DNA from: Brevundimonas vitisensis
GTDB lineage: Bacteria > Pseudomonadota > Alphaproteobacteria > Caulobacterales > Caulobacteraceae
Direction: 5' to 3'
DNA: 64,000 bases
NCBI RefSeq assembly: GCF_016656965.1
Contig: NZ_CP067977.1
Location: 1,822,501 to 1,886,500 of the forward strand
Of the stretch, positions 1-64,000 are shown piece by piece. Below the pieces are notes generated by a model that was not told the DNA's origin, searched no databases, and saw nothing but the letters and a program-made list of their open reading frames with translations. A program made the translations under genes and the position numbers. Every line of letters starts with the position of its first letter. Positions within the stretch are counted from its first letter, which is position 1.

Positions 1-135
1 GTAAGCGCGATGAACATGATTGCCGAGCACGAGGCTAAAGGTTCGTTTTCTGGAACGCCTCTGGCCTCGCTGATTGATGCGATTGCGCACTGGAAATCGC
101 CATTCTCTTCGATTGATGATGTAAGCAAGCTTTAG
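1..135 (+). CDS. C-terminal end of an unknown protein (partial)
   Basis: The first 44 codons of the window are open in frame 1 and end at a TAG at 133-135, so this looks like the 3' end of a gene that begins upstream. The peptide (end ...SSIDDVSKL) matches no family I recognise. Base composition is visibly more AT-rich than the rest of the window, and codons such as AAA, GAT and TTT are used freely, unlike the GC-ending codons of clpB next door. It converges on clpB with a 12-base gap. It may be the edge of an acquired segment. A chance open frame of this length cannot be excluded. Confidence 0.45.
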   Translation, partial: VSAMNMIAEHEAKGSFSGTPLASLIDAIAHWKSPFSSIDDVSKL

Positions 136-147
136 AAAGTAGCGGCG

Positions 148-2736
<2,589 letters not shown>

Positions 2737-2807
2737 GCGGCTATCCCCTGATGGGCGATGGTGGCGCGGCGTCCTCCCAAGAGCAACGCCGCTGGAGCCT
2801 CAGTTGG

Positions 2808-2827
2808 GTGTGGCGAAGCGGCCACAC
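2808..2827. repeat. Inverted repeat in the clpB upstream region
   Basis: GTGTGGC, six bases, then GCCACAC: a perfect 7-base inverted repeat about 75 bases before the clpB start, in the 238-base gap between clpB and the divergent hydrolase gene. It could be an operator or a 5'-leader hairpin. It does not match the CIRCE element. The rest of the gap shows nothing recognisable. Confidence 0.4.
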
Positions 2828-2974
2828 AAGGGGTGCCTGCCTTGGGTGCAGAAAGACAGGTTCGCACGCTCGTGTGCGGCGGGGCGGCGGTCTGCGCGGC
2901 AGATGGGCGTTTGCGAAGGATGACGAATGCAGAGTGACGGGCTAGCGTCGGCCAGGTCTTGCCTGGAGTGCCCC

Positions 2975-4591
2975 ATGTCCGTTCGCCTGTCCCGCCGGTC
3001 TGCCCTGTTCGCCTCTGCCGGAGCGGTCGCCCTGCCGTCCACGGCCTGGGCCCTGGCCCCCGCGGGCATGGCCGCGAACGACGACGCGACCCTGGCCCAG
3101 GCGGTCGACGCCTATGTGACCTCGGCCATGGCGGCCTGGCCCGATCAGCCAGCCCTGGGCATCGTCGTGGTCAAAGACGGCCAGCCGGTGCTGACGCGCG
3201 GCTATGGCGTGAAGCGGCAAGGCGCGGCGGCGCGCGCGGACGAGCACACCCTGTTCGCCATCGCCTCCAACACCAAGAACGTCACGGCCGCGGCCCTGGC
3301 CATACTGGTCGATGAGGGCAAGGTGAAATGGGACGAGCCGGTCGCCACCTATATCCCCGGCTTCACCCTGTCGGACCCGGTGATCGGGGCCCGGATCACG
3401 GTTCGCGATACCCTCAGCCACCGGGCGGGGTTCGGCCTGGGCGCCGGTGACCTCCTGTTCTGGCCGAACTCGGATCGGACGCGGGCCGAGATCATGGCGG
3501 CGGTGCCCCATGTGCCGATCGAGGACGGCTTTCGGGCCAACTACCACTATTGCAACCTGATGTTCGTGGTGGCGGGAGAGGTGATCGCGAACGTCTCGGG
3601 CCTGTCGTGGGAGGATTTCGTCCAGACCCGCATCCTGGACCGCGTCGGCATGACCGAGACCGTGCCCCTCACCTCCATGGCCGATCCGGCCAAGTCGGCC
3701 CTGCCACACGGACGGGTGGGGCCTCCCCTGCGCTATCAGGGGGAGATGACCCTGCTCAGCGACAGTATCGCAGGCATCTGGAACTGGGACGCAGCCGGGG
3801 CGGCGGGCGGCTTCTGCACCACCGCCACCGACTGGGCCAAATGGATCGCGGTGCGCCTGGCCATGGGGGCCCTGCCCGACGGCTCGCGCCTGTTCTCGGA
3901 GGCGACGGCGCGCGAGATGTGGCGGCCCAACATCATCACCGCCTCCTCGCCCGGCCCGACGGCGGAACTGCCCGGCCGGGCGATCGCCTCGACCTATGCC
4001 ATGGGGTTCCAGGTCCAGGATTATCGCGGCGAACGCCTGATCAGCCACGGCGGCGGCTCACCCGGCGGCATTTCGGCGACGGTGCTGATCCCCGGCCGCA
4101 ACGTCGGCTTCGCGATCTTTTCCAATGCCGAGGAAAGCTATCTGCTGCGGGCCCTGCGCAGCGGTATTGCCGACATCGTGATGGGCAAGACCGGCTTCGA
4201 CTGGATCGCCGACTCCCGCCGGATCGAGGCAGAGGGCAAGACCGCTTCGCTGGCGGCGGCGGCCGAGATCGATGCGAAACAGGCGGCCGGATCGCCGCCT
4301 TCCCAGCCTCTGTCGGCCTATGTCGGCACCTGGCGTGACCCCTGGTATGGCGACATCACCGTCACGCCGCGCGACGGCGGACTGTGGCTGGCCTTTTCCC
4401 GGACGCCCGCTCTGCAAGGCCCGCTGGAAGCCTATGACGGCGAGACGATGCGCACCCGCTTTCCCGACAAGCGGGAGGAGGACGCCTTCATCACTTTCGA
4501 CCTGGCGTCAGGCACGGCCACGCTGAAGGGCGTCAGCCCGGACATCGATTTCAGCTACGACTATCAGGACCTGCGGCTGACGCGGGTCTGA
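2975..4591 (+). CDS. Tat-exported serine hydrolase, beta-lactamase (class C/PBP) family
   Basis: A 538-residue serine hydrolase of the beta-lactamase/penicillin-binding fold (AmpC, EstB and D-aminopeptidase group). The N-terminus is a twin-arginine signal (SRRSALF, then a hydrophobic stretch ending near AWA), so it is probably periplasmic. Catalytic motifs are S98-x-x-K101 (SNTK), Y192-C-N194, and an HGGG stretch standing for the third motif. The last 95 or so residues look like the DUF3471 beta-barrel often attached to such hydrolases. I start at ATG 2975 because it has a GGAGTG site just upstream and begins the Tat signal. An in-frame ATG at 2927 would put 16 unrelated residues before it. 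The substrate cannot be read from sequence; resistance activity should not be assumed. It overlaps the convergent monooxygenase by 41 bases. Confidence 0.88.
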   Translation: MSVRLSRRSALFASAGAVALPSTAWALAPAGMAANDDATLAQAVDAYVTSAMAAWPDQPALGIVVVKDGQPVLTRGYGVKRQGAAARADEHTLFAIASNTKNVTAAALAILVDEGKVKWDEPVATYIPGFTLSDPVIGARITVRDTLSHRAGFGLGAGDLLFWPNSDRTRAEIMAAVPHVPIEDGFRANYHYCNLMFVVAGEVIANVSGLSWEDFVQTRILDRVGMTETVPLTSMADPAKSALPHGRVGPPLRYQGEMTLLSDSIAGIWNWDAAGAAGGFCTTATDWAKWIAVRLAMGALPDGSRLFSEATAREMWRPNIITASSPGPTAELPGRAIASTYAMGFQVQDYRGERLISHGGGSPGGISATVLIPGRNVGFAIFSNAEESYLLRALRSGIADIVMGKTGFDWIADSRRIEAEGKTASLAAAAEIDAKQAAGSPPSQPLSAYVGTWRDPWYGDITVTPRDGGLWLAFSRTPALQGPLEAYDGETMRTRFPDKREEDAFITFDLASGTATLKGVSPDIDFSYDYQDLRLTRV

Positions 4592-5756
4592 CGCGCGGGT
4601 CCAGCATCAGGCCCGATACCGTCGCGGCCAGCAGGCGCGGGGCCAGGGGCAGGCGCGCCACCTTGCCCAGGATGTGGTCCCGCACCCAGGGCCGGACCCG
4701 GCCGTCGGCCTGATAGAAGGGGGTGAACCCCATCGACAGCGCCTGATAGAGCCGCACGTGCCAGCGGCGCGAGGCGGCATAGGCCGGCAGGGCCTCAGTC
4801 AGGTCCGGATGCCGCTCCAGCGCCTGGGTCAGGGCAAGGGCATCCAGCAGGCCCATGTTCACCCCCTGGCCCAGCTGCGGGCTGGTCGAATGGGCCGCAT
4901 CGCCGATCACCGCCAGCCGCTTCGCCCAGGGCCTGGCCAGGGTGTGGTGGCCATAGCGGGCCAAGGTCAGGTCCTCGTGCGTGCGCAGGCTTGTCAGGGC
5001 CGGGGCCACCTCGGGCCAGTGGCGGCGCACCTCATCCTTCCAGGCATAGAGACTGTCGGCCCGCCAGCGCGGATAGTCCGCCGACTTCAGGCTCCAGAAG
5101 AAGGTCGCCAGCCGATCCGCCGATCCGGGCCGCGTCCCGGCCGGCAGGATGCCGATCATGGTCGAGGCCCCCCGGTAAACCTGCTGCAGAGCCGCCTCGT
5201 CGAACGGCGCACCGGGCCAGGGGACGGTGGCCCACAGGGCCCCATAGGCCAGCGCCCTTGGTCTGGCCCCCAGGCTGCGGGCGATGACCGACCGTGCGCC
5301 CGAGGCGTCGATGATCAGGTCGAAGATGGCGCTGGTCCGGCCCCGAGTGTCGGTCAGCCGTCCACCCTCAGTTCCCACCACGTCCCAGCCGGTCTCGATA
5401 TCGATCCCTTCGGCCAGACAGGCGTCGTAGAGCACCTGAAACAGGGCGGCGCGATGCACCCCCAGGGCCTGTCGGGGCTGCTTCAGGTCGCTGTAGCGGA
5501 CATCCAGCACCACGCGGCCGCCCCGCGCCTCGCGGCCGAAGATGTGGTCGATCGGCTGGGCCAGGGCCTCGACCGCCGGGGTCAGGCCGAGGCTGTCCAG
5601 CACCGCCAGCCCCGTCGGTTGCAGCATGAAGCCGGCCCCGACCGGCCCGGCGGCCTGAAACCGCTCGAACACGGACACCCGGTGGCCCTGCCGCGCCAGC
5701 ATCAGGGCGACGGCCAGGCCGGACGGCCCGGCACCGACCACGGCAAAGGTGGACAT
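4551..5756 (-). CDS. FAD-dependent monooxygenase (aromatic hydroxylase type)
   Basis: A 401-residue class A flavoprotein monooxygenase (PHBH, UbiH and TetX group), predicted to hydroxylate or epoxidise a small organic substrate using NAD(P)H and O2. Residues 8-13 (GAGPSG) form the dinucleotide motif. D150-A-S-G is the DG motif. V283-I-G-D-A-A-H is the second FAD site, followed by a PQLGQGVNMG helix typical of the family. Its ATG shares one base with the stop of the lipoprotein gene upstream (TGATG), so translation is probably coupled. The partner gives no clue to the substrate. The C-terminus overlaps the 3' end of the hydrolase on the opposite strand. Confidence 0.87.
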   Translation of the reverse strand: MSTFAVVGAGPSGLAVALMLARQGHRVSVFERFQAAGPVGAGFMLQPTGLAVLDSLGLTPAVEALAQPIDHIFGREARGGRVVLDVRYSDLKQPRQALGVHRAALFQVLYDACLAEGIDIETGWDVVGTEGGRLTDTRGRTSAIFDLIIDASGARSVIARSLGARPRALAYGALWATVPWPGAPFDEAALQQVYRGASTMIGILPAGTRPGSADRLATFFWSLKSADYPRWRADSLYAWKDEVRRHWPEVAPALTSLRTHEDLTLARYGHHTLARPWAKRLAVIGDAAHSTSPQLGQGVNMGLLDALALTQALERHPDLTEALPAYAASRRWHVRLYQALSMGFTPFYQADGRVRPWVRDHILGKVARLPLAPRLLAATVSGLMLDPRVRPASAAGPDSRS

Positions 5757-6415
5757 CAGCTGGCCGGGACCAGCTCGATCAGGTCCAGGTTCGATTCATA
5801 TTGGGGCCAGGGGATCACCAGTCGCCAGCGACGGTCGCCGATTCGTTCCAGCACCGCCACCAGATCGCGCTCGGGCCGCTGACCATAGGAATTGGCCGGC
5901 GGCTCTTCGGCCAGGGCCAGCGATCCCAGAAGGATCATCTGTCGGTCGTTCTCGGGGAACAGCAGGCCGGACTGGCGCTGGGATCCGGTCAGCTTGGAGA
6001 ATTTCAGCCCGTTGGCCGTCATTTCGATGCGGCAGTCGAACCAGCCATAGACGACATAGCCCAGGCCGGTCTCGCCACCCTGGGACCCCAGTTTGACCGT
6101 GCGGCAGCGATAGTCGCCGACCGGCGGGGTGACACCGCCACGACCCGCGCGCGGGTCGATCAGTGCGCCCAGGCTGCCGAGGTCGCCCGATCCCGCCTGA
6201 CGCCGGGCCTGCTGCAGGGCCAGGGTCCAGGCCGCGTCGACACGCTGATAGCGATCGCGGTCATAGGGGGTGATGATGCCGCGCCAGTCGCGCAGAACCC
6301 CGCCCGATCCCGGTCCGGTCGGCAGGGGCGGCGTCGGCGGGGTCGAGGCGCAGGCGGCCAGGATCAGGGCAGCCGCCATCAGGGTCAGCGGGGTGGAAGA
6401 CAGCAGACGACGCAT
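5756..6415 (-). CDS. Probable lipoprotein, DUF4893-like
   Basis: A 219-residue exported protein with a clear lipoprotein signal (MRRLLSS, hydrophobic core, lipobox LAAC), so probably anchored in a membrane facing the periplasm. The mature part opens with a Pro/Gly linker, then WRGIITPYDRDRYQRVDAAW, which fits what I recall of DUF4893. It contains two Cys (RCRTV-type and DCRIE). I chose ATG 6415 over 6421 because the GAGGA ribosome site is 6 bases before 6415 but abuts 6421. The stop overlaps the monooxygenase start by one base, so the two form an operon. Function unknown. Confidence 0.75.
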   Translation of the reverse strand: MRRLLSSTPLTLMAAALILAACASTPPTPPLPTGPGSGGVLRDWRGIITPYDRDRYQRVDAAWTLALQQARRQAGSGDLGSLGALIDPRAGRGGVTPPVGDYRCRTVKLGSQGGETGLGYVVYGWFDCRIEMTANGLKFSKLTGSQRQSGLLFPENDRQMILLGSLALAEEPPANSYGQRPERDLVAVLERIGDRRWRLVIPWPQYESNLDLIELVPAS

Positions 6416-6493
6416 GGACATTCCTCGGGCTGCGAGACCCTCGGGTTAAGGCCGCCGATGCCGTCGCCGTCAAGCTGTGCCGACGACCGGCCG

Positions 6494-7501
6494 TCAGTCT
6501 TCGGCGGCCGGGGTCTCGACCTTGCGGCGCGGGGCCCGGCGTTTCGGCGCGGGTGCCTCTTCGTCCGTACCGGCGGGGGCGTCCTCCGCCGGCGACGCAG
6601 CGGCCGGAGCCGGGCTTGTGGCACTGGACCGCGTCAGAAAGCCGGGCAGAGCCGTCGGGCCGTCATCCTCGACCTCGCGCGGCGCGCGCGGAGCCCGTTC
6701 GGCGCGCGGGGCGCGGGGGGCACGGGCGGGACGTTCCCGGGCCTCCGGCGCGGCTTCGGCCACTTCGGCTTCGGGGGCGTCGGTCACGGCAGGGGCAGCT
6801 TCGCCGTCGCCAGCCTCGACATAGACCTCGGTCGAGGGATTGTCGGGGAAACGGCGGTTGCGCTCTTCGCGGCGGCGCTCCCAGCGTTCGCGGCGCGTCT
6901 CGCGGCGGCCGCCCTCGCGGGGCTGTTCGCCATCGGCACCAGCGTCGGAGCGCGGTTCGCGCGGTTCGTTGCGGGTGTCCTGGCGATCGCCGCGCGGCTC
7001 GCGCTCTTCGCGATCACGCCATTCGCGGGGCTCACGCGGCTCGCGGCCCTCACGGGCCTCGCGCGGCTCATGACCGTCGTTGTTGTGACCGCCGTTCTGG
7101 TTCTGCTGACGCTGAAGTTCAGCCTGATGGGCCGCCATCAGGGCGGCGGCCTGGGCCCCGGACTCATCCTCGAAATCGATGTCGAAGCCCTGATTGGACA
7201 GTTCGCGCGCCGCGATCTCGGACACCGGCCGCATCGGCTGCAGCGCCCTCAGCACGCGGAAATAGTGTTCCGCGTGTTGCAGATAGTTCTCGGCCAGAAC
7301 CCGATCGCCCCCGGACGCGGCATCGCGGGCCAGCTGCTGATAGCGCTCATAGACGGTCTGGGCATTGCCCCGGACCTTGATGTTCTCGGGGCCCTGCGAA
7401 TCCCAGGACCGGTTCGGATTGGTGTTGTTGGCGTTGTTGGGACTGCCGCCGGGCTTTCTGTTGCGTCCGCGTTGACGCTTCATGCCCTTGAAATCTCTCA
7501 T
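6494..7501 (-). CDS. DUF4167 domain protein with long charged tail
   Basis: A 335-residue protein beginning MRDFKGMKRQRGRNRK, the usual DUF4167 start. The conserved domain covers about residues 38-90 (KVRGNAQTVYERYQQLARD ... ENYLQHAEHYFRVL). It is followed by a Gln/Asn run, a long Arg/Glu/Pro-rich low-complexity stretch with repeated REPRE-like units, an Ala/Pro-rich tail and a short ALPGFLTR element. It is probably cytoplasmic. The basic N-terminus and RG-rich tail suggest nucleic-acid or ribosome contact, but that is inference. DUF4167 genes commonly sit after prmC in alphaproteobacteria, as here, though a 322-base gap separates them. ATG 7483 is an alternative start. Confidence 0.9.
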   Translation of the reverse strand: MRDFKGMKRQRGRNRKPGGSPNNANNTNPNRSWDSQGPENIKVRGNAQTVYERYQQLARDAASGGDRVLAENYLQHAEHYFRVLRALQPMRPVSEIAARELSNQGFDIDFEDESGAQAAALMAAHQAELQRQQNQNGGHNNDGHEPREAREGREPREPREWRDREEREPRGDRQDTRNEPREPRSDAGADGEQPREGGRRETRRERWERRREERNRRFPDNPSTEVYVEAGDGEAAPAVTDAPEAEVAEAAPEARERPARAPRAPRAERAPRAPREVEDDGPTALPGFLTRSSATSPAPAAASPAEDAPAGTDEEAPAPKRRAPRRKVETPAAED

Positions 7502-7823
7502 CAGACGCTACCGTTCTGGGATGGCGGGTCCTGGCCACCAGCGGCCGGACCTCGTCGGGGTTCGTCGATCCGTTCGTCCGGGGCCGATCGCCCTGTTTCA
7601 GGGGTCAGGGCATCGATATCATCGGAAAGCCGTCGTCTGCCCGGTCGTGGTCCGCCCAGGGCCGAAACCCGGAGCCTTCACGCGCCCCAGTCGCAAGGTG
7701 GCCGAACCGGATCGGTTCAAAACGCTGCGCTTGGGTGAGAGACGACGCAAGACTTAGCGCGGCCCGGCCCGCATTCCAAGGGGTTTGTTCAGGCCCCAAT
7801 CGGCCCCCGGCTCGAACGGCGGA
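7502..7823. other. 322-base gap between prmC and DUF4167
   Basis: No convincing gene or RNA in this stretch. It should hold the DUF4167 promoter, because the preceding gene (prmC) is on the same strand. The one visible element is an inverted repeat GAACCG-GAT-CGGTTC at 7704-7718, with perfect 6-base arms, about 200 bases before the DUF4167 start. Confidence 0.4.
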
Positions 7824-8705
7824 TTACAGGCTGACAGGGGCCTGGCGCGGATCGGGCCCGTTGGTGACGACGCGGTTCCGGTCGCCCAGGTCGCGCACGA
7901 CCTTGACGTCGGTCAGGCCCGCCGCCTCGAACAGGGCCTTGACCGCCGGGCCCTGGTCCCAGCCGATCTCGACCGCGAAGATGCCGCCGGGGCGCAGGAT
8001 CCGCGCGATCTCGGGGGCCAGCAGGCGATAGGCCTCCAGCCCGTCCTCGCCGCCATCCAGGGCCAGGTGCGGGTCGTGATCGCGCACCTCCGGGTCCAGT
8101 CCGGGAATGTCGCCCGTAGGGATATAGGGCGGATTGGACACGACCAGATCGAAACTGTCGTCGCCGAAACCGGCCGCCCATTCGGTCCGCAGGAAGGTCG
8201 CGCGTCCATCTAGGCCCAGGCTGGCGGCATTGTCCTTGGCCACGGCCAGGGCCTCGAACGAGATGTCGGTGCCGACCCCCGTGGCCCCGGCCCGCTCGGC
8301 CAGCACCGCCAGCAGGATCGCCCCCGAGCCCGTGCCCAGGTCGATCATCTGGAACGCCTGATGGGGCGCAAAGGCCGGCAGGATCACATCCAGCAGGGAT
8401 TCGGTATCGGGACGGGGGCTGAGCACATCGGGGGTGACGTTCAGCATGATCTTCCAGAAGCCCTTGCGACCCAGGATGCGCGACACCGGCTCGCGGCGCA
8501 GCCGCCGCTCGATCATGGCCGCGAAGGTGGCGTCCTGTTCGGGGGTCAGGGGACGATAGGGATCGGTCAGGATGTCGGCCCGGCTGGCCCCGGTCGCCAC
8601 CTCCAGCAACAGCCGTGCGTCGATCGAGGGACTGTCGATGCGGCCGTCCTTCAGCCGCGCGTGGGCTGTCTTCCAGGCCGTCAGCAGGGTTGGGGTCTGG
8701 GTCAT
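7824..8705 (-). CDS. prmC: Peptide chain release factor N5-glutamine methyltransferase PrmC
   Basis: Methylates the Gln of the GGQ motif in release factors, using S-adenosylmethionine. The 293 residues comprise an N-terminal helical substrate-recognition domain (1-95) and a Rossmann methyltransferase domain. The latter has the SAM motif DLGTGSGA at 122-129 and the diagnostic NPPY at 191-194, which binds the glutamine side chain. Its ATG overlaps the stop of the MOSC gene by 4 bases (ATGA at 8702-8705), so it is translated from that operon. Its substrate gene prfA lies nearby at 10804-11871 but is separated by two other genes. Confidence 0.96.
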   Translation of the reverse strand: MTQTPTLLTAWKTAHARLKDGRIDSPSIDARLLLEVATGASRADILTDPYRPLTPEQDATFAAMIERRLRREPVSRILGRKGFWKIMLNVTPDVLSPRPDTESLLDVILPAFAPHQAFQMIDLGTGSGAILLAVLAERAGATGVGTDISFEALAVAKDNAASLGLDGRATFLRTEWAAGFGDDSFDLVVSNPPYIPTGDIPGLDPEVRDHDPHLALDGGEDGLEAYRLLAPEIARILRPGGIFAVEIGWDQGPAVKALFEAAGLTDVKVVRDLGDRNRVVTNGPDPRQAPVSL

Positions 8706-9463
8706 GGCATCATCTCCACGGCATCGCCGACGGCGATCGGGCCGCCGGTCCGGATCGCGGCATACAGGCCGCAGTCGCGGTGGCCGTAATGGGTGAACAG
8801 GGCGCTGACCAGATCGAAATCGCGCTCGCCCGTATCCGGATCGACATGGGTGGCAGCACAGCGGACGATCGGTTTCAGCCCCTCCAAGCCTGCGGCACCC
8901 AGCCGGACCTCCCGGCCGGCCCCCTCCATCTCGATCCAGGCGGGCCAGCCCTCGACCCAGACATTGGCCCGAAACCGGCGGGGATCCAGCGAACGCCCGA
9001 CCCGCGCCTCCAGATCGCGGACACTGGCCAGATTCAGGAGGGAGACGTGGCCCCGGCGGCTGTCCATGAACCGGTGGCCGGGCGCCGACAGGATCCTCAG
9101 AGGCCCTGCCGCATCCTCGCCCAGGAAATCGGTCAGCCAGTCGGCAAAGGCCCGGCGGCCCTCGGCCTGATCCAGGGCCGCCGTCAGGGTCGGCCGCCCT
9201 TGCGCCTCGACCGTCAGCGTCCGCGAAGGGGCGTCATAGCGGGTGCGCACCCGGGCCAGGGCGGCATCGCGCGCCAGGACCGCGAACTTCATCTTGGACA
9301 GATGGACCGGCGCCTCGGGATCGAAACCCGACGGCCCATGCTCGACGGCATACAGCCGGTCGTCGGGGAACCAGCCATCCGCCTCCAGCCGGGCATCCGT
9401 CAGGGCCTCGGGGGTGAATCCCTTGACGGGATGGCGATAAAGGGCGGCAATGGTCGCGGTCAC
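8702..9463 (-). CDS. MOSC domain protein
   Basis: A 253-residue MOSC_N plus MOSC protein, related to the C-terminal domain of molybdenum cofactor sulfurase and to YcbX-type oxidoreductases. The start TATIAALYRHPVKGFTPE is typical of the MOSC_N beta-barrel. Near the C-terminus is RCAATHVDPDTGERD, holding the conserved Cys thought to carry sulfur, then a closing GGPIAVGD. I start at GTG 9463 because AGGAAGG lies 4 bases upstream. Longer in-frame starts (ATG 9493, ATG 9583) lack a ribosome site and add residues unlike the family. It is the first gene of a unit with prmC (4-base overlap) and diverges from the YihY gene. Molybdenum enzyme maturation or detoxification is possible but not shown. Confidence 0.87.
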   Translation of the reverse strand: MTATIAALYRHPVKGFTPEALTDARLEADGWFPDDRLYAVEHGPSGFDPEAPVHLSKMKFAVLARDAALARVRTRYDAPSRTLTVEAQGRPTLTAALDQAEGRRAFADWLTDFLGEDAAGPLRILSAPGHRFMDSRRGHVSLLNLASVRDLEARVGRSLDPRRFRANVWVEGWPAWIEMEGAGREVRLGAAGLEGLKPIVRCAATHVDPDTGERDFDLVSALFTHYGHRDCGLYAAIRTGGPIAVGDAVEMMP

Positions 9464-9581
9464 CGCACCTTCCTGCCCCGCGCCGTCGGCCATCACAAGG
9501 CACAAGCCGCGGCCCGCAGGAACGGGCGCGAGGCCGGGTCGTTGTGCGACCTGTCGTTCGTTTCCTGTCTGCCGGAGTCCC

Positions 9582-10796
9582 ATGCCCCAGTCCTCGCCGC
9601 GTCACCCTTCCCGACTCTGGCGACTGGCCACGGCCCTGATCGGCGGTCTGGCGGCCGGAGCTGGCGGGGCGCATCTGCTGCATCGCCAGGGGTATCGCAT
9701 CGGGCTGGACCTGCGGCGCTACAGGCCGGCTGAGCCCCCGGCACCGCCGCCCACCCCCATGGACCACGAGTTCCGAGAGCCCGGACGCGGGCGACTGGCC
9801 GAACGCCCGCACCATATTCCGCTCAAGGGCTGGATCGACATCCTGTGGCGGCTGGGGGGTGCCTATTTCGGGGACCGGGTCGGCTTCGTGGCGGGAGGTG
9901 TGACCTTCTTTGCCATCCTGTCCCTGTTTCCGACCCTGGGGGCGCTGGTGACCATCTATGGCCTGTTTGCCGACCCGGCGGACGCGGCCGAGCGGCTCTA
10001 TTTCCTCTATTCGGTCCTGCCTTCAAACGTCGCCCAGTTCATCGGCGGAGAGATGCAGCGTCTGGCCGAGAATTCGGGCGGTGAGCTGACCTTCACCCTG
10101 GTCTGGACGCTTCTGCTGTCGCTGTGGGTCGCCAATGGCGCGATCAAGACCCTCTTCTATGGGCTGAACGTCGCCTATCACGAGGTCGAGAAGCGCAACA
10201 TCGTCCGTTACAACCTGATCTGCATGGCCTTTACGCTGACGGGCCTGCTGGCGGTCCTGCTGAGTGCGGCCCTGGTCGTCGGGGTGCCGATCGCCCTGTC
10301 CCTGCTCGGGCTGGAGGACGAATGGGCCCATTTGGCCCCGCTGCGCTGGCCGGTGCTGCTGGTGCTCTATGCCGGGGCACTGGCCCTGATCTATCGCTAT
10401 GGCCCATGCCGTCAGAGGGCGCGCTGGCGCTGGCTGACGCCCGGAGCGATCTTTGCGGCCCTGGTCAGCCTGGTCGTGTCGCTGCTGTTCAGCTGGTACC
10501 TGACCAACTTCGTCCGGACCGATTCCTACGGTCCGCTGGCGGCGATGATGGGTTTCCTGCTTTGGACCTGGATCTCGGCCCAGGTGATCCTGATGGGGGC
10601 CGAGCTGAACGCCGAGATCGAGCACCAGACCGCCATCGACACCACCACGGGCCAGCCCATGCCGATCGGCGAACGGGGCGCGGTCGTGGCCGATACGGTC
10701 GGTGCCCGGCGCGGCAATCCCGCCGCCCTGGCCTTCACCCTGAAACACGCCGAGGCCCTGTCGGACCGTCTGATGCGCCGACGCATCCGGAAATAG
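9582..10796 (+). CDS. YihY/BrkB family inner-membrane protein
   Basis: A 404-residue polytopic membrane protein of the YihY/virulence factor BrkB (UPF0761) family, whose biochemical role is not settled. A short N-terminal helix (about 13-32) and a Pro-rich cytoplasmic linker precede the family domain, which begins near GWIDILWRLGGAYFGDR and has about six membrane segments. The family hallmark around AGGVTFFAILSLFPTLGALV is present. The C-terminal 65 residues are polar. I use ATG 9582. The open frame continues upstream to 9450, but that part is antisense to the MOSC gene and reads as a Cys/Arg/Pro-rich shadow. It ends 7 bases from the convergent prfA stop. Confidence 0.9.
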   Translation: MPQSSPRHPSRLWRLATALIGGLAAGAGGAHLLHRQGYRIGLDLRRYRPAEPPAPPPTPMDHEFREPGRGRLAERPHHIPLKGWIDILWRLGGAYFGDRVGFVAGGVTFFAILSLFPTLGALVTIYGLFADPADAAERLYFLYSVLPSNVAQFIGGEMQRLAENSGGELTFTLVWTLLLSLWVANGAIKTLFYGLNVAYHEVEKRNIVRYNLICMAFTLTGLLAVLLSAALVVGVPIALSLLGLEDEWAHLAPLRWPVLLVLYAGALALIYRYGPCRQRARWRWLTPGAIFAALVSLVVSLLFSWYLTNFVRTDSYGPLAAMMGFLLWTWISAQVILMGAELNAEIEHQTAIDTTTGQPMPIGERGAVVADTVGARRGNPAALAFTLKHAEALSDRLMRRRIRK

Positions 10797-10803
10797 CCCG
10801 GTC

Positions 10804-11871
10804 TCAGCCGAACTCCGCCTCCAGGTCCGCCAGGCGGGCGGCCTGGTCCTCGGCGATCAGAGCGTTCAGCAGGGGGTCGATGTCCCCCTCCAGGATCTGG
10901 GGCAGGCTGTGCAGGGACAGGCCGATGCGGTGGTCGGTCACGCGGCCTTGCGGGAAATTATAGGTGCGGATGCGTTCGGACCGGTCGCCCGAGCCGACCT
11001 GGGACTTGCGCGCGTCCGAACGGGCATTGTCCTTCATCTGGCGCTGCATGTCGTAGAGCCGCACGCGCAGGTTCTTCATCGCCTTGTCGCGGTTGACGTG
11101 CTGGGACTTCTCCGACGACGTCACCACGATGCCGGACGGGAAATGGGTGATCCGCACGGCCGAGTCGGTCTTGTTGACGTGCTGCCCGCCCGAGCCGGAG
11201 GCCCGGAAGGTGTCGATGCGGATGTCCTTGTCCTGGATGTCGATCTCGACGTCCTCGACCTCGGGCAGGACCGCGACCGTGGCGGCCGAGGTGTGGATGC
11301 GCCCTTGCGCCTCCGTCGTCGGCACACGCTGGACCCGGTGCACGCCGCTTTCGAACTTCAGCCGGCCGAACACGCCGTCGCCGGTGACGGTGGCGATGAT
11401 TTCCTTGTAGCCCCCGGCCTCGCCCTCGGTGGCGCTGTCGACCTCGACCCGCCAGCCGCGCGTGGAGGCATAGCGCGAGTACATCCGGAACAGGTCGCCG
11501 GCGAACAGGGCCGCTTCGTCCCCGCCGGTCCCGGCCCGGACTTCCAGCACGGCGCTGGCATTTTCATCGGCATCGCGCGGGGCCAGCAGCAGGGCCACCT
11601 CGCGCTCCATCTCCGGCAGACGATCGCCCAGGGCCCGCAGTTCCTCCGACGCCATCTCGGCCATTTCGGGATCGGTCGACATGACCTCCAGATCGGCCAT
11701 CTCGGCTCGCGCTCGCGCCAGGGCCATGACCGCGTCGGCCACCGGCTTCATCTCCGAATGCTCTTTCGACAGGCGCACGATCTCCTGCCCGTCCGTGGCC
11801 GCGCCCATGCGCGCCTCCACCTGGTGGAAGCGGTCGAGAACCTGATCGAGCCGGGCCTGGGGCAGTCGCAA
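10804..11871 (-). CDS. prfA: Peptide chain release factor 1
   Basis: Recognises UAA and UAG and triggers peptide release on the ribosome. The 355 residues have the RF1 layout: a helical N-domain, then [15 protein letters not shown] holding the PxT stop-codon motif (P184-T-T186), then [15 protein letters not shown] with the catalytic GGQ at 228-230. A PxT rather than an SPF motif distinguishes RF1 from RF2. The only plausible start is TTG at 11869-11871, with a weak ribosome site; an in-frame TAA lies about 37 bases upstream. The GGQ Gln should be methylated by the PrmC encoded 2 kb away. Gene order differs from the common prfA-prmC pair, because MOSC and yihY lie between. Confidence 0.96.
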
Positions 11872-12054
11872 GGGCAGAATATCCGTGATGATCGAAGGGC
11901 CGGACCCTTAAAGGGAAATCGGCGCGGAGGCGAGGTCTGAGGGCGGTGCCGGGATCGTGATCGGGCGGCAGACCCCGATAACAACCGCGTCAGCCGCCTG
12001 ATACCTCCGGCGCAGCATGGCTATCTTGTGCGGCGGACCTAGGGAGGGCCGACC

Positions 12055-12705
12055 ATGTTTGATGCCGACCGTATGCCACCTGCCGGGCCGACCGATCCGG
12101 CCATGGACCCCCAATCCAGCGTCGCCAGACTGTGCGCGATCTATGATCCCCTGCTGACCGACCCTGAGTTCGCCCTGTCGCCCCGCGCGGAGCAGGAGCT
12201 GAAGGGCCTGGCCGCCATATTCGACCTGGATTCCGCGCGGCGGGCCTGCGAGGTCTGGACCGATCTCCGGCCTGTGCTGACCCGCCATTCGCCCGCTCGG
12301 CGCGAACAACCGACCGCAGAACATGACGGGTCTCTCTCGCTGACGCTGATGGTGGTCGAGGACGATCCGGAAATGGCGGCCGACCTGACCGATGTCCTGA
12401 CCGAGGCCGGGCACCGCATCATCGGCCCCTTCCACAGCGCCGAGGCCGCCGAGGTGTCCGCCGCCCTGCATCCGGTCGATCTGGCCCTGCTGGACGTCAA
12501 TCTGTCGGGCCGCCAGAGCGGTGTCGCCCTGGCCCGCACGCTGAAAGACCGCTGGGGGGTGGCCAGCCTGTTCCTGTCGGGCGACGTCACCGCGACGGCC
12601 CGCGCCGCCGACCAGGCCGAGGCCATACTGATCAAGCCCTTCAGCGGGCGCGAAGTGCTGGACGCCGTCGCCCGGGTCTGGCGGGGGATCGAGGTCCGTC
12701 GCTGA
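12055..12705 (+). CDS. Response regulator with an uncharacterised N-terminal region
   Basis: A 216-residue protein. The receiver domain fills about 96-212, with acidic pocket E102-D103-D104, phospho-acceptor D147 (LLDVNLSG), S175 and K194 (IKPFS). The receiver is C-terminal and has no output domain after it. The first 95 residues include a helical stretch (RLCAIYDPLLTDPEF ... RRACEVWTDL) that I do not recognise. The start is supported by GGGAGG 9 bases upstream. No kinase is adjacent. The layout recalls single-domain receivers used in phosphorelays, with the N-terminal region possibly binding a partner, but the pathway is unknown. Confidence 0.85.
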   Translation: MFDADRMPPAGPTDPAMDPQSSVARLCAIYDPLLTDPEFALSPRAEQELKGLAAIFDLDSARRACEVWTDLRPVLTRHSPARREQPTAEHDGSLSLTLMVVEDDPEMAADLTDVLTEAGHRIIGPFHSAEAAEVSAALHPVDLALLDVNLSGRQSGVALARTLKDRWGVASLFLSGDVTATARAADQAEAILIKPFSGREVLDAVARVWRGIEVRR

Positions 12706-12812
12706 GCGTTCCATCGCCGCCGCGATCGACAGCCATGCTATTGGCGGCTGACAGTTAAATTCGGCTGCGGCGGGCTGCGTCTGTGAGCTAAGGGTCGATT
12801 TTCGGGGGCTCG

Positions 12813-13592
12813 ATGGACACCTTCTTCCTGTTTCTGCTGGTCGGCCTTTTGGCCCAGGCCGTGGATGGTGCCTTGGGCATGGCTTACGGCGTGATTTCGT
12901 CCTCGGTCCTGCTGGCCCTGGGCGTGCCCCCGGCCATGGCCTCGGCCAGCACCCACGGGGCCGAGGTCTTCACCACCGCCGCCTCGGCCGGCAGCCACGT
13001 CTGGCACAAGAACATCGACTGGCGGCTGTTCGTGCCCCTGGCCATCGCCGGGGTGATCGGCGGCTGCCTGGGGGCCTATGTCCTGACCGGCATCGAGGGC
13101 AACGTCATCAAGCCCTTCGTCATCGCCTATCTGGCCCTGATCGGCGTCTATATCCTGTGGCGGGCGAGCCATGACATCCGCCCCCGGCGCATTCCGACCT
13201 GGTTCGTCGGGCCCCTGGGCGTGATCGGCGGCTTTTTCGACGCCATCGGCGGGGGCGGCTGGGGCCCCACCGTGACCTCGACCCTGGTCGGCGCCGGTCA
13301 GGACCCACGCCGCGCGATCGGCACGGTCAATACGGCGGAGTTCTTTCTGACCGTCGCCATCTCGGCCACCTTCGTCTGGGCCATCCTTACCGGCCACTGG
13401 AGCGAGGCCGGGGCGCTGGAGAACCACGCCGCCGCCATTGCGGGCCTGGTCGCCGGCGGCCTGATCGCCGCCCCCTTCGCCGGCCTCATCACCAAGCGGG
13501 TGCCGCGCCGGGCCCTGACCTATGCAGTCGGTGGCCTCCTGATCTTTCTGTCCCTGTTCCAGGGGGCCCAGCTGGCGGGGCTGATCGGCTGA
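12813..13592 (+). CDS. Sulfite exporter TauE/SafE family permease
   Basis: A 259-residue inner-membrane protein of the TSUP family (TauE/SafE, formerly DUF81), predicted to move sulfite, sulfonates or other small organic anions. Two homologous halves are visible: residues 1-100 with the DGALGMAYGV motif, and residues 135-259 with the matching GGFFDAIGGGGWGPTV, giving about 8 membrane helices. The duplication and the Gly-rich first helices are the family signature. It starts at ATG 12813 behind GGGGG and is flanked by no sulfur genes, so the substrate is open. It ends 4 bases before the convergent GST. Confidence 0.92.
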   Translation: MDTFFLFLLVGLLAQAVDGALGMAYGVISSSVLLALGVPPAMASASTHGAEVFTTAASAGSHVWHKNIDWRLFVPLAIAGVIGGCLGAYVLTGIEGNVIKPFVIAYLALIGVYILWRASHDIRPRRIPTWFVGPLGVIGGFFDAIGGGGWGPTVTSTLVGAGQDPRRAIGTVNTAEFFLTVAISATFVWAILTGHWSEAGALENHAAAIAGLVAGGLIAAPFAGLITKRVPRRALTYAVGGLLIFLSLFQGAQLAGLIG

Positions 13593-13596
13593 TCGA

Positions 13597-14205
13597 TCAG
13601 GCCGGCCGGGTGTCGATGAAGCTGGCCCGAGCCTCCAGCGTCTGGCTGAGGGCCACCAGGCCCGGCCGGCCCGTGCGCCAGTCGTAGTCGGGATGACGGA
13701 AACCGATCCAGGCCACGGCCACCCCGGCGGTGATTCCGCCCAGGTCCAGCGAATCGGCCGCGATATCTCCCGACTGAACCGCCGCCTCCATGGCATCCAG
13801 GGCCCGGCCCATGTTCAGGGTCCAGCGATCGATCCAGGAGGGCGAACGCTCCTGCTCGGGACGGCGCTTCTCCAGCACCAGCTTGACCCCCATTTCCAGC
13901 GCCGCCGAACCCAGGGTCTCCATCCGCCGCACCCGCAGCCGATCGGCTCGATCCTGTGGCAACAGGCCAGGCCCCTCGCCCAGCCCGTCCAGATAGTCGC
14001 AGATCAGCGGGCTGTCGGTGATCGGCAGGCCGTCTTCGGCGATCAGGGTGGGCACCTGAACCACCGGATTGGTGGCCAGCAGCTCGGGCGCATTGGCATA
14101 GGGATCGACCGCGATCTCCTCGACCCGCGCGGCCAGCCCCTTTTCGCGGATCACGATCCGGCATTTGCGAGCGAAGGGGGACGGGGTGGTGATGTAGAGT
14201 TTCAT
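13597..14205 (-). CDS. Glutathione S-transferase family protein
   Basis: A 202-residue cytosolic GST-fold protein. The N-terminal thioredoxin-like domain (about 1-75) starts MKLYITTPSPFARKCRIVI and contains the cis-proline turn QVPTLI and the glutathione-binding DSPLICDYLD. The all-helical C-terminal domain follows (about 85-200). The Ser/Pro-rich active-site loop (TTPSPFARK) fits bacterial GSTs that use Ser or Cys rather than Tyr. Substrate unknown. It is transcribed alone, with a 203-base gap upstream in which I see nothing specific. Confidence 0.9.
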   Translation of the reverse strand: MKLYITTPSPFARKCRIVIREKGLAARVEEIAVDPYANAPELLATNPVVQVPTLIAEDGLPITDSPLICDYLDGLGEGPGLLPQDRADRLRVRRMETLGSAALEMGVKLVLEKRRPEQERSPSWIDRWTLNMGRALDAMEAAVQSGDIAADSLDLGGITAGVAVAWIGFRHPDYDWRTGRPGLVALSQTLEARASFIDTRPA

Positions 14206-14408
14206 GGGACCGATCAGGGATGAGGTTGGAGGGCGTCCAAGACGCGCGGTCGCCCCCGCGGACTATGCTGCCGAATACAATGGGTCGTCACGGCCAAATC
14301 GTATCGGGCGTGACGGCTACCTGCCATCGCCAGACAGGATCGTACGTCACTCACCCCCGGGATGGTTCAGGTCTCGACGATGCGGCACCGCTTGGGGCCG
14401 GTGGTGCC

Positions 14409-15554
14409 CTATTCCGCCGCCGCCAGGCCCACCGCCTCGGCCGCTCGCGCGGCATTCAGTTCGGCCGCCTTTTCTTCGACGCGGGCGACGATCTCGTCGA
14501 TCATGCCGTCATTGGCCTGTTTGTGAGCGATCTTGCCGTTCAGATAGATCATGCCCGCCCCCTTGCCGCCGCCGGTGAAGCCGACGTCGGTATAGAGGGC
14601 CTCGCCCGGTCCGTTCACGACACAGCCGATGATCGACAGGCTGAGCGGCGTCGAGATATGGGCCAGCTTTTCTTCCAGCACGGCGACCGTCTCGATCACA
14701 TTGAACCCCTGCCGGGCACAGGACGGGCAGGCGATGATGTTGACGCCCCGGTGACGCAGACCCAGCGACTTCAGGATGTCGAACCCGACCTTGATCTCCT
14801 CGACCGGGTCGGCGGCCAGGCTGACCCGGATGGTATCGCCGATCCCGGCCCACAGCATATTGCCCAGGCCGATGGCCGACTTGATGGTGCCGGACCGCAG
14901 CGGCCCTGCCTCGGTCACGCCCAGGTGCAGCGGGCAGTCGATCGCCTCGGCCAGCTGCTGATAGGCGGCCACCGTCAGGAAGGGGTCGGACGCCTTCACC
15001 GAGATCTTGAACTCGTGGAAGTCGTGATCCTGCAGGATCCGGGCGTGGTTCAGGGCGCTCTCGACCATGGCCTCGGGGCAGGGCTCGCCGTATTTTTCCA
15101 GCAGTTCGCGTTCCAGCGACCCGGCATTCACCCCGATCCGCATCGAACAGCCATGGTCCTTGGCGGCCTGGACCACGTCGCGCACGCGCGCGGCATTGCC
15201 GATATTGCCGGGATTGATCCGCAGACAGGCGGCGCCCGCCTCGGCCGCCTCGATGCCGCGCCGGTAGTGAAAGTGGATGTCGGCGACCAGGGGCACGCGC
15301 GCCTCGCGGGCGATGGTGCGGAAGGCGGCGGTGGAGTCCTCGTCCGGGCAGGAGACGCGCACGATGTCGGCCCCCGCCTCTTCCAGCTGGCGGATCTGAT
15401 CGATCGTCGCCGCCGCATCCGTGGTCGGGGTGTTGGTCATGGACTGGACGCTGATCGGCGCCCCGCCGCCCACCTCCACGCTGCCGACGCGGATCTTGCG
15501 GCTGATGCGGCGTTCGATGTGCCGCCAGGGTCGGATATGGGAATGATCGCTCAT
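14409..15554 (-). CDS. ispG: 4-hydroxy-3-methylbut-2-en-1-yl diphosphate synthase (flavodoxin)
   Basis: Penultimate enzyme of the MEP isoprenoid pathway. It is a [4Fe-4S] enzyme that converts MEcPP to HMBPP using reduced flavodoxin or ferredoxin. From ATG 15554 it is 381 residues. A TIM barrel starts at the [10 protein letters not shown] region, and the C-terminal cluster domain carries C276-P-S-C279, C311 and E318, the four cluster ligands. The open frame extends four codons upstream to a TTG; ATG 15554 gives the more natural MSDHSH start. It lies directly downstream of rodZ on the same strand (79 bases), a pairing also found in enterobacteria. Confidence 0.97.
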
Positions 15555-15633
15555 GTCAGCCGACAAGATAGGCGCTGATCGACGACAAGACCACGACCAA
15601 GGGCGACACCATCGTCCCGGTCGGCAAAAAGCC

Positions 15634-16722
15634 TCAGCCCCCGGTGGTCTCGGCCATGGCCTGACGGGTGTCCACCAGAACCTCTGCTGCGGCCTGGCGG
15701 GCGGCCTCGGTCCGCAGGGCCACCTCGGCGGCGGCCTGACGGGCCAGGTCCTGGGCCCGGTTGTTCAGCTGGGCCAGCGGGGTCAGCGCCTGTTCCAGCA
15801 TGCCGCCGTGCTCGCCGTTCAGATAGACGTCGAAGGCCGTGGGATCGGACACATCCACCACCGCCTGGACCCCGATCGGAGCGCGCCAGGCCTCGCCGGC
15901 CGCCAGCTGGCGGGCGAACAGGACACGGCCGTCGGACATGCGGACCACGATGCCGGCGGCCTTGCGCGCCTGGATCACCACCTGCGAGGCCGTGGCCGCC
16001 GCGCCATAGACGGCACCGCGCGGGTTGAAGGCCTTCTGCACCGGCGGCGCATTGGCGGCCAGGGCGGCAGCCGCGACGGCGGCGGGATCATTGGGGTCGA
16101 CACCGGTCAGCTGGGCCTCCAGCCCCGGGGTGACATAGAGGGCGGGGGTGGTCTGGTCCGGCGGGGCGGGCTGGGGGCCACTGAGGCGCACCAGGCCTTC
16201 CTGGCCGGGAACGGCGCCCAGGGTCCAGCTTTCGGGCGTCGAGACGATGTCCGAGGGCTGCACCGTGCGGATCAGGCTGACCCGCTGGAACACGTTCCAG
16301 CCGATGATGGCCACGGCCAGCAGGGCGATCACCCCGATGACGCGCGGCGAATAGCGTTTGACCTCTTCGAAGGCGACGCCGACCGGTGCCTGCAGCGGCA
16401 CGGACGGGTCGGGGCTTTCGCGCTTGAACCGCTCGACGGCCAATTGCTCGTCCAGGCCCAGGGCGGCCGCATAGGAGCGGACATAGCCGATCGAAAAGAC
16501 CCGCGAAGGCAGGATCGACCAGTCGTTCTGTTCCAGAGCGGTCAGATAGCGGACATGGACCCGCGTCAGGGTCGACAGCTCGGCCAGGGACCGGTCGGAG
16601 CGTTCGCGCGCGCTGCGCAGGGCATCTCCCAGAGTCGCGGCGTCCGTGACGGGAGGCACAGGGTCCTTCCAGTCGGGATGTGCCCGAAACTCGTCGGGGA
16701 TGTTCCCCGTATCCAGCGCCAT
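15634..16722 (-). CDS. rodZ: RodZ-like cytoskeletal membrane protein
   Basis: A 362-residue bitopic membrane protein. The cytoplasmic N-terminal helix-turn-helix domain of the RodZ/HTH_25 type spans about 30-100 ([20 protein letters not shown] ... SYAAALGL). One membrane helix is at about 128-145 ([18 protein letters not shown]). The periplasmic part has a Pro/Ala linker and a C-terminal DUF4115-like beta domain near 255-325. RodZ links MreB filaments to the envelope elongation machinery. The neighbouring ispG supports the call. I start at ATG 16722. The frame is open to 16854, but those 44 residues look unlike RodZ. A perfect DnaA box lies 118 bases upstream of this start. Confidence 0.88.
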
Positions 16723-16840
16723 GACGCCTGACCCTATACTCGGCACGGCCTGCGAAGCGGGTGCCGTACTCAACCGAGGACCGTTTACCAAACTTGGGTG
16801 ACGGTTCTCGCCTCCCCCCGGAGGAATACCGAACGCGTCT

Positions 16841-16849
16841 TGTGGATAA
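16841..16849 (-). promoter_or_regulatory. Perfect DnaA box consensus upstream of rodZ
   Basis: TGTGGATAA on the plus strand, i.e. TTATCCACA on the minus strand. This is the strong consensus DnaA box and lies in the gap between ptsP and rodZ. It could let DnaA regulate rodZ (and ispG), or be chance: a 9-mer with this AT content is rare in such GC-rich DNA. Confidence 0.55.
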
Positions 16850-16906
16850 CTCATAAGGGTCGCCCGTTCAACGGTTTGTTAAGCCTGAATCCCGCTGCGG
16901 GACGGC

Positions 16907-19204
16907 TCAGACGGCGACGTTCAACTTCCGGGCCAGAGATTCCAGTTCATTGCGGATCGATCCGGCGGACGATCCCAGCAGGGCCGCCATGCCGCGCCGG
17001 GCCGCAGGCAGGTCGGTGGACAGGATCATGCGCTTGACCGGCCCCACACCCCCCGCCGGGGCCGACAGGCGCGTAAAGCCCAGGGTCAACAGCGCAAAGG
17101 CCTCGAGCGGACGCCCGGCCAGCTCGCCACAGACCGACACGGGGGTGCCCGTCTCCAGGCATTTCTTCTGGATCTCGGCCAGGGCGCGCAGGGCAGGCGG
17201 CGACATCGGGTCGTACCGGTCCGAGACCAGCGGATTGGTCCGGTCGGCGGCGAACATGTATTGCAGCAGGTCGTTGGTCCCGATCGAGACGAAGTCGGTC
17301 AGCGGCAGCAGGGCATCCAGATGCCACAGCAGGGACGGACATTCGATCATGGCCCCGACCCGCAGCAGGGCCGGCAGGGCCCGCCCCCGGCGCCGCGCCC
17401 ATTCGCATTCGATGTCCACCAGCTCCCGCCCGGCGCGGAACTCGTCCACCGTGGCGATCATCGGGAACATGACCCGCAGCTCCCGCCCCGCGCCCGCCGC
17501 CAGCAGGGCCCGCAACTGCATCCGCAGCAGGGCCGGACGGTCCAGGCCCAGGCGGATCGCCCGCCGCCCCAGGGCCGGGTTCTCCTCCCGCTCCGATTCC
17601 AGATAGGGCAGGACCTTGTCCCCCCCGATGTCCAGGGTGCGGAAGGTGACGGGCCGGTCGCCCGCCGCATCCAGCACCAGTTTGTACAGCGCCGTCTGGG
17701 TGTTCAGACGCGGCAGTTCCTCCGACACCATGAACTGGAATTCGGTGCGGAACAGGCCGATCCCCTCGGCGCCCGTCTCGTCCAGGTTCTCCAGATCGAC
17801 GGCCAGTCCCGCATTGGTCAGCAGGGTGATCCGGGTGCCGTCGGCGGTGACGGCGGGCACATCGCGCAGCTTGGCGAACTCGGCCTGGCGCTGGTCGCGC
17901 ACGGCCATCCGCGACTGGGCCGAATCCAGCATATCGGGCCGGGGCCGCAGATGGGCCTCGCCCGTCTCGCCGTCGACGATGACCAGATCACCTTCGCTGA
18001 GCCGGTCGCGCACCCCCATCAGACGCCCGACGCACGGGATTTGCAGCGCCCGGGCCACGATGGCGGCATGGCTGGCGGCCGAGCCCTCCTCCAGCAGCAG
18101 GCCTCTCAGCTTGTCGCGGGGATATTCCAGCAGGTCCGCCGGCCCCAGGTTCCGCGCCACCAGAATGGCGTCGTCCGGCAGGTCCCGCTCGCCCGGACGG
18201 TCGCCCGCCATGACCCGCAGCAGCCGGTTGGCCAGGTCCTCGAAGTCGTGCAGCCGTTCCTTGATGTAGGGGTCGCGCGCCTTGGCGAAGCGGGCGCGGT
18301 GTTCGTTCCGGACCCGGTCCACCGCCGCCTCGGCCGTCAGGCCCGAGCGCACCGCCTCCTCCAGCGACCGGTTCCAGCCCCGGTCATCGGCGAACATCCG
18401 ATAGGTTTCCAGCACCTCGAACGACTGGCCCGCCAGCTTGCCCTGGCCGCCGTCCAGCATGGCGTCGATGCTAGCTTTCAGCGCGGCCAGCGAGTCCTTC
18501 AGCCGGACCTCCTCGGCCACCGGATCGTCCGACAGCAGCCGCTCGGGCGGCAGGGGCGCCTCGTGCAGCACCACATGGCCAAACGCCAGACCTTCGGCGA
18601 ACCGCTGGCCCTTCAGCCGTTCGGGACGGTGCGGGGCCACCTCAACATCGCGCAGCTCGTCCTGGGCCAGCAGCTCGCCCGAGGCGACCGTCTCGGCCAG
18701 GACCATGGCGATGGTCTGGATGTCCTCGACCTCGTCCTCGTCATAGCGGCGCTCGGCCCGGTTCTGCACGACCAGGACGCCGATGGCCCGCCCGCCGCGC
18801 AGCAGGGGCGCCCCCAGAAAGGCGTGATAGGGGTCTTCGCCCGTCTCCGGCCGATACGAGAAGCTGGGATGGCTGGGCGCGTCCGACAGGCTGATCGGCT
18901 GGGCCATCCGGGCCACCTCGCCGACCAGACCCTCGCCGGGACGCAGGCGGGTGGCGTGGACAGCCTGGGGGTTCAGCCCCTGGGTGGCGAACAGCTCCAG
19001 CTCGCCCGAGCCGCGCCGCAGATAGATGGAGCAGACCTCGGCCACCATCGACTGGGCGATGGTCCGCACGACCGTATCCAGCCGCTCCTGGGCCGGACCG
19101 CCCCCGGCCATGGCCTCGCGGATCTGGCGCAGGAGGTTTCTGGGCCCCCTCGTCGTCAATCCGCCGCCTTTCAGCATGGCCTCTCCCGTTCGCGACCCAT
19201 CCAT
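16907..19204 (-). CDS. ptsP: Phosphoenolpyruvate-protein phosphotransferase PtsP (EI-Ntr)
   Basis: First enzyme of the nitrogen phosphotransferase system: it autophosphorylates from PEP and passes phosphate to NPr and then EIIA-Ntr, a regulatory rather than sugar-uptake chain. The 765 residues start with a GAF domain (about 25-165; glutamine sensing in studied homologues), followed by the EI N-terminal domain. The phospho-histidine domain contains EEGSAASHAAIVARALQIP, with the catalytic His. A C-terminal PEP-binding TIM barrel contains the family motif VCGELAGRP with its Cys. It lies 64 bases after lysC on the same strand, an arrangement common in alphaproteobacteria. NPr and EIIA-Ntr are not in the window. 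Confidence 0.96.
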   Translation of the reverse strand: MDGSRTGEAMLKGGGLTTRGPRNLLRQIREAMAGGGPAQERLDTVVRTIAQSMVAEVCSIYLRRGSGELELFATQGLNPQAVHATRLRPGEGLVGEVARMAQPISLSDAPSHPSFSYRPETGEDPYHAFLGAPLLRGGRAIGVLVVQNRAERRYDEDEVEDIQTIAMVLAETVASGELLAQDELRDVEVAPHRPERLKGQRFAEGLAFGHVVLHEAPLPPERLLSDDPVAEEVRLKDSLAALKASIDAMLDGGQGKLAGQSFEVLETYRMFADDRGWNRSLEEAVRSGLTAEAAVDRVRNEHRARFAKARDPYIKERLHDFEDLANRLLRVMAGDRPGERDLPDDAILVARNLGPADLLEYPRDKLRGLLLEEGSAASHAAIVARALQIPCVGRLMGVRDRLSEGDLVIVDGETGEAHLRPRPDMLDSAQSRMAVRDQRQAEFAKLRDVPAVTADGTRITLLTNAGLAVDLENLDETGAEGIGLFRTEFQFMVSEELPRLNTQTALYKLVLDAAGDRPVTFRTLDIGGDKVLPYLESEREENPALGRRAIRLGLDRPALLRMQLRALLAAGAGRELRVMFPMIATVDEFRAGRELVDIECEWARRRGRALPALLRVGAMIECPSLLWHLDALLPLTDFVSIGTNDLLQYMFAADRTNPLVSDRYDPMSPPALRALAEIQKKCLETGTPVSVCGELAGRPLEAFALLTLGFTRLSAPAGGVGPVKRMILSTDLPAARRGMAALLGSSAGSIRNELESLARKLNVAV

Positions 19205-19268
19205 CGGGTGCCGATGTCGATCATCCTATCCCTATAGGACCGCCAGCCCATAGGCCGAATGCGTGAAC

Positions 19269-20543
19269 TTAAACCCCATCCAGCCCATAGGCCGCGTGCA
19301 GAGCGCGGACGGCCAGTTCGGCATAGGCGGCGTCGATCAGGACGCTGATCTTGATCTCGGAGGTCGAGATGGCCTGGAACTTGACGCCCTTGTCGGCCAG
19401 AGCGCGGAACATGGTCTGGGCGACGCCGGCATGGCTGCGCATGCCCACGCCCACCACCGAGACCTTGGCCACGTCTTCATCGACGCGGATTTCCTCGAAG
19501 CCGATGGCGGTCTGGTGCGTGCGCATCAGTTCAGCGGCGCGGCTGGCGTCGCGGCGACCGGTGGTGAAGGTCAGGTTCACCGTGCCCTCGGTACGGGCCT
19601 GGCTCTGCACGATCATGTCGACATTGACGCTGGCCTCGGCCAGGCGCGTGAAGACGTCGGCAGGGGCGTCGGTGCGGTCCGACAGGCCCAGGAGGGTGAT
19701 CCGGGCCTCGTCGCGGCTCATGGTGACCCCCGACACGATACGTTTTTCCACGATTTCCTCCTCGTCGCAGATCAGGGTGCCGGCACCGGCGGGCAGGTAT
19801 CCGTCCTCGTCGGGTTCGACGAAGCTGGACAGGACGCGCACCGGCACCCGCTTGGCCATGGCCAGTTCGACCGACCGGGTCTGCAGCACCTTGGCCCCCA
19901 GAGAGGCCATTTCCAGCATCTCTTCGTATGAGACGCGGTTCAGCTTGCGGGCCCGGGATTCGATGCGCGGGTCGGTCGTATAGACCCCGTCCACATCGGT
20001 ATAGATGTCGCACGGACAGTTCAGCGCAGCCGCCACGGCCACGGCCGAGGTGTCCGAGCCGCCGCGGCCCAGGGTGGTGATCCGGCCTCCGCGGGTGACG
20101 CCCTGGAACCCCGGCACCACCGCGATCTCTCCGGCGTCCATCGCGGCGCCCAGCACCTCGCCCGGCACGTCCTCGATCCGCGCCCGGCCATGGGCGTCGT
20201 CGGTCAGGATGGGGATCTGCCAGCCCATCCAGCTGCGGGCATTCAGCCCCATGTTGCGCAGGGTCAGGGCCAGCAGGCCCGCCGTCACCTGTTCGCCCGA
20301 GGCGACCACCACATCGTATTCGTCGTCGGACAGGGGCAGTCCGGCCGCTGCGGGTCCCGCCCCGTCGGTCCAGGCCACCAGTTCATTGGTCTTTCCCGCC
20401 ATGGCCGAGACGACGACCGCGACCTGTTTTCCGGCCCGCGCCTCTGCCGCCACGATCCGGGCCGCCCGGCGAATCCGCTCCAGGTCGCCCATCGACGTCC
20501 CGCCGAACTTCAGCACCAGTCGATCTGATGGCATCCGCGTCAT
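19269..20543 (-). CDS. lysC: Aspartate kinase
   Basis: Phosphorylates aspartate, the first step to lysine, threonine, methionine and diaminopimelate. The kinase domain starts with [13 protein letters not shown] and contains the catalytic region around [15 protein letters not shown]. Two C-terminal ACT domains (about 280-345 and 360-424) are where feedback inhibitors bind. With the ATG at 20543 the protein is 424 residues, normal for single-function aspartokinases. ATG 20534 is an equally possible start, and neither has a strong ribosome site. It diverges from ubiG across only about 55 bases. Confidence 0.96.
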
Positions 20544-20598
20544 CGTGGCGAGCCGCTCCGTCTTGCATGAAGGGGCCCGCCGGTTCATCCCTCGGCCC

Positions 20599-21405
20599 AT
20601 GGCCGCTTCTAACGACCCCCTTTCGCAGCGCAAACCCCAAAGCGACACCGCAGGAACACCTGTGGGACCGCACGGGGCGTCGATCGACCCGGCCGATGTC
20701 GCCCGGTTCGCGGCCCAGGCGGCGGAATGGTGGGACCCGAAGGGCCCGTTCGCCCCTCTTCATCGCTTCAATCCGGCCCGTCTGACCTTCGTCCGCGACC
20801 AGGCCGCTGCCCATTTCGGACGCGACCCCAGGGCGCGCGCCGCCTTCCAGGGCCTGAGCCTGCTGGACATTGGCTGTGGCGGGGGCCTGATCGCCGAGCC
20901 GATGCGCCGAATGGGATTTGCAGTCACCGCCGTGGATGCCGCGCCCGAGAACATCGGCACGGCCCGGGCCCATGCCGAACAGTCGGGCCTGGACATCACC
21001 TATCGCGCCGCCACCGTCGAACAGCTGGAGGCCGAGGGGGCCGGGCCCTTCGACGTTGTACTGACGCTGGAGGTGATCGAGCACGTCGCCGATCCGGCCG
21101 CCTTCATCCGGGCCTGTTCGCGCCTGGTCGCGCCGGGCGGCATACTGATCGTCGCCACCCTCAACCGCACGCTGAAGGCGCTGGCCCTGGGCAAGGTCGC
21201 GGCGGAATACATCCTGCGCTGGGTCCCGGCGGGGACCCACGACTGGCGTCAGTTCATCAAGCCGGACGAGCTGCGCGCCATGCTGGCGAGCGAACCCCTG
21301 ACCGTCACCGGCCCGTTCGGCCTGGCCTATGATCCGCTGGCGGACCGTTGGAGTCAGGGGGACGATGCCGACATCAACTATATGATGGTCGCAACCCGCG
21401 ACTGA
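20599..21405 (+). CDS. ubiG: Ubiquinone biosynthesis O-methyltransferase UbiG
   Basis: S-adenosylmethionine-dependent enzyme carrying out both O-methylations in ubiquinone synthesis. The 268 residues include the UbiG entry motif [19 protein letters not shown] (about 36-54), SAM motif [15 protein letters not shown] (about 88-102), and a C-terminal segment with the membrane-contact region seen in UbiG ([19 protein letters not shown]). The start at ATG 20599 gives the normal family length. Upstream codons in the same frame run antisense to lysC. It shares a short divergent control region with lysC. Confidence 0.95.
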
Positions 21406-21502
21406 GGCGGTTCATTTCGGGTTCATCGACCTGACATCGAAGTAACGGGACAGCCAAGCTGTGCCGTGGAATTAAGAGGCTTCTCTCAAACGGAGCTGTT
21501 CC

Positions 21503-21736
21503 ATGAAACGTCTCATCACCCTGACCGCCCTTTCCGCAACCCTGGCCGCCGCCCTGATGACCAGCGGCTGCATCACCGTGATCGACGCCGGCGACAGCGA
21601 CGGCGTGAACTGGAACGGCCAGAACGCCCAGCCCTTCGAGGCCTCCAAGGAAGCCTGCGAAGCCGTCCACGGCGACAACAGCAACAGCACCGGCTTCATC
21701 ACCTGCATGGCCGAAAAAGGCTGGACGCGCGACTGA
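21503..21736 (+). CDS. Small lipoprotein
   Basis: A 77-residue predicted lipoprotein: signal MKRLITLTALSATLAAALM, lipobox TSGC (Cys at 23), and a mature part of about 55 residues with two further Cys (KEACEAVHG and ITCMAEKGW), which may form a disulfide. A GGAG site lies 8 bases before the ATG. Small proteins with the ending C-x-x-x-KGW are frequent in this group, but I do not know a function. Its stop is directly followed (no gap) by the stop of the convergent acetyltransferase gene. Confidence 0.8.
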   Translation: MKRLITLTALSATLAAALMTSGCITVIDAGDSDGVNWNGQNAQPFEASKEACEAVHGDNSNSTGFITCMAEKGWTRD

Positions 21737-22240
21737 TCAGTCCAGTCGGCGAACCATGTAGCGGGCGCTCGCACCATATCCGGCCAGGCGCGCCCGCAGC
21801 GCCTCACTGTCATGGACGACGAACCCGTGGCCCTGCCAGAAGGCCACGGCATCGTTCACGGCAACCAGCGTCAGGGCGGGCCATCCGTCCGATCGCGCGT
21901 GCTGCGCCAGCCGCTCGACGACGGGCCGCGAGAACCCTCCGCCCCTGGCCGATGACGCAATCGCCAGATCATGCAGATAGAGGACGTCGGCATCCTCCGG
22001 CAGGGCCTCGATCAGGGTGTTGAGGGCGGGTATTTGCTCGCGCCGCCATGGGTAGGCGATCAGATAACCGCCGACGGTGTCCCGGTCGTCGGTCAGGACG
22101 AAACAGCCTGCCGGATTCAGTGTCAGCCGGTTCTGGAAACAGTCGCGACCTTCGAAATGATCGGGAAATCCGACCCTGGCGATCTCGGCCACGGCGTCCA
22201 GATCGGCAGGCGTCATCGCGCGCCAGGCATGGGACGCCAT
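21737..22240 (-). CDS. GNAT family N-acetyltransferase
   Basis: A 167-residue single-domain acetyltransferase. The acetyl-CoA site is the stretch YLHDLAIASSARGGGFSRPV (about 88-107), where the usual R/Q-x-x-G-x-G/A is represented by SARGGG. The closing strand and helix are NDAVAFWQGHGFVV. The acceptor is unknown. The start codon overlaps the stop of the DUF1178 gene by one base (TGATG), making it the last gene of the comF-grxC-nitrilase-DUF1178 unit. It converges with the small lipoprotein. Confidence 0.88.
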   Translation of the reverse strand: MASHAWRAMTPADLDAVAEIARVGFPDHFEGRDCFQNRLTLNPAGCFVLTDDRDTVGGYLIAYPWRREQIPALNTLIEALPEDADVLYLHDLAIASSARGGGFSRPVVERLAQHARSDGWPALTLVAVNDAVAFWQGHGFVVHDSEALRARLAGYGASARYMVRRLD

Positions 22241-22671
22241 CAGTTCAGGCTCTCGGGATCGGGCGGAGCGGGAGGCAGGGCCGCACAGGGAATGCCGTCT
22301 TCCTTCAGAGAGCGCACCTCGGCCGGGGTCGCCTGACCATAGATGTCGCGCTTTTCGCTGCGGCCCTCATGGATGGCTCGCGCCTCGCGGGCAAAGGCGT
22401 CGCCGACATTGTCGAAATTGGCCTCGACGTGGGCACGGACCTCACGCGCCGCCGACATCATCATCGCCTGCATCCGGGCCAGGGCCTGCGGGTCATCGGC
22501 GCGCCGGGTGCCCGTCACAGCGGGGGCCATGATCTGCTTGCCGACTCGATTGGTCCCACAAAAGGGACATTCGACCAGCCCTCGTGACGACTGATCGTCA
22601 TAGTCGGACGACGACCCGAACCACGCCTCGAATTCGTGCTCGGCCTCGCATTGAAGAGCGTATCGGATCAT
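22240..22671 (-). CDS. DUF1178 family protein
   Basis: A 143-residue cytoplasmic protein of the DUF1178 family. The N-terminus MIRYALQCEAEHEFEAWF and the CPFCGT about 35 residues in are typical and suggest a small metal-binding ribbon (C8 plus C-x-x-C). The rest is helical and charged. No function is known for the family. It overlaps the nitrilase gene by 4 bases upstream (ATGA) and the acetyltransferase by 1 base downstream. The nitrilase-DUF1178 pairing is common in alphaproteobacteria. Confidence 0.9.
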   Translation of the reverse strand: MIRYALQCEAEHEFEAWFGSSSDYDDQSSRGLVECPFCGTNRVGKQIMAPAVTGTRRADDPQALARMQAMMMSAAREVRAHVEANFDNVGDAFAREARAIHEGRSEKRDIYGQATPAEVRSLKEDGIPCAALPPAPPDPESLN

Positions 22672-23507
22672 GCCGGACCCGCAAATTCCCGATCATGAGA
22701 CAACTGCGGCACCGAGCGGCGTGCGGTCTCGACCGCCGACAGATCCAGCTGCAGCGACAGAACGCCCGGCGCGTCGTGGTCCAGCACGCCCAGCACCTCG
22801 CCCCACGGGCTGACCGCCAGGGTCCTACCCCAGGTGCTGCGGCCATCCTCGTGCAGACCGCCTTGGGCCGGGGCCAGGACGAAGGCCCCCGTCTCGATGG
22901 CGCGGGCCCGCAGCAGGGTCTCCCAGTGTGCCCGCCCGGTCGGCACCGTAAAGGCGGCGGGAACGGCAATCACCTCGGCCCCTGCCTTGGCCAGACGGCG
23001 GAACAGCTGCGGAAAGCGCACGTCGTAGCAGACGCTGAGGCCCAGACGGCCCCACGGCATTTGGGCCACGGCGGCGGCATCCCCGGGCCGGATGCCTGCG
23101 CTCTCGCGATAGCTCTCGCCATTGGGCAGATCGACATCGAACACGTGCAGCTTGTCATAGCGGGCGACGATCCGGCCGCCGGGGTCGATCAGCAGCGACC
23201 GGTTGGCCGCCCGGTCGTCCCCGGCATGGCCGGACCGCACGATGGCCGAGCCGATCAGCAGCCATACCCCCAGTTCCGCCGCCAGACCTTGCAGGCCCAG
23301 GACGCAGACGTCCTGGTCCTCATCGCTCAGGACCAGGGCACGGCGATCGCGGCGCTGCTCGAGGAAATTCGTGCCCTCCGGCGTCAGGATGAGCTGGGCC
23401 CCATCAGCCGCGGCCTGACGGATCAGAGGTGAAACATGATCCAGCCCCCCCTGCGCCGTTGCGGGGGTACGCGTCTGGATCAGGGCGATGTCCAGCATGT
23501 GCGACAT
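22668..23507 (-). CDS. Carbon-nitrogen hydrolase (nitrilase superfamily, Nit-like amidase)
   Basis: A 279-residue amidase of the nitrilase superfamily with the complete catalytic triad: E44 (LTPEGTNF), K119 (YDKLHVFD) and C160 (LGLSVCYDVRFPQ). The K-L-H-V-F-D and C-Y-D-V-R-F-P wording matches the Nit1/Nit2 branch. That branch removes deaminated glutathione or hydrolyses omega-amides such as 2-oxoglutaramate. Location beside grxC makes a glutathione-repair role attractive, but that is inference. Start and stop both overlap neighbours (TGATG with grxC, ATGA with DUF1178). Confidence 0.92.
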   Translation of the reverse strand: MSHMLDIALIQTRTPATAQGGLDHVSPLIRQAAADGAQLILTPEGTNFLEQRRDRRALVLSDEDQDVCVLGLQGLAAELGVWLLIGSAIVRSGHAGDDRAANRSLLIDPGGRIVARYDKLHVFDVDLPNGESYRESAGIRPGDAAAVAQMPWGRLGLSVCYDVRFPQLFRRLAKAGAEVIAVPAAFTVPTGRAHWETLLRARAIETGAFVLAPAQGGLHEDGRSTWGRTLAVSPWGEVLGVLDHDAPGVLSLQLDLSAVETARRSVPQLSHDREFAGPA

Positions 23508-23764
23508 CAGGCCGCCAGAAGAGGATCCAGACCGCCGCGGGCATCCAGCGCATGGATGTCGTCAGAGCCGCCGATGTGTTTTCCGTCGATGAAGATCTGG
23601 GGGAAGGTGGTGCGCCCGCCCGACTTCTGGATCATCTCGGCCTTCTTTTCCGGATCATTGGAGGCGACGATATCGGTGAAATCGACACCCTTCTTCCGCA
23701 ACAGCGACTTGGCGGCCGTGCAATAGGGACAACCGGGCTTGGTGTAGAGGACGACGTCGGCCAA
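23507..23764 (-). CDS. grxC: Glutaredoxin 3
   Basis: An 85-residue thiol-disulfide reductase of the Grx3 type, reduced by glutathione. The active site is C12-P-Y-C15, with the glutathione-binding TFPQIFI (cis-Pro) and GGSDD motifs later. I place the start at TTG 23764 because AGGAG lies 8 bases upstream and the peptide from there (MADVVLYTKPGCPYC) begins as the family does. Longer readings run into the comF coding region. It sits between comF (31 bases away) and the nitrilase (1-base overlap). Confidence 0.94.
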   Translation of the reverse strand: MADVVLYTKPGCPYCTAAKSLLRKKGVDFTDIVASNDPEKKAEMIQKSGGRTTFPQIFIDGKHIGGSDDIHALDARGGLDPLLAA

Positions 23765-23795
23765 TTTCAAAACTCCTGGTTCGGACTGATACCTT

Positions 23796-24602
23796 CTATC
23801 TAGGCAGTTCGCGCGCGTTTCGCACCCGGGCAATGACGGCCAGATCCACGGCGCGGGCTCCGGCGGCCAGAAGGGTGCGGGCACAGGCTTCGGCCGTGGC
23901 CCCTGTGGTCAGCACATCATCGACCAGCAGCAGATGCCGACCCTTGATCCGGCGACGCCCCGCCTCGGTCACGGCAAAGGCGGTGCGGACATTCATTCGC
24001 CGTCCCCGCGCGCTCTTGCCGCCCTGGCTGTCCGTGGGACGGGCGCGGACCAAGGCATCGGGCAGATAGTCCAGCCCGGCCGACCGGGCCAGCGGGCGGG
24101 CCACCTCTGCCGCCTGGTTGAACCGCCGCGACAGGAGCCGCATCCGATGCAGCGGCACGGGCACCACCGCATCGGCATCGGCCAGAAGATCGGCGGCCGA
24201 CCGACTGATCCAGCGCGCGAAAAGGGGGGCGAACCGCTGCTGGTCTCCATGTTTGAACTTCAGGATCAGCCCCCGCGACGCCTCGTCATAGACACAGGCC
24301 GCCCGGCCCCGGCCAAAGGCATAGGGGGCCGCCAGACAGGCCGGACAGCGATCGGCCGCAAACGCCCCGCCATCGTGATCAAAGGCCGCGCCGCAGCCGT
24401 CGCAGACCGGTGCCTCCAGAAAGGTCACCCGGCTCCAGGCCCCCGGCGTCAGCCCCGCCGAGGCCGTCGCCTCGGGGCTGTCATGGGCCAGTGGCGGCAG
24501 GATCAGATCGGCCACCCCTCGCCCCAGGGACCGTGCGGCCAGGCTCAGGCGACCACTGGCCGCTTTCCATCCGTCGCTCCAGCCCCCATCGTAGGACGGC
24601 AT
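23796..24602 (-). CDS. comF: ComF family protein (phosphoribosyltransferase-like)
   Basis: A 268-residue protein of the ComF/GntX family, linked to DNA uptake and use of extracellular DNA in transformable bacteria; its exact activity is unsettled. An N-terminal double zinc ribbon (C67-x-x-C70 and C86-x-x-C89) is followed by a PRTase-type domain ending with LLLVDDVLTTGATAEAC. The start is ATG 24602, the complement strand of the CATG that also starts the methyltransferase on the plus strand. A longer reading would be antisense to that gene. First gene of the comF-grxC-nitrilase-DUF1178-GNAT unit. Confidence 0.92.
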   Translation of the reverse strand: MPSYDGGWSDGWKAASGRLSLAARSLGRGVADLILPPLAHDSPEATASAGLTPGAWSRVTFLEAPVCDGCGAAFDHDGGAFAADRCPACLAAPYAFGRGRAACVYDEASRGLILKFKHGDQQRFAPLFARWISRSAADLLADADAVVPVPLHRMRLLSRRFNQAAEVARPLARSAGLDYLPDALVRARPTDSQGGKSARGRRMNVRTAFAVTEAGRRRIKGRHLLLVDDVLTTGATAEACARTLLAAGARAVDLAVIARVRNARELPR

Positions 24603-25491
24603 GACCTCGAACCCCTCCCCTTCCGCCGGCCCGCCGGTCATCTTCGACGCCCGCCGCCGCGCCGCGCGTCTGGCCCGGTCGCAGACCACGATCGGCACCG
24701 CCGATTTCCTGCATCGCCGTGCCGCCGACAATGCGGTGCACAGCCTGGAGGCGATCCTGCGCGATTTCGACGGGGCCGTCGACCTGTCAGCCCATCCGTC
24801 CGTCTTTGCAGACGTCCTGTCGGACAGCGTCGCGGCACCCCGTGTGGGCACCGTCCGACAGGCGGGAGATCCTTCGGCCCCCGGCGCGGCACCCCTGGCG
24901 CTGGCGGACGGCGCGGCCGATCTGGTGGTCTCGCTGATGACCCTGCACTGGGCCAATGACCTGCCCGGCGCCCTCAGCCAAATCCGCCGGGCCCTGCGGC
25001 CGGACGGCCTGTTCCTGGGCACCCTTCTGGGCGCCGGGACGCTGAAGGAGTTGCGCGGCGTTCTGACCGAGGCGGAACTGGCCGAGCGCGGCGGGGCCCA
25101 GGCCCGCGTCTCGCCCTTTGCCGACGGCTTCGACGGGGCCGCCCTGTTGCAGAGGGCCGGATTTGCTCTGCCGGTGTCGGATGTGGACCGGGTGACCGTG
25201 CGCTACCCTAATCTGTTCGCCCTGATCCGCGACCTGCGCGCCATGGGCGAGACCAATGTCCTGGCAGGGCCCACGCGCCCCCTGACGCGATCGATCGTGG
25301 CCCGCGCCGCCGCCCTCTATGCCGAACGCCATGCCGAGGCGGACGGACGCATTCCCGCGACGTTCGAGATCGTCCACCTGGCCGGCTGGGCCCCGCACGA
25401 CAGCCAGCAGAAGCCCCTGCCGCGCGGCTCGGCCAAGATGCGCCTGGCCGATGCCCTGGGGGTCGAGGAGGTCGGCCGCCAGAAACCGTGA
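24601..25491 (+). CDS. SAM-dependent methyltransferase, NDUFAF5/BioC-like
   Basis: A 296-residue class I methyltransferase-fold protein. The first 30 residues include FDARRRAARLARSQ; the SAM domain covers about 45-150, with the SLMTLHWANDLPGALSQIRR segment characteristic of the BioC/NDUFAF5 group. The C-terminal part (PNLFALIRDLRAMGETN) is close in wording to NDUFAF5, the mitochondrial complex I assembly factor that hydroxylates an arginine of the NDUFS7 subunit. A role in complex I assembly is thus likely but inferred. Its ATG overlaps the comF start codon. It ends 11 bases from the convergent pilin gene. Confidence 0.87.
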   Translation: MTSNPSPSAGPPVIFDARRRAARLARSQTTIGTADFLHRRAADNAVHSLEAILRDFDGAVDLSAHPSVFADVLSDSVAAPRVGTVRQAGDPSAPGAAPLALADGAADLVVSLMTLHWANDLPGALSQIRRALRPDGLFLGTLLGAGTLKELRGVLTEAELAERGGAQARVSPFADGFDGAALLQRAGFALPVSDVDRVTVRYPNLFALIRDLRAMGETNVLAGPTRPLTRSIVARAAALYAERHAEADGRIPATFEIVHLAGWAPHDSQQKPLPRGSAKMRLADALGVEEVGRQKP

Positions 25492-25502
25492 CGCACAGGG
25501 CG

Positions 25503-25682
25503 TCAGCCGCCCATACCCTCGCGGATCGCGTCCATGGCCCGATTGAAGATGCCGCTGCCCGTGCCGCCGAAGGCGCTGAGCGCGCCCAGCATGACCAGGA
25601 ACATCAGCGCCATGATGATCCCGTATTCCAGGGCCGTGGCCCCGGAGCGGTCCTGAAGGAAACGGGCGATGAGACGTCGCAT
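25503..25682 (-). CDS. Flp family type IVb pilin
   Basis: A 59-residue prepilin. The leader MRRLIARFLQDRSG is followed by ATALEYGIIMALMFLVMLGAL, which has the Flp cleavage site (G|A) and the essential Glu at mature position 5, next to Tyr. GGAGGG is 3 bases before the ATG. Flp pilins are assembled by Tad secretion machines, but no cpa or tad genes are in the window, so this is a solitary copy served by a locus elsewhere or with another role. It lies 14 bases after mutT on the same strand. Confidence 0.9.
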   Translation of the reverse strand: MRRLIARFLQDRSGATALEYGIIMALMFLVMLGALSAFGGTGSGIFNRAMDAIREGMGG

Positions 25683-25696
25683 CGGCCCTCCGGGCG

Positions 25697-26107
25697 TCAC
25701 AGAAGGTCGCGCAGCCAGGCGACCAGGGGTTCGTCGGCGGGCGGCATCGGATAGTCCGACAGCCGGTTCGGCCTGACCCAGGCCAGGGCCGCATGCTCGC
25801 GCCTCTGGACGATCCCGGACCAGCGCCGACACAGGTACAGTGGCATCAAAAGGTGAAACGATTCATAAGCGTGGCTCGCGAACACGAACGGAGCTAGGCA
25901 GGCGGCATTGACGTCGATGCCCAGCTCTTCGTGCAGTTCACGGATCAGGGCGTCTTCCGGCCGCTCGCCCGGCTCGACCTTGCCGCCCGGAAACTCCCAC
26001 AGCCCGGCCAGTTGCTTGCCCTGTGGCCTCTGGGCGATCAGCACCCGCCCGTCGGCGTCGATCAGGGCCACGGCAACGACCAGGACGGTAGGCAGGCTCT
26101 GGCTCAC
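25697..26107 (-). CDS. mutT: Nudix hydrolase, 8-oxo-dGTP diphosphatase MutT type
   Basis: A 136-residue Nudix enzyme that removes oxidised nucleotides such as 8-oxo-dGTP. The full Nudix box, G-x5-E-x7-R-E-L-x-E-E-L-G-I, starts at the FPGGKVEPGE segment near residue 39. The N-terminus VLVVAVALIDADGRVLIAQRP and the LAGLWEFPGGK lead-in are classic MutT. I start at GTG 26107, giving a 4-base GTGA overlap with the argJ stop. The position directly after argJ with translational coupling is common in alphaproteobacteria. Confidence 0.93.
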   Translation of the reverse strand: MSQSLPTVLVVAVALIDADGRVLIAQRPQGKQLAGLWEFPGGKVEPGERPEDALIRELHEELGIDVNAACLAPFVFASHAYESFHLLMPLYLCRRWSGIVQRREHAALAWVRPNRLSDYPMPPADEPLVAWLRDLL

Positions 26108-27561
26108 GAGCGATAGTCGCCGTTGATCTCGATGTAGCCCTTGGTCAGGTCGCAGGTCCAGACGGTGGCCGAGGCGCGGCCTGCGCCGACATCGACGGTG
26201 ATGTCGATCTCGGACTGCTTCATATAGGCGGTCATCTTGGCCTCGTCGTAGGTCGGCGCAACGGCCCCGTCGATCGCCGCCTGGTGCGGGCCGAAGCGGA
26301 TGGCCAGATGGTCGCGGTCGACCGGTTCGTCGGTCTTGCCCACCGCCATGACGATCCGGCCCCAGTTGGCGTCCTGGCCGGCGATGGCCGTCTTGACCAG
26401 GGGGCTGTCGGCGATGGATTTGGCCAGTTTCCGCGCCGAGGCGGGGCTGGCGGCACCGTCCACGGTCACCTTGACGAATTTGGTCGCACCCTCGCCGTCG
26501 CGGACCAGCTGGTGCGCGAGATCCAGCATCACCTTGTCCAGGGCTGCCGAAAAGGACTTCAGCCGCCGGTCGCCGACCCGCCCGATGCGCGGCGCGCCCG
26601 AGGCCCCGGTCGCGAACAGAAGGCAGGTGTCGTTGGTCGAGGTGTCGCCGTCCACCGTCACGCTGTTGAAGGTGGTGCGGACGTGCAGGCCCAGCAGGGC
26701 CCGCAGCACCGGCGGGGCGATGGCCGCGTCCGTGACGATGAAGGCCAGCATGGTCGCCATGTCGGGGGCGATCATGCCCGACCCCTTGGCGATGCCGGCG
26801 ATCCGGACCTTGTAGCCCTCGATCTCGGCCTCGGCATAGGACCCCTTGGGGAAGGTGTCGGTGGTCATGATGCCCCGACCGGCGGCCGCCCACTGCTCGG
26901 TCGGATGGACGTCGGCATCCAGCCGCGCCTCGATATCACCCAGCCGGGTGGCGATCTTGCGATCGTCCAGCAGGACCCCGATCACCCCGGTGGAGGCCAG
27001 CATCACATCGCGCTGACGACAGCCGAACCGTTTGGCCACTTCCGAGGCCGTCCGACGTGCCGCATCGGCCCCCGGCTTTCCGGTGAAGGCATTGGCGCAC
27101 CCGGCATTGACGACCAGGGCGCGCACATCCTTGCCCCCGTCCTCGGCGTCCAGATGGCGGCGGCACCAGTCGACGGGGGCCGAGCCGACCTTGTGCCGGG
27201 TGAAGACGCCCGCGCAGGTGGTCCCGCGCGCGAACCGGAATACCACCAGGTCGTCGCGTTCATGCTTGTAGAAGCCGGCGCGGGCCGTCGCCATCTCGAC
27301 CCCGCCGATCGGGGGGATGATCGGAAACGGCACGGCCAGCGGCGAAACGGCCAGGCCCGGCTTGCCCGGTGCGGCCGGCGGCGTCGCCACAGCGGGGGCC
27401 GGGCGGGTCGTGGCCCGTTTCAGTGCCGTGGCCAGGGGATCCAGTGCCTTTTCCAGCGCGGCCTCGATGGACTGCCCTGCCTTGCTGGCGCCCGTCTTGT
27501 TCGGCGTGGTCTTGTTCGTCGCGGTTTTCGCGGTGCCGGACTTGTCTGGATTTCGGCTCAT
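26104..27561 (-). CDS. argJ: Bifunctional glutamate N-acetyltransferase / ornithine acetyltransferase
   Basis: Recycles the acetyl group from N-acetylornithine to glutamate in the cyclic arginine pathway. The precursor self-cleaves before the nucleophilic Thr, here A269|T270 in KGSGMIAPDMATML. The STGVIG oxyanion segment is at 190-195. At 485 residues it is about 75 longer than usual. The extra N-terminus is Lys/Thr/Ala-rich (KTATNKTTPNKTG) with a Pro/Ala linker, and the conserved part begins near residue 70-80 (SPLAVPFPIIPPIGGV). The ATG overlaps the ppiC stop by 4 bases, which supports the long form. The neighbours ppiC and mutT form one overlapped unit. Confidence 0.94.
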   Translation of the reverse strand: MSRNPDKSGTAKTATNKTTPNKTGASKAGQSIEAALEKALDPLATALKRATTRPAPAVATPPAAPGKPGLAVSPLAVPFPIIPPIGGVEMATARAGFYKHERDDLVVFRFARGTTCAGVFTRHKVGSAPVDWCRRHLDAEDGGKDVRALVVNAGCANAFTGKPGADAARRTASEVAKRFGCRQRDVMLASTGVIGVLLDDRKIATRLGDIEARLDADVHPTEQWAAAGRGIMTTDTFPKGSYAEAEIEGYKVRIAGIAKGSGMIAPDMATMLAFIVTDAAIAPPVLRALLGLHVRTTFNSVTVDGDTSTNDTCLLFATGASGAPRIGRVGDRRLKSFSAALDKVMLDLAHQLVRDGEGATKFVKVTVDGAASPASARKLAKSIADSPLVKTAIAGQDANWGRIVMAVGKTDEPVDRDHLAIRFGPHQAAIDGAVAPTYDEAKMTAYMKQSEIDITVDVGAGRASATVWTCDLTKGYIEINGDYRS

Positions 27562-28523
27562 GAAGCGGCCTTGGGCGCGGGGGTTTCGACCGGGGCGGGG
27601 GCGGGGGCCGCAGCGGGCGCGGGCACGCGCGGTGCCGACGCCGGTTCCTGCAGCTCGGGGGCCACATCGCCGGACAGGAGGATTTCCACCTCGGCCCCGC
27701 CACGCAGCTCCTCCAGCAGCTGGCGCACCCCCTCATAGGTCAGATAGCGCACGATCTGGGGCCGGGCCTGGTCCAGGGTCGGCGGGCTTTCGCGGCGGCG
27801 ATCCTCGACCCGCAGCACGGCCCAGCCGCCCTCGGTCTGGAACGGGCCTACGGTCGATCCGGCCGGCTTGTCGCGAAGAGCGCTGGCATAGGCCTGGGGC
27901 ATGACGTCCAGCGTCGAATAACCTAGGTCACCGCCCGAAAACTGCGTCGCCTGATCGATCGAGCGCTGCATGGCCAGGGCCTCGAAGGCCGCCCCCTGGC
28001 CCAGCATGCCGATGACTGCATCCGCCTCGGCCCGCGTGCGCGACAGGATCAGCCGCACGCGAATCTCTTCCGAACTGCGCGCCAGCCGCAGCTGCTCCTG
28101 ATACAGGGTCTCGACCGCCTGATCCGAAATGGCCCCGTCGATGGTGGTCTCGATCAGGACGTCGCCCAGGATACGGTCGCGCGTCGCCTGCAGCCGCCGC
28201 TGCACCAGCGGGCTGTTGTCCAGACCCCGACGCTCGGCCTCCGCGGCCAGCAGGCGTTGGTCGACCACCTCGTCCAGCACGCGGCGGAACAGGACCGAGG
28301 TCACATCGAACGGCTCGCCTTCTCCGATCAGGCCCTGGGCCACGGCTTCGCGGCGCACGTCGGAGGCCCAGATGGTCTCGCCCTGGACGCGGGCCACCGC
28401 CCGGTCGCCCGGCTCGGGCGCGCGATCGTCGCCGCCCCCGCCGCCGCAGGCCGCCAAACTCAGGCTCACCACCGCCAGAATGGACAGGATCGGGGTCTTG
28501 GAAAACCGGTTCAAAAGGGCCAT
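27558..28523 (-). CDS. Parvulin-type peptidyl-prolyl isomerase lipoprotein
   Basis: A 321-residue periplasmic folding factor of the SurA/PrsA/PpiD group. The signal peptide ends in lipobox LAAC (C26), so it is probably lipid-anchored. An N-terminal SurA-like helical region (about 40-165) is followed by a rotamase domain (about 170-260) containing FSGGDLGY and VGPFQTEGGWAVLRVEDRR. An Ala/Pro-rich tail closes the protein. The start is ATG 28523 with AGGAG upstream. It diverges from secA, so export (SecA) and post-export folding are encoded side by side. Overlaps argJ by 4 bases. Confidence 0.91.
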   Translation of the reverse strand: MALLNRFSKTPILSILAVVSLSLAACGGGGGDDRAPEPGDRAVARVQGETIWASDVRREAVAQGLIGEGEPFDVTSVLFRRVLDEVVDQRLLAAEAERRGLDNSPLVQRRLQATRDRILGDVLIETTIDGAISDQAVETLYQEQLRLARSSEEIRVRLILSRTRAEADAVIGMLGQGAAFEALAMQRSIDQATQFSGGDLGYSTLDVMPQAYASALRDKPAGSTVGPFQTEGGWAVLRVEDRRRESPPTLDQARPQIVRYLTYEGVRQLLEELRGGAEVEILLSGDVAPELQEPASAPRVPAPAAAPAPAPVETPAPKAAS

Positions 28524-28584
28524 GGCGCGCTCCTGTCCCCTGATCCTGCGGGCGAATTGCGTCGAACGCAAAAAGCCCCTCGCG

Positions 28585-28613
28585 TTGACAGGGATAAGGC
28601 CGGTGCTTAAGTC
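28585..28613 (+). promoter_or_regulatory. Possible promoter for secA
   Basis: TTGACA at 28585-28590, then GCTTAAGTC at 28604-28612, a loose fit to the alphaproteobacterial housekeeping pattern (TTGAC plus GCTANAWC-like). It lies in the 265-base divergent gap between ppiC and secA and points to secA, leaving a leader of about 170 bases. The -10 match is imperfect. Confidence 0.35.
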
Positions 28614-28788
28614 CCGCCTGCGCCCAAGTCGAGGGGTTTTCGATCGTCTGCGCGGCCCCATGACGCGCGCCTCGTTTTGAAGGCGTCCGGGGCCTGTGGA
28701 CGGCTCGCCGACCCCCGCATTCCATTCCCGGCCCGTTCGGGCCCCCGTTCAGAGCTTTCGCACCGCTCGACCGCTTACCGGATACCCC

Positions 28789-31635
<2,847 letters not shown>

Positions 31636-31645
31636 GACCCTCCCC

Positions 31646-31680
31646 GTCTCCTCCCTGTCGCGGCGCGATAGGGAGGAGAC
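31646..31680 (+). terminator. Hairpin after secA
   Basis: Perfect 11-base arms GTCTCCTCCCT and AGGGAGGAGAC enclose a loop that itself pairs (TCGC-GGC-GCGA). It starts 10 bases after the secA stop. There is no T-run after it, so it may be a processing or anti-decay structure rather than a classical intrinsic terminator. Confidence 0.55.
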
Positions 31681-31708
31681 AGCGCACCGACCGTGCTAGA
31701 GGTGTGCC

Positions 31709-32875
31709 ATGACCTACAAGCCCCTCTTCTCCCGCGCCCTGTCCCTGGCTCCCGAGCGGCTGCATTTCGCCGCGCACAGCCATCACCTGTGGCCCGACGC
31801 CTCGTTCGACGGGCAGATGCGGGCGTGGATGGAAGCCAACCAGCACGCCGATCGCAAATGGGACCTGATCTTCGGAGAGGCCATTCCCCAGGCCCAGGCC
31901 CATGTGGCGCGCGAGCTGAACCTGTCTGACCCCGAGACGGTGGTGTTCTCGCCCAACACCCACGACTTCCTGCTGCGCATCTTTTCGGGCTTCGAGCGCC
32001 GCCCGGTGCGGATCCTGTCCACGGACGGCGAATTCCATTCCTTCCGCCGCCAGGCGGAGCGCTGGGAAGAAGCGGGATTGGCCTCGGTGCACCGCGTGCC
32101 GCTGGAACCCTTCGACACCTTTGCCCAGCGTTTCGTCAGCGAGGCGGAAGCGGCCCAGTTCGACTGGATCGTCGTCAGTCAGGTCTTCTTCAAGACGGGT
32201 CAGGCCTTTGACGGGCTGGAGGCCCTGGCCGCCCTGGCCCGGCCCGAGGGGCCCTGGGTCCTGGTCGACGGCTATCACGGCTTCATGGCCACCCCGACCG
32301 ACCTGTCGGCGGTCCAGGACAAGGTCTTCTATGTCACCGGCGGCTACAAATACGCCATGACCGGCGAGGGGGCCGGCATCCTGCACGCCCCGCCGGGCTT
32401 CTGCGAACGGCCGGTCGAGACAGGCTGGTTCGCCGAGTTCGGCAATCTGATGGGCCCACCGGACGGGGTGCAGTACCGGGCCGACGCCGGCCGCTTCTGG
32501 GGCGCGACCTTCGATTCCACGCCGCTTTACCGGTTCAATGCCGTCCGCACGATGCTGGACGACCAGGGCCTGACCACCGCCGCCATCTCCGAACACGCGC
32601 TTGGCCTGCAGCGCCAGTTCCAGGAGGCGGTCCGGGCCGGATCGGCGGGACGGCTGTCACAGGCGCGGATCGTCAATCCGGTCGAGGGCGATGGACCGCG
32701 CGCTCGCTTCCTGGCCCTGCGCCATCCGGAGGCCCAGACCTGGCGCGCCGCCCTTCTGGCCGCCGATGTCGTCACCGATGTGCGCGACGACACGATCCGC
32801 TTCGGCTTTGGTCTCTATCAGGACGCGGACGACGTCGAGCGCCTGATCAGCGTCTGCGCCCGCGTCCTGGTCTGA
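31709..32875 (+). CDS. PLP-dependent aminotransferase class V-fold enzyme
   Basis: A 388-residue fold-type I PLP enzyme resembling kynureninase and cysteine desulfurase relatives. The PLP lysine is in VTGGYKYAMTGEGAGIL (about residues 211-227), and the preceding VDGYHGFMATPTDL holds the Asp and His that contact the cofactor. The start HFAAHSHHLWPDASFDGQM recalls kynureninase. Other tryptophan-catabolism genes are not adjacent, so the substrate is unassigned. An AGAGGTG site precedes the ATG. It ends 29 bases before a palindromic repeat. Confidence 0.88.
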   Translation: MTYKPLFSRALSLAPERLHFAAHSHHLWPDASFDGQMRAWMEANQHADRKWDLIFGEAIPQAQAHVARELNLSDPETVVFSPNTHDFLLRIFSGFERRPVRILSTDGEFHSFRRQAERWEEAGLASVHRVPLEPFDTFAQRFVSEAEAAQFDWIVVSQVFFKTGQAFDGLEALAALARPEGPWVLVDGYHGFMATPTDLSAVQDKVFYVTGGYKYAMTGEGAGILHAPPGFCERPVETGWFAEFGNLMGPPDGVQYRADAGRFWGATFDSTPLYRFNAVRTMLDDQGLTTAAISEHALGLQRQFQEAVRAGSAGRLSQARIVNPVEGDGPRARFLALRHPEAQTWRAALLAADVVTDVRDDTIRFGFGLYQDADDVERLISVCARVLV

Positions 32876-32904
32876 GCATTTAACCGAGCCACCCCCAACT
32901 GCCC

Positions 32905-33032
32905 GTCATTCCGGGGCGCTCGAAGAGCGAACCCGGAACCCAGGGGAACAGCTTAAATGGCAGACGCAACCTTGAGACCTGTGACAGCCTCCTGGGTTCC
33001 GGGTTCTTGGCTTCGCCAATCCCCGGAATGAC
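32905..33032. repeat. Palindromic intergenic repeat, copy 1
   Basis: A 128-base element with perfect 12-base terminal inverted repeats (GTCATTCCGGGG ... CCCCGGAATGAC) and a second, near-perfect inner pair around AACCCGGAACCCAGG / CCTGGGTTCCGGGTT. It lies between two convergent genes. A second copy at 45617-45743 shares the arms and length; the central 45 or so bases differ more. It can fold into one long hairpin and may serve as a bidirectional terminator. Confidence 0.9.
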
Positions 33033-33041
33033 GAAACAGTG

Positions 33042-33863
33042 TCAGCCCTCGTCGTCGCTGGCCAGGCCCATCATGTGGAAGCCGGCGTCGACGTGGATGA
33101 CCTCGCCCGTGGTCGAGAGGCCCAGGTCCGAGCACAGCCACAGGGCGGCCCCGGCGACGCCCTCCATCGAGGTGTCCTCCTTCATCGCCGACATGGCACG
33201 GCCTTGGGCGATCATGCCCCGTCCGCCCGAAATCCCGGCCAGCGACAGGGTCCGCATGGCTCCGGCCGAGATGGCGTTGACGCGGATGCCGCGGGGCCCC
33301 AGGTCGCGTGCGATATAGCGGGTCGCCGCCTCCAGCGCCGCCTTGGCCACGCCCATGGTGTTGTAGTTCGGGATGGCCCGCTCCGACCCCAGATAGGTCA
33401 TGGTGATCATCGATCCGCCGTTCGGCATGATCTTGGACGCGCGCCGGGCCACGTCGACGAAGCTGAAACAGCTGATGTTCATGGCCAAGAGGAAGCTGTC
33501 GCGGCTGGTGTTGTCGATAAACGACCCCTTCAGCTCGTCCTTGTTGGCGAAAGCCACCGAATGGACGACGAAGTCGATCGTGCCGAATTCCTTTTCCAGC
33601 TGCTCGAAGGCGGCATCCATCGAGGCATCGTCGGTGACGTCGGCCTGGATCAGCAGCTTGGCCCCGACGCTTTCGGCCAGCGGCCGCACCCGGCGCTCCA
33701 GGCTTTCGCCCAGATAGGTAAAGGCCAGCTCGGCCCCCTGCGCCGCCAGCTGAGAGGCGATGCCCCAGGCGATGGAGTTGGCGTTTGCCACCCCCATGAC
33801 CAGGCCCTTCTTGCCCTTCATCAGTTCGCCGGTGGGAAAGGTCCAGCCGCTGTCGCTCGCCAT
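33042..33863 (-). CDS. fabI: Enoyl-[acyl-carrier-protein] reductase (NADH)
   Basis: Final reductive step of fatty acid elongation; a short-chain dehydrogenase fold. The 273 residues carry the FabI signature Y157-x9-Y167-x6-K174 (YLGSERAIPNYNTMGVAK) and the nucleotide site GVANANSIAWGIA near 24-36, in place of the usual SDR glycine motif. This is the diazaborine/triclosan target type. It stands alone, about 3 kb from fabB-fabA, whereas many alphaproteobacteria have fabA-fabB-fabI together. The gap of 9 bases to the repeat suggests that the palindrome terminates it. Confidence 0.96.
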   Translation of the reverse strand: MASDSGWTFPTGELMKGKKGLVMGVANANSIAWGIASQLAAQGAELAFTYLGESLERRVRPLAESVGAKLLIQADVTDDASMDAAFEQLEKEFGTIDFVVHSVAFANKDELKGSFIDNTSRDSFLLAMNISCFSFVDVARRASKIMPNGGSMITMTYLGSERAIPNYNTMGVAKAALEAATRYIARDLGPRGIRVNAISAGAMRTLSLAGISGGRGMIAQGRAMSAMKEDTSMEGVAGAALWLCSDLGLSTTGEVIHVDAGFHMMGLASDDEG

Positions 33864-33923
33864 GATTGCGTCTCCGTGTTCTGAACGCGGAGGGTTAGCA
33901 GGGGCGATGCCCGGACGGAAGGC

Positions 33924-35183
33924 TCAGCCTGCCCTGGCGGTCCGCCACCTGGCCAGCCGCTCCAGCAGCGGCGTCGCCGTGACGCCATGAATGACGATGG
34001 AAGCCAGGACGATAAAGCCCACCAGGGCCCAGAGCCGCTCGCTGTTGCCGAAATCCCCGTGATTCAGGCCATAGGCGACATAGTAGATCGAACCGACACC
34101 CCGAATGCCCAGAAAGGCCAGCAGCAGCTTCTCCCTGAAGGGCTGGGGAGCCCCGATCAGCGCCAGCAGCCCTGCAACTGGGCGCACGATCAGCAGGATG
34201 CCCAGGGCGACCGCGATATCGATCCATGTCAGGCTGGCCAGAAGGCCGTTGGCCAGCGCACCGCCAAAAAGAACCAGCAGCAGCATCATCAGCAGCCGTT
34301 CGACCTGATCCGACAGGTCGTGCATTTCTTCGTGAAACGCGTGGTCGCGCTCCCAATTGCGGATCGTCACCGCCGCCACGAACACCGCCAGAAATCCGTA
34401 GCCGTGCACCAGTTCAGTGGCGGCATAGGCCAGGAAGGTGGCCGCCAGGGCAATCAGCCCGTCGCCCAGGTGGGACAGCCTGCGGCTGGAATCCCGGAAC
34501 AGCAGCCAACCAAAGGCCGCGCCGACCAGCCAGCCCATGCCCAGACCGGCGGCGATCTTCCATCCCACCTTGACCAGGCCCCAGTCGAGCAGTCCCTCGC
34601 TGGTCGCCAGTCCGCCCAGCGATGCCAATATGGCCAGATGCACGAAGGGAAAGGCCAGGGCGTCGTTCAGGCCCGCCTCGGACGTCAGGCCGAACCGCAC
34701 TTCGTCCTCCTCGCCGGAGCCGGGCGGGCCCACCTGGACGTCAGAGGCCAGCACCGGATCGGTCGGGGCCATGGCTGCGCCCAGCAGCAGCGCCATCGGC
34801 AGGGCCAGCCCCAGACCCCAGACCCCCAGCACCAGGACCGCGCCGATCGTCAGCGGCATGGCGATGGCCAGCAATCGCCAGGTCACCGCCCAGCGTTTCC
34901 AACCCAGCTTTCGGTCCAGTTTGAGCCCGCAACCCATCAGGCTGATGATGACCACCAGCTCGGTCAGCTTCTCCGTCACCGTGTCCCAGGTACGCGGATC
35001 GGGGTTGAAGGCCATCAGCCCCGTGGAGAAGACGCCGACGCCCACCCCCACGCACAGGATCGCCAGCGTCAGCGGCAGCCGCTTCAGCCCCACGGGCGCC
35101 CAGCTGACCAGCAGGACCACCAGGCCGAGCCCCAGCAGGAACAGGATATAGGGATCGGGGGTCAGGGCGGGCTCCGGGATCAA
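33924..35183 (-). CDS. Cation:proton antiporter (CPA1 family)
   Basis: A 419-residue inner-membrane antiporter with about 12 helices, predicted to exchange Na+ or K+ for H+. The ion-site motifs are GAAMAPTDPVLASDVQVG (about 136-153) and LTSEAGLNDALAFPFVHLA (about 166-184), whose N-D pair is the transport core. The first possible start is a TTG at 35181-35183, because an in-frame TAG lies two codons upstream; no ATG occurs before the second helix. The start is therefore less certain than the product. Convergent with nothing; it diverges from the hybrid kinase across about 200 bases. Confidence 0.9.
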   Translation of the reverse strand: MIPEPALTPDPYILFLLGLGLVVLLVSWAPVGLKRLPLTLAILCVGVGVGVFSTGLMAFNPDPRTWDTVTEKLTELVVIISLMGCGLKLDRKLGWKRWAVTWRLLAIAMPLTIGAVLVLGVWGLGLALPMALLLGAAMAPTDPVLASDVQVGPPGSGEEDEVRFGLTSEAGLNDALAFPFVHLAILASLGGLATSEGLLDWGLVKVGWKIAAGLGMGWLVGAAFGWLLFRDSSRRLSHLGDGLIALAATFLAYAATELVHGYGFLAVFVAAVTIRNWERDHAFHEEMHDLSDQVERLLMMLLLVLFGGALANGLLASLTWIDIAVALGILLIVRPVAGLLALIGAPQPFREKLLLAFLGIRGVGSIYYVAYGLNHGDFGNSERLWALVGFIVLASIVIHGVTATPLLERLARWRTARAG

Positions 35184-35381
35184 GCGCTAGACAAGGCGTA
35201 ACGCCGTGTTCGGTTCCCGACAAGCCGGCGAGCTGCGGGAAGGAAGCGATCGTGACAAATGCTCCGAACGCCGCGTTAGTTTGCTGTTTTCATTGAAAAA
35301 GTTTCACACTGGGCCAACCGGTCGTTAAGCGCCGACAGCTAAGCCATACGCCCGTGGCCTGTGAGACGGCCGGGAGGGCGC

Positions 35382-36989
35382 ATGGCGCGGATCGGCGACT
35401 ATATCGAGGCGGCAACACCCGTGTTCCCGACCACCCGGGGAGCCGAAGTGTATGAGCGGTTCCTGGCCGAGCCGAACACCCTGGTCATCGCGGTCGTCGA
35501 CGAGGATCACCGTCCGCTGGGTCTGATCGAGCGCAACGCCTTCACCCTGAAGATGGCCGGCGCCTTCGGCCGCGAACTCTATGCCAAGCGGCCAGTGTCG
35601 GCCCTGATGAACGATCGGCCCTCCATCGCGCGCGCGGAGGACGGCGCCGAGGCCTTCTTCGCCACCATAGATTCCAGCGAGGCCGCGTCGCTGCTGGGCG
35701 GCTTCATCGCCGTGGACCGCCAGGGGCGCTACGTCGGCGTCGGCGCCATTCTGCAGGTGCTCCAGGCGGGCAGCGCGCTCTACAAGCGGCGCGCCGAGGA
35801 GATGGGCGAATTGGCCCGCGGTCTGGCCGCCGCCGAGGCCCGCGCCCGCGCCTCCAGCCGCGCCAAGTCCGAATTTCTGGCGGTGATGAGCCACGAAATC
35901 CGCACGCCCCTGAACGGTGTGCTGGGCGTCGCGGCCCTGATGCAGCGTCTGCTGACCCAGGAGGCGCTGCGCCCCCATGTCGACACCATCGTGGAGTCCG
36001 GCCAGGGCCTGCTGCGCCTGCTGACCGACGCTCTGGACATGTCGCGGGCCGAGGCGGGCCTGCTGGCGCTGGAGCCGGCCCCGCTCAGCCTGTCGGAGCT
36101 GGCCGCCGACCTTGATCGGCTATGGCGGCCGCGGGCCGAGGAGAAGAGCCTGTCCCTGAGCGTCGAGGCCAGTCTGAGCGCCGCCGACGGCATCGTCGCT
36201 GACGGGGTCCGGCTGAAGCAGCTGTTCAACAATCTGATCGGCAACGCCATCAAGTTCACCGAGACCGGCGGCATCCAGGTGCTTCTGACGACCGAGGCCA
36301 CGGCCGAAGGAGTGCAGGTGACCGGGTCCGTCGACGACAGTGGTCCCGGCGTGCCGGAAACCGCCGCCGCGACCATCTTCGAGCCTTTCAACACCGGCGA
36401 TGCGGGCCGCTCAAGCGCCGGGGCCGGGCTGGGTCTGGCCATCTGCCGCCAGATCGTGGAGCGAGTGGGGGGCACCATCTCCCTCTCCACGGCCCCGACA
36501 GGCGGGGCGCGGTTCAGCTTCTCCTTTGCGGCACCCGCCGTCGAGATAGAAAGCGCCGGGGTCCCGGACATGGCAGAGCCCACCCCACATGAGACGCTTC
36601 ACGTCCTGGTCGTCGACGACAATGCCACGAACCGCTTCCTCGCGGGCAAGCTTCTGGAGCTGTTCGGATGCACCGCCGATATGGTCGAGGATGGACGCGC
36701 GGCGGTCGAGGCCGCGCGGACCGGTACCTATGACCTGATCCTGATGGACATCAAGATGCCGGTCATGGACGGCGTCGAGGCCACCCGCGCGATCCGCGCC
36801 CTGCCAGGACCGGTGGCCGGCCTGCCGATCCTGGCCCTGACCGCCAATGCGGACGATCGCGATGCCGAAGCCTATCTGGCGGCCGGAATGGACGGCGTGG
36901 TTCAAAAACCGATCCAGCCCGAGGTCCTGCTCGATGCCATCCGCCGCGCCCTGACCCCCGCCTTGACCGCGGACCGCGCGGCGGCCTGA
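35382..36989 (+). CDS. CBS-containing hybrid histidine kinase/response regulator
   Basis: A 535-residue signalling protein without membrane helices. Residues 15-135 look like a paired CBS module of the type found beside GGDEF/EAL proteins (LGLIERNAFTLKMAGAFGRE, RPVSALMNDRPSI, GGFIAVDRQGRYVGVGAI). A coiled linker follows, then HisKA with phospho-acceptor H171 (MSHEIRTPLNGV), the HATPase domain with N- and G-boxes (FNNLIGNAIKF, GAGLGLAICRQIV), and a receiver domain with D456 (LMDIKMPVMDG). The cytoplasmic CBS input suggests nucleotide or redox sensing, by inference. I start at ATG 35382 with GGGAGG upstream. No cognate regulator adjoins; it ends 4 bases from convergent fabB. Confidence 0.9.
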   Translation: MARIGDYIEAATPVFPTTRGAEVYERFLAEPNTLVIAVVDEDHRPLGLIERNAFTLKMAGAFGRELYAKRPVSALMNDRPSIARAEDGAEAFFATIDSSEAASLLGGFIAVDRQGRYVGVGAILQVLQAGSALYKRRAEEMGELARGLAAAEARARASSRAKSEFLAVMSHEIRTPLNGVLGVAALMQRLLTQEALRPHVDTIVESGQGLLRLLTDALDMSRAEAGLLALEPAPLSLSELAADLDRLWRPRAEEKSLSLSVEASLSAADGIVADGVRLKQLFNNLIGNAIKFTETGGIQVLLTTEATAEGVQVTGSVDDSGPGVPETAAATIFEPFNTGDAGRSSAGAGLGLAICRQIVERVGGTISLSTAPTGGARFSFSFAAPAVEIESAGVPDMAEPTPHETLHVLVVDDNATNRFLAGKLLELFGCTADMVEDGRAAVEAARTGTYDLILMDIKMPVMDGVEATRAIRALPGPVAGLPILALTANADDRDAEAYLAAGMDGVVQKPIQPEVLLDAIRRALTPALTADRAAA

Positions 36990-36993
36990 GCCG

Positions 36994-38223
36994 TCAGACC
37001 TTCGACAGGATCAGCGTTCCGTTCGTGCCGCCGAAGCCGAAGCTGTTGGACATGACGTGCTTCAGCTCGCCATCGTGGCGCTGACGCAGGATGGGCATGC
37101 CCTCGAACTCGGGATCGAGGTTTTCGATGTGGGCGCTTTCGGCAGCAAAGCCGTGCTTCATCATCAGCAGGCAGTAGATCGCCTCCTGGGCCCCGGCGGC
37201 GCCCAGCGAATGGCCGGTCAGCGACTTGGTCGAGGAGATCATGGGCAGGTCGTCGCCGAAGACATTGCGGACCGCGCCCATCTCCTTGGAGTCGCCCACG
37301 GGCGTCGAGGTGCCGTGCGGGTTCAGATAGTCGATCTTCGGATTGCCGGCCATTTCCAGCGCGATCTTCATGCAGCGCTCGGCCCCCTCGCCCGAGGGAG
37401 CGACCATGTCATAGCCATCGGAATTGGCACCATAGCCGGTGACTTCGGCATAGATGGTCGCGCCGCGCGCCACGGCCCGCTCATATTCCTCCAGCACGAC
37501 GATGCCGGCACCGCCCGCGATCACGAAGCCGTCGCGATCCTTGTCATAGGCGCGCGAGGCGACCGACGGCCTATCGTTGAAGTCGGAGGACATGGCCCCC
37601 ATCGCGTCGAACATGTTCGACATGGACCAGTCGATGTCCTCGCATCCGCCGGCGAAGACCACGTCCTGCTTGCCCCAGGCGATCTGTTCGGCTGCAGCCC
37701 CGATGCAGTGGGCGCTGGTCGCACAGGCCGAACTGATCGAATAGTTGATGCCCTTCAGCTGGAACCACGTCGCCAGCACGGCCGAGGGGCCCGATGCCAT
37801 GGCCTTGGGCACGGCGAACGGACCGATGCGCTTGGGCGAGCCCTTTTCCACCGTGGTGGCGGCCGCCTGCAGGATGACCTGGGTCGAGGGTCCGCCCTCG
37901 CCCACGATCAGGCCGATGCGTTCGGACTTGATCTCTTCGGCGCTCAGGCCCGAATCCTTCAGCGCTTCTTCAAAGGCGATGTGACCCCAGGCGGTGCCGT
38001 TGGCCAGGAATCGCGCAGCGCGGCGGTCGACATGGGGGGCCCAGTCCTCGGCCGTGACGCCCAGCGACGGCGGGGCCCAGACCTGCGACCGGAATCCATG
38101 CTGGGCATGGTCCGGGGCAGCGACTACCCCCGAACGGGCTTCGCGCAGGGAGGCGGTGACCTCATCCTGTCCGGTGCCGATGGAAGAGACGATGCCCAGG
38201 CCGGTGACGACGACACGCCGCAT
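36994..38223 (-). CDS. fabB: Beta-ketoacyl-ACP synthase I
   Basis: Condensing enzyme that elongates acyl chains and is needed for unsaturated fatty acids. The 409 residues include the active-site Cys167 ([11 protein letters not shown]) and the two His in [11 protein letters not shown] and [12 protein letters not shown]. Pairing with fabA 57 bases upstream on the same strand is the reason to call FabB rather than FabF. Together they form the anaerobic-type unsaturated fatty acid branch. Confidence 0.95.
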
Positions 38224-38280
38224 GGTGTTTCCTTCTCAGTCTTAGAGTCGCCGCGTGACGCGCGGTCTTTTGATGGTCGA

Positions 38281-38814
38281 TCAGCCGCCGACGGCTTCGG
38301 ACGTCCCGCCGAACAGGCCGACGCGCATGTCCTGACAGCTATAGATAGGCACGCCGTCGGCTTCCAGCACGCCATCGGCAATGCCCATGACCAGACGGCG
38401 GTTGATGACCCGCTTCAGATCGATCTTATAGACGACCTTCTTGATGTCCGGCTGGACCTGGCCGGTGAATTTCACCTCGCCGACGCCCAGAGCCCGCCCG
38501 CGGCCAGGACCACCGATCCAGCCCAGATAGAAGCCCACCAGCTGCCACATGGCATCCAGGCCCAGGCAGCCGGGCATGACGGGATCGCCGATGAAGTGAC
38601 ACTGGAAGAACCAGAGGTCCGGATGGATATCCAGCTCGGCCTCGACATAGCCCTTGCCGTGGGCCCCGCCGTCCGCGCTGATCTGGGTGATCCGATCGAA
38701 CATCAGCATCGGCGGAGCAGGCAGCTGGGCATTGCCCGGACCGAACAGTTCGCCGCGACCGGACGCCAGCAGGGCTTCCTTGTCGAAGGACGACGGATAT
38801 TGGGTCTGGGTCAA
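38281..38814 (-). CDS. fabA: 3-hydroxydecanoyl-ACP dehydratase/isomerase
   Basis: Dehydrates 3-hydroxyacyl-ACP and isomerises the trans-2 to cis-3 decenoyl intermediate, opening the unsaturated branch completed by FabB. A 177-residue hot-dog protein with catalytic H73 and D87 ([19 protein letters not shown]). Length and motif spacing match E. coli FabA (H70, D84). The start is a TTG at 38812-38814 with GGAG nine bases before it; no ATG is available at the conserved N-terminus. First gene of fabA-fabB. Confidence 0.96.
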
Positions 38815-38988
38815 TTCGGCACGCTCCGCAGGCTTCTGCTCAGGAGGCGGGGTTACACGAGGCAGGTGCGGGGCTCAACTCCATTAGCTGCGGTGACGCT
38901 TCGGACACCGGATCAAGCGTGGCCGTGCAACCCCATGCCACATGGCGCATTTAGGGCGGACCAAGGCTTTGGATGGAAGGACTACTCA

Positions 38989-39228
38989 ATGAACATCATC
39001 TTCTGGATTATCGTCGGTATCATCGCCGGCTGGCTGGCCGAAAAGATCATGGGCCGCAATCACGGCCTGCTGACCAACCTGATCGTCGGCATCGTCGGCG
39101 CGGTCATCGGTGGCTTCATCGCCAATGCGCTGGGCTTCGCCTGGGGCGGTTGGATTGGCTCGACCATCGTCGCCACCCTGGGTGCGATCATCCTGCTCTT
39201 CCTGCTGGGTCTGGTGAAGCGCCGCTAA
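38989..39228 (+). CDS. GlsB/YeaQ/YmgE family small membrane protein
   Basis: A 79-residue, almost wholly hydrophobic protein of the transglycosylase-associated (YeaQ/YmgE/GlsB) family, with about three membrane helices rich in Gly (IVGIIAGWLAEKIMG, LIVGIVGAVIGGFIANALG, IVATLGAIILLFLLGLV). Members are linked to general stress responses, but their activity is unknown. GGAAGGA lies seven bases before the ATG. It is a single gene with its own clear terminator. Confidence 0.93.
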   Translation: MNIIFWIIVGIIAGWLAEKIMGRNHGLLTNLIVGIVGAVIGGFIANALGFAWGGWIGSTIVATLGAIILLFLLGLVKRR

Positions 39229-39253
39229 GCGCAGCACCGTCCTACAGGACGAA

Positions 39254-39291
39254 AAAGGGCGGCTCCCTTGCGGGGGCCGCCCTTTCCTTTT
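39254..39291 (+). terminator. Rho-independent terminator after the YeaQ-family gene
   Basis: Ten-base arms AAAGGGCGGC and GCCGCCCTTT with a 12-base loop, followed by a T-rich tail (CCTTTTG), about 25 bases after the stop. The A-run before and T-run after make it bidirectional, so it may also end typA transcription from the other side. Confidence 0.85.
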
Positions 39292-39326
39292 GGGTTGTCA
39301 CCCGGTCGCTTCGCTGATGGCGAGCA

Positions 39327-41159
39327 TCAGTCGGGGCGGACGCGCTTCTTGCGGAAGCTGGGGTTCAGGATCTGCTTGCGCAAGCGGATCGACTTGGGCG
39401 TCACCTCGACCAGTTCGTCCTCGTCGATGTAGGCGATGGCCTGCTCCAGCGACATCTGGCGCGGCGGCGTCAGACGCACGGCCTCGTCCTTGCCAGCCGC
39501 CCGGACGTTGGTCAGCTGCTTGCCCTTGATGGGGTTGACGTCCAGGTCATCCCAGCGGCTGTTCTCGCCGATGATCATGCCCTGATAGGTCTTTTCGCCC
39601 GCGCCCACGAACATCACGCCGCGGTCTTCCAGGTTCCACAGGGCAAAGGCCGCCGTCTCGCCATCGGAGTTCGAGATCAGCACACCCTTCAGACGGCCGG
39701 CGATCTCACCCTTATACGGCTCATAATGCGAGAAGACCCGGTTCAGCACGCCCGAGCCGCGCGTGTCGGTCAGGAACTCGCCCTGATAGCCGATCAGCGA
39801 ACGCGACGGGCATTTCAGCTGAATCCGCGTCTTGCCGGCACCCGACGGGCCCATGTCGGTCATCTCGGCCTTACGCGCCGCCAGCTTCTCGATGACGATG
39901 CCCGAGAATTCGTCGTCGACGTCGATCATGACGTCCTCGATCGGCTCCAGCTTCTCGCCGTTCTCGCCTTGTTGATAGACGACGCGCGGACGCGAGATCG
40001 AAACCTCGAAGCCTTCGCGGCGCATGTTTTCGATCAGCACGCCCAGCTGAAGTTCGCCGCGGCCGGCCACCTCATAGGCGTCGCCGCCTTCGGTGGTGGT
40101 GACGCGGATCGCGACATTGGCCTCGGCCTCTTTCAGCAGACGGTCGCGGATGACGCGCGACTGGACCTTGTCGCCTTCGCGCCCGGCCAGCGGGCTGTCG
40201 TTGACGCCCACCGTCATGGAGATGGTCGGCGGGTCGATCGGCTGGGCGTCCAGCGCCTCGGTGACTTCCATGGCGCACAGGGTGTCGGCCACCGTGGCCT
40301 TGGACATGCCGGCAATGGCGACGATATCGCCGGCCTCGGATCCTTCGTCCAGCGGCTGACGCTTCAGGCCGCGGAAGGCCAGCACCTTGGTGATGCGGCC
40401 GCGCTCGATTTCCTTGCCTTCGCGATCCAGGGCGTGGATCGCCATCCCGGGAACCGCCTTGCCCGACTGAATACGGCCCGTCAGGATCCGGCCGAGGAAC
40501 GGATCGCTTTCGATCAGCACGTTCAGCATCTGGAACGGCTTGTCCTTGTTTTCCTGCACCTTGGGCGGCGGCACATGGTCGACGATCAGGTCGAACAGCG
40601 GGGCCAGGTTGTCGTTGGGCTGGTTCAGATCCAGCGTCGCCCAGCCGTTGCGGCCCGAAGCATAGATGTGCGGGAAGTCCAGCTGCTCGTCCGTTGCGCC
40701 GATGGCCGCGAACAGGTCGAAGGTCTCGTTATGCACCCGGTCGGGGTCGGCGTGGGCGCGGTCGACCTTGTTGATGCACAGGATCGGGCGCAGGCCCATC
40801 TTCAGGGCCTTGGTCAGCACGAACTTGGTCTGGGGCATGACGCCCTCTTCGGCATCCACCAGGATGACGCAGCCGTCCACCATGCCCAGGATACGCTCGA
40901 CCTCGCCGCCGAAGTCGGCGTGGCCCGGAGTGTCGATGATGTTGATCCGGGTCTCGCCCGCCTTGCCGTTCCACAGCACGGACGTGCATTTGGCCAGGAT
41001 GGTGATGCCGCGCTCTTTTTCCTGATCGTTGGAATCCATCGCCCGTTCGGTCGTCGCCTCATTGGCTCGGAAGACACCGGATTGGGCGAGCAGCTGGTCC
41101 ACCAGGGTGGTCTTGCCATGGTCGACGTGGGCGATGATGGCGACGTTGCGAAGGTTCAT
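39327..41159 (-). CDS. typA: Ribosome-associated GTPase TypA/BipA
   Basis: A 610-residue translational GTPase of the EF-G/LepA family that binds ribosomes, assists 50S assembly at low temperature and affects stress and motility traits. The G domain is at the N-terminus: P-loop [14 protein letters not shown], switch region [18 protein letters not shown] and NKVDRAHAD. Domains II, III and V follow, then the BipA-specific C-terminal domain with [22 protein letters not shown]. Length is typical. It is monocistronic, with a 126-base gap to the glycosyltransferase upstream. Confidence 0.97.
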
Positions 41160-41285
41160 GTCGGTCGTTCAATGCGAAAACGCGGCCGGGCAGAAGCGGG
41201 GCCGCTTAAGGAAAAGCGTCATGCGGGGAGCGCGCGCCTCATACAGGGGTGTGGCGCGAAAGGCCAGAGGGCGTCGTTAGGCGAC

Positions 41286-42371
41286 TCAGGCGGCCTGGCG
41301 CCGCCGCAGCCGGGCGATCCGGCGCAAACGCCGCCAGAACCGGCCCCGCTCCGGCTCGGGATAGGGCTCCAAGTTCTCGACGAACTGTTCGGCCGAGGCC
41401 CGCCAGCTGAATTTTTCGGCATAGGCCCGCACCTGGGCCCGGTCGCACTCCAGCGCGGCCATGCAGGCGGTCTTCAGGTCCGGATCGATGGCCCCGGCAT
41501 TCGATCCGGGAATGATGTCGATCGGACCATGCGCCGGATAGGCGGCCACCGGCGTGCCCGCCGCCATGGATTCCAGGATCACCAGACCAAAGGTGTCGGT
41601 CCAGCTGGGGAAGACGAACACATCGGCGTCGCGGAAGCATCGGCCCAGTTCCTGACCGAACTTGGCCCCGAGGAATTTGGCCTGCGGATATTTGGCCTCA
41701 AGCTCCGCCCGCGCCGGGCCGTCGCCGACCACGATCTTGGTGCCCGGCAGGTCGGTTTCCAGGAAGGCCTCGATATTCTTCTCGACCGCCACCCGGCCGA
41801 CGTTCAGCCAGAAGGGCCGCGGCCAGTCGGCCCCGCCCAGTTCGGCATAGATCGGCTCCAGGTCGGGGTTGAACTGTTCGGTATCCACCCCCCGCGACCA
41901 AGGCGAGACATTGCGGAAACCCCGTTCCAGAAGTTCGTCGCGAAGCGTCGGCGTGGCCACCATCAGCCGTCCCGACGGCTTGTGGAACCACTTCATATAG
42001 GCATAGCCGACCTGCACCGGGACCGGGAAACGGGCCGAGATGTATTCGGGGAATTTCGTGTGATAGCTGGTCGTGAAGGGCAGCTTCCATTCCACGCAGA
42101 TCCGCCGCGTGGCGATGCCGATCGGCCCTTCGGTGGCGATGTGGACGGCCTCGGGCTCGAAGGCGCGCAGCCGCTCGCGGATCTCTTCCTCTGCCCCCAG
42201 GGCCAGGCGGATCTCGGGATAGGTGGGAGCCGGGATGGTCTTGAACTGGCTGGGTTCGATGACCTCGACCTCATGGCCCATGGCCAGGCATTCGGACACG
42301 GTGCGGGTCAGGGTGCGGACGACGCCGTTTACCTGGGGTTCCCAGGCGTCTGTGGCCAGGACGATGCGCAT
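41286..42371 (-). CDS. Glycosyltransferase, GT4 family
   Basis: A 361-residue GT-B fold enzyme. The acceptor-side N-domain starts MRIVLATDAWEPQVNGVVRT. The sugar-nucleotide domain has the LNVGRVAVEKNIEAFLE and the E-x7-E-like segment PSWTDTFGLVILESMAAGTPVAA. The start wording matches the alphaproteobacterial group that includes glycolipid synthases using diacylglycerol and the mannosyltransferase MgtA. A membrane glycolipid product is therefore plausible but not proven. Single gene, divergent from putA across 82 bases. Confidence 0.9.
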   Translation of the reverse strand: MRIVLATDAWEPQVNGVVRTLTRTVSECLAMGHEVEVIEPSQFKTIPAPTYPEIRLALGAEEEIRERLRAFEPEAVHIATEGPIGIATRRICVEWKLPFTTSYHTKFPEYISARFPVPVQVGYAYMKWFHKPSGRLMVATPTLRDELLERGFRNVSPWSRGVDTEQFNPDLEPIYAELGGADWPRPFWLNVGRVAVEKNIEAFLETDLPGTKIVVGDGPARAELEAKYPQAKFLGAKFGQELGRCFRDADVFVFPSWTDTFGLVILESMAAGTPVAAYPAHGPIDIIPGSNAGAIDPDLKTACMAALECDRAQVRAYAEKFSWRASAEQFVENLEPYPEPERGRFWRRLRRIARLRRRQAA

Positions 42372-42453
42372 TGCGGGCGGCGACTTTCACCGTGAGCGAG
42401 ACCGCAACCCATAGCCCTTCCCCCCGCACGGGAGAAGGGCGTATGTGGGGATC

Positions 42454-45400
42454 ATGAGCGCACACGTTTCGTCCCCGATCGCCCTAACCCAGGACTGGGA
42501 TACGCTGGATCACGGCAAGTATGCGGACGAAGCGGCCTCTGTGCGGGCTCTGCTGAGCCATAATCCCCTCGACGGGGCCGCCCGTGCCGCCGTGGTCGCC
42601 GAGGCGGTAACCCTGGTCCAGCGCGCCCGCGCCAGCGTCAAGAAACAGGGCGTCGTCGAGAGCTTCCTGCAGGAGTTTTCGCTGGGCACCCGAGAGGGCC
42701 TGGCCCTGATGTGCCTGGCCGAGGCCCTGTTGCGCACCCCGGACGAGGACACCCGCGACCGGCTGATCGCCGAAAAAATCGGCTCGGCCGATTGGGCCAG
42801 CCACCTGGGTCAGTCCGACAGCCTGTTCGTCAATGCCTCGACCTGGGGCCTGGTGCTGACGGGCAAGCTGGTCGATGTCGACGATCAGGCCCGCAGCGAC
42901 CTGCCCGGCTTCTTGAAGCGCGTCGTCGGCCGCCTGGGCGAGCCGGTGATCCGCGAGGCCGTGGCCGCCGCCGTCCGCATCATGGGCGAACAGTTCGTGG
43001 TCGGCCGCACCATCGAGGCGGCGCTGAAACGATCGAACCGCGAGGGCTGGCTGTGCAGTTTCGACATGCTGGGCGAGGGGGCGCGCACCGCCGCCGACGC
43101 CGAACGCTACGAACGCATCTACGCCGAGGCCATCGCCGCCGTCGGCAAGACGGCCAAGGGTCAGGGGCCGGAGGCCGGGCACGGCGTCTCGGTCAAGCTG
43201 TCGGCCCTGTCGCCCCGCTATGAGGCCACGCATGAGGGCCGCGTCTGGGACGAGCTCTATCCCCGCATCCTGCGGCTGGCCCGGATCGCGGCGTCCCACG
43301 ACATCAACTTCACCATGGATGCGGAGGAGGCCGACCGTCTGGCCCTGTCGCTGAAACTCCTGGACCGTCTGGCGCACGAGCCGGAGCTGGGCGAGTGGAA
43401 GGGTCTGGGTCTGGCTGTTCAGGCCTATCAGAAGCGCGGACCCGAGGTCATCGCCCGCGTGGCCGAGCTGGCCCGCACATCGGGCCGTCGCCTGATGGTC
43501 CGGCTGGTCAAGGGTGCCTATTGGGACACCGAGATCAAACGTGCCCAGGTCCTGGGCCGGACCGACTATCCGGTCTTCACCACCAAGGCGGCGACCGACC
43601 TGAACTATCTGGTCTGCGCCCGGGCCATGATCGATGCGGCCCCGCATCTCTATGCCCAGTTCGCCACCCACAACGCCCATTCCCTGGCCGCCGTGCATCG
43701 GATGGCCCGGGATTCCGGCGTGAAGATCGAGTTCCAGCGCCTGCACGGCATGGGCGAGGCGCTGTACGACGCCGCCATCGACACCTTTGGCCCCATCACC
43801 GTCCGCGCCTATGCCCCCGTGGGCGGGCATGAGGACCTTCTGCCCTATCTGGTGCGCCGTCTGCTGGAAAACGGGGCCAACTCCTCCTTCGTCCATGCCC
43901 TGCTGGACGAGCGGGTGCCTGCCTCCGCCGTCGCCGCCGACCCCATCACCTCGGTCGAGGCCCACCCCGACCGCCACGCCAAGATCCCCACGCCCAAGGA
44001 CATCTATATGGACCGCCAGAACTCGCTGGGCCGCGACTATTCCCAGAAGGCCGACCGCGAGCGCCATGCGGCGGCCCTGGCCCGCACCGATGCGGAAACC
44101 TGGACCTCCGGCCCCATCGTCGGCGGGCGCCTGCTGGCCGGGACCGATCCGCGCACCGTGACCAACCCCTATGACCGCCATCAGGTCCTGGGCCATGTGT
44201 CCGAGGCCACGCCCGCCGACCTGGATGCCGCCGTCGACGCTGCGTCGCGCGCCCAGGTGGCCTGGGACCGCTCCGGTGGATCGAAACGCGCGCCCGTTCT
44301 GCGTGCCATGGCCAATGCGCTGGAAGCGGACCTGGACCGGCTGGTCGCCCTGCTCAGCCGCGAGGCGGGCAAGACCTTGAACGACGGCGTGGCCGAGGTG
44401 CGCGAGGCGGCCGACTTCTGCCGCTACTACGCCATGCTGGCCGAGCGCGACTTCGGCGGGCCCCAGCCCCTGACCGGCCCGGTGGGCGAGACCAACCGCC
44501 TGGTCCTGCACGGCCGGGGCGTCTTCGCCTGCATCAGCCCCTGGAACTTCCCCCTGGCCATCTTCACCGGCCAGGTTGCCGCCGCCCTGGCCGCGGGCAA
44601 TGCCGTCCTGGCCAAGCCTGCCGAACAGACCCCTCTGATCGCCGCCGAGGCCGTACGCCTGTTCCACAAGGCCGGTCTGAACCCCGACCTTCTGGCCCTG
44701 GTCCCCGGCCGGGGCGAGACCGTGGGCGCGGCCCTGGTCAGCCATCCCGGGATCGATGGCGTGGCCTTCACCGGCGGCACCGACACCGCCGCCGCCATCA
44801 ACCGGTCCCTGGCGGCCCGGCCCGGTCCCATCCTGCCCTTCATCGCCGAGACGGGCGGGCTGAACGCCATGTTCGTGGACACCACCGCCCTGCGCGAACA
44901 GGTCATCGACGACGTCATCGTCTCGGCCTTCGGCTCGGCGGGCCAGCGCTGCTCGGCCCTGCGCATCCTCTATGCCCCCAAGGACTCGGCCGACAGCCTG
45001 ATCGAGGGCTTGAAGGGGGCCCTGGCGGCCCAGGTCCTGGGCGATCCGACCGACCCGGCCACCGACATCGGCCCGGTCATCGACGCCGAAAGCCGTCAGG
45101 CGCTGGAGGCCCATGTCGAGCGTCTGTCAAAGGAGGCCAAGGTCATCGCCCGCGCCGCCATGCCGGAGGGCGCGACCCGCGGCGACCTGTTCGCCCCCAC
45201 CATCGCCGAAATCCCCACGCCCGACTTCCTGGAGCGTGAGGTCTTTGGCCCCATCCTGCACATCTATCGCTACGACCCGGCCGATCTGGCGAACGTGGCC
45301 CGCAGGCTGGCGGCGCGCGGCTATGGCCTGACCCTGGGCGTTCACAGCCGGATCGAGGCCTTTGCCGAGGAAGTCATCGCCCGGGTCCCGGCCGGCAATG

Positions 45401-45582
45401 TCTATATCAACCGCTCGATCACCGGTGCCGTCGTCGGCGTCCAGCCCTTCGGCGGCGAGGGCCTGTCCGGCACCGGCCCCAAGGCCGGGGGCCCCAACAG
45501 CCTGATCCGCTATGCCGCCGAGAAGGCCATCAGCAACAACATCTCCGCCCAGGGCGGCGACCCGGCCCTGCTGAACCTGTAG
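42454..45582 (+). CDS. putA: Bifunctional proline dehydrogenase / L-glutamate gamma-semialdehyde dehydrogenase
   Basis: Oxidises proline to glutamate in two linked steps, passing the intermediate through an internal tunnel. The 1042 residues hold the FAD-binding PRODH barrel (about 140-470, with RLVKGAYWDTEIKRAQ and the ending RLLENGANSSFVH) and the NAD-dependent aldehyde dehydrogenase domain (about 540-1000, with PFIAETGGLNAMFVD and the Cys in GSAGQRCSALR). There is no N-terminal ribbon-helix-helix domain, so unlike E. coli PutA it should not repress its own promoter. I start at ATG 42454 (GGGG upstream); a GTG three codons earlier is possible. No Lrp-type regulator adjoins. Confidence 0.97.
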   Translation: MSAHVSSPIALTQDWDTLDHGKYADEAASVRALLSHNPLDGAARAAVVAEAVTLVQRARASVKKQGVVESFLQEFSLGTREGLALMCLAEALLRTPDEDTRDRLIAEKIGSADWASHLGQSDSLFVNASTWGLVLTGKLVDVDDQARSDLPGFLKRVVGRLGEPVIREAVAAAVRIMGEQFVVGRTIEAALKRSNREGWLCSFDMLGEGARTAADAERYERIYAEAIAAVGKTAKGQGPEAGHGVSVKLSALSPRYEATHEGRVWDELYPRILRLARIAASHDINFTMDAEEADRLALSLKLLDRLAHEPELGEWKGLGLAVQAYQKRGPEVIARVAELARTSGRRLMVRLVKGAYWDTEIKRAQVLGRTDYPVFTTKAATDLNYLVCARAMIDAAPHLYAQFATHNAHSLAAVHRMARDSGVKIEFQRLHGMGEALYDAAIDTFGPITVRAYAPVGGHEDLLPYLVRRLLENGANSSFVHALLDERVPASAVAADPITSVEAHPDRHAKIPTPKDIYMDRQNSLGRDYSQKADRERHAAALARTDAETWTSGPIVGGRLLAGTDPRTVTNPYDRHQVLGHVSEATPADLDAAVDAASRAQVAWDRSGGSKRAPVLRAMANALEADLDRLVALLSREAGKTLNDGVAEVREAADFCRYYAMLAERDFGGPQPLTGPVGETNRLVLHGRGVFACISPWNFPLAIFTGQVAAALAAGNAVLAKPAEQTPLIAAEAVRLFHKAGLNPDLLALVPGRGETVGAALVSHPGIDGVAFTGGTDTAAAINRSLAARPGPILPFIAETGGLNAMFVDTTALREQVIDDVIVSAFGSAGQRCSALRILYAPKDSADSLIEGLKGALAAQVLGDPTDPATDIGPVIDAESRQALEAHVERLSKEAKVIARAAMPEGATRGDLFAPTIAEIPTPDFLEREVFGPILHIYRYDPADLANVARRLAARGYGLTLGVHSRIEAFAEEVIARVPAGNVYINRSITGAVVGVQPFGGEGLSGTGPKAGGPNSLIRYAAEKAISNNISAQGGDPALLNL

Positions 45583-45616
45583 GTCCATCAGAGATCGTAT
45601 CGACACTTTTGGGGTC

Positions 45617-45743
45617 GTCATTCCGGGGCGCTCGCAGAGCGAACCCGGAACCCAGGGGGACGACGTTCGCGTCGCCGTGAGCTTGAGGTCCGTGACCAGG
45701 TCCGGGGTTCCGGGTTCTTGGCTGCGCCAAGCCCCGGAATGAC
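45617..45743. repeat. Palindromic intergenic repeat, copy 2
   Basis: A 127-base element with the same terminal arms (GTCATTCCGGGG / CCCCGGAATGAC) and inner AACCCGGAACCCAGG motif as the copy at 32905-33032. Similarity continues into the following GAAACAG. It again lies between the ends of two convergent genes (putA and priA). The conserved arms with a diverged centre suggest that the folded structure is what is kept. Confidence 0.9.
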
Positions 45744-45760
45744 GAAACAGGGGTGCTGCC

Positions 45761-47923
45761 CTACAGAAAGCTGTACGGATCCACATCGACCGTCAGCCGC
45801 ACCGAGCCGGGCACCTTCACCCGTGCCAGCCAGGCGCGCAGGAAGCCCTGCAGGTCGACGTCGCGGTCGGCCCGGACCAGCAGCCGCTTGCGCCGCCGCC
45901 CCCGGACCAGGGCCAGGGGGGCGTCGGCGGGGCCGTAGACCTCCAGCCGTTCGGCATTGGGAATGGAGGCGGCCAGGGCCTGGGCCGTCTTCTCGACCGC
46001 CTCGCCGTTCTCGCCCGACAGGATCAGCGCCGCCAGACGCCCGAAGGGCGGCAGGGACGCCGCCTCGCGCTCTGCCATTTCGGCGGCGACAAAGGCATCG
46101 CGATCCCCGGCCGCCAGGGCGATCAACACCGGATGTTCGGGCGTCCAGGTCTGCAGCAGGGCCCGGCCCGGCCGGTCGGCCCGCCCTGCCCGCCCGGTCG
46201 CTTGGGTCAACAGTTGAAAGGTCCGCTCCGCCGCCCGGAGGTCCCCGCCCCTCAGCCCCAGGTCCGCATCCACCACCCCGACCAGGGTCAGGCGCGGGAA
46301 ATTGTGCCCCTTGGCCGCCGCCTGGGTCGCCACCAGGATGTCGATCTCTCCGTCCGCCATGGCCTGGATCAGGGCGCGGGCGGCGCGGGCATCGGGGACG
46401 GTGTCGCTGCTGAAGACCGCGGTGCGGGCCTGGGGGAACAGGCTTTTGACCTCCTCCTCCACCCGCTCGACGCCGGGGCCGACCGCGACCAGGGTGTCCT
46501 CCGCCCCGCAGGCCGGGCAATGCTTGGGCCGGGGCATGGAAAAGCCCGTCAGGTGACAGACCAGCCGCCCGGTATAGCGATGCTCGACCAGCCAGCTGTC
46601 GGTATCGGGGGCCGTCATCCGGTGACCACAGGCCCGGCACAGCACCACAGGGGCATAGCCGCGCCGGTTCAGGAACAGCAGGGTCTGCTCCCCGGCCATC
46701 AGGGTCTCGGCGATCGCGGTGCGCAGCGGCTCGGACAGCCAAGTCTGGGGATCGGGCGGGGTCTGGCGCAGGTCCAGCAGGGTGATGTCGGGCAGGACCG
46801 CCGCTCCGTGCCGGGCCTCCAGCCGCAGCCAGCCGTATCGCCCGGCCTGGGCATTGGCCAGGGTCTCCAGCGACGGGGTGGCCGAGGCCAGGACCACGGT
46901 GGCCCCCTCGATCCGGGCCCGCGCCACGGCCAGGTCCCGCCCGTGATAGACGAGGCCGTCCTCCTGTTTGAACGAGCCGTCGTGCTCCTCGTCGACCACG
47001 ATCAGCTTCAGGTTGGTGAACGGCAGGAACAGGGCCGAGCGTGCCCCGACCACGATGTTGCAGCGGCCCGCAACCACCGCCTCCCACACCAGCCGGCGGC
47101 GCGGCGGGGCAATGCCGGAATGCCATTCCGCCGGTGCGGCCCCGAACCGGTCGGTGAGGCGTGCGATCAGCGCCTGGGTCAGGGCGATCTCGGGCAGAAG
47201 GATCAGGATCTGCGCCCCCGGATCGGCCCGCAGCGCGCGCGCCGCCGCCTCCAGATAGGCCTCGGTCTTGCCCGAGCCGGTCACCCCGTCGAGCAGGAAG
47301 GGGTGAAAGCCGCCGGTCGTGACCGCCTCGCCCATGACCGCCGCCGCTGCCGCCTGGTCGGCGTTCAGGCGGGCCGGGGCATGGTCCGGGTCGGGCGCAT
47401 CGAGACCCGCCTCGGCCGGGATCTCGATAATCTCCAGCACCCCCTCGTCGATCAGCCCCTTGACCACTCCGGAGGAGACGGCGGCGGCCCGCGCCAGGTC
47501 GGCCGCCGCCATGGCCCGCTCGCCCAGAACCGCCAGCACCGCCAGCCGCGCGGGGGTAGGCCGGGCCGGGGTGCGTTCGCCGACCCGCCGCACGCGCCGT
47601 TCCGGCCGGGGACGGGGCCCTCGCAGGCCCTTCAGCGCCATGGCCGCCATCTCGCCGGGCGGGCTCAGGGTCCAGCGCGCGGCCCATTCGACGAAGTCCA
47701 GAGTGCCGGGCGGCAGGGGCGGATCGTCCAGCCGCGCCTCAATCGCCTTCAGCCGCCGGTTCGATCCGGTCGTCTCGCGCACCTCGGTGACGATGCCGCG
47801 CAGGGTCCGGGGCCCCAGCGGCACGGCCACCTGGTCCCCCCGCGCCAGCACCACCCCCTCCGGCGCCTCATAGTCGAAGGCCTCCGGCACCGGCAGGGGA
47901 ATGAGAACGGTGGCGACGATCAT
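45761..47923 (-). CDS. priA: Primosomal protein N' (replication restart helicase)
   Basis: A 720-residue superfamily 2 DNA helicase that recognises stalled forks and reloads the replisome. The N-terminal 3'-DNA-binding domain is followed by Walker A ([13 protein letters not shown]), the DEEH box ([14 protein letters not shown]), a zinc-binding insertion with [13 protein letters not shown] and CPACGAED, and helicase motif [14 protein letters not shown] start at ATG 47923 ([19 protein letters not shown]). Its ribosome-binding GGGAGG comes from the edge of the palindromic repeat 10 bases upstream. Divergent from fsa. Confidence 0.96.
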
Positions 47924-47933
47924 GGCAGCAGTT

Positions 47934-48060
47934 CCTCCCCCATTGGGGGAGGTGGCACGGCGCGCCTTCGCGCCGTGACGGAGGGGGCCCAATCCAGACT
48001 CGGTGTCTGCGGTTTACCCCCTCCACCGCTTCGCGGTCCCCCTCCCCCATTGGGGGAGGA
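47934..48060. repeat. Paired palindromes in the priA-fsa promoter gap
   Basis: The 19-base near-perfect palindrome CCTCCCCCATTGGGGGAGG occurs twice, at 47934-47952 and 48041-48059. Between them are a GC hairpin (GGCGCGAAGGCGC-like) and complementary GGAGGGGG / CCCCCTCC segments. The whole 127 bases can fold as one large hairpin. It differs in sequence from the GTCATTCC repeats. It occupies most of the 183-base divergent gap. Confidence 0.85.
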
Positions 48061-48106
48061 TTTTGGCTCTCGCCTCACTCTCGCTGTCCCGCTAAAGACC
48101 ACCTCC

Positions 48107-48760
48107 ATGAAACTCTTTCTCGATACCGCCGACGTCGCCGTCATCAAGGAGATGCTGCCCACCGGGATGGTGGACGGCGTCACCACCAATCCGTCGCTGA
48201 TCGCCAAGTCGGGCCGGAACATCGCCGAGGTCATCGCCGAGATTTGCGCCCTCGTCGAGGGGCCCATTTCGGCCGAGGCCGTCGCCACCGACTATGAGAC
48301 CATGGTCAAGGAGGGCGACAAGCTGGCGGCCATCGCCCCGAACGTGGTCGTCAAACTGCCTCTGACCTGGGACGGACTGCGGGCCGCGCGCAATTTCGCC
48401 GACAAGGGCATCAAGACCAACGTCACCCTGTGCTTCTCGGTGGCCCAGGCCCTGCTGGCGGCCAAGGCGGGGGCCACCTTCGTCTCGCCCTTCGTCGGGC
48501 GGCTGGACGACCATGGCGCGGACGGCAGTGTGCTGCTGGAGGAGATCCGCGCCCTCTACGACATCCACGGGTTCGAGACCGAGATCCTGGCCGCCTCCCT
48601 GCGCCATCCGGCCCATGTCAGCGCCGCCGCCCTGGCCGGTGCCGACGCCGCGACGCTTCCGGCCGACACCTTCAAGGCGTTGATAAAACATCCCTTAACC
48701 GACAAGGGGCTTGATGCCTTCCTGGCGGACTGGGGCAAGACCGGTCAGTCGATTCTGTAA
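48107..48760 (+). CDS. fsa: Fructose-6-phosphate aldolase/transaldolase (small type)
   Basis: A 217-residue TIM-barrel enzyme of the short transaldolase/FSA family, acting in the non-oxidative pentose phosphate pathway or as an aldolase. The Schiff-base lysine is K83 ([12 protein letters not shown]). The start [15 protein letters not shown] and the [13 protein letters not shown] motif are typical. Residues that separate transaldolase from aldolase activity in this family cannot be decided by eye. It is first in an apparent unit with DUF484 and xerC (29-base gap, then overlap). Confidence 0.94.
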
Positions 48761-48789
48761 ACGCCCGTTTTTCCTTTGAAGGAGTTTCG

Positions 48790-49524
48790 GTGGGCACGTC
48801 GCTGGACCTCTTCGAAGACGCCGCAAACGGCGACGATCCTCTCTCTGACGGCCTGCACTGGCCGCGCGTGCGCGCGTGGCTGCACGCCCATCCCGGGCCC
48901 CTGACCGAGGATCGCGCCCTGCTGGAAGAGTTGGGTCTGCGCGCCACGGACCGCAATGTCGTGGACTTCGGCACCGCCGCCCTGGGCCGGGTCGAGGCCC
49001 GGCTGGAAGCGGTGGTGGAGCGCGAGACCGATGCCCGCCGCCGCATCGAAACCATTGCCCGCGCCAACTTCGCCGCCCAGACCCAGACCCACGTTGCCGC
49101 CCTTGATCTGATGGAGGCCACGGGCCATTCGGACCTGGCGCGGCGTCTGGACGGGGTGGCCCAGGCCCGGTTCGGCGTCGCCGGGGCTGCCATCGCCCTG
49201 GAAAAGCCCGGGGTCATCCCCTTCGGCTGGCGGGCGCTGGATCCAGGCAGCGTCGATCGCCTGATGAGCGAGGACGGCCTCCATTGGCTGGGCCCCCGGA
49301 TCGAGGGCCTCAATCTGTTCGGCGCGGTCGAGGACACCATCCAGTCCATTGCCCTGATCCGCATGGCCCCGCGCATCGGGCCGGACGGCACGGCCCGCCA
49401 CGCCCTGTGCGCCTTCGGTTCGACCGAGGCGGACGGCTTCACCCCCGCCATGGGCTGCGAGCTGGCCGCCTTCATCGCCCGCGTGGTCGAACGGATGGCC
49501 GAACGCTGGCCGGTGGCCGGTTGA
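48790..49524 (+). CDS. DUF484 family protein
   Basis: A 244-residue GAF-like protein of the DUF484 (YigA) family. A helical N-terminus (HWPRVRAWLHAHPGPLTEDRALLEELGL) and a coiled-coil near 65-90 (RVEARLEAVVERETDARRRIE) precede the GAF-type domain. Function is unknown, but DUF484 genes accompany xerC in many proteobacteria, as here. GTG 48790 is the start, with AAGGAG six bases upstream. The stop overlaps the xerC start by four bases (TTGA). Confidence 0.9.
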   Translation: MGTSLDLFEDAANGDDPLSDGLHWPRVRAWLHAHPGPLTEDRALLEELGLRATDRNVVDFGTAALGRVEARLEAVVERETDARRRIETIARANFAAQTQTHVAALDLMEATGHSDLARRLDGVAQARFGVAGAAIALEKPGVIPFGWRALDPGSVDRLMSEDGLHWLGPRIEGLNLFGAVEDTIQSIALIRMAPRIGPDGTARHALCAFGSTEADGFTPAMGCELAAFIARVVERMAERWPVAG

Positions 49525-50435
49525 CCGCGCCCGAAGCCCTGGCCGCCTGGCTGGAGCATCTGGCCCATGAGCGCCGCCTGTCGCCCCGCACCCTGGAGGC
49601 CTATGGCCATATCGGCCGCCTCTACATCGCCTTTCTGGAGCGCCACCGGGGCGAGGCCCTGAGCCTGTCCGACCTGGGCACCGTCACCGCCGCCGAGGTC
49701 CGGGCCCATCTGGCCGAGCGGCGAGGGGGCGATCACCCTCTGGCGGCCCGGTCGCTGTCCCAGACCTTGTCGGCCATCCGCACTTTTCACACCTTTCTGG
49801 ACCGGCGCTGCGGTACACCTGCCCCGCAACTGGCCCTGGTGCGCGGTCCCCGGGTCAAGGCCAGCCTGCCCCGCCCGGTGACCGAGGATCAGGCGCGCGG
49901 CCTGCTGAACGAGCCGGCCCTGGACCCCGACGCCGAGCCTTGGGAGGCTGCGCGCGACCGGGCCGTCCTGTCATTGCTGTATGGCTGCGGCCTGCGGATT
50001 TCCGAAGCCCTGTCCCTGACCGGCGCGGACGCCCCCTTGCCGGAAGCCCTGCGGATCACCGGCAAGGGCGGCAAGACCCGGATGGCCCCGGTCCTGCCGG
50101 CCGTCCGCGCGGCGGTGCAGGCTTACCAGGCCCTGACCCCCTGGCCCTCCGCCCCCGACCAGCCCCTGTTCCGGGCCAGACGCGGCGGGCGCTTAAGTCC
50201 CCGTCAGGTCCAGGCCACGGTCCAGCGCCTGCGCGGACGCCTCGGCCTACCCGACAGCACCACCCCCCACGCCCTGCGCCACAGTTTTGCGACCCATCTG
50301 CTGGGGGCCGGGGCCGATCTGCGCTCGATCCAGGAACTGCTGGGCCACGCCAGCCTGTCGACCACTCAGAAATACACCGGCGTCGACGCCGCCCGCCTCC
50401 TCACCGCCTACGCCGCAGCGCATCCACGGGCGTGA
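49521..50435 (+). CDS. xerC: Tyrosine recombinase XerC
   Basis: Site-specific recombinase that with XerD resolves chromosome dimers at dif. The 304 residues have an N-terminal SAM-like core-binding domain (about 1-95) and a catalytic domain with the full set R159, K182, H250, R253, H276 and nucleophile Y285 (HALRHSFATHLL and GHASLSTTQKYTGVD). I start at TTG 49521, which overlaps the DUF484 stop. Longer readings lie inside DUF484 in another frame. Coupling with DUF484 supports XerC rather than an integrase. No attachment site or island is present. Confidence 0.94.
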   Translation: MTAPEALAAWLEHLAHERRLSPRTLEAYGHIGRLYIAFLERHRGEALSLSDLGTVTAAEVRAHLAERRGGDHPLAARSLSQTLSAIRTFHTFLDRRCGTPAPQLALVRGPRVKASLPRPVTEDQARGLLNEPALDPDAEPWEAARDRAVLSLLYGCGLRISEALSLTGADAPLPEALRITGKGGKTRMAPVLPAVRAAVQAYQALTPWPSAPDQPLFRARRGGRLSPRQVQATVQRLRGRLGLPDSTTPHALRHSFATHLLGAGADLRSIQELLGHASLSTTQKYTGVDAARLLTAYAAAHPRA

Positions 50436-50444
50436 AGCCGCCCT

Positions 50445-50584
50445 CTCCCTCCCCTTCATGGGGAGCGACCGCGAGCCTAGCGAGCGCGGGTGGGGATGTT
50501 CAGAGAAAGCCAAAGGCCTTGCCGAGTGGACACGTCCCCACCCGGATCGCTTCGCGATCATCCCTCCCCATGAAGGGGAGGGAG
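50445..50584. repeat. Palindromic intergenic repeat between xerC and lpd
   Basis: Perfect 21-base inverted arms lie at 50445-50465 and 50564-50584 (CTCCCTCCCCTTCATGGGGAG and its complement). An inner pair GGTGGGGATG / CGTCCCCACC lies within, so the 140 bases can fold into one long hairpin. It fills the gap between two convergent stops. The sequence is different from both other palindrome types. Confidence 0.85.
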
Positions 50585-50589
50585 AAGCA

Positions 50590-52011
50590 TCACGCCTGCA
50601 TCGTCCAGCCCTCGACGCCCATGGCCGCCTGTTTGACGGCTTCGGAGCGGGTCGGGTGGGCGTGGCTGGTGCGGGCGATGTCTTCCGAGGCGCCGCCGAA
50701 GGCCATGGCGATACAGGCCTCGCCGATCATCTCGCCCGCCTGGGGCCCCATGATGTGAACGCCCAGGATGCGGTCGGTCACGGCATCGGCCAGGACCTTG
50801 GCATAGCCGTCGGTCTCATGGTTGATCTTGGCGCGGCTGTTGGCGCTGAACGGGAATTTGCCGGACTTGTAGGCGACGCCGTCGGCCTTCAGCTGGTCCT
50901 CGGTCTTGCCGACCCACGCCACCTCGGGGAAGGTATAGACCACGCTGGGCACCAGGTTGTAGTCGACGTGACCGGCCTTGCCCGCGATCAGCTCGATGGC
51001 CGCGACGGCATCCTCTTCCGCCTTGTGGGCCAGCATCGGGCCGGTCGTGACGTCGCCGATCACCCACAGGCCGGGCGCGACCTTGAAGTGGTCGCCCACG
51101 ATCACGCCGCGCTTGTCCGTCTGGACCCCCACGGTCTCCAGCCCCAGACCGGTCGTATAGGGACGACGTCCGATGGCCACCAGGACCACATCCCCGGTCA
51201 GGGTCTCGGCCGCGCCGCCGGCGGCCGGCTCCACGGTCAGCTCGACGCCCGCATCCGTCACCTTCGACCCGGTGACCTTGGAGCCCAGCTTGAAGCTCAT
51301 GCCCTGTTTGGTCAGGGCGCGCTGGAAGGCGGTGGCCAGGTCCGAATCCATGCCCGGCGTGATGCGCGGCAGATATTCCACCACCGTCACCTCGGCCCCC
51401 AGGCGGCGCCAGACCGAGCCCAGCTCCAGGCCGATGATCCCGGCACCGACGACGATCAGCTTTTTCGGCACGGCGGGCAGGGACAGGGCCCCGGTCGAAT
51501 CCACCACCTTGCCCGGCACGAAATCGACGCCCGGCAGGGGCGTGGGCTCCGAACCCGTGGCGATGACGATGTCCTTGGCGCTCAGCGTCGTCTTCGACCC
51601 GTCGGCAGCCTCGACCTCGACGGTGCCGGGGCCCGTGATCCTGCCCTTGCCCTTGATCCAGACGGCCTTGTTCTTCTTGAACAGGAACTCGATCCCCTTG
51701 GTCAGGGCGGTGACGCTCTCGTTCTTGGAGGCATGCATCTGGTCCAGATTGAGCTTGGGCGCGACCTCGATGCCGATCTTGGCGAATTCGGTGTTGGCGG
51801 CCTCGAACATCTCCGAGGCATGCAGCAGGGCCTTGGAGGGCATGCAGCCGACGTTCAGGCAGGTGCCGCCCAGGGTCTCGCGCATCTCGACACAGGCGAC
51901 GCTCAGGCCCAGCTGCCCCGCCCGGATGGCGGCATTGTATCCACCCGGCCCGCCGCCGATGATGACGACGTCATAGGCGGTTGCGGCGGTCTTGGAGGCG
52001 GTGTCGGCCAT
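50590..52011 (-). CDS. lpd: Dihydrolipoyl dehydrogenase (E3)
   Basis: Flavoprotein that reoxidises dihydrolipoamide in 2-oxoacid dehydrogenase complexes and the glycine cleavage system. The 473 residues carry the FAD motif GGGPGGYNAA (about 19-28), redox-active C51-x4-C56 (GGTCLNVGC), the NAD motif VVGAGIIGLELGSV, and the C-terminal His in HAHPTRSEA. I start at ATG 52011 (GAGGAT upstream), leaving out 23 upstream residues. No E1 or E2 genes are adjacent, so it is a stand-alone E3 that may serve the 2-oxoglutarate or branched-chain complexes. Confidence 0.96.
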   Translation of the reverse strand: MADTASKTAATAYDVVIIGGGPGGYNAAIRAGQLGLSVACVEMRETLGGTCLNVGCMPSKALLHASEMFEAANTEFAKIGIEVAPKLNLDQMHASKNESVTALTKGIEFLFKKNKAVWIKGKGRITGPGTVEVEAADGSKTTLSAKDIVIATGSEPTPLPGVDFVPGKVVDSTGALSLPAVPKKLIVVGAGIIGLELGSVWRRLGAEVTVVEYLPRITPGMDSDLATAFQRALTKQGMSFKLGSKVTGSKVTDAGVELTVEPAAGGAAETLTGDVVLVAIGRRPYTTGLGLETVGVQTDKRGVIVGDHFKVAPGLWVIGDVTTGPMLAHKAEEDAVAAIELIAGKAGHVDYNLVPSVVYTFPEVAWVGKTEDQLKADGVAYKSGKFPFSANSRAKINHETDGYAKVLADAVTDRILGVHIMGPQAGEMIGEACIAMAFGGASEDIARTSHAHPTRSEAVKQAAMGVEGWTMQA

Positions 52012-52120
52012 GAAATCCTCGGGCATAGGTCGCGGGGGAGGCGAGCGGCCGGACCCTAGCGTTCCATCCGCCGGAATCAACCGTCCAGGTTCTGTCTGGG
52101 CCTCATATGGGGACGAAGGC

Positions 52121-52627
52121 TCAGGCCGCGAGTCGGCCCGGGATGCGGACGCGGCGCCTTCGACGGCTCGCGACGAAGACCAGCACCCCGATCAGGACCA
52201 GAACCCCCAGCACCAGCCAGGTCGGATCAATGCCTAGGCTGGACGACACCTCGCCCGGCAAACTCATCGGTCCGGCATCCTGCGCCTGAAAGTCGCCCGG
52301 CTTGCCAGACCTAGCCGCCACGTCCGGCGCGCCCGACCGGCCCTGGTCGATGGCCAGTCTCAGCACCGCATCGGCCACGAACCCCAGGAAATAGGCCACC
52401 GCCGCGCGCGGATTGCCCGCCCCCAGCATCAGGGCCGCGACCAGATAAAGCACCGCCGCCCCGATCCACAGGGCCGCCACCGGAATGCCGAACGGCCCCC
52501 CACTCTCAAGACCTGGGCCCTCCAGCGACAGGCCCGTCCCGTCCAGCAGCGGCGACAGCAGCGGCCAGGCCAGCCAGCCCGCATAGCCCATGACGGCCAG
52601 GATCAGCACGAAACGCAGGATCTTCAT
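52121..52627 (-). CDS. Hypothetical membrane protein
   Basis: A 168-residue protein I do not recognise. Three hydrophobic segments are visible: about 2-22 (an N-terminal anchor), 48-75 (two close helices or one long one, VAALWIGAAVLYLVAALMLGA), and 135-155 (TWLVLGVLVLIGVLVFVAS) followed by RRRRRVR, a strong cytoplasmic anchor. A Gly/Ser/Asp-rich loop lies between. ATG 52627 has GGAGG seven bases upstream; a GTG directly before it is the alternative. It diverges from the HerA-like gene. Confidence 0.72.
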   Translation of the reverse strand: MKILRFVLILAVMGYAGWLAWPLLSPLLDGTGLSLEGPGLESGGPFGIPVAALWIGAAVLYLVAALMLGAGNPRAAVAYFLGFVADAVLRLAIDQGRSGAPDVAARSGKPGDFQAQDAGPMSLPGEVSSSLGIDPTWLVLGVLVLIGVLVFVASRRRRRVRIPGRLAA

Positions 52628-52756
52628 CACGCCACCTCCGATGATCGCCCCTCCTATACACGGTTAACGGCCCTGCCCACAGATCGCCGGTCGGCCGGGC
52701 TGGAGCGGCGCAGCCGGCTCGGCTAATCAGGGTCTGTCACCGGAGAGCCCCCAACC

Positions 52757-54321
<1,565 letters not shown>

Positions 54322-54325
<4 letters not shown>

Positions 54326-54786
54326 ACAATCCATGGCTTGAGGGGATGCTGATCGCGTTTCCGTTTCTTTGGATCGGCGGTCTGATCGCGGCTTCAGTCG
54401 CCTACCGCCTAAGTGCGGATAAACCCATTTTTCCGCGCGTCCCGAAGAACTCTCCGTTCAAGGAAAGAGCGGCTTCCGGATGGAACGACGGGAGTTTTCT
54501 TGGTCGGCTCGGCGGTGCCAATAACTGCCTGATCGTGGTCGTCACGGACCGGGCCCTGATCGTCAGCCCTTTTTTCCCGTTCAACCTGATGTTTCTGCCA
54601 GAGCTTTTGGGCCTCGAACTCTCGGTTCCGCTGTCGAATATACGGCGGGTAGAGGTTCACCGTCGGCTTTTGCGGTCATCGCTAATAGTCGAAACAAGCG
54701 ACGGTAGGCGGATCGGCCTTCATCTGCGGGAGCCCGAAGCCTTTCAGGCCGCCCTAAAGAGGACAGGGTCCGCTTCCCGCTCCTAA
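54322..54786 (+). CDS. Hypothetical protein with one membrane helix and a PH-like domain
   Basis: A 154-residue protein not recognised as a named family. Residues 7-28 ([22 protein letters not shown]) form a membrane helix. The rest alternates strands ([51 protein letters not shown]) and ends in a helix, EAFQAALKR, the pattern of bacterial PH-like domains. The ATG overlaps the HerA-like stop (ATGA). Base composition drops sharply here (codons such as TTT, ATA, CTA appear), so it may be a recent arrival. Confidence 0.75.
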
Positions 54787-54821
54787 CCATATCCAGCACG
54801 TCCGGTGCCGTTCTGAGGGCG

Positions 54822-54875
54822 AACGTCCGCTGCCCGGCTATATCCTAATGCCTGCTCCCGACCCGTTGCGGACTT
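54822..54875. repeat. GTCCGC/GCGGAC repeat, interrupted copy
   Basis: AACGTCCGC at 54822-54830 and ACCCGTTGCGGACTT at 54861-54875, about 30 bases apart, correspond to the two halves of the compact copy at 55183-55212. It overlaps the last base of the small gene at 54875-55150. Confidence 0.65.
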
Positions 54876-55150
54876 TACGGCAAGAGACCGCGATCCGAGA
54901 CGTCCTCGCCGTCCAGCCATCGCTGTAGCCTCAAACGCTGACCACGACCGTATGCCTCGTCCTTCCGCCGGATGTCAGGGTCATCGAGGTAGTGGTAGGC
55001 AACTTCGTGCGGGAAAGGGGGCTCCTTCCCCTTCCTTAGTCTCCCGATTAGCTCCAAGCACAGTCGGTCGACAGAAACCCAGTCTATTGGGCTTGCCTCT
55101 TCTTTCGCGAGGATCGCGCGCAGGTGGGACCTCAGTTCCTCGAGGGTCAT
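54875..55150 (-). CDS. Hypothetical 91-residue protein
   Basis: A soluble, charged protein with predicted helices (MTLEELRSHLRAILAKEE, WVSVDRLCLELIGRLRKG) and an acidic/basic tail ending RGLLP. It has normal amino-acid composition and a coherent start, so I take it as a real gene, but no family is recognised. It is lower in GC than the core genes and lies between two copies of the GTCCGC repeat, with the stop TAA at the inner edge of one copy. The only gene in this patch on the minus strand. Confidence 0.65.
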   Translation of the reverse strand: MTLEELRSHLRAILAKEEASPIDWVSVDRLCLELIGRLRKGKEPPFPHEVAYHYLDDPDIRRKDEAYGRGQRLRLQRWLDGEDVSDRGLLP

Positions 55151-55182
55151 TGCGTCAACTTAGTGGAAGGCTGCGTCTCGGC

Positions 55183-55212
55183 AACGTCCGCTTTCCACCC
55201 GTTGCGGACATT
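55183..55212. repeat. GTCCGC/GCGGAC repeat, compact copy
   Basis: A 30-base element, AACGTCCGC, then TTTCCACCCGTT, then GCGGACATT. The arms pair as GTCCGC/GCGGAC. Elements with this wording are scattered through many sphingomonad and caulobacter-group genomes as far as I recall. It lies just upstream of the 91-residue gene. The rest of 55213-55376 shows no gene. Confidence 0.7.
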
Positions 55213-55376
55213 CGCACCGTCCTGCTGTCAGAGGTTAGTGCCGGGCGTCCTCCGGCAGGAAACGGAGGAGCCCAGGAGCCGGGCCAGCCGCCCGCGCTCC
55301 GCACGTTTCGGCTGCGGGCCGAAGCGGGCTTTGGCCTGTCCGGTGCCTTTCAGGATGACGGTCGATGACCGCCGGT

Positions 55377-56564
55377 TCAGCCCCTCGGCACCAGCCGCCA
55401 CATCCGCAAGGGATGGCGTACGGCACCCGCCTCCAGCCCGGCGGCCTCGCCTCGGCCCAGATAGAGGTCGGCGCGGACCGGGCCGCGGATGGCCGACCCG
55501 GTGTCCAGGGCCATGACCAGGCCGTGGTAACTGGCCCGCGCCCCGATCAGATTGCCGCCCTCGGCCTGGATCCACACCAGATCGCCATAGGTCCAGCTGG
55601 CCGGATCGACCGCGATGGCGCGGCGCGCGGGCAGGGGGATGCCCGCCGCCCCTGCGGGATGGCCCCCGTCATCGGGATCGGCCCGGAAGAAGATATAGCG
55701 GGGGTTCAGGGCGGTGACGGCGCGGGCCTCAGCCCCCCTGTGGTCGGCCAGCCAGGCGCGGATCGCCTCGCCCGAGGTGCCGTTGGGGGGCAGCAGCCCC
55801 TGCTGGGCCATTGGGGTGGCGATGCCTCGGAACGGTCGTCCGTTGTCGGCGGCATAGGCGGCCCGGACACGGCCTCCGTCCTCGAACGTCAGATAGCCCG
55901 ACCCCTGAATCTGCATGAAGAACAGGTCTTCGGCCTTCATCCAGCCCAGAACGGCGGACGGCGGCGGGCCCGCTTCGATGGCGGCGCGTTCCGGATAGGG
56001 ACCGGTGGTGCCGTCGGGCCGGACCTGGACCACCCCCTGGGGCGTGCGGCTCAGATCGGCAGGCGCCGCCAGGATCGGGGTGTCGAATACTGCATCGGCG
56101 ACGCGTCGGGCGGCGTATTCGGGTGCGAAATAAGCGGTCAGCCGACCCGGACTGCCGTCCGCCGTGCGGGCTTCCACGACGATGAACTGGGTCTCGAGGA
56201 AGTCGCGGGCCTCGCTCGGGCTGACGGGTCCGGCGGCAGCCAGAGCCCGGCCGCGGGCACAGACAGTCCGGCCCGCCGCATCGCGCGCCGCGCCGCATCC
56301 GGCCAGATAGGCATGGAAGGCGGCGAAATGGTCTTCCTGATCCCAGCCGGGCAGGGCGGCGGGGCTGTCCCCCTGGACCGCGGGCGTTTGCGGCCTCACC
56401 GGCGGCGGGGCCTGTGTCTGCGGCGGTGCCACCGGACCGATGGGGGAGGGCGAGGAGGGCGGGACCGTCCCCGCACACCCGGCCAGGACCAGGCCGAGCG
56501 CCCCGATCAGCCACGACTGTCTGACCGCCACCTCGGGTTGCATCCCGCGGCGGCCGCCGATCAT
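55377..56564 (-). CDS. mltA: Membrane-bound lytic murein transglycosylase A
   Basis: Lipoprotein that cleaves peptidoglycan glycan strands, giving 1,6-anhydromuropeptides. From ATG 56564 it is 395 residues: signal with lipobox LAGC, a Pro-rich linker, the MltA barrel (about 110-300, with LTAYFAPEYAARR and the SGYLTFEDG region) and the C-terminal 3D domain carrying the catalytic Asp (ALDTGSAIRGPVRADLYLG). The ATG overlaps the stop of the Tim44-like gene by four bases. The second Met (56543) is an alternative start nearer the signal. Confidence 0.93.
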   Translation of the reverse strand: MIGGRRGMQPEVAVRQSWLIGALGLVLAGCAGTVPPSSPSPIGPVAPPQTQAPPPVRPQTPAVQGDSPAALPGWDQEDHFAAFHAYLAGCGAARDAAGRTVCARGRALAAAGPVSPSEARDFLETQFIVVEARTADGSPGRLTAYFAPEYAARRVADAVFDTPILAAPADLSRTPQGVVQVRPDGTTGPYPERAAIEAGPPPSAVLGWMKAEDLFFMQIQGSGYLTFEDGGRVRAAYAADNGRPFRGIATPMAQQGLLPPNGTSGEAIRAWLADHRGAEARAVTALNPRYIFFRADPDDGGHPAGAAGIPLPARRAIAVDPASWTYGDLVWIQAEGGNLIGARASYHGLVMALDTGSAIRGPVRADLYLGRGEAAGLEAGAVRHPLRMWRLVPRG

Positions 56565-57199
56565 GCGGTGGCGGGCTCGACGCGGGCCAGGACCCAGTTC
56601 GGGTCGCTGGAACCCAGCGTCCGCTCGAACGTCCACTGCTCGGCCGTGCGGCGTTCCTCGATCCGCTCTTCGGTGCTGCCCTCGGCCGTGATCCGGCTGC
56701 GGATCTCGGCCAGGAAGCGGACGCGGGCCGTGGCCTTGTCGCCGGCGGCGTCGGCCATTTCCAAGTCGGCACGCGGCGGATGGACGAACTCGACCACCTC
56801 GGTCTCGCCCCGCGTCTCGCGGGCAGCCATGCCGTGCTCGAAGGAGGCCATGACGGGGCCGCTGAGCAGAGGCGTCAGGGTCGGGCGATCACCGCTGGCA
56901 TAGCCGCGCACGATGGTCTCATAGGCTTGGCGCGCTCCCTCCAGAAAGCGGTGGGGGTCAAACGCCGGGTCGCGGGCCTTCAGGCCGGCGATGGCGGCCT
57001 GGGTCGCGGCGTCCAGCACCGGCAGCTTGCGCTCGGGTTCGGCGGTCGCCGGATTGGGGCCGACCAGGGGCGGCTTGGCGCGGGCATCGTCCTCGGGTTG
57101 GCGACCCACCTTCTTGCCCAGCACATTATACAGCTGGAACAGCACAAAGGCGGCGATGGCGGCGAAGATGACGAGCTGGAACTGAACCGGCACGGGCAT
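56561..57199 (-). CDS. Tim44-like domain membrane protein
   Basis: A 212-residue protein anchored by one N-terminal helix (FQLVIFAAIAAFVLFQLYNVLG), followed by a charged linker and a C-terminal Tim44-like domain (about 85-212, with ARQAYETIVRGYASGD and EQWTFERTLGSSDPNWVLARVE). Alphaproteobacterial homologues of this type (TimA) are related to the mitochondrial import motor subunit; their bacterial role is not settled. I start at ATG 57199. The longer frame to 57271 reads as Pro/Arg-rich non-conserved sequence. It is coupled to mltA and divergent from secB. Confidence 0.9.
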   Translation of the reverse strand: MPVPVQFQLVIFAAIAAFVLFQLYNVLGKKVGRQPEDDARAKPPLVGPNPATAEPERKLPVLDAATQAAIAGLKARDPAFDPHRFLEGARQAYETIVRGYASGDRPTLTPLLSGPVMASFEHGMAARETRGETEVVEFVHPPRADLEMADAAGDKATARVRFLAEIRSRITAEGSTEERIEERRTAEQWTFERTLGSSDPNWVLARVEPATA

Positions 57200-57420
57200 A
57201 CCTGACTGGCGCGAAGGACGCGGAGGACTTGGATTAGGGGCTGATATAGGGGGACGCAAGGCACGGCGCACCGTCCAACGCGCGTCAGGCGAACCGGAAT
57301 CCGCCCGGTGCGGCGATTTGCGCGGCGTTGCCCCGTCCGGGAGCCCATGCTAGTCGCCGCGCCTCAATCGCGGTGCCGCAGGCGGTGCCCGACCCACATC
57401 ACAGATCCGGCCGCGCCCTC

Positions 57421-57930
57421 ATGACCGACACCACCACCCCCGCCGACGCCCCCTCCAACGGTGCTGTCCAGGGCACGCCGCCCACGCCGGGCTTCCGCAT
57501 CCTGGTCCAGTATGTCCGCGACCTGTCGTTCGAGAACCCCAAGGCCCCTGAAAGCCTGCGCGTCGAGGGCAAGCCGGCCATCGACCTGGGTGTCGAGATG
57601 AACGCCCAGGGCCGCCCCGATGGTCTGTTCGAAGTGGACCTGAAGCTGTCGATCAAGGCCACGGCCGAGACGACCCCGGTCTTCCATGTCGAACTGGTCT
57701 ATGGCGGCCTGTTCCAGCTGACCGGCGTGGCCGAGAAGGACATCGAGCCGATGCTGCTGATCGAATGTCCGCGCTATCTGTTCCCCTTCGCCCGCGAAGT
57801 GGTGGCCAAGGCGACGGCGGACGGCGGCTTCTATCCGCCCTTCATGATGGACCCGATCGATTTCGCCGGCATCTATGCGCAGCGCCAGGCCCAGATCGCC
57901 CGCGCGCCGAACGAGGTCGGCCAGGCCTGA
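57421..57930 (+). CDS. secB: Protein-export chaperone SecB
   Basis: Cytosolic tetrameric chaperone that keeps preproteins unfolded and delivers them to SecA. The 169 residues contain the SecB core ([20 protein letters not shown] ... [20 protein letters not shown]) and the [17 protein letters not shown] end. The N-terminal 20 residues are a Thr/Ala/Pro-rich extension. ATG 57421 gives the usual length; the frame is open upstream without conserved sequence. It lies opposite the divergent Tim44-like gene and converges on dnaQ. Confidence 0.97.
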
Positions 57931-57955
57931 GCCGGGGGGCGGCGCTAGAGGCCCC

Positions 57956-58660
57956 TCAGGTCTCTACGCCATAGGCTGCCCACAGAGACCGGTCCTTCAG
58001 CACCTTGGACAAAAGGGCGACATGGGCCAGGCGCTCCGCTTCGGTCGATCGCGGTTCAAGGGGCCGGGGACGGGGTCCATAGCCGCCCGCGGCGACGGTC
58101 TCGGCCGTGGTCGGTCCCCGCACCGCCGACAGGTCCAGGGCCCGGGCCTTGCCCCCGCGAAGCTCCAGATAGACCTCGGCCAGCAGGCGGGCATCGATCA
58201 GCGCCCCGTGCAGGGTCCGCTCGGTCAGGGAAATCTTGAACCGGCGGCACAGGGCATCCAGCGAGTTGGCCATGCCCGGAAACCGCTTCTGCGCCAGGGC
58301 CAGGGTGTCGATCCACCGGCTGGCGGGCAGAACGGCATGGCGGCAAAGTCCGCACTCATGGTCGATGAAACCCCGGTCGAAGGCCGCATTGTGGGCGATG
58401 ATCGGCGCATCGCCGATAAAGGCCATCAGATCGCCCACGACCTCGCGGAATTTGGGCGCGCCCCGCACCTTGGCGTCGGTAATGCCGTGCACCCGGATCG
58501 CATCGGGATCGATCAGCCGCTCGGGGTCCACAAAGCTGTGAAAGGTCCGTCCGGTCGGGATCAGATCCTCGATCTCGATACAGCCGACCTCGATCAGCCG
58601 GTGCCCCTGTTTCGGGTCGATGCCGGTGGTTTCGGTATCCAGAACGATCTCGCGGGCCAT
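57956..58660 (-). CDS. dnaQ: DNA polymerase III epsilon subunit (3'-5' exonuclease)
   Basis: Proofreading exonuclease of the replicative polymerase. The 234 residues have the DEDDh set: D8-T-E10 in VLDTETTG, D95-like Asp in HNAAFDRGF, and H and D in HGALIDARLLAEVY. The short tail after residue 185 would bind the alpha subunit. It is the last gene of the leftward ppsR-maf-aroE-coaE-dnaQ unit next to the origin, five bases after coaE. Confidence 0.97.
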   Translation of the reverse strand: MAREIVLDTETTGIDPKQGHRLIEVGCIEIEDLIPTGRTFHSFVDPERLIDPDAIRVHGITDAKVRGAPKFREVVGDLMAFIGDAPIIAHNAAFDRGFIDHECGLCRHAVLPASRWIDTLALAQKRFPGMANSLDALCRRFKISLTERTLHGALIDARLLAEVYLELRGGKARALDLSAVRGPTTAETVAAGGYGPRPRPLEPRSTEAERLAHVALLSKVLKDRSLWAAYGVET

Positions 58661-58665
58661 GGTCC

Positions 58666-59286
58666 CTAGTGCTCTGCTTCGCGCGGAGACGTCCAGCCCG
58701 GGGCCAGAACCGTCCCCACGATTTCGCGCACCCGCGTCCGCGCAGCCTCCATCCCCTGGCCGGTATCGACGATGAAGTCGGCCCGGCGGCGTTTCTCGGC
58801 GTCCGGGACCTGTCGCGCCAGGATCGCCTCGAACCGTTCGCGGGTCATGCCGGGCCGGGCCAGGACGCGCTCGGCCTGAACCTCGGGCGGGGCCGTCACC
58901 ACCACCACCGCATGGACCGATCGCTCGCCCCCCGTTTCGAACAACAGGGGAATATCCAGCACGGCCAGTTTCACGCCGGCGGCAGCGGCTGCCTGCAGCT
59001 GCTGCATCCGGCCCATGGCGACCAGAGGATGGACGATCGCCTCCAGCCGGGCAAAGGCTGCCGGATCGCTGCCGAGCGCCGCCGCCAGACGGGTGCGGTC
59101 CACCGCGCCCTCGCTGACCACGCCGGGAAAGGCCGCATCGATCGGCGCGACCGCCGCCCCGCCCGGCGCATACAGGGCATGAACCGCCTCGTCCGCATTC
59201 CAGACCACTGCCCCCATCTCGGCGAACAGGGCGGCGGTGGTCGACTTGCCCATGCCGATCGACCCGGTCAGGCCCAGCAGGATCAT
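58666..59286 (-). CDS. coaE: Dephospho-CoA kinase
   Basis: Last step of coenzyme A synthesis: phosphorylates the 3'-OH of dephospho-CoA. The 206-residue P-loop kinase starts [21 protein letters not shown], with the Walker A GSIGMGKS. The lid and CoA region include [19 protein letters not shown], and [11 protein letters not shown] matches the family end. Its start overlaps the aroE stop by four bases (ATGA). aroE-coaE-dnaQ is a conserved alphaproteobacterial order. Confidence 0.96.
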
Positions 59287-60116
59287 CCCCGGTCCTCCAG
59301 AAAGGTCAGCGCCCGCGATCGGACATCGATATCGGGCACATCCACGCCGAACAGGGCCCGGAAGGAGGGCCGGGCCTGACCAATCAGCATGGCCAGCCCA
59401 TCCACACCGGTCAGACCCCGGGCCCGGCCCGCCGCCAGAAAGGCCGTCTCGAGGGGGCGATAGGTCATATCCATCAGCACGGCCCCGGCTTTCAGTCCGT
59501 CCAGAGCGATCGTCGGCGGCACGCTGAGCGCATTGACGACCAGATCGGCCTGGCCAAGGGCCGCATCGCCGATGCGGACCGGACGATCCGGCGTGGACAG
59601 GTCCTCGGCCATGGCCAGAGCCGTGGCCTCGGTGCGGTTGATGATCCAGACCTCGGCCCCGGCCTGCGACAGGGCGACCACGGCAGCGCGCGCCGCGCCA
59701 CCGGCCCCCAGGACCACCGCCGTCGCGTCGTCCAGAGTCAGGGCCGGAGCCTGTTCCGCCAGGGCCAGGACCAGGCCTTCGCCATCGGTGCTGTCCGCCG
59801 TGATCCGGCCGTCCTCGAACACCAGCAGATTGGCCGATCCACAGGCCCGTGCCGTGGGCAGGACGTCATCGGCACAGGCCAGGGCCCGCGCCTTGAACGG
59901 GGCGGTGACATTGAGGCCCCGGATCAGTCCCGCCCGCCCGGCCGCGATCAGGGTATCGAACCCGGCCTCGTCCTGCGGCGCAAAGGGCACATAGGCGGCA
60001 TCCAGGCCCGCCGCGGCGATCCAGGCATTGTGCAGCAGCGGGCTCAGCGACTGGGCGATCGGACGCCCGGTCACGCCGGCCACGACCGCAGCCCCGCTGA
60101 TCGCGCGCCCGGTCAC
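59283..60116 (-). CDS. aroE: Shikimate dehydrogenase (NADP+)
   Basis: Reduces 3-dehydroshikimate in aromatic amino acid synthesis. The 277 residues include the shikimate site (SLSPLLHN and GLNVTAPFK with the catalytic Lys), the NADP motif [10 protein letters not shown], and the NRT basic patch for NADPH. I start at GTG 60116, giving a GTGA overlap with the maf stop. The longer frame adds 15 residues without conserved sequence. Confidence 0.95.
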
Positions 60117-60700
60117 GAGGCGATTGCCCCGGCGCGGCGCAGGGCCGCCAGAAGCGACCACAGCGGCAGACCAAGGACCGTGAAATAATCCCCATCGACC
60201 CGGTCGAACAGCTGGGCGCCCAGACCCTCCAGCCGATAGGCCCCGACACAGGCCAGAAGCGCCTCGCCCTCGGTCGCCAGATAGGTGTCCAGGAACGGGT
60301 CGGAGATGTCGCGCATCACCATGGTCGCGGTCTCGACACCCGACCAGACCACCGCGCCGTCGCGCACCAGTGCCGCTCCCGAATGCAGGGTGTGGGATCG
60401 TCCGCGCATCTGGCTCAGTCGCTGACGGGCCTCATCGAGGGACCGGGCCTTGGAGATCAGGCCGCCGTCGAAGGCTAGGGTCTGGTCGCCGCCGATGACC
60501 CAGGCGCCCGGCATGGAGGCGGAAACCGCCAGGGCCTTGGCCTCGGCCAGGCGGCAGGCCAGTTCCGCCGGATCGGCGCCGGGCGTCTTCAGCGCGGCCT
60601 CGTCCACGTCGGAGGTCTGGACGGTGAACACCAGTCCCGCATCGGCCAGCATGGCCCGCCGGGCCGCACTACCGGAAGCCAGAACAAGCGGGCCGCTCAC
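60113..60700 (-). CDS. maf: Maf family nucleotide pyrophosphatase
   Basis: Hydrolyses non-canonical or modified nucleoside triphosphates to monophosphates; linked to septum control in some bacteria. The 195 residues begin VLASGSAARRAMLADAGLVF (the Maf signature S/T-x-S-x-x-R) and hold GADQTLAFDG-like GGDQTLAFDG and the SRSLDEARQRLSQMRGRSH helix. The start is GTG 60700, overlapping the ppsR stop (GTGA). Whether it is the YhdE or YceF type is not resolved. Confidence 0.95.
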   Translation of the reverse strand: MSGPLVLASGSAARRAMLADAGLVFTVQTSDVDEAALKTPGADPAELACRLAEAKALAVSASMPGAWVIGGDQTLAFDGGLISKARSLDEARQRLSQMRGRSHTLHSGAALVRDGAVVWSGVETATMVMRDISDPFLDTYLATEGEALLACVGAYRLEGLGAQLFDRVDGDYFTVLGLPLWSLLAALRRAGAIAS

Positions 60701-61566
60701 CAGCTCGTCCCCAGGCGGTGGGTCCGCCGCTCGCTCAACAGATTGACGATGGCCGCCGCCGTTTCCTCGACCGAGCGGCGTGTCACGTCGATCACCGGCC
60801 AGCCGCGCCGTTCGAACGCCCGCCGGGCCTTGACGGTCTCTTCACGCACCGCGTCATGATCGACATAGTTGGAGGCCCGGTTGGCGTTCAGCCCGTCCAG
60901 CCTGTTCTTCCTGATCTGCACCAGGCGATCGGGCGAGACCGTCAGTCCCACCACGAGCGGGTTGCGAAGGGCCACCAGCCGCTCGCCGTCCTCCTGTCCC
61001 GGCACCAGGGGCACATTCGCCGCGCGGATGCCCCGGTGCGCCAGATAGATACAGGTCGGAGTCTTTGACGTGCGGCTGACCCCGCACAGCACGACATCGG
61101 CACTTTCCAGCTGCTCGGCCGTCCCCTGACCGTCGTCATGGGCCATGGCATAGTCCAGGGCCGCGATGCGGTTGAAATATTCATGGTCCAGCGCGTGCTG
61201 CGCCCCGACCCGCGTCGACAGCGCCGCGCCCAGATAGCGGGACAGCGCCCCGACCAGGGGATCCAGGGCCCCAATCTGCGGCATGTCCAGCCGCCGGCAG
61301 CCTTCCTCCAGCTGTTCGCGCAGTTCGCGATCGACCAGGGTGTGCAGAACGACCCCCGGCGCCGCCGCCACCTCTTCCAGCACCCGGTCCAGCTGTTTGG
61401 ACGACCGGACCAGGGCATAGATGTGCTCGATGGGAATGACCCCGTCGAAACGGGCCACTACCGCCTTGGCCATGGCGTTCAGGGTTTCCCCGGTCGAATC
61501 CGAAACCAGGTGGACGTGGAAATAGGTGGCCAGCCTGTGGGCTCCGGGCGGACGGGCAGGGCTCAT
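60697..61566 (-). CDS. ppsR: Pyruvate, phosphate dikinase regulatory-type protein (PPSR/RP001 family)
   Basis: A bifunctional ADP-dependent kinase and phosphorylase family that switches pyruvate-phosphate dikinase or PEP synthase on and off. The 289 residues begin THVHLVSDSTGETL-like (YFHVHLVSDSTGETLN) and contain the P-loop GVSRTSKTPTCIYLAHRG. I start at ATG 61566; the longer frame to 61635 would run into the origin region. In C. crescentus the gene on this side of the origin was named RP001, the same family. First gene of the leftward cluster. Confidence 0.93.
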   Translation of the reverse strand: MSPARPPGAHRLATYFHVHLVSDSTGETLNAMAKAVVARFDGVIPIEHIYALVRSSKQLDRVLEEVAAAPGVVLHTLVDRELREQLEEGCRRLDMPQIGALDPLVGALSRYLGAALSTRVGAQHALDHEYFNRIAALDYAMAHDDGQGTAEQLESADVVLCGVSRTSKTPTCIYLAHRGIRAANVPLVPGQEDGERLVALRNPLVVGLTVSPDRLVQIRKNRLDGLNANRASNYVDHDAVREETVKARRAFERRGWPVIDVTRRSVEETAAAIVNLLSERRTHRLGTSW

Positions 61567-61806
61567 ATGCGGACGCTCGGGCGACGGACGTTTGTGCGGG
61601 CGGTCATGATGATCCGGGACAGTGCTGGGGGCCAAGACCCTGTTTCTGTGGACGGCGGTGTTGGGAACTGGGCCCGGCCGGTGTGCCGAATCCTATAGCG
61701 CCGGCGTCGCCCGGTCGCGAGCGGGGATCGTGAGGGAGAACTTGGGCCCTCTACCGCCACTTTGTCCCCTCTCGGGCGAGGTCGGCGGTTCTGCCTGGGG
61801 AAAAGG

Positions 61807-61821
61807 TTAATGAAGACTTAA
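61807..61821. promoter_or_regulatory. CtrA binding box 1 in the origin
   Basis: TTAA-TGAAGAC-TTAA, an exact TTAA-N7-TTAA. Phosphorylated CtrA binding such boxes represses initiation in Caulobacter. The match is to motif and context only. Confidence 0.72.
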
Positions 61822-61869
61822 CGACACACCGACCTCATACGGAGGATCGGGCTCGTCATCTCCTTGATG

Positions 61870-61884
61870 TTAAGACCTGATTAA
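61870..61884. promoter_or_regulatory. CtrA binding box 2 in the origin
   Basis: TTAA-GACCTGA-TTAA, a second exact TTAA-N7-TTAA, 63 bases from the first (six turns of helix). Both lie in the most AT-rich part of the gap. Confidence 0.72.
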
Positions 61885-62014
61885 GATTTGTCCCCGCTCT
61901 CAACAGGGCTTATCCCAGCCCCGCTGACCGGCGCGTCGGTCCGTGGACAGAGGCGGTCAGAGACCTTTTCCGGCGGAAATTATCCCCGTCATCCCGCCTC
62001 CAGCCTGCTTCTTC

Positions 62015-62027
62015 GACTCTTCGATTC
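62015..62027. promoter_or_regulatory. Two GANTC (CcrM) methylation sites before hemE
   Basis: GACTC at 62015-62019 and GATTC at 62023-62027, eight bases apart, about 70-80 bases upstream of the hemE start. GANTC is the recognition sequence of the CcrM cell-cycle methylase; paired sites here could make hemE transcription or origin firing sensitive to hemimethylation. Confidence 0.5.
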
Positions 62028-62095
62028 TAATCTTGTTCAGGGAAGGAAGAACGCCGGGCTTGAGGCCTGGGACCGGGGCTCGTAAAGCCCGATGC

Positions 62096-63160
62096 ATGAT
62101 CCAGTCCTCATCGCGCCCGGCCAATCCGTCTCGCCTTCTTCAGGTCCTGGATGGGCGGACACCGGATCGGCCTCCGGTATGGTTCATGCGTCAGGCGGGG
62201 CGGTATCTGTCCGAATACCGGGCCCTGCGCGCCGAGGCTCCCGATTTCATCGCCTTCTGCCTGAACCCGGAGATGGCGGCCGAGGCGACGATGCAGCCGA
62301 TGCGCCGGTTCGGCTTTGACGCGGCCATCGTCTTTGCGGACATCCTGCTGATCCCCCGGGCCCTGGGCCAGGACGTCTGGTTCGAGACGGGCGAGGGGCC
62401 GCGTCTGGGCGAAATGCCCTCGGTCGGGCGGATGCGGGAACTGGCCGACGGAGCCGGTGATCATCTGCATCAGGTCGGCCAGACCCTCAGCCTGGTCCGT
62501 GCGGCGCTGGAGCCCGAGCCGGAGCGGGCCCTGATCGGGTTCGCCGGCGCGCCCTGGACGGTGGCCACCTATATGCTGGACGGGCACCACAACACGATCG
62601 GCAAGGGCGAGCGGGCCACCGCCCGATCCTACGCCTATGCCGAGCCGGACAAGGTCGACGGCACGCTGGAGGTGCTGGTCGAGGCCACGGCCCGCTATCT
62701 GAAGATGCAGGCCGACGCCGGGGCCCAGGTGCTGAAGATTTTCGAGAGCTGGGCCGAGGGCCTGCCCGACGATCTGTTCGACCGCCTGGTTCTGCGCCCG
62801 CATCAGGCCCTCGTGGCCAGGGTGCGGGAACTGGGCGTGACGGTTCCGCTGATCGGCTTTCCGCGGGGCTCGGCGGCCCATGCCGAACGCTATGCCGCCG
62901 AGGTCGACGTCCAGGCCGTGGCGCTGGACACCGCCTGTCCCCTGGAGGTCGGCAAACGGGTGCAGGCGATCAAACCGATCCAGGGTAATCTGGACCCGCT
63001 GCTGTTGCGCGTCGGGGGCGCGGCACTGGACCGCAGGGTGGACCAGCTTGTCGAGGCCTGGGGCCAGGGTCCATGGATCTTCAACCTCGGCCACGGCATC
63101 CTGCCCGACGTGCCGGTGGCCCATGTGGAGCAGGTGTTGAAACGGATCGGCGCGCAATGA
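62096..63160 (+). CDS. hemE: Uroporphyrinogen decarboxylase
   Basis: Decarboxylates uroporphyrinogen III to coproporphyrinogen III in heme synthesis. The 354 residues include the substrate-site RPPVWFMRQAGRYLSEYR (Arg residues bind the acetate groups), FADIL with the key Asp, GFAGAPWTVATYML, and NLGHGILPDVP near the end. I start at ATG 62096; the longer frame to 61943 lies in the origin region and reads as non-conserved sequence. Position beside the origin is the same as in C. crescentus. The stop overlaps hemH by four bases. Confidence 0.96.
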   Translation: MIQSSSRPANPSRLLQVLDGRTPDRPPVWFMRQAGRYLSEYRALRAEAPDFIAFCLNPEMAAEATMQPMRRFGFDAAIVFADILLIPRALGQDVWFETGEGPRLGEMPSVGRMRELADGAGDHLHQVGQTLSLVRAALEPEPERALIGFAGAPWTVATYMLDGHHNTIGKGERATARSYAYAEPDKVDGTLEVLVEATARYLKMQADAGAQVLKIFESWAEGLPDDLFDRLVLRPHQALVARVRELGVTVPLIGFPRGSAAHAERYAAEVDVQAVALDTACPLEVGKRVQAIKPIQGNLDPLLLRVGGAALDRRVDQLVEAWGQGPWIFNLGHGILPDVPVAHVEQVLKRIGAQ

Positions 63161-64000
63161 TGTCGGGGCCGGGCGAGGGGCCGACCGGTGGCCGTCGGCT
63201 GGCCGTGGTGCTGTTCAACCTCGGCGGGCCGGACGATGCGGCCTCAGTCAAACCCTTTCTTTTCAACCTGTTCCGGGATCCGGCCATCATCGGCCTGCCC
63301 CAGCCGTTCCGCACCCTGCTGGCCCGGCTGATCTCCTCTCGCCGCGAAGCGAGCGCCCAGGCCAACTATGCCCTGATGGACGCGGGCGGGGGCTCACCCC
63401 TTCTGGCCGAAACCCGAGCCCAGGCCGAGGCGCTCACGCAGTCGCTGTCCGCGCGGCTGCCGGGCGATGAGGTCAAGGTCTTCATCGCCATGCGCTACTG
63501 GCATCCCCTGACCGAAGAGACGGCGGTGGACGTGGCCGTCTGGGGGCCCGACGAGGTCGTGCTGCTGCCCCTCTATCCGCAGTTTTCGACAACGACGACC
63601 GAGTCTTCGCTTCAGGCCTGGAAGGCGGCCTATGCCGGTTCGGGTCGCAGCCGGACCATCTGCTGCTATCCCCAGGCACCGGGCTGGGTCACGGCTCAGG
63701 CCAAGGCGATCCGCTCCGCCCTGGCCCAGGCCGGCGACCGCCCCATGCGGGTGCTGTTCTCGGCCCACGGTATTCCCGAGATGCTGGTCACCAAAAAGGG
63801 CGATCCCTATCAGGAACAGGTCGAGGGCACGGTGGCCGATGTTGCCCAGGCTGCCGGCCTGACGGACTGGACCGTCTGTTACCAGAGCCGCGTCGGGCCG
63901 ATGAAATGGCTGGGTCCGTCCACGCCTGATGCCATCGAACAGGCGGGCCGGGATGGCGTCGGTGCCGTGGTGGTGCCTGTGGCCTTCGTCTCCGAACACA
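63157..64000 (+). CDS. hemH: Ferrochelatase (partial, runs off the window)
   Basis: Inserts Fe2+ into protoporphyrin IX, the last step of heme synthesis. The 281 codons present read RLAVVLFNLGGPDDAASVKP, the family start, then FIAMRYWHPLT and PLYPQFSTTTTESS, and SAHGIPEMLV with the catalytic His. The window ends within the FVSEH motif. The frame overlaps hemE (ATGA at 63157-63160); an adjacent in-frame ATG at 63160 is the alternative start. The C-terminal part, about 60-70 residues, is beyond the window. Confidence 0.95.
   Translation, partial: MMSGPGEGPTGGRRLAVVLFNLGGPDDAASVKPFLFNLFRDPAIIGLPQPFRTLLARLISSRREASAQANYALMDAGGGSPLLAETRAQAEALTQSLSARLPGDEVKVFIAMRYWHPLTEETAVDVAVWGPDEVVLLPLYPQFSTTTTESSLQAWKAAYAGSGRSRTICCYPQAPGWVTAQAKAIRSALAQAGDRPMRVLFSAHGIPEMLVTKKGDPYQEQVEGTVADVAQAAGLTDWTVCYQSRVGPMKWLGPSTPDAIEQAGRDGVGAVVVPVAFVSEH

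Follow-up and report, generated by a model that had tools for sequence, protein, structure and literature searches.

The closest described system is Cori, the chromosome origin of Caulobacter crescentus, which lies in the gap between hemE and RP001 and contains CtrA boxes together with weak DnaA sites, the G- and W-boxes. In the textbook picture, it is through CtrA at the origin that the alphaproteobacterial cell cycle is tied to DNA replication. In this report, we analyzed the corresponding gap of Brevundimonas vitisensis, in a window of 64,000 bp (bases 1,822,501-1,886,500 of a single 2,976,716-bp contig, genome G000), and compared it with related loci. With a probability of about 0.92, we consider this gap to be where the chromosome starts to replicate, an origin like the Cori of Caulobacter, because of a strand-composition switch, nearby parS-like sites, a kept gene order, a pair of CtrA boxes, conserved DnaA-like sites and an AT-rich stretch. 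That the window holds an ordinary, Cori-type origin is well supported; what is new is how this origin changed, with CtrA boxes lost throughout one clade and an array of GGCGCC palindromes found instead.

The ppsR-hemE gap and its place on the chromosome

The locus consists of two genes and the gap between them, in window coordinates:

60700..61566, minus strand: ppsR-like gene (RP001 position), NCBIfam NF003742, E 1.6e-96
61567..62095, no strand: probable replication origin region (Cori-type), the whole ppsR-hemE intergenic gap, 529 bp
62096..63160, plus strand: hemE, uroporphyrinogen decarboxylase, TIGR01464, E 9.5e-104

The gap, at 1,884,067-1,884,595 (1.884 Mb) in the genome, has the gene context of Cori: ppsR and hemE are divergent and read outward from it, exactly at the coordinates given in an earlier note that had proposed an origin here from the letters of the DNA. 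The gene at the ppsR position is presumably the one named RP001. Beyond hemE lies hemH, and on the ppsR side are maf, aroE, coaE, dnaQ and secB. The order ppsR-gap-hemE is kept in all 80 related loci (the best 80 of 298 by hemE, with 77-88% identity, most titled Brevundimonas and many from metagenome bins), in which the gap measures 407-584 bp. A family search found the same order in 22/22 genus genomes and in about 105 of 119 family genomes, the latter being a hand count over two tables. Neither an Rfam match at gathering score in 61000-62400 nor a plasmid relative of the gap at E 1e-5 was found. Several unusual loci were seen along the way. In a g6 genome (L182, G086:C1:233260-238080), ppsR and hemE are 4.7 kb apart, so that something lies between them, and two perfect CtrA boxes sit close to the hemE end. 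In G011, four of five g19 genomes and several g20 genomes, ppsR is far from the best hemE match or on a different contig; the origin context may be altered there, or the contigs broken. A bin titled Bordetella sp. (L076, JAFKFS010000033.1) has a Brevundimonas-type origin locus and is mislabelled or mixed.

Strand composition was read from the window and from 40 samples of 12 kb each, the samples amounting to 16% of the chromosome; pieces with more than 20% N were dropped, and origin and terminus were placed by a two-breakpoint fit. Between 0.5 and 1.88 Mb the GC skew is negative for the most part, and from 1.89 Mb onward, around the circle to 0.4 Mb, it is mostly positive. Its fit puts the origin at 1.93 Mb (support 1.88-2.02 Mb; R2 0.25, a weak signal), while the fit for the polar octamer GGGNAGGG, which we take to be KOPS, puts it at 1.88 Mb (support 1.87-1.88 Mb; R2 0.33), and both place the terminus at 0.39 Mb. 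Composition has its switch at the gap, and a skew minimum far from it, which the earlier note had named as a result that would overturn its claim, was not seen. Three parS-like palindromes, at 1,888,926, 1,890,564 and 1,893,344, lie 4.3-8.8 kb from the gap, within the distance of about 10 kb taken as typical of Cori and its centromere; they are the sole genome matches at one mismatch or fewer, and a backwards control pattern has one match.

The rival view is that the gap holds nothing more than the divergent promoters of ppsR and hemE under CtrA control, with the origin elsewhere, for example at dnaA (G000:C1:2387586-2388962, at 2.388 Mb, 503 kb from the gap). CtrA boxes regulate promoters too, and dnaA is an origin marker in many bacteria. 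We nevertheless find this view very improbable, since the switch in skew and KOPS falls at 1.87-2.02 Mb and away from 2.39 Mb, all three parS-like sites are near the gap, and the distance between dnaA and ppsR varies from about 0.19 to 0.75 Mb, as expected of a drifting gene (measured in the 9 of 22 genus genomes that have the two genes on a single contig, the value for G109 resting on a rounded genome length). An origin at dnaA itself was rejected on the basis of skew, KOPS and parS. Two further DnaA-family matches, G000:C1:1255631-1255855 and 824109-824456, are weak and below the cut-off; the one to the end of the model is presumably HdaB-like and the one to its middle presumably Hda-like.

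Predicted CtrA and DnaA sites in the window

Within the gap, reading from ppsR to hemE, the following features were recognized:

61647..61655, minus strand: conserved DnaA-like site CCGTCCACA, core conservation 0.91
61681..61690, plus strand: GTGTGCCGAA, likely a decayed copy of the GGGCGCCGAA box, by eye
61688..61692, no strand: GANTC, no enrichment over shuffles
61722..61730, minus strand: conserved DnaA-like site CGATCCCCG, core conservation 0.92
61762..61770, plus strand: conserved DnaA-like site TTGTCCCCT, core conservation 0.78
61796..61804, minus strand: conserved DnaA-like site TTTTCCCCA, core conservation 0.84
61807..61821, plus strand: CtrA box 1, TTAATGAAGACTTAA, perfect TTAA-N7-TTAA
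61823..61828, plus strand: GACACA, where 21 other gaps carry GGCGCC (+1 of CtrA box 1)
61855..61893, no strand: AT-rich patch around CtrA box 2, GC 0.34 over 35 bp
61870..61884, plus strand: CtrA box 2, TTAAGACCTGATTAA, perfect TTAA-N7-TTAA
61888..61896, plus strand: conserved DnaA-like site TTGTCCCCG, core conservation 0.91
61942..61950, minus strand: conserved DnaA-like site CTGTCCACG, core conservation 0.80
61980..61988, plus strand: most conserved DnaA-like site TTATCCCCG, core conservation 0.98
62009..62044, no strand: candidate DNA-unwinding element close to TTATCCCCG, GC 0.40
62015..62019, no strand: GANTC, no enrichment over shuffles
62023..62027, no strand: GANTC, no enrichment over shuffles

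The two CtrA boxes that the earlier note had reported are both perfect and, as predicted sites, give the gap the several full boxes of Cori. Dinucleotide shuffling of the gap, repeated 5000 times, never produced two perfect boxes and produced a single one nine times. There are six perfect boxes genome-wide, versus three for the backwards pattern; the Poisson chance that two of the six fall within 529 bp is 6e-7, and the pair in the gap is the only one in the genome with members within 60 bp of each other. Both boxes lie within 4 bp of a DnaA-like site (61796-61804 and 61888-61896).

The lack of a perfect DnaA box, also claimed earlier, extends further, as no 9-mer in the gap is within one mismatch of TTATCCACA. 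The weak sites that had been suspected can now be given as seven predicted, non-consensus sites, as in Cori, with a TCC(A/C)C core, the heart of the DnaA box, conserved across an alignment of 81 gaps (the 80 loci plus the window). All seven cores fall in conserved blocks, with a mean conservation of 0.87 versus 0.41 over all positions for a pattern that was picked post hoc from the alignment, and none of 528 circular shifts gave a value as high. When 116 five-letter words with at least three copies were ranked by conservation, complements being listed apart, TCCCC/GGGGA came first and TTAAG/CTTAA next. The sequence TTATCCCAG near 61909, which is DnaA-like in looks, was ruled out as not conserved.

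Instead of a single AT-rich patch, two are present, at 61855-61893 and 62009-62044. The 35-bp stretch of lowest GC is at the hemE end in 73 of the 81 gaps; the gap of the window is among the eight exceptions, the patch at CtrA box 2 being slightly lower in GC, and 62009-62044, near TTATCCCCG, is the likely unwinding element. GANTC sites, which had also been offered as evidence, carry no weight here: the gap has three, versus a mean of 3.2 in shuffles (P 0.64), so that there is no excess, a property that we do not regard as defining for Cori, and the motif was discarded as evidence for this gap.

These sites suggest how the origin might work, with DnaA and CtrA binding, and replication firing, at the gap. 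DnaA would fill the weak sites cooperatively and melt 62009-62044, the AT-rich stretch near the hemE end. In cells of the type that does not replicate, the two boxes, so close to DnaA-like sites, would be occupied by phosphorylated CtrA, which would block this; removing CtrA would permit one initiation per cycle.

CtrA boxes and GGCGCC palindromes across the genus

As the earlier note had rightly hinted, CtrA sites differ in number and in spacing within this lineage, and one clade has gone further, having none at all. Outside this clade, at least one CtrA box with no more than one mismatch is present in 66 of 67 gaps (a perfect box in only 45), two or more are present in 53, and 46 of 59 pairs are spaced 60-65 bp apart. 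Inside it, such a box is found in 0/14 gaps. The clade (L070, L076, L089, L090, L092, L093, L095, L097, L099, L106, L114, L118, L119 and L120) includes, going by record titles, B. diminuta, B. naejangsanensis, B. bullata, B. guildfordensis, B. terrae and B. pishanensis, and has a support of 1.00 in a FastTree tree of the ppsR and hemE proteins, that is, of the genes adjoining the gap. Since the 14 gaps form one supported clade, they represent one loss event, not fourteen. The half-site TTAAC is absent from all 14 gaps, and TTAA occurs at most once per gap, versus a mean of 3.7 in the others. The CtrA protein was found in 10/10 genomes tested, with 88-89% identity to the Caulobacter protein, and four of these genomes (G105, G085, G089 and G081) have clade-like gaps. 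In a second genome set, five of 21 same-genus gaps have no CtrA box, namely L131 and the clade-resembling L135, L142, L146 and L147, the last four having been left out of the tree. Outside the clade, a CtrA box with one mismatch or fewer is also missing in L104 (a metagenome-assembled genome with two GGCGCC) and in L131 (G093, three GGCGCC), which by eye has one two-mismatch box left; not every loss, therefore, accompanies a full GGCGCC array. L066, placed next to the clade, has seven GGCGCC and yet retains, where the box normally stands, a CtrA box with one mismatch.

Composition supports the position of the origin only roughly in G105, which has a clade-like gap at 2.563 Mb: the skew fit is ambiguous (support 70 kb to 2.76 Mb), KOPS gives 2.58-2.77 Mb, beside the gap and not on it, and parS-like sites are at 2.554-2.568 Mb (five) and 2.621 Mb (one).

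Each gap of the clade contains 6-11 GGCGCC palindromes, 117 in 6,690 bp (17.5/kb, versus 2.3/kb in the flanks). Six of these boxes are at the same aligned place in 14/14 species while the sequence between them varies, although the aligner was possibly drawn to the repeated boxes. The preferred flanks are G before and RWW after, and this longer GGGCGCCRWW has a density of 10.6/kb in the clade gaps versus 0.154/kb in flanks, a ratio that is partly circular, as the preference was derived from the same gaps. Elsewhere it has 2.33/kb versus 0.124/kb, and at least one copy is present in 49/67 non-clade gaps versus 66/1,089 flank windows of 480 bp. Bare GGCGCC in the 67 other gaps (4.4/kb versus 1.6/kb in flanks) is weak evidence, since its 2.7-fold excess there is similar to that of CCCGGG (2.2-fold). 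General GC richness was ruled out for the clade, where seven other GC palindromes range from absent to 1.7 times flank density. GGCGCC ranks below rare AT-rich palindromes, with very small counts, in the list of gap/flank ratios, and its case therefore rests on its counts, its aligned position, the flank-extended box and the clusters that occur only at the origin. Regarding the latter, four low-background genomes were selected, and of the 21 three-box clusters that they contain in total, 20 are inside the origin gap (G089 7/7, G119 3/3, G121 5/5 and G120 5/6). Such clusters are common outside the origin, among the places listed, in G105 (49), G081 (43) and G085 (40), which all have clade-like gaps; G101 has 46, and neither G000 nor G117 has any.

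In 21/66 gaps with a CtrA box, GGCGCC stands exactly at +1 after the first CtrA box, and in none of the 66 at any other offset from about -2 to +9; the chance per position is 0.0044, for loci that are related. In the remaining 45/66, GGCGCC is absent after this box. The homologous-looking stretch in the clade is AACGGCGCCCAG in 12/14 gaps and one letter off in 2/14, the TTAA halves being gone, while the window has TTAATGAAGACTTAA, one base, then GACACA. This looks like a composite site, with its GGCGCC half retained in the clade and its CtrA half in the window. Beside CCTATAGC, where some other Brevundimonas have a GGGCGCCGAA box, the window reads GTGTGCCGAA in place of the GGGCGCCGAA of L046.

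The state ancestral to the genus would then be the first CtrA box followed by a GGCGCC box. In the lineage of the window, the CtrA half would have stayed and the GGCGCC half disappeared, and the B. diminuta clade would have lost the CtrA half and kept and multiplied the other, some GGCGCC-reading protein doing there the work that the CtrA boxes do here. The conserved array suggests, from its sequence, an origin-binding regulator. In its full form, to which we give slightly less than even odds, our proposal is that CtrA is off the origin in the clade, and that a factor reading GGGCGCC(A/G)(A/T)(A/T), ancestrally bound at a distance of one base from CtrA box 1, perhaps in competition with CtrA, has come to control initiation via the 6-11 sites; the window would be the opposite case, with CtrA kept and the GGCGCC half-site decayed. 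The GGCGCC evidence concerns relatives, not the window, and comes from one clade, hence from one event.

Other explanations of the array were weighed against this proposal. It might have no part in replication and serve as operators of ppsR or hemE, as it lies between two promoters and, by eye, more toward ppsR. We think this unlikely, although worth keeping in mind, since 6-11 sites interleaved with conserved DnaA-like blocks exceed an ordinary operator, and one GGCGCC has a fixed spacing to the origin CtrA box in 21 gaps. Less likely still is a SeqA-like device for methylation-based sequestration, in which a DNA methyltransferase would act on GGCGCC and the extra GANTC of the clade would take part. 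A palindromic 6-mer would suit such a device, and GANTC is denser in clade gaps than in the others (11.8/kb versus 4.8/kb), but the flank preference would be needless for a bare methylation target. In gaps of the diminuta group (L089, L090, L092, L093, L095 and L099), we observed 6-8 GANTC per 460-472 bp; shuffle P values are 0.002 for L092, 0.008 for L095 and 0.018 for L090, and 0.04 for L106 and 0.21 for L070 in the wider clade. Depletion of GGCGCC in G000 (238 seen versus 512 expected under a Markov model, in 480 kb of samples) might also speak for methylation, although it is not specific, since CCGCGG is equally depleted (208 versus 442); both depletions possibly reflect restriction-modification pressure. 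Finally, that the array is chance in GC-rich DNA is scarcely credible: the three-box clusters common in some GC-rich genomes, such as G105 and G101, lend it some color, but it conflicts with the excess over flanks in the clade, with the six boxes aligned in all 14 species and with the near-confinement of clusters to the origin in the low-background genomes.

If a GGCGCC-reading factor did take over from CtrA, a replication brake has been replaced, and the genus makes this directly testable, as most of its sampled gaps have CtrA boxes and one clade has none while keeping the CtrA protein. The second box at a fixed spacing beside CtrA box 1 points to a further origin-binding factor.

Comparison with known origins

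The origin of the window resembles C. crescentus Cori in its gene context, its CtrA boxes, the lack of a strong DnaA box, an AT-rich stretch and parS close by. It differs in its DnaA-like cores, which in five of seven cases are TCCCC, not TCCAC. Other differences appear in comparison with the g21 genomes, which, judging from their layout, are probably Caulobacter. The window has two CtrA boxes 63 bp apart, whereas in 10 of 19 g21 gaps the perfect boxes number three or four and span as much as about 400 bp, five gaps have one or two, and four have none that is perfect but three with one mismatch. Furthermore, dnaA is 503 kb away in B. vitisensis; among g21 genomes, 14 of 20 have it on the same contig as the gap, at a distance of 4.6-85 kb.

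Outside the alphaproteobacteria, Escherichia coli oriC carries a GATC array, and the origin of the diminuta clade is similar in having an array of a short palindrome inside the origin. Unlike GATC, GGCGCC has a flank preference, and this parallel, which is one of sequence, does not imply methylation. We know of no reader of GGCGCC. The origins of the B. diminuta clade itself (L090 and 13 others) are at the same locus as that of the window and have conserved DnaA-like blocks in common with it, and in four genomes with diminuta-like gaps parS-like sites are near ppsR, as in the window; unlike the window, they combine the absence of any CtrA box at one mismatch or fewer with 6-11 GGCGCC and more GANTC.
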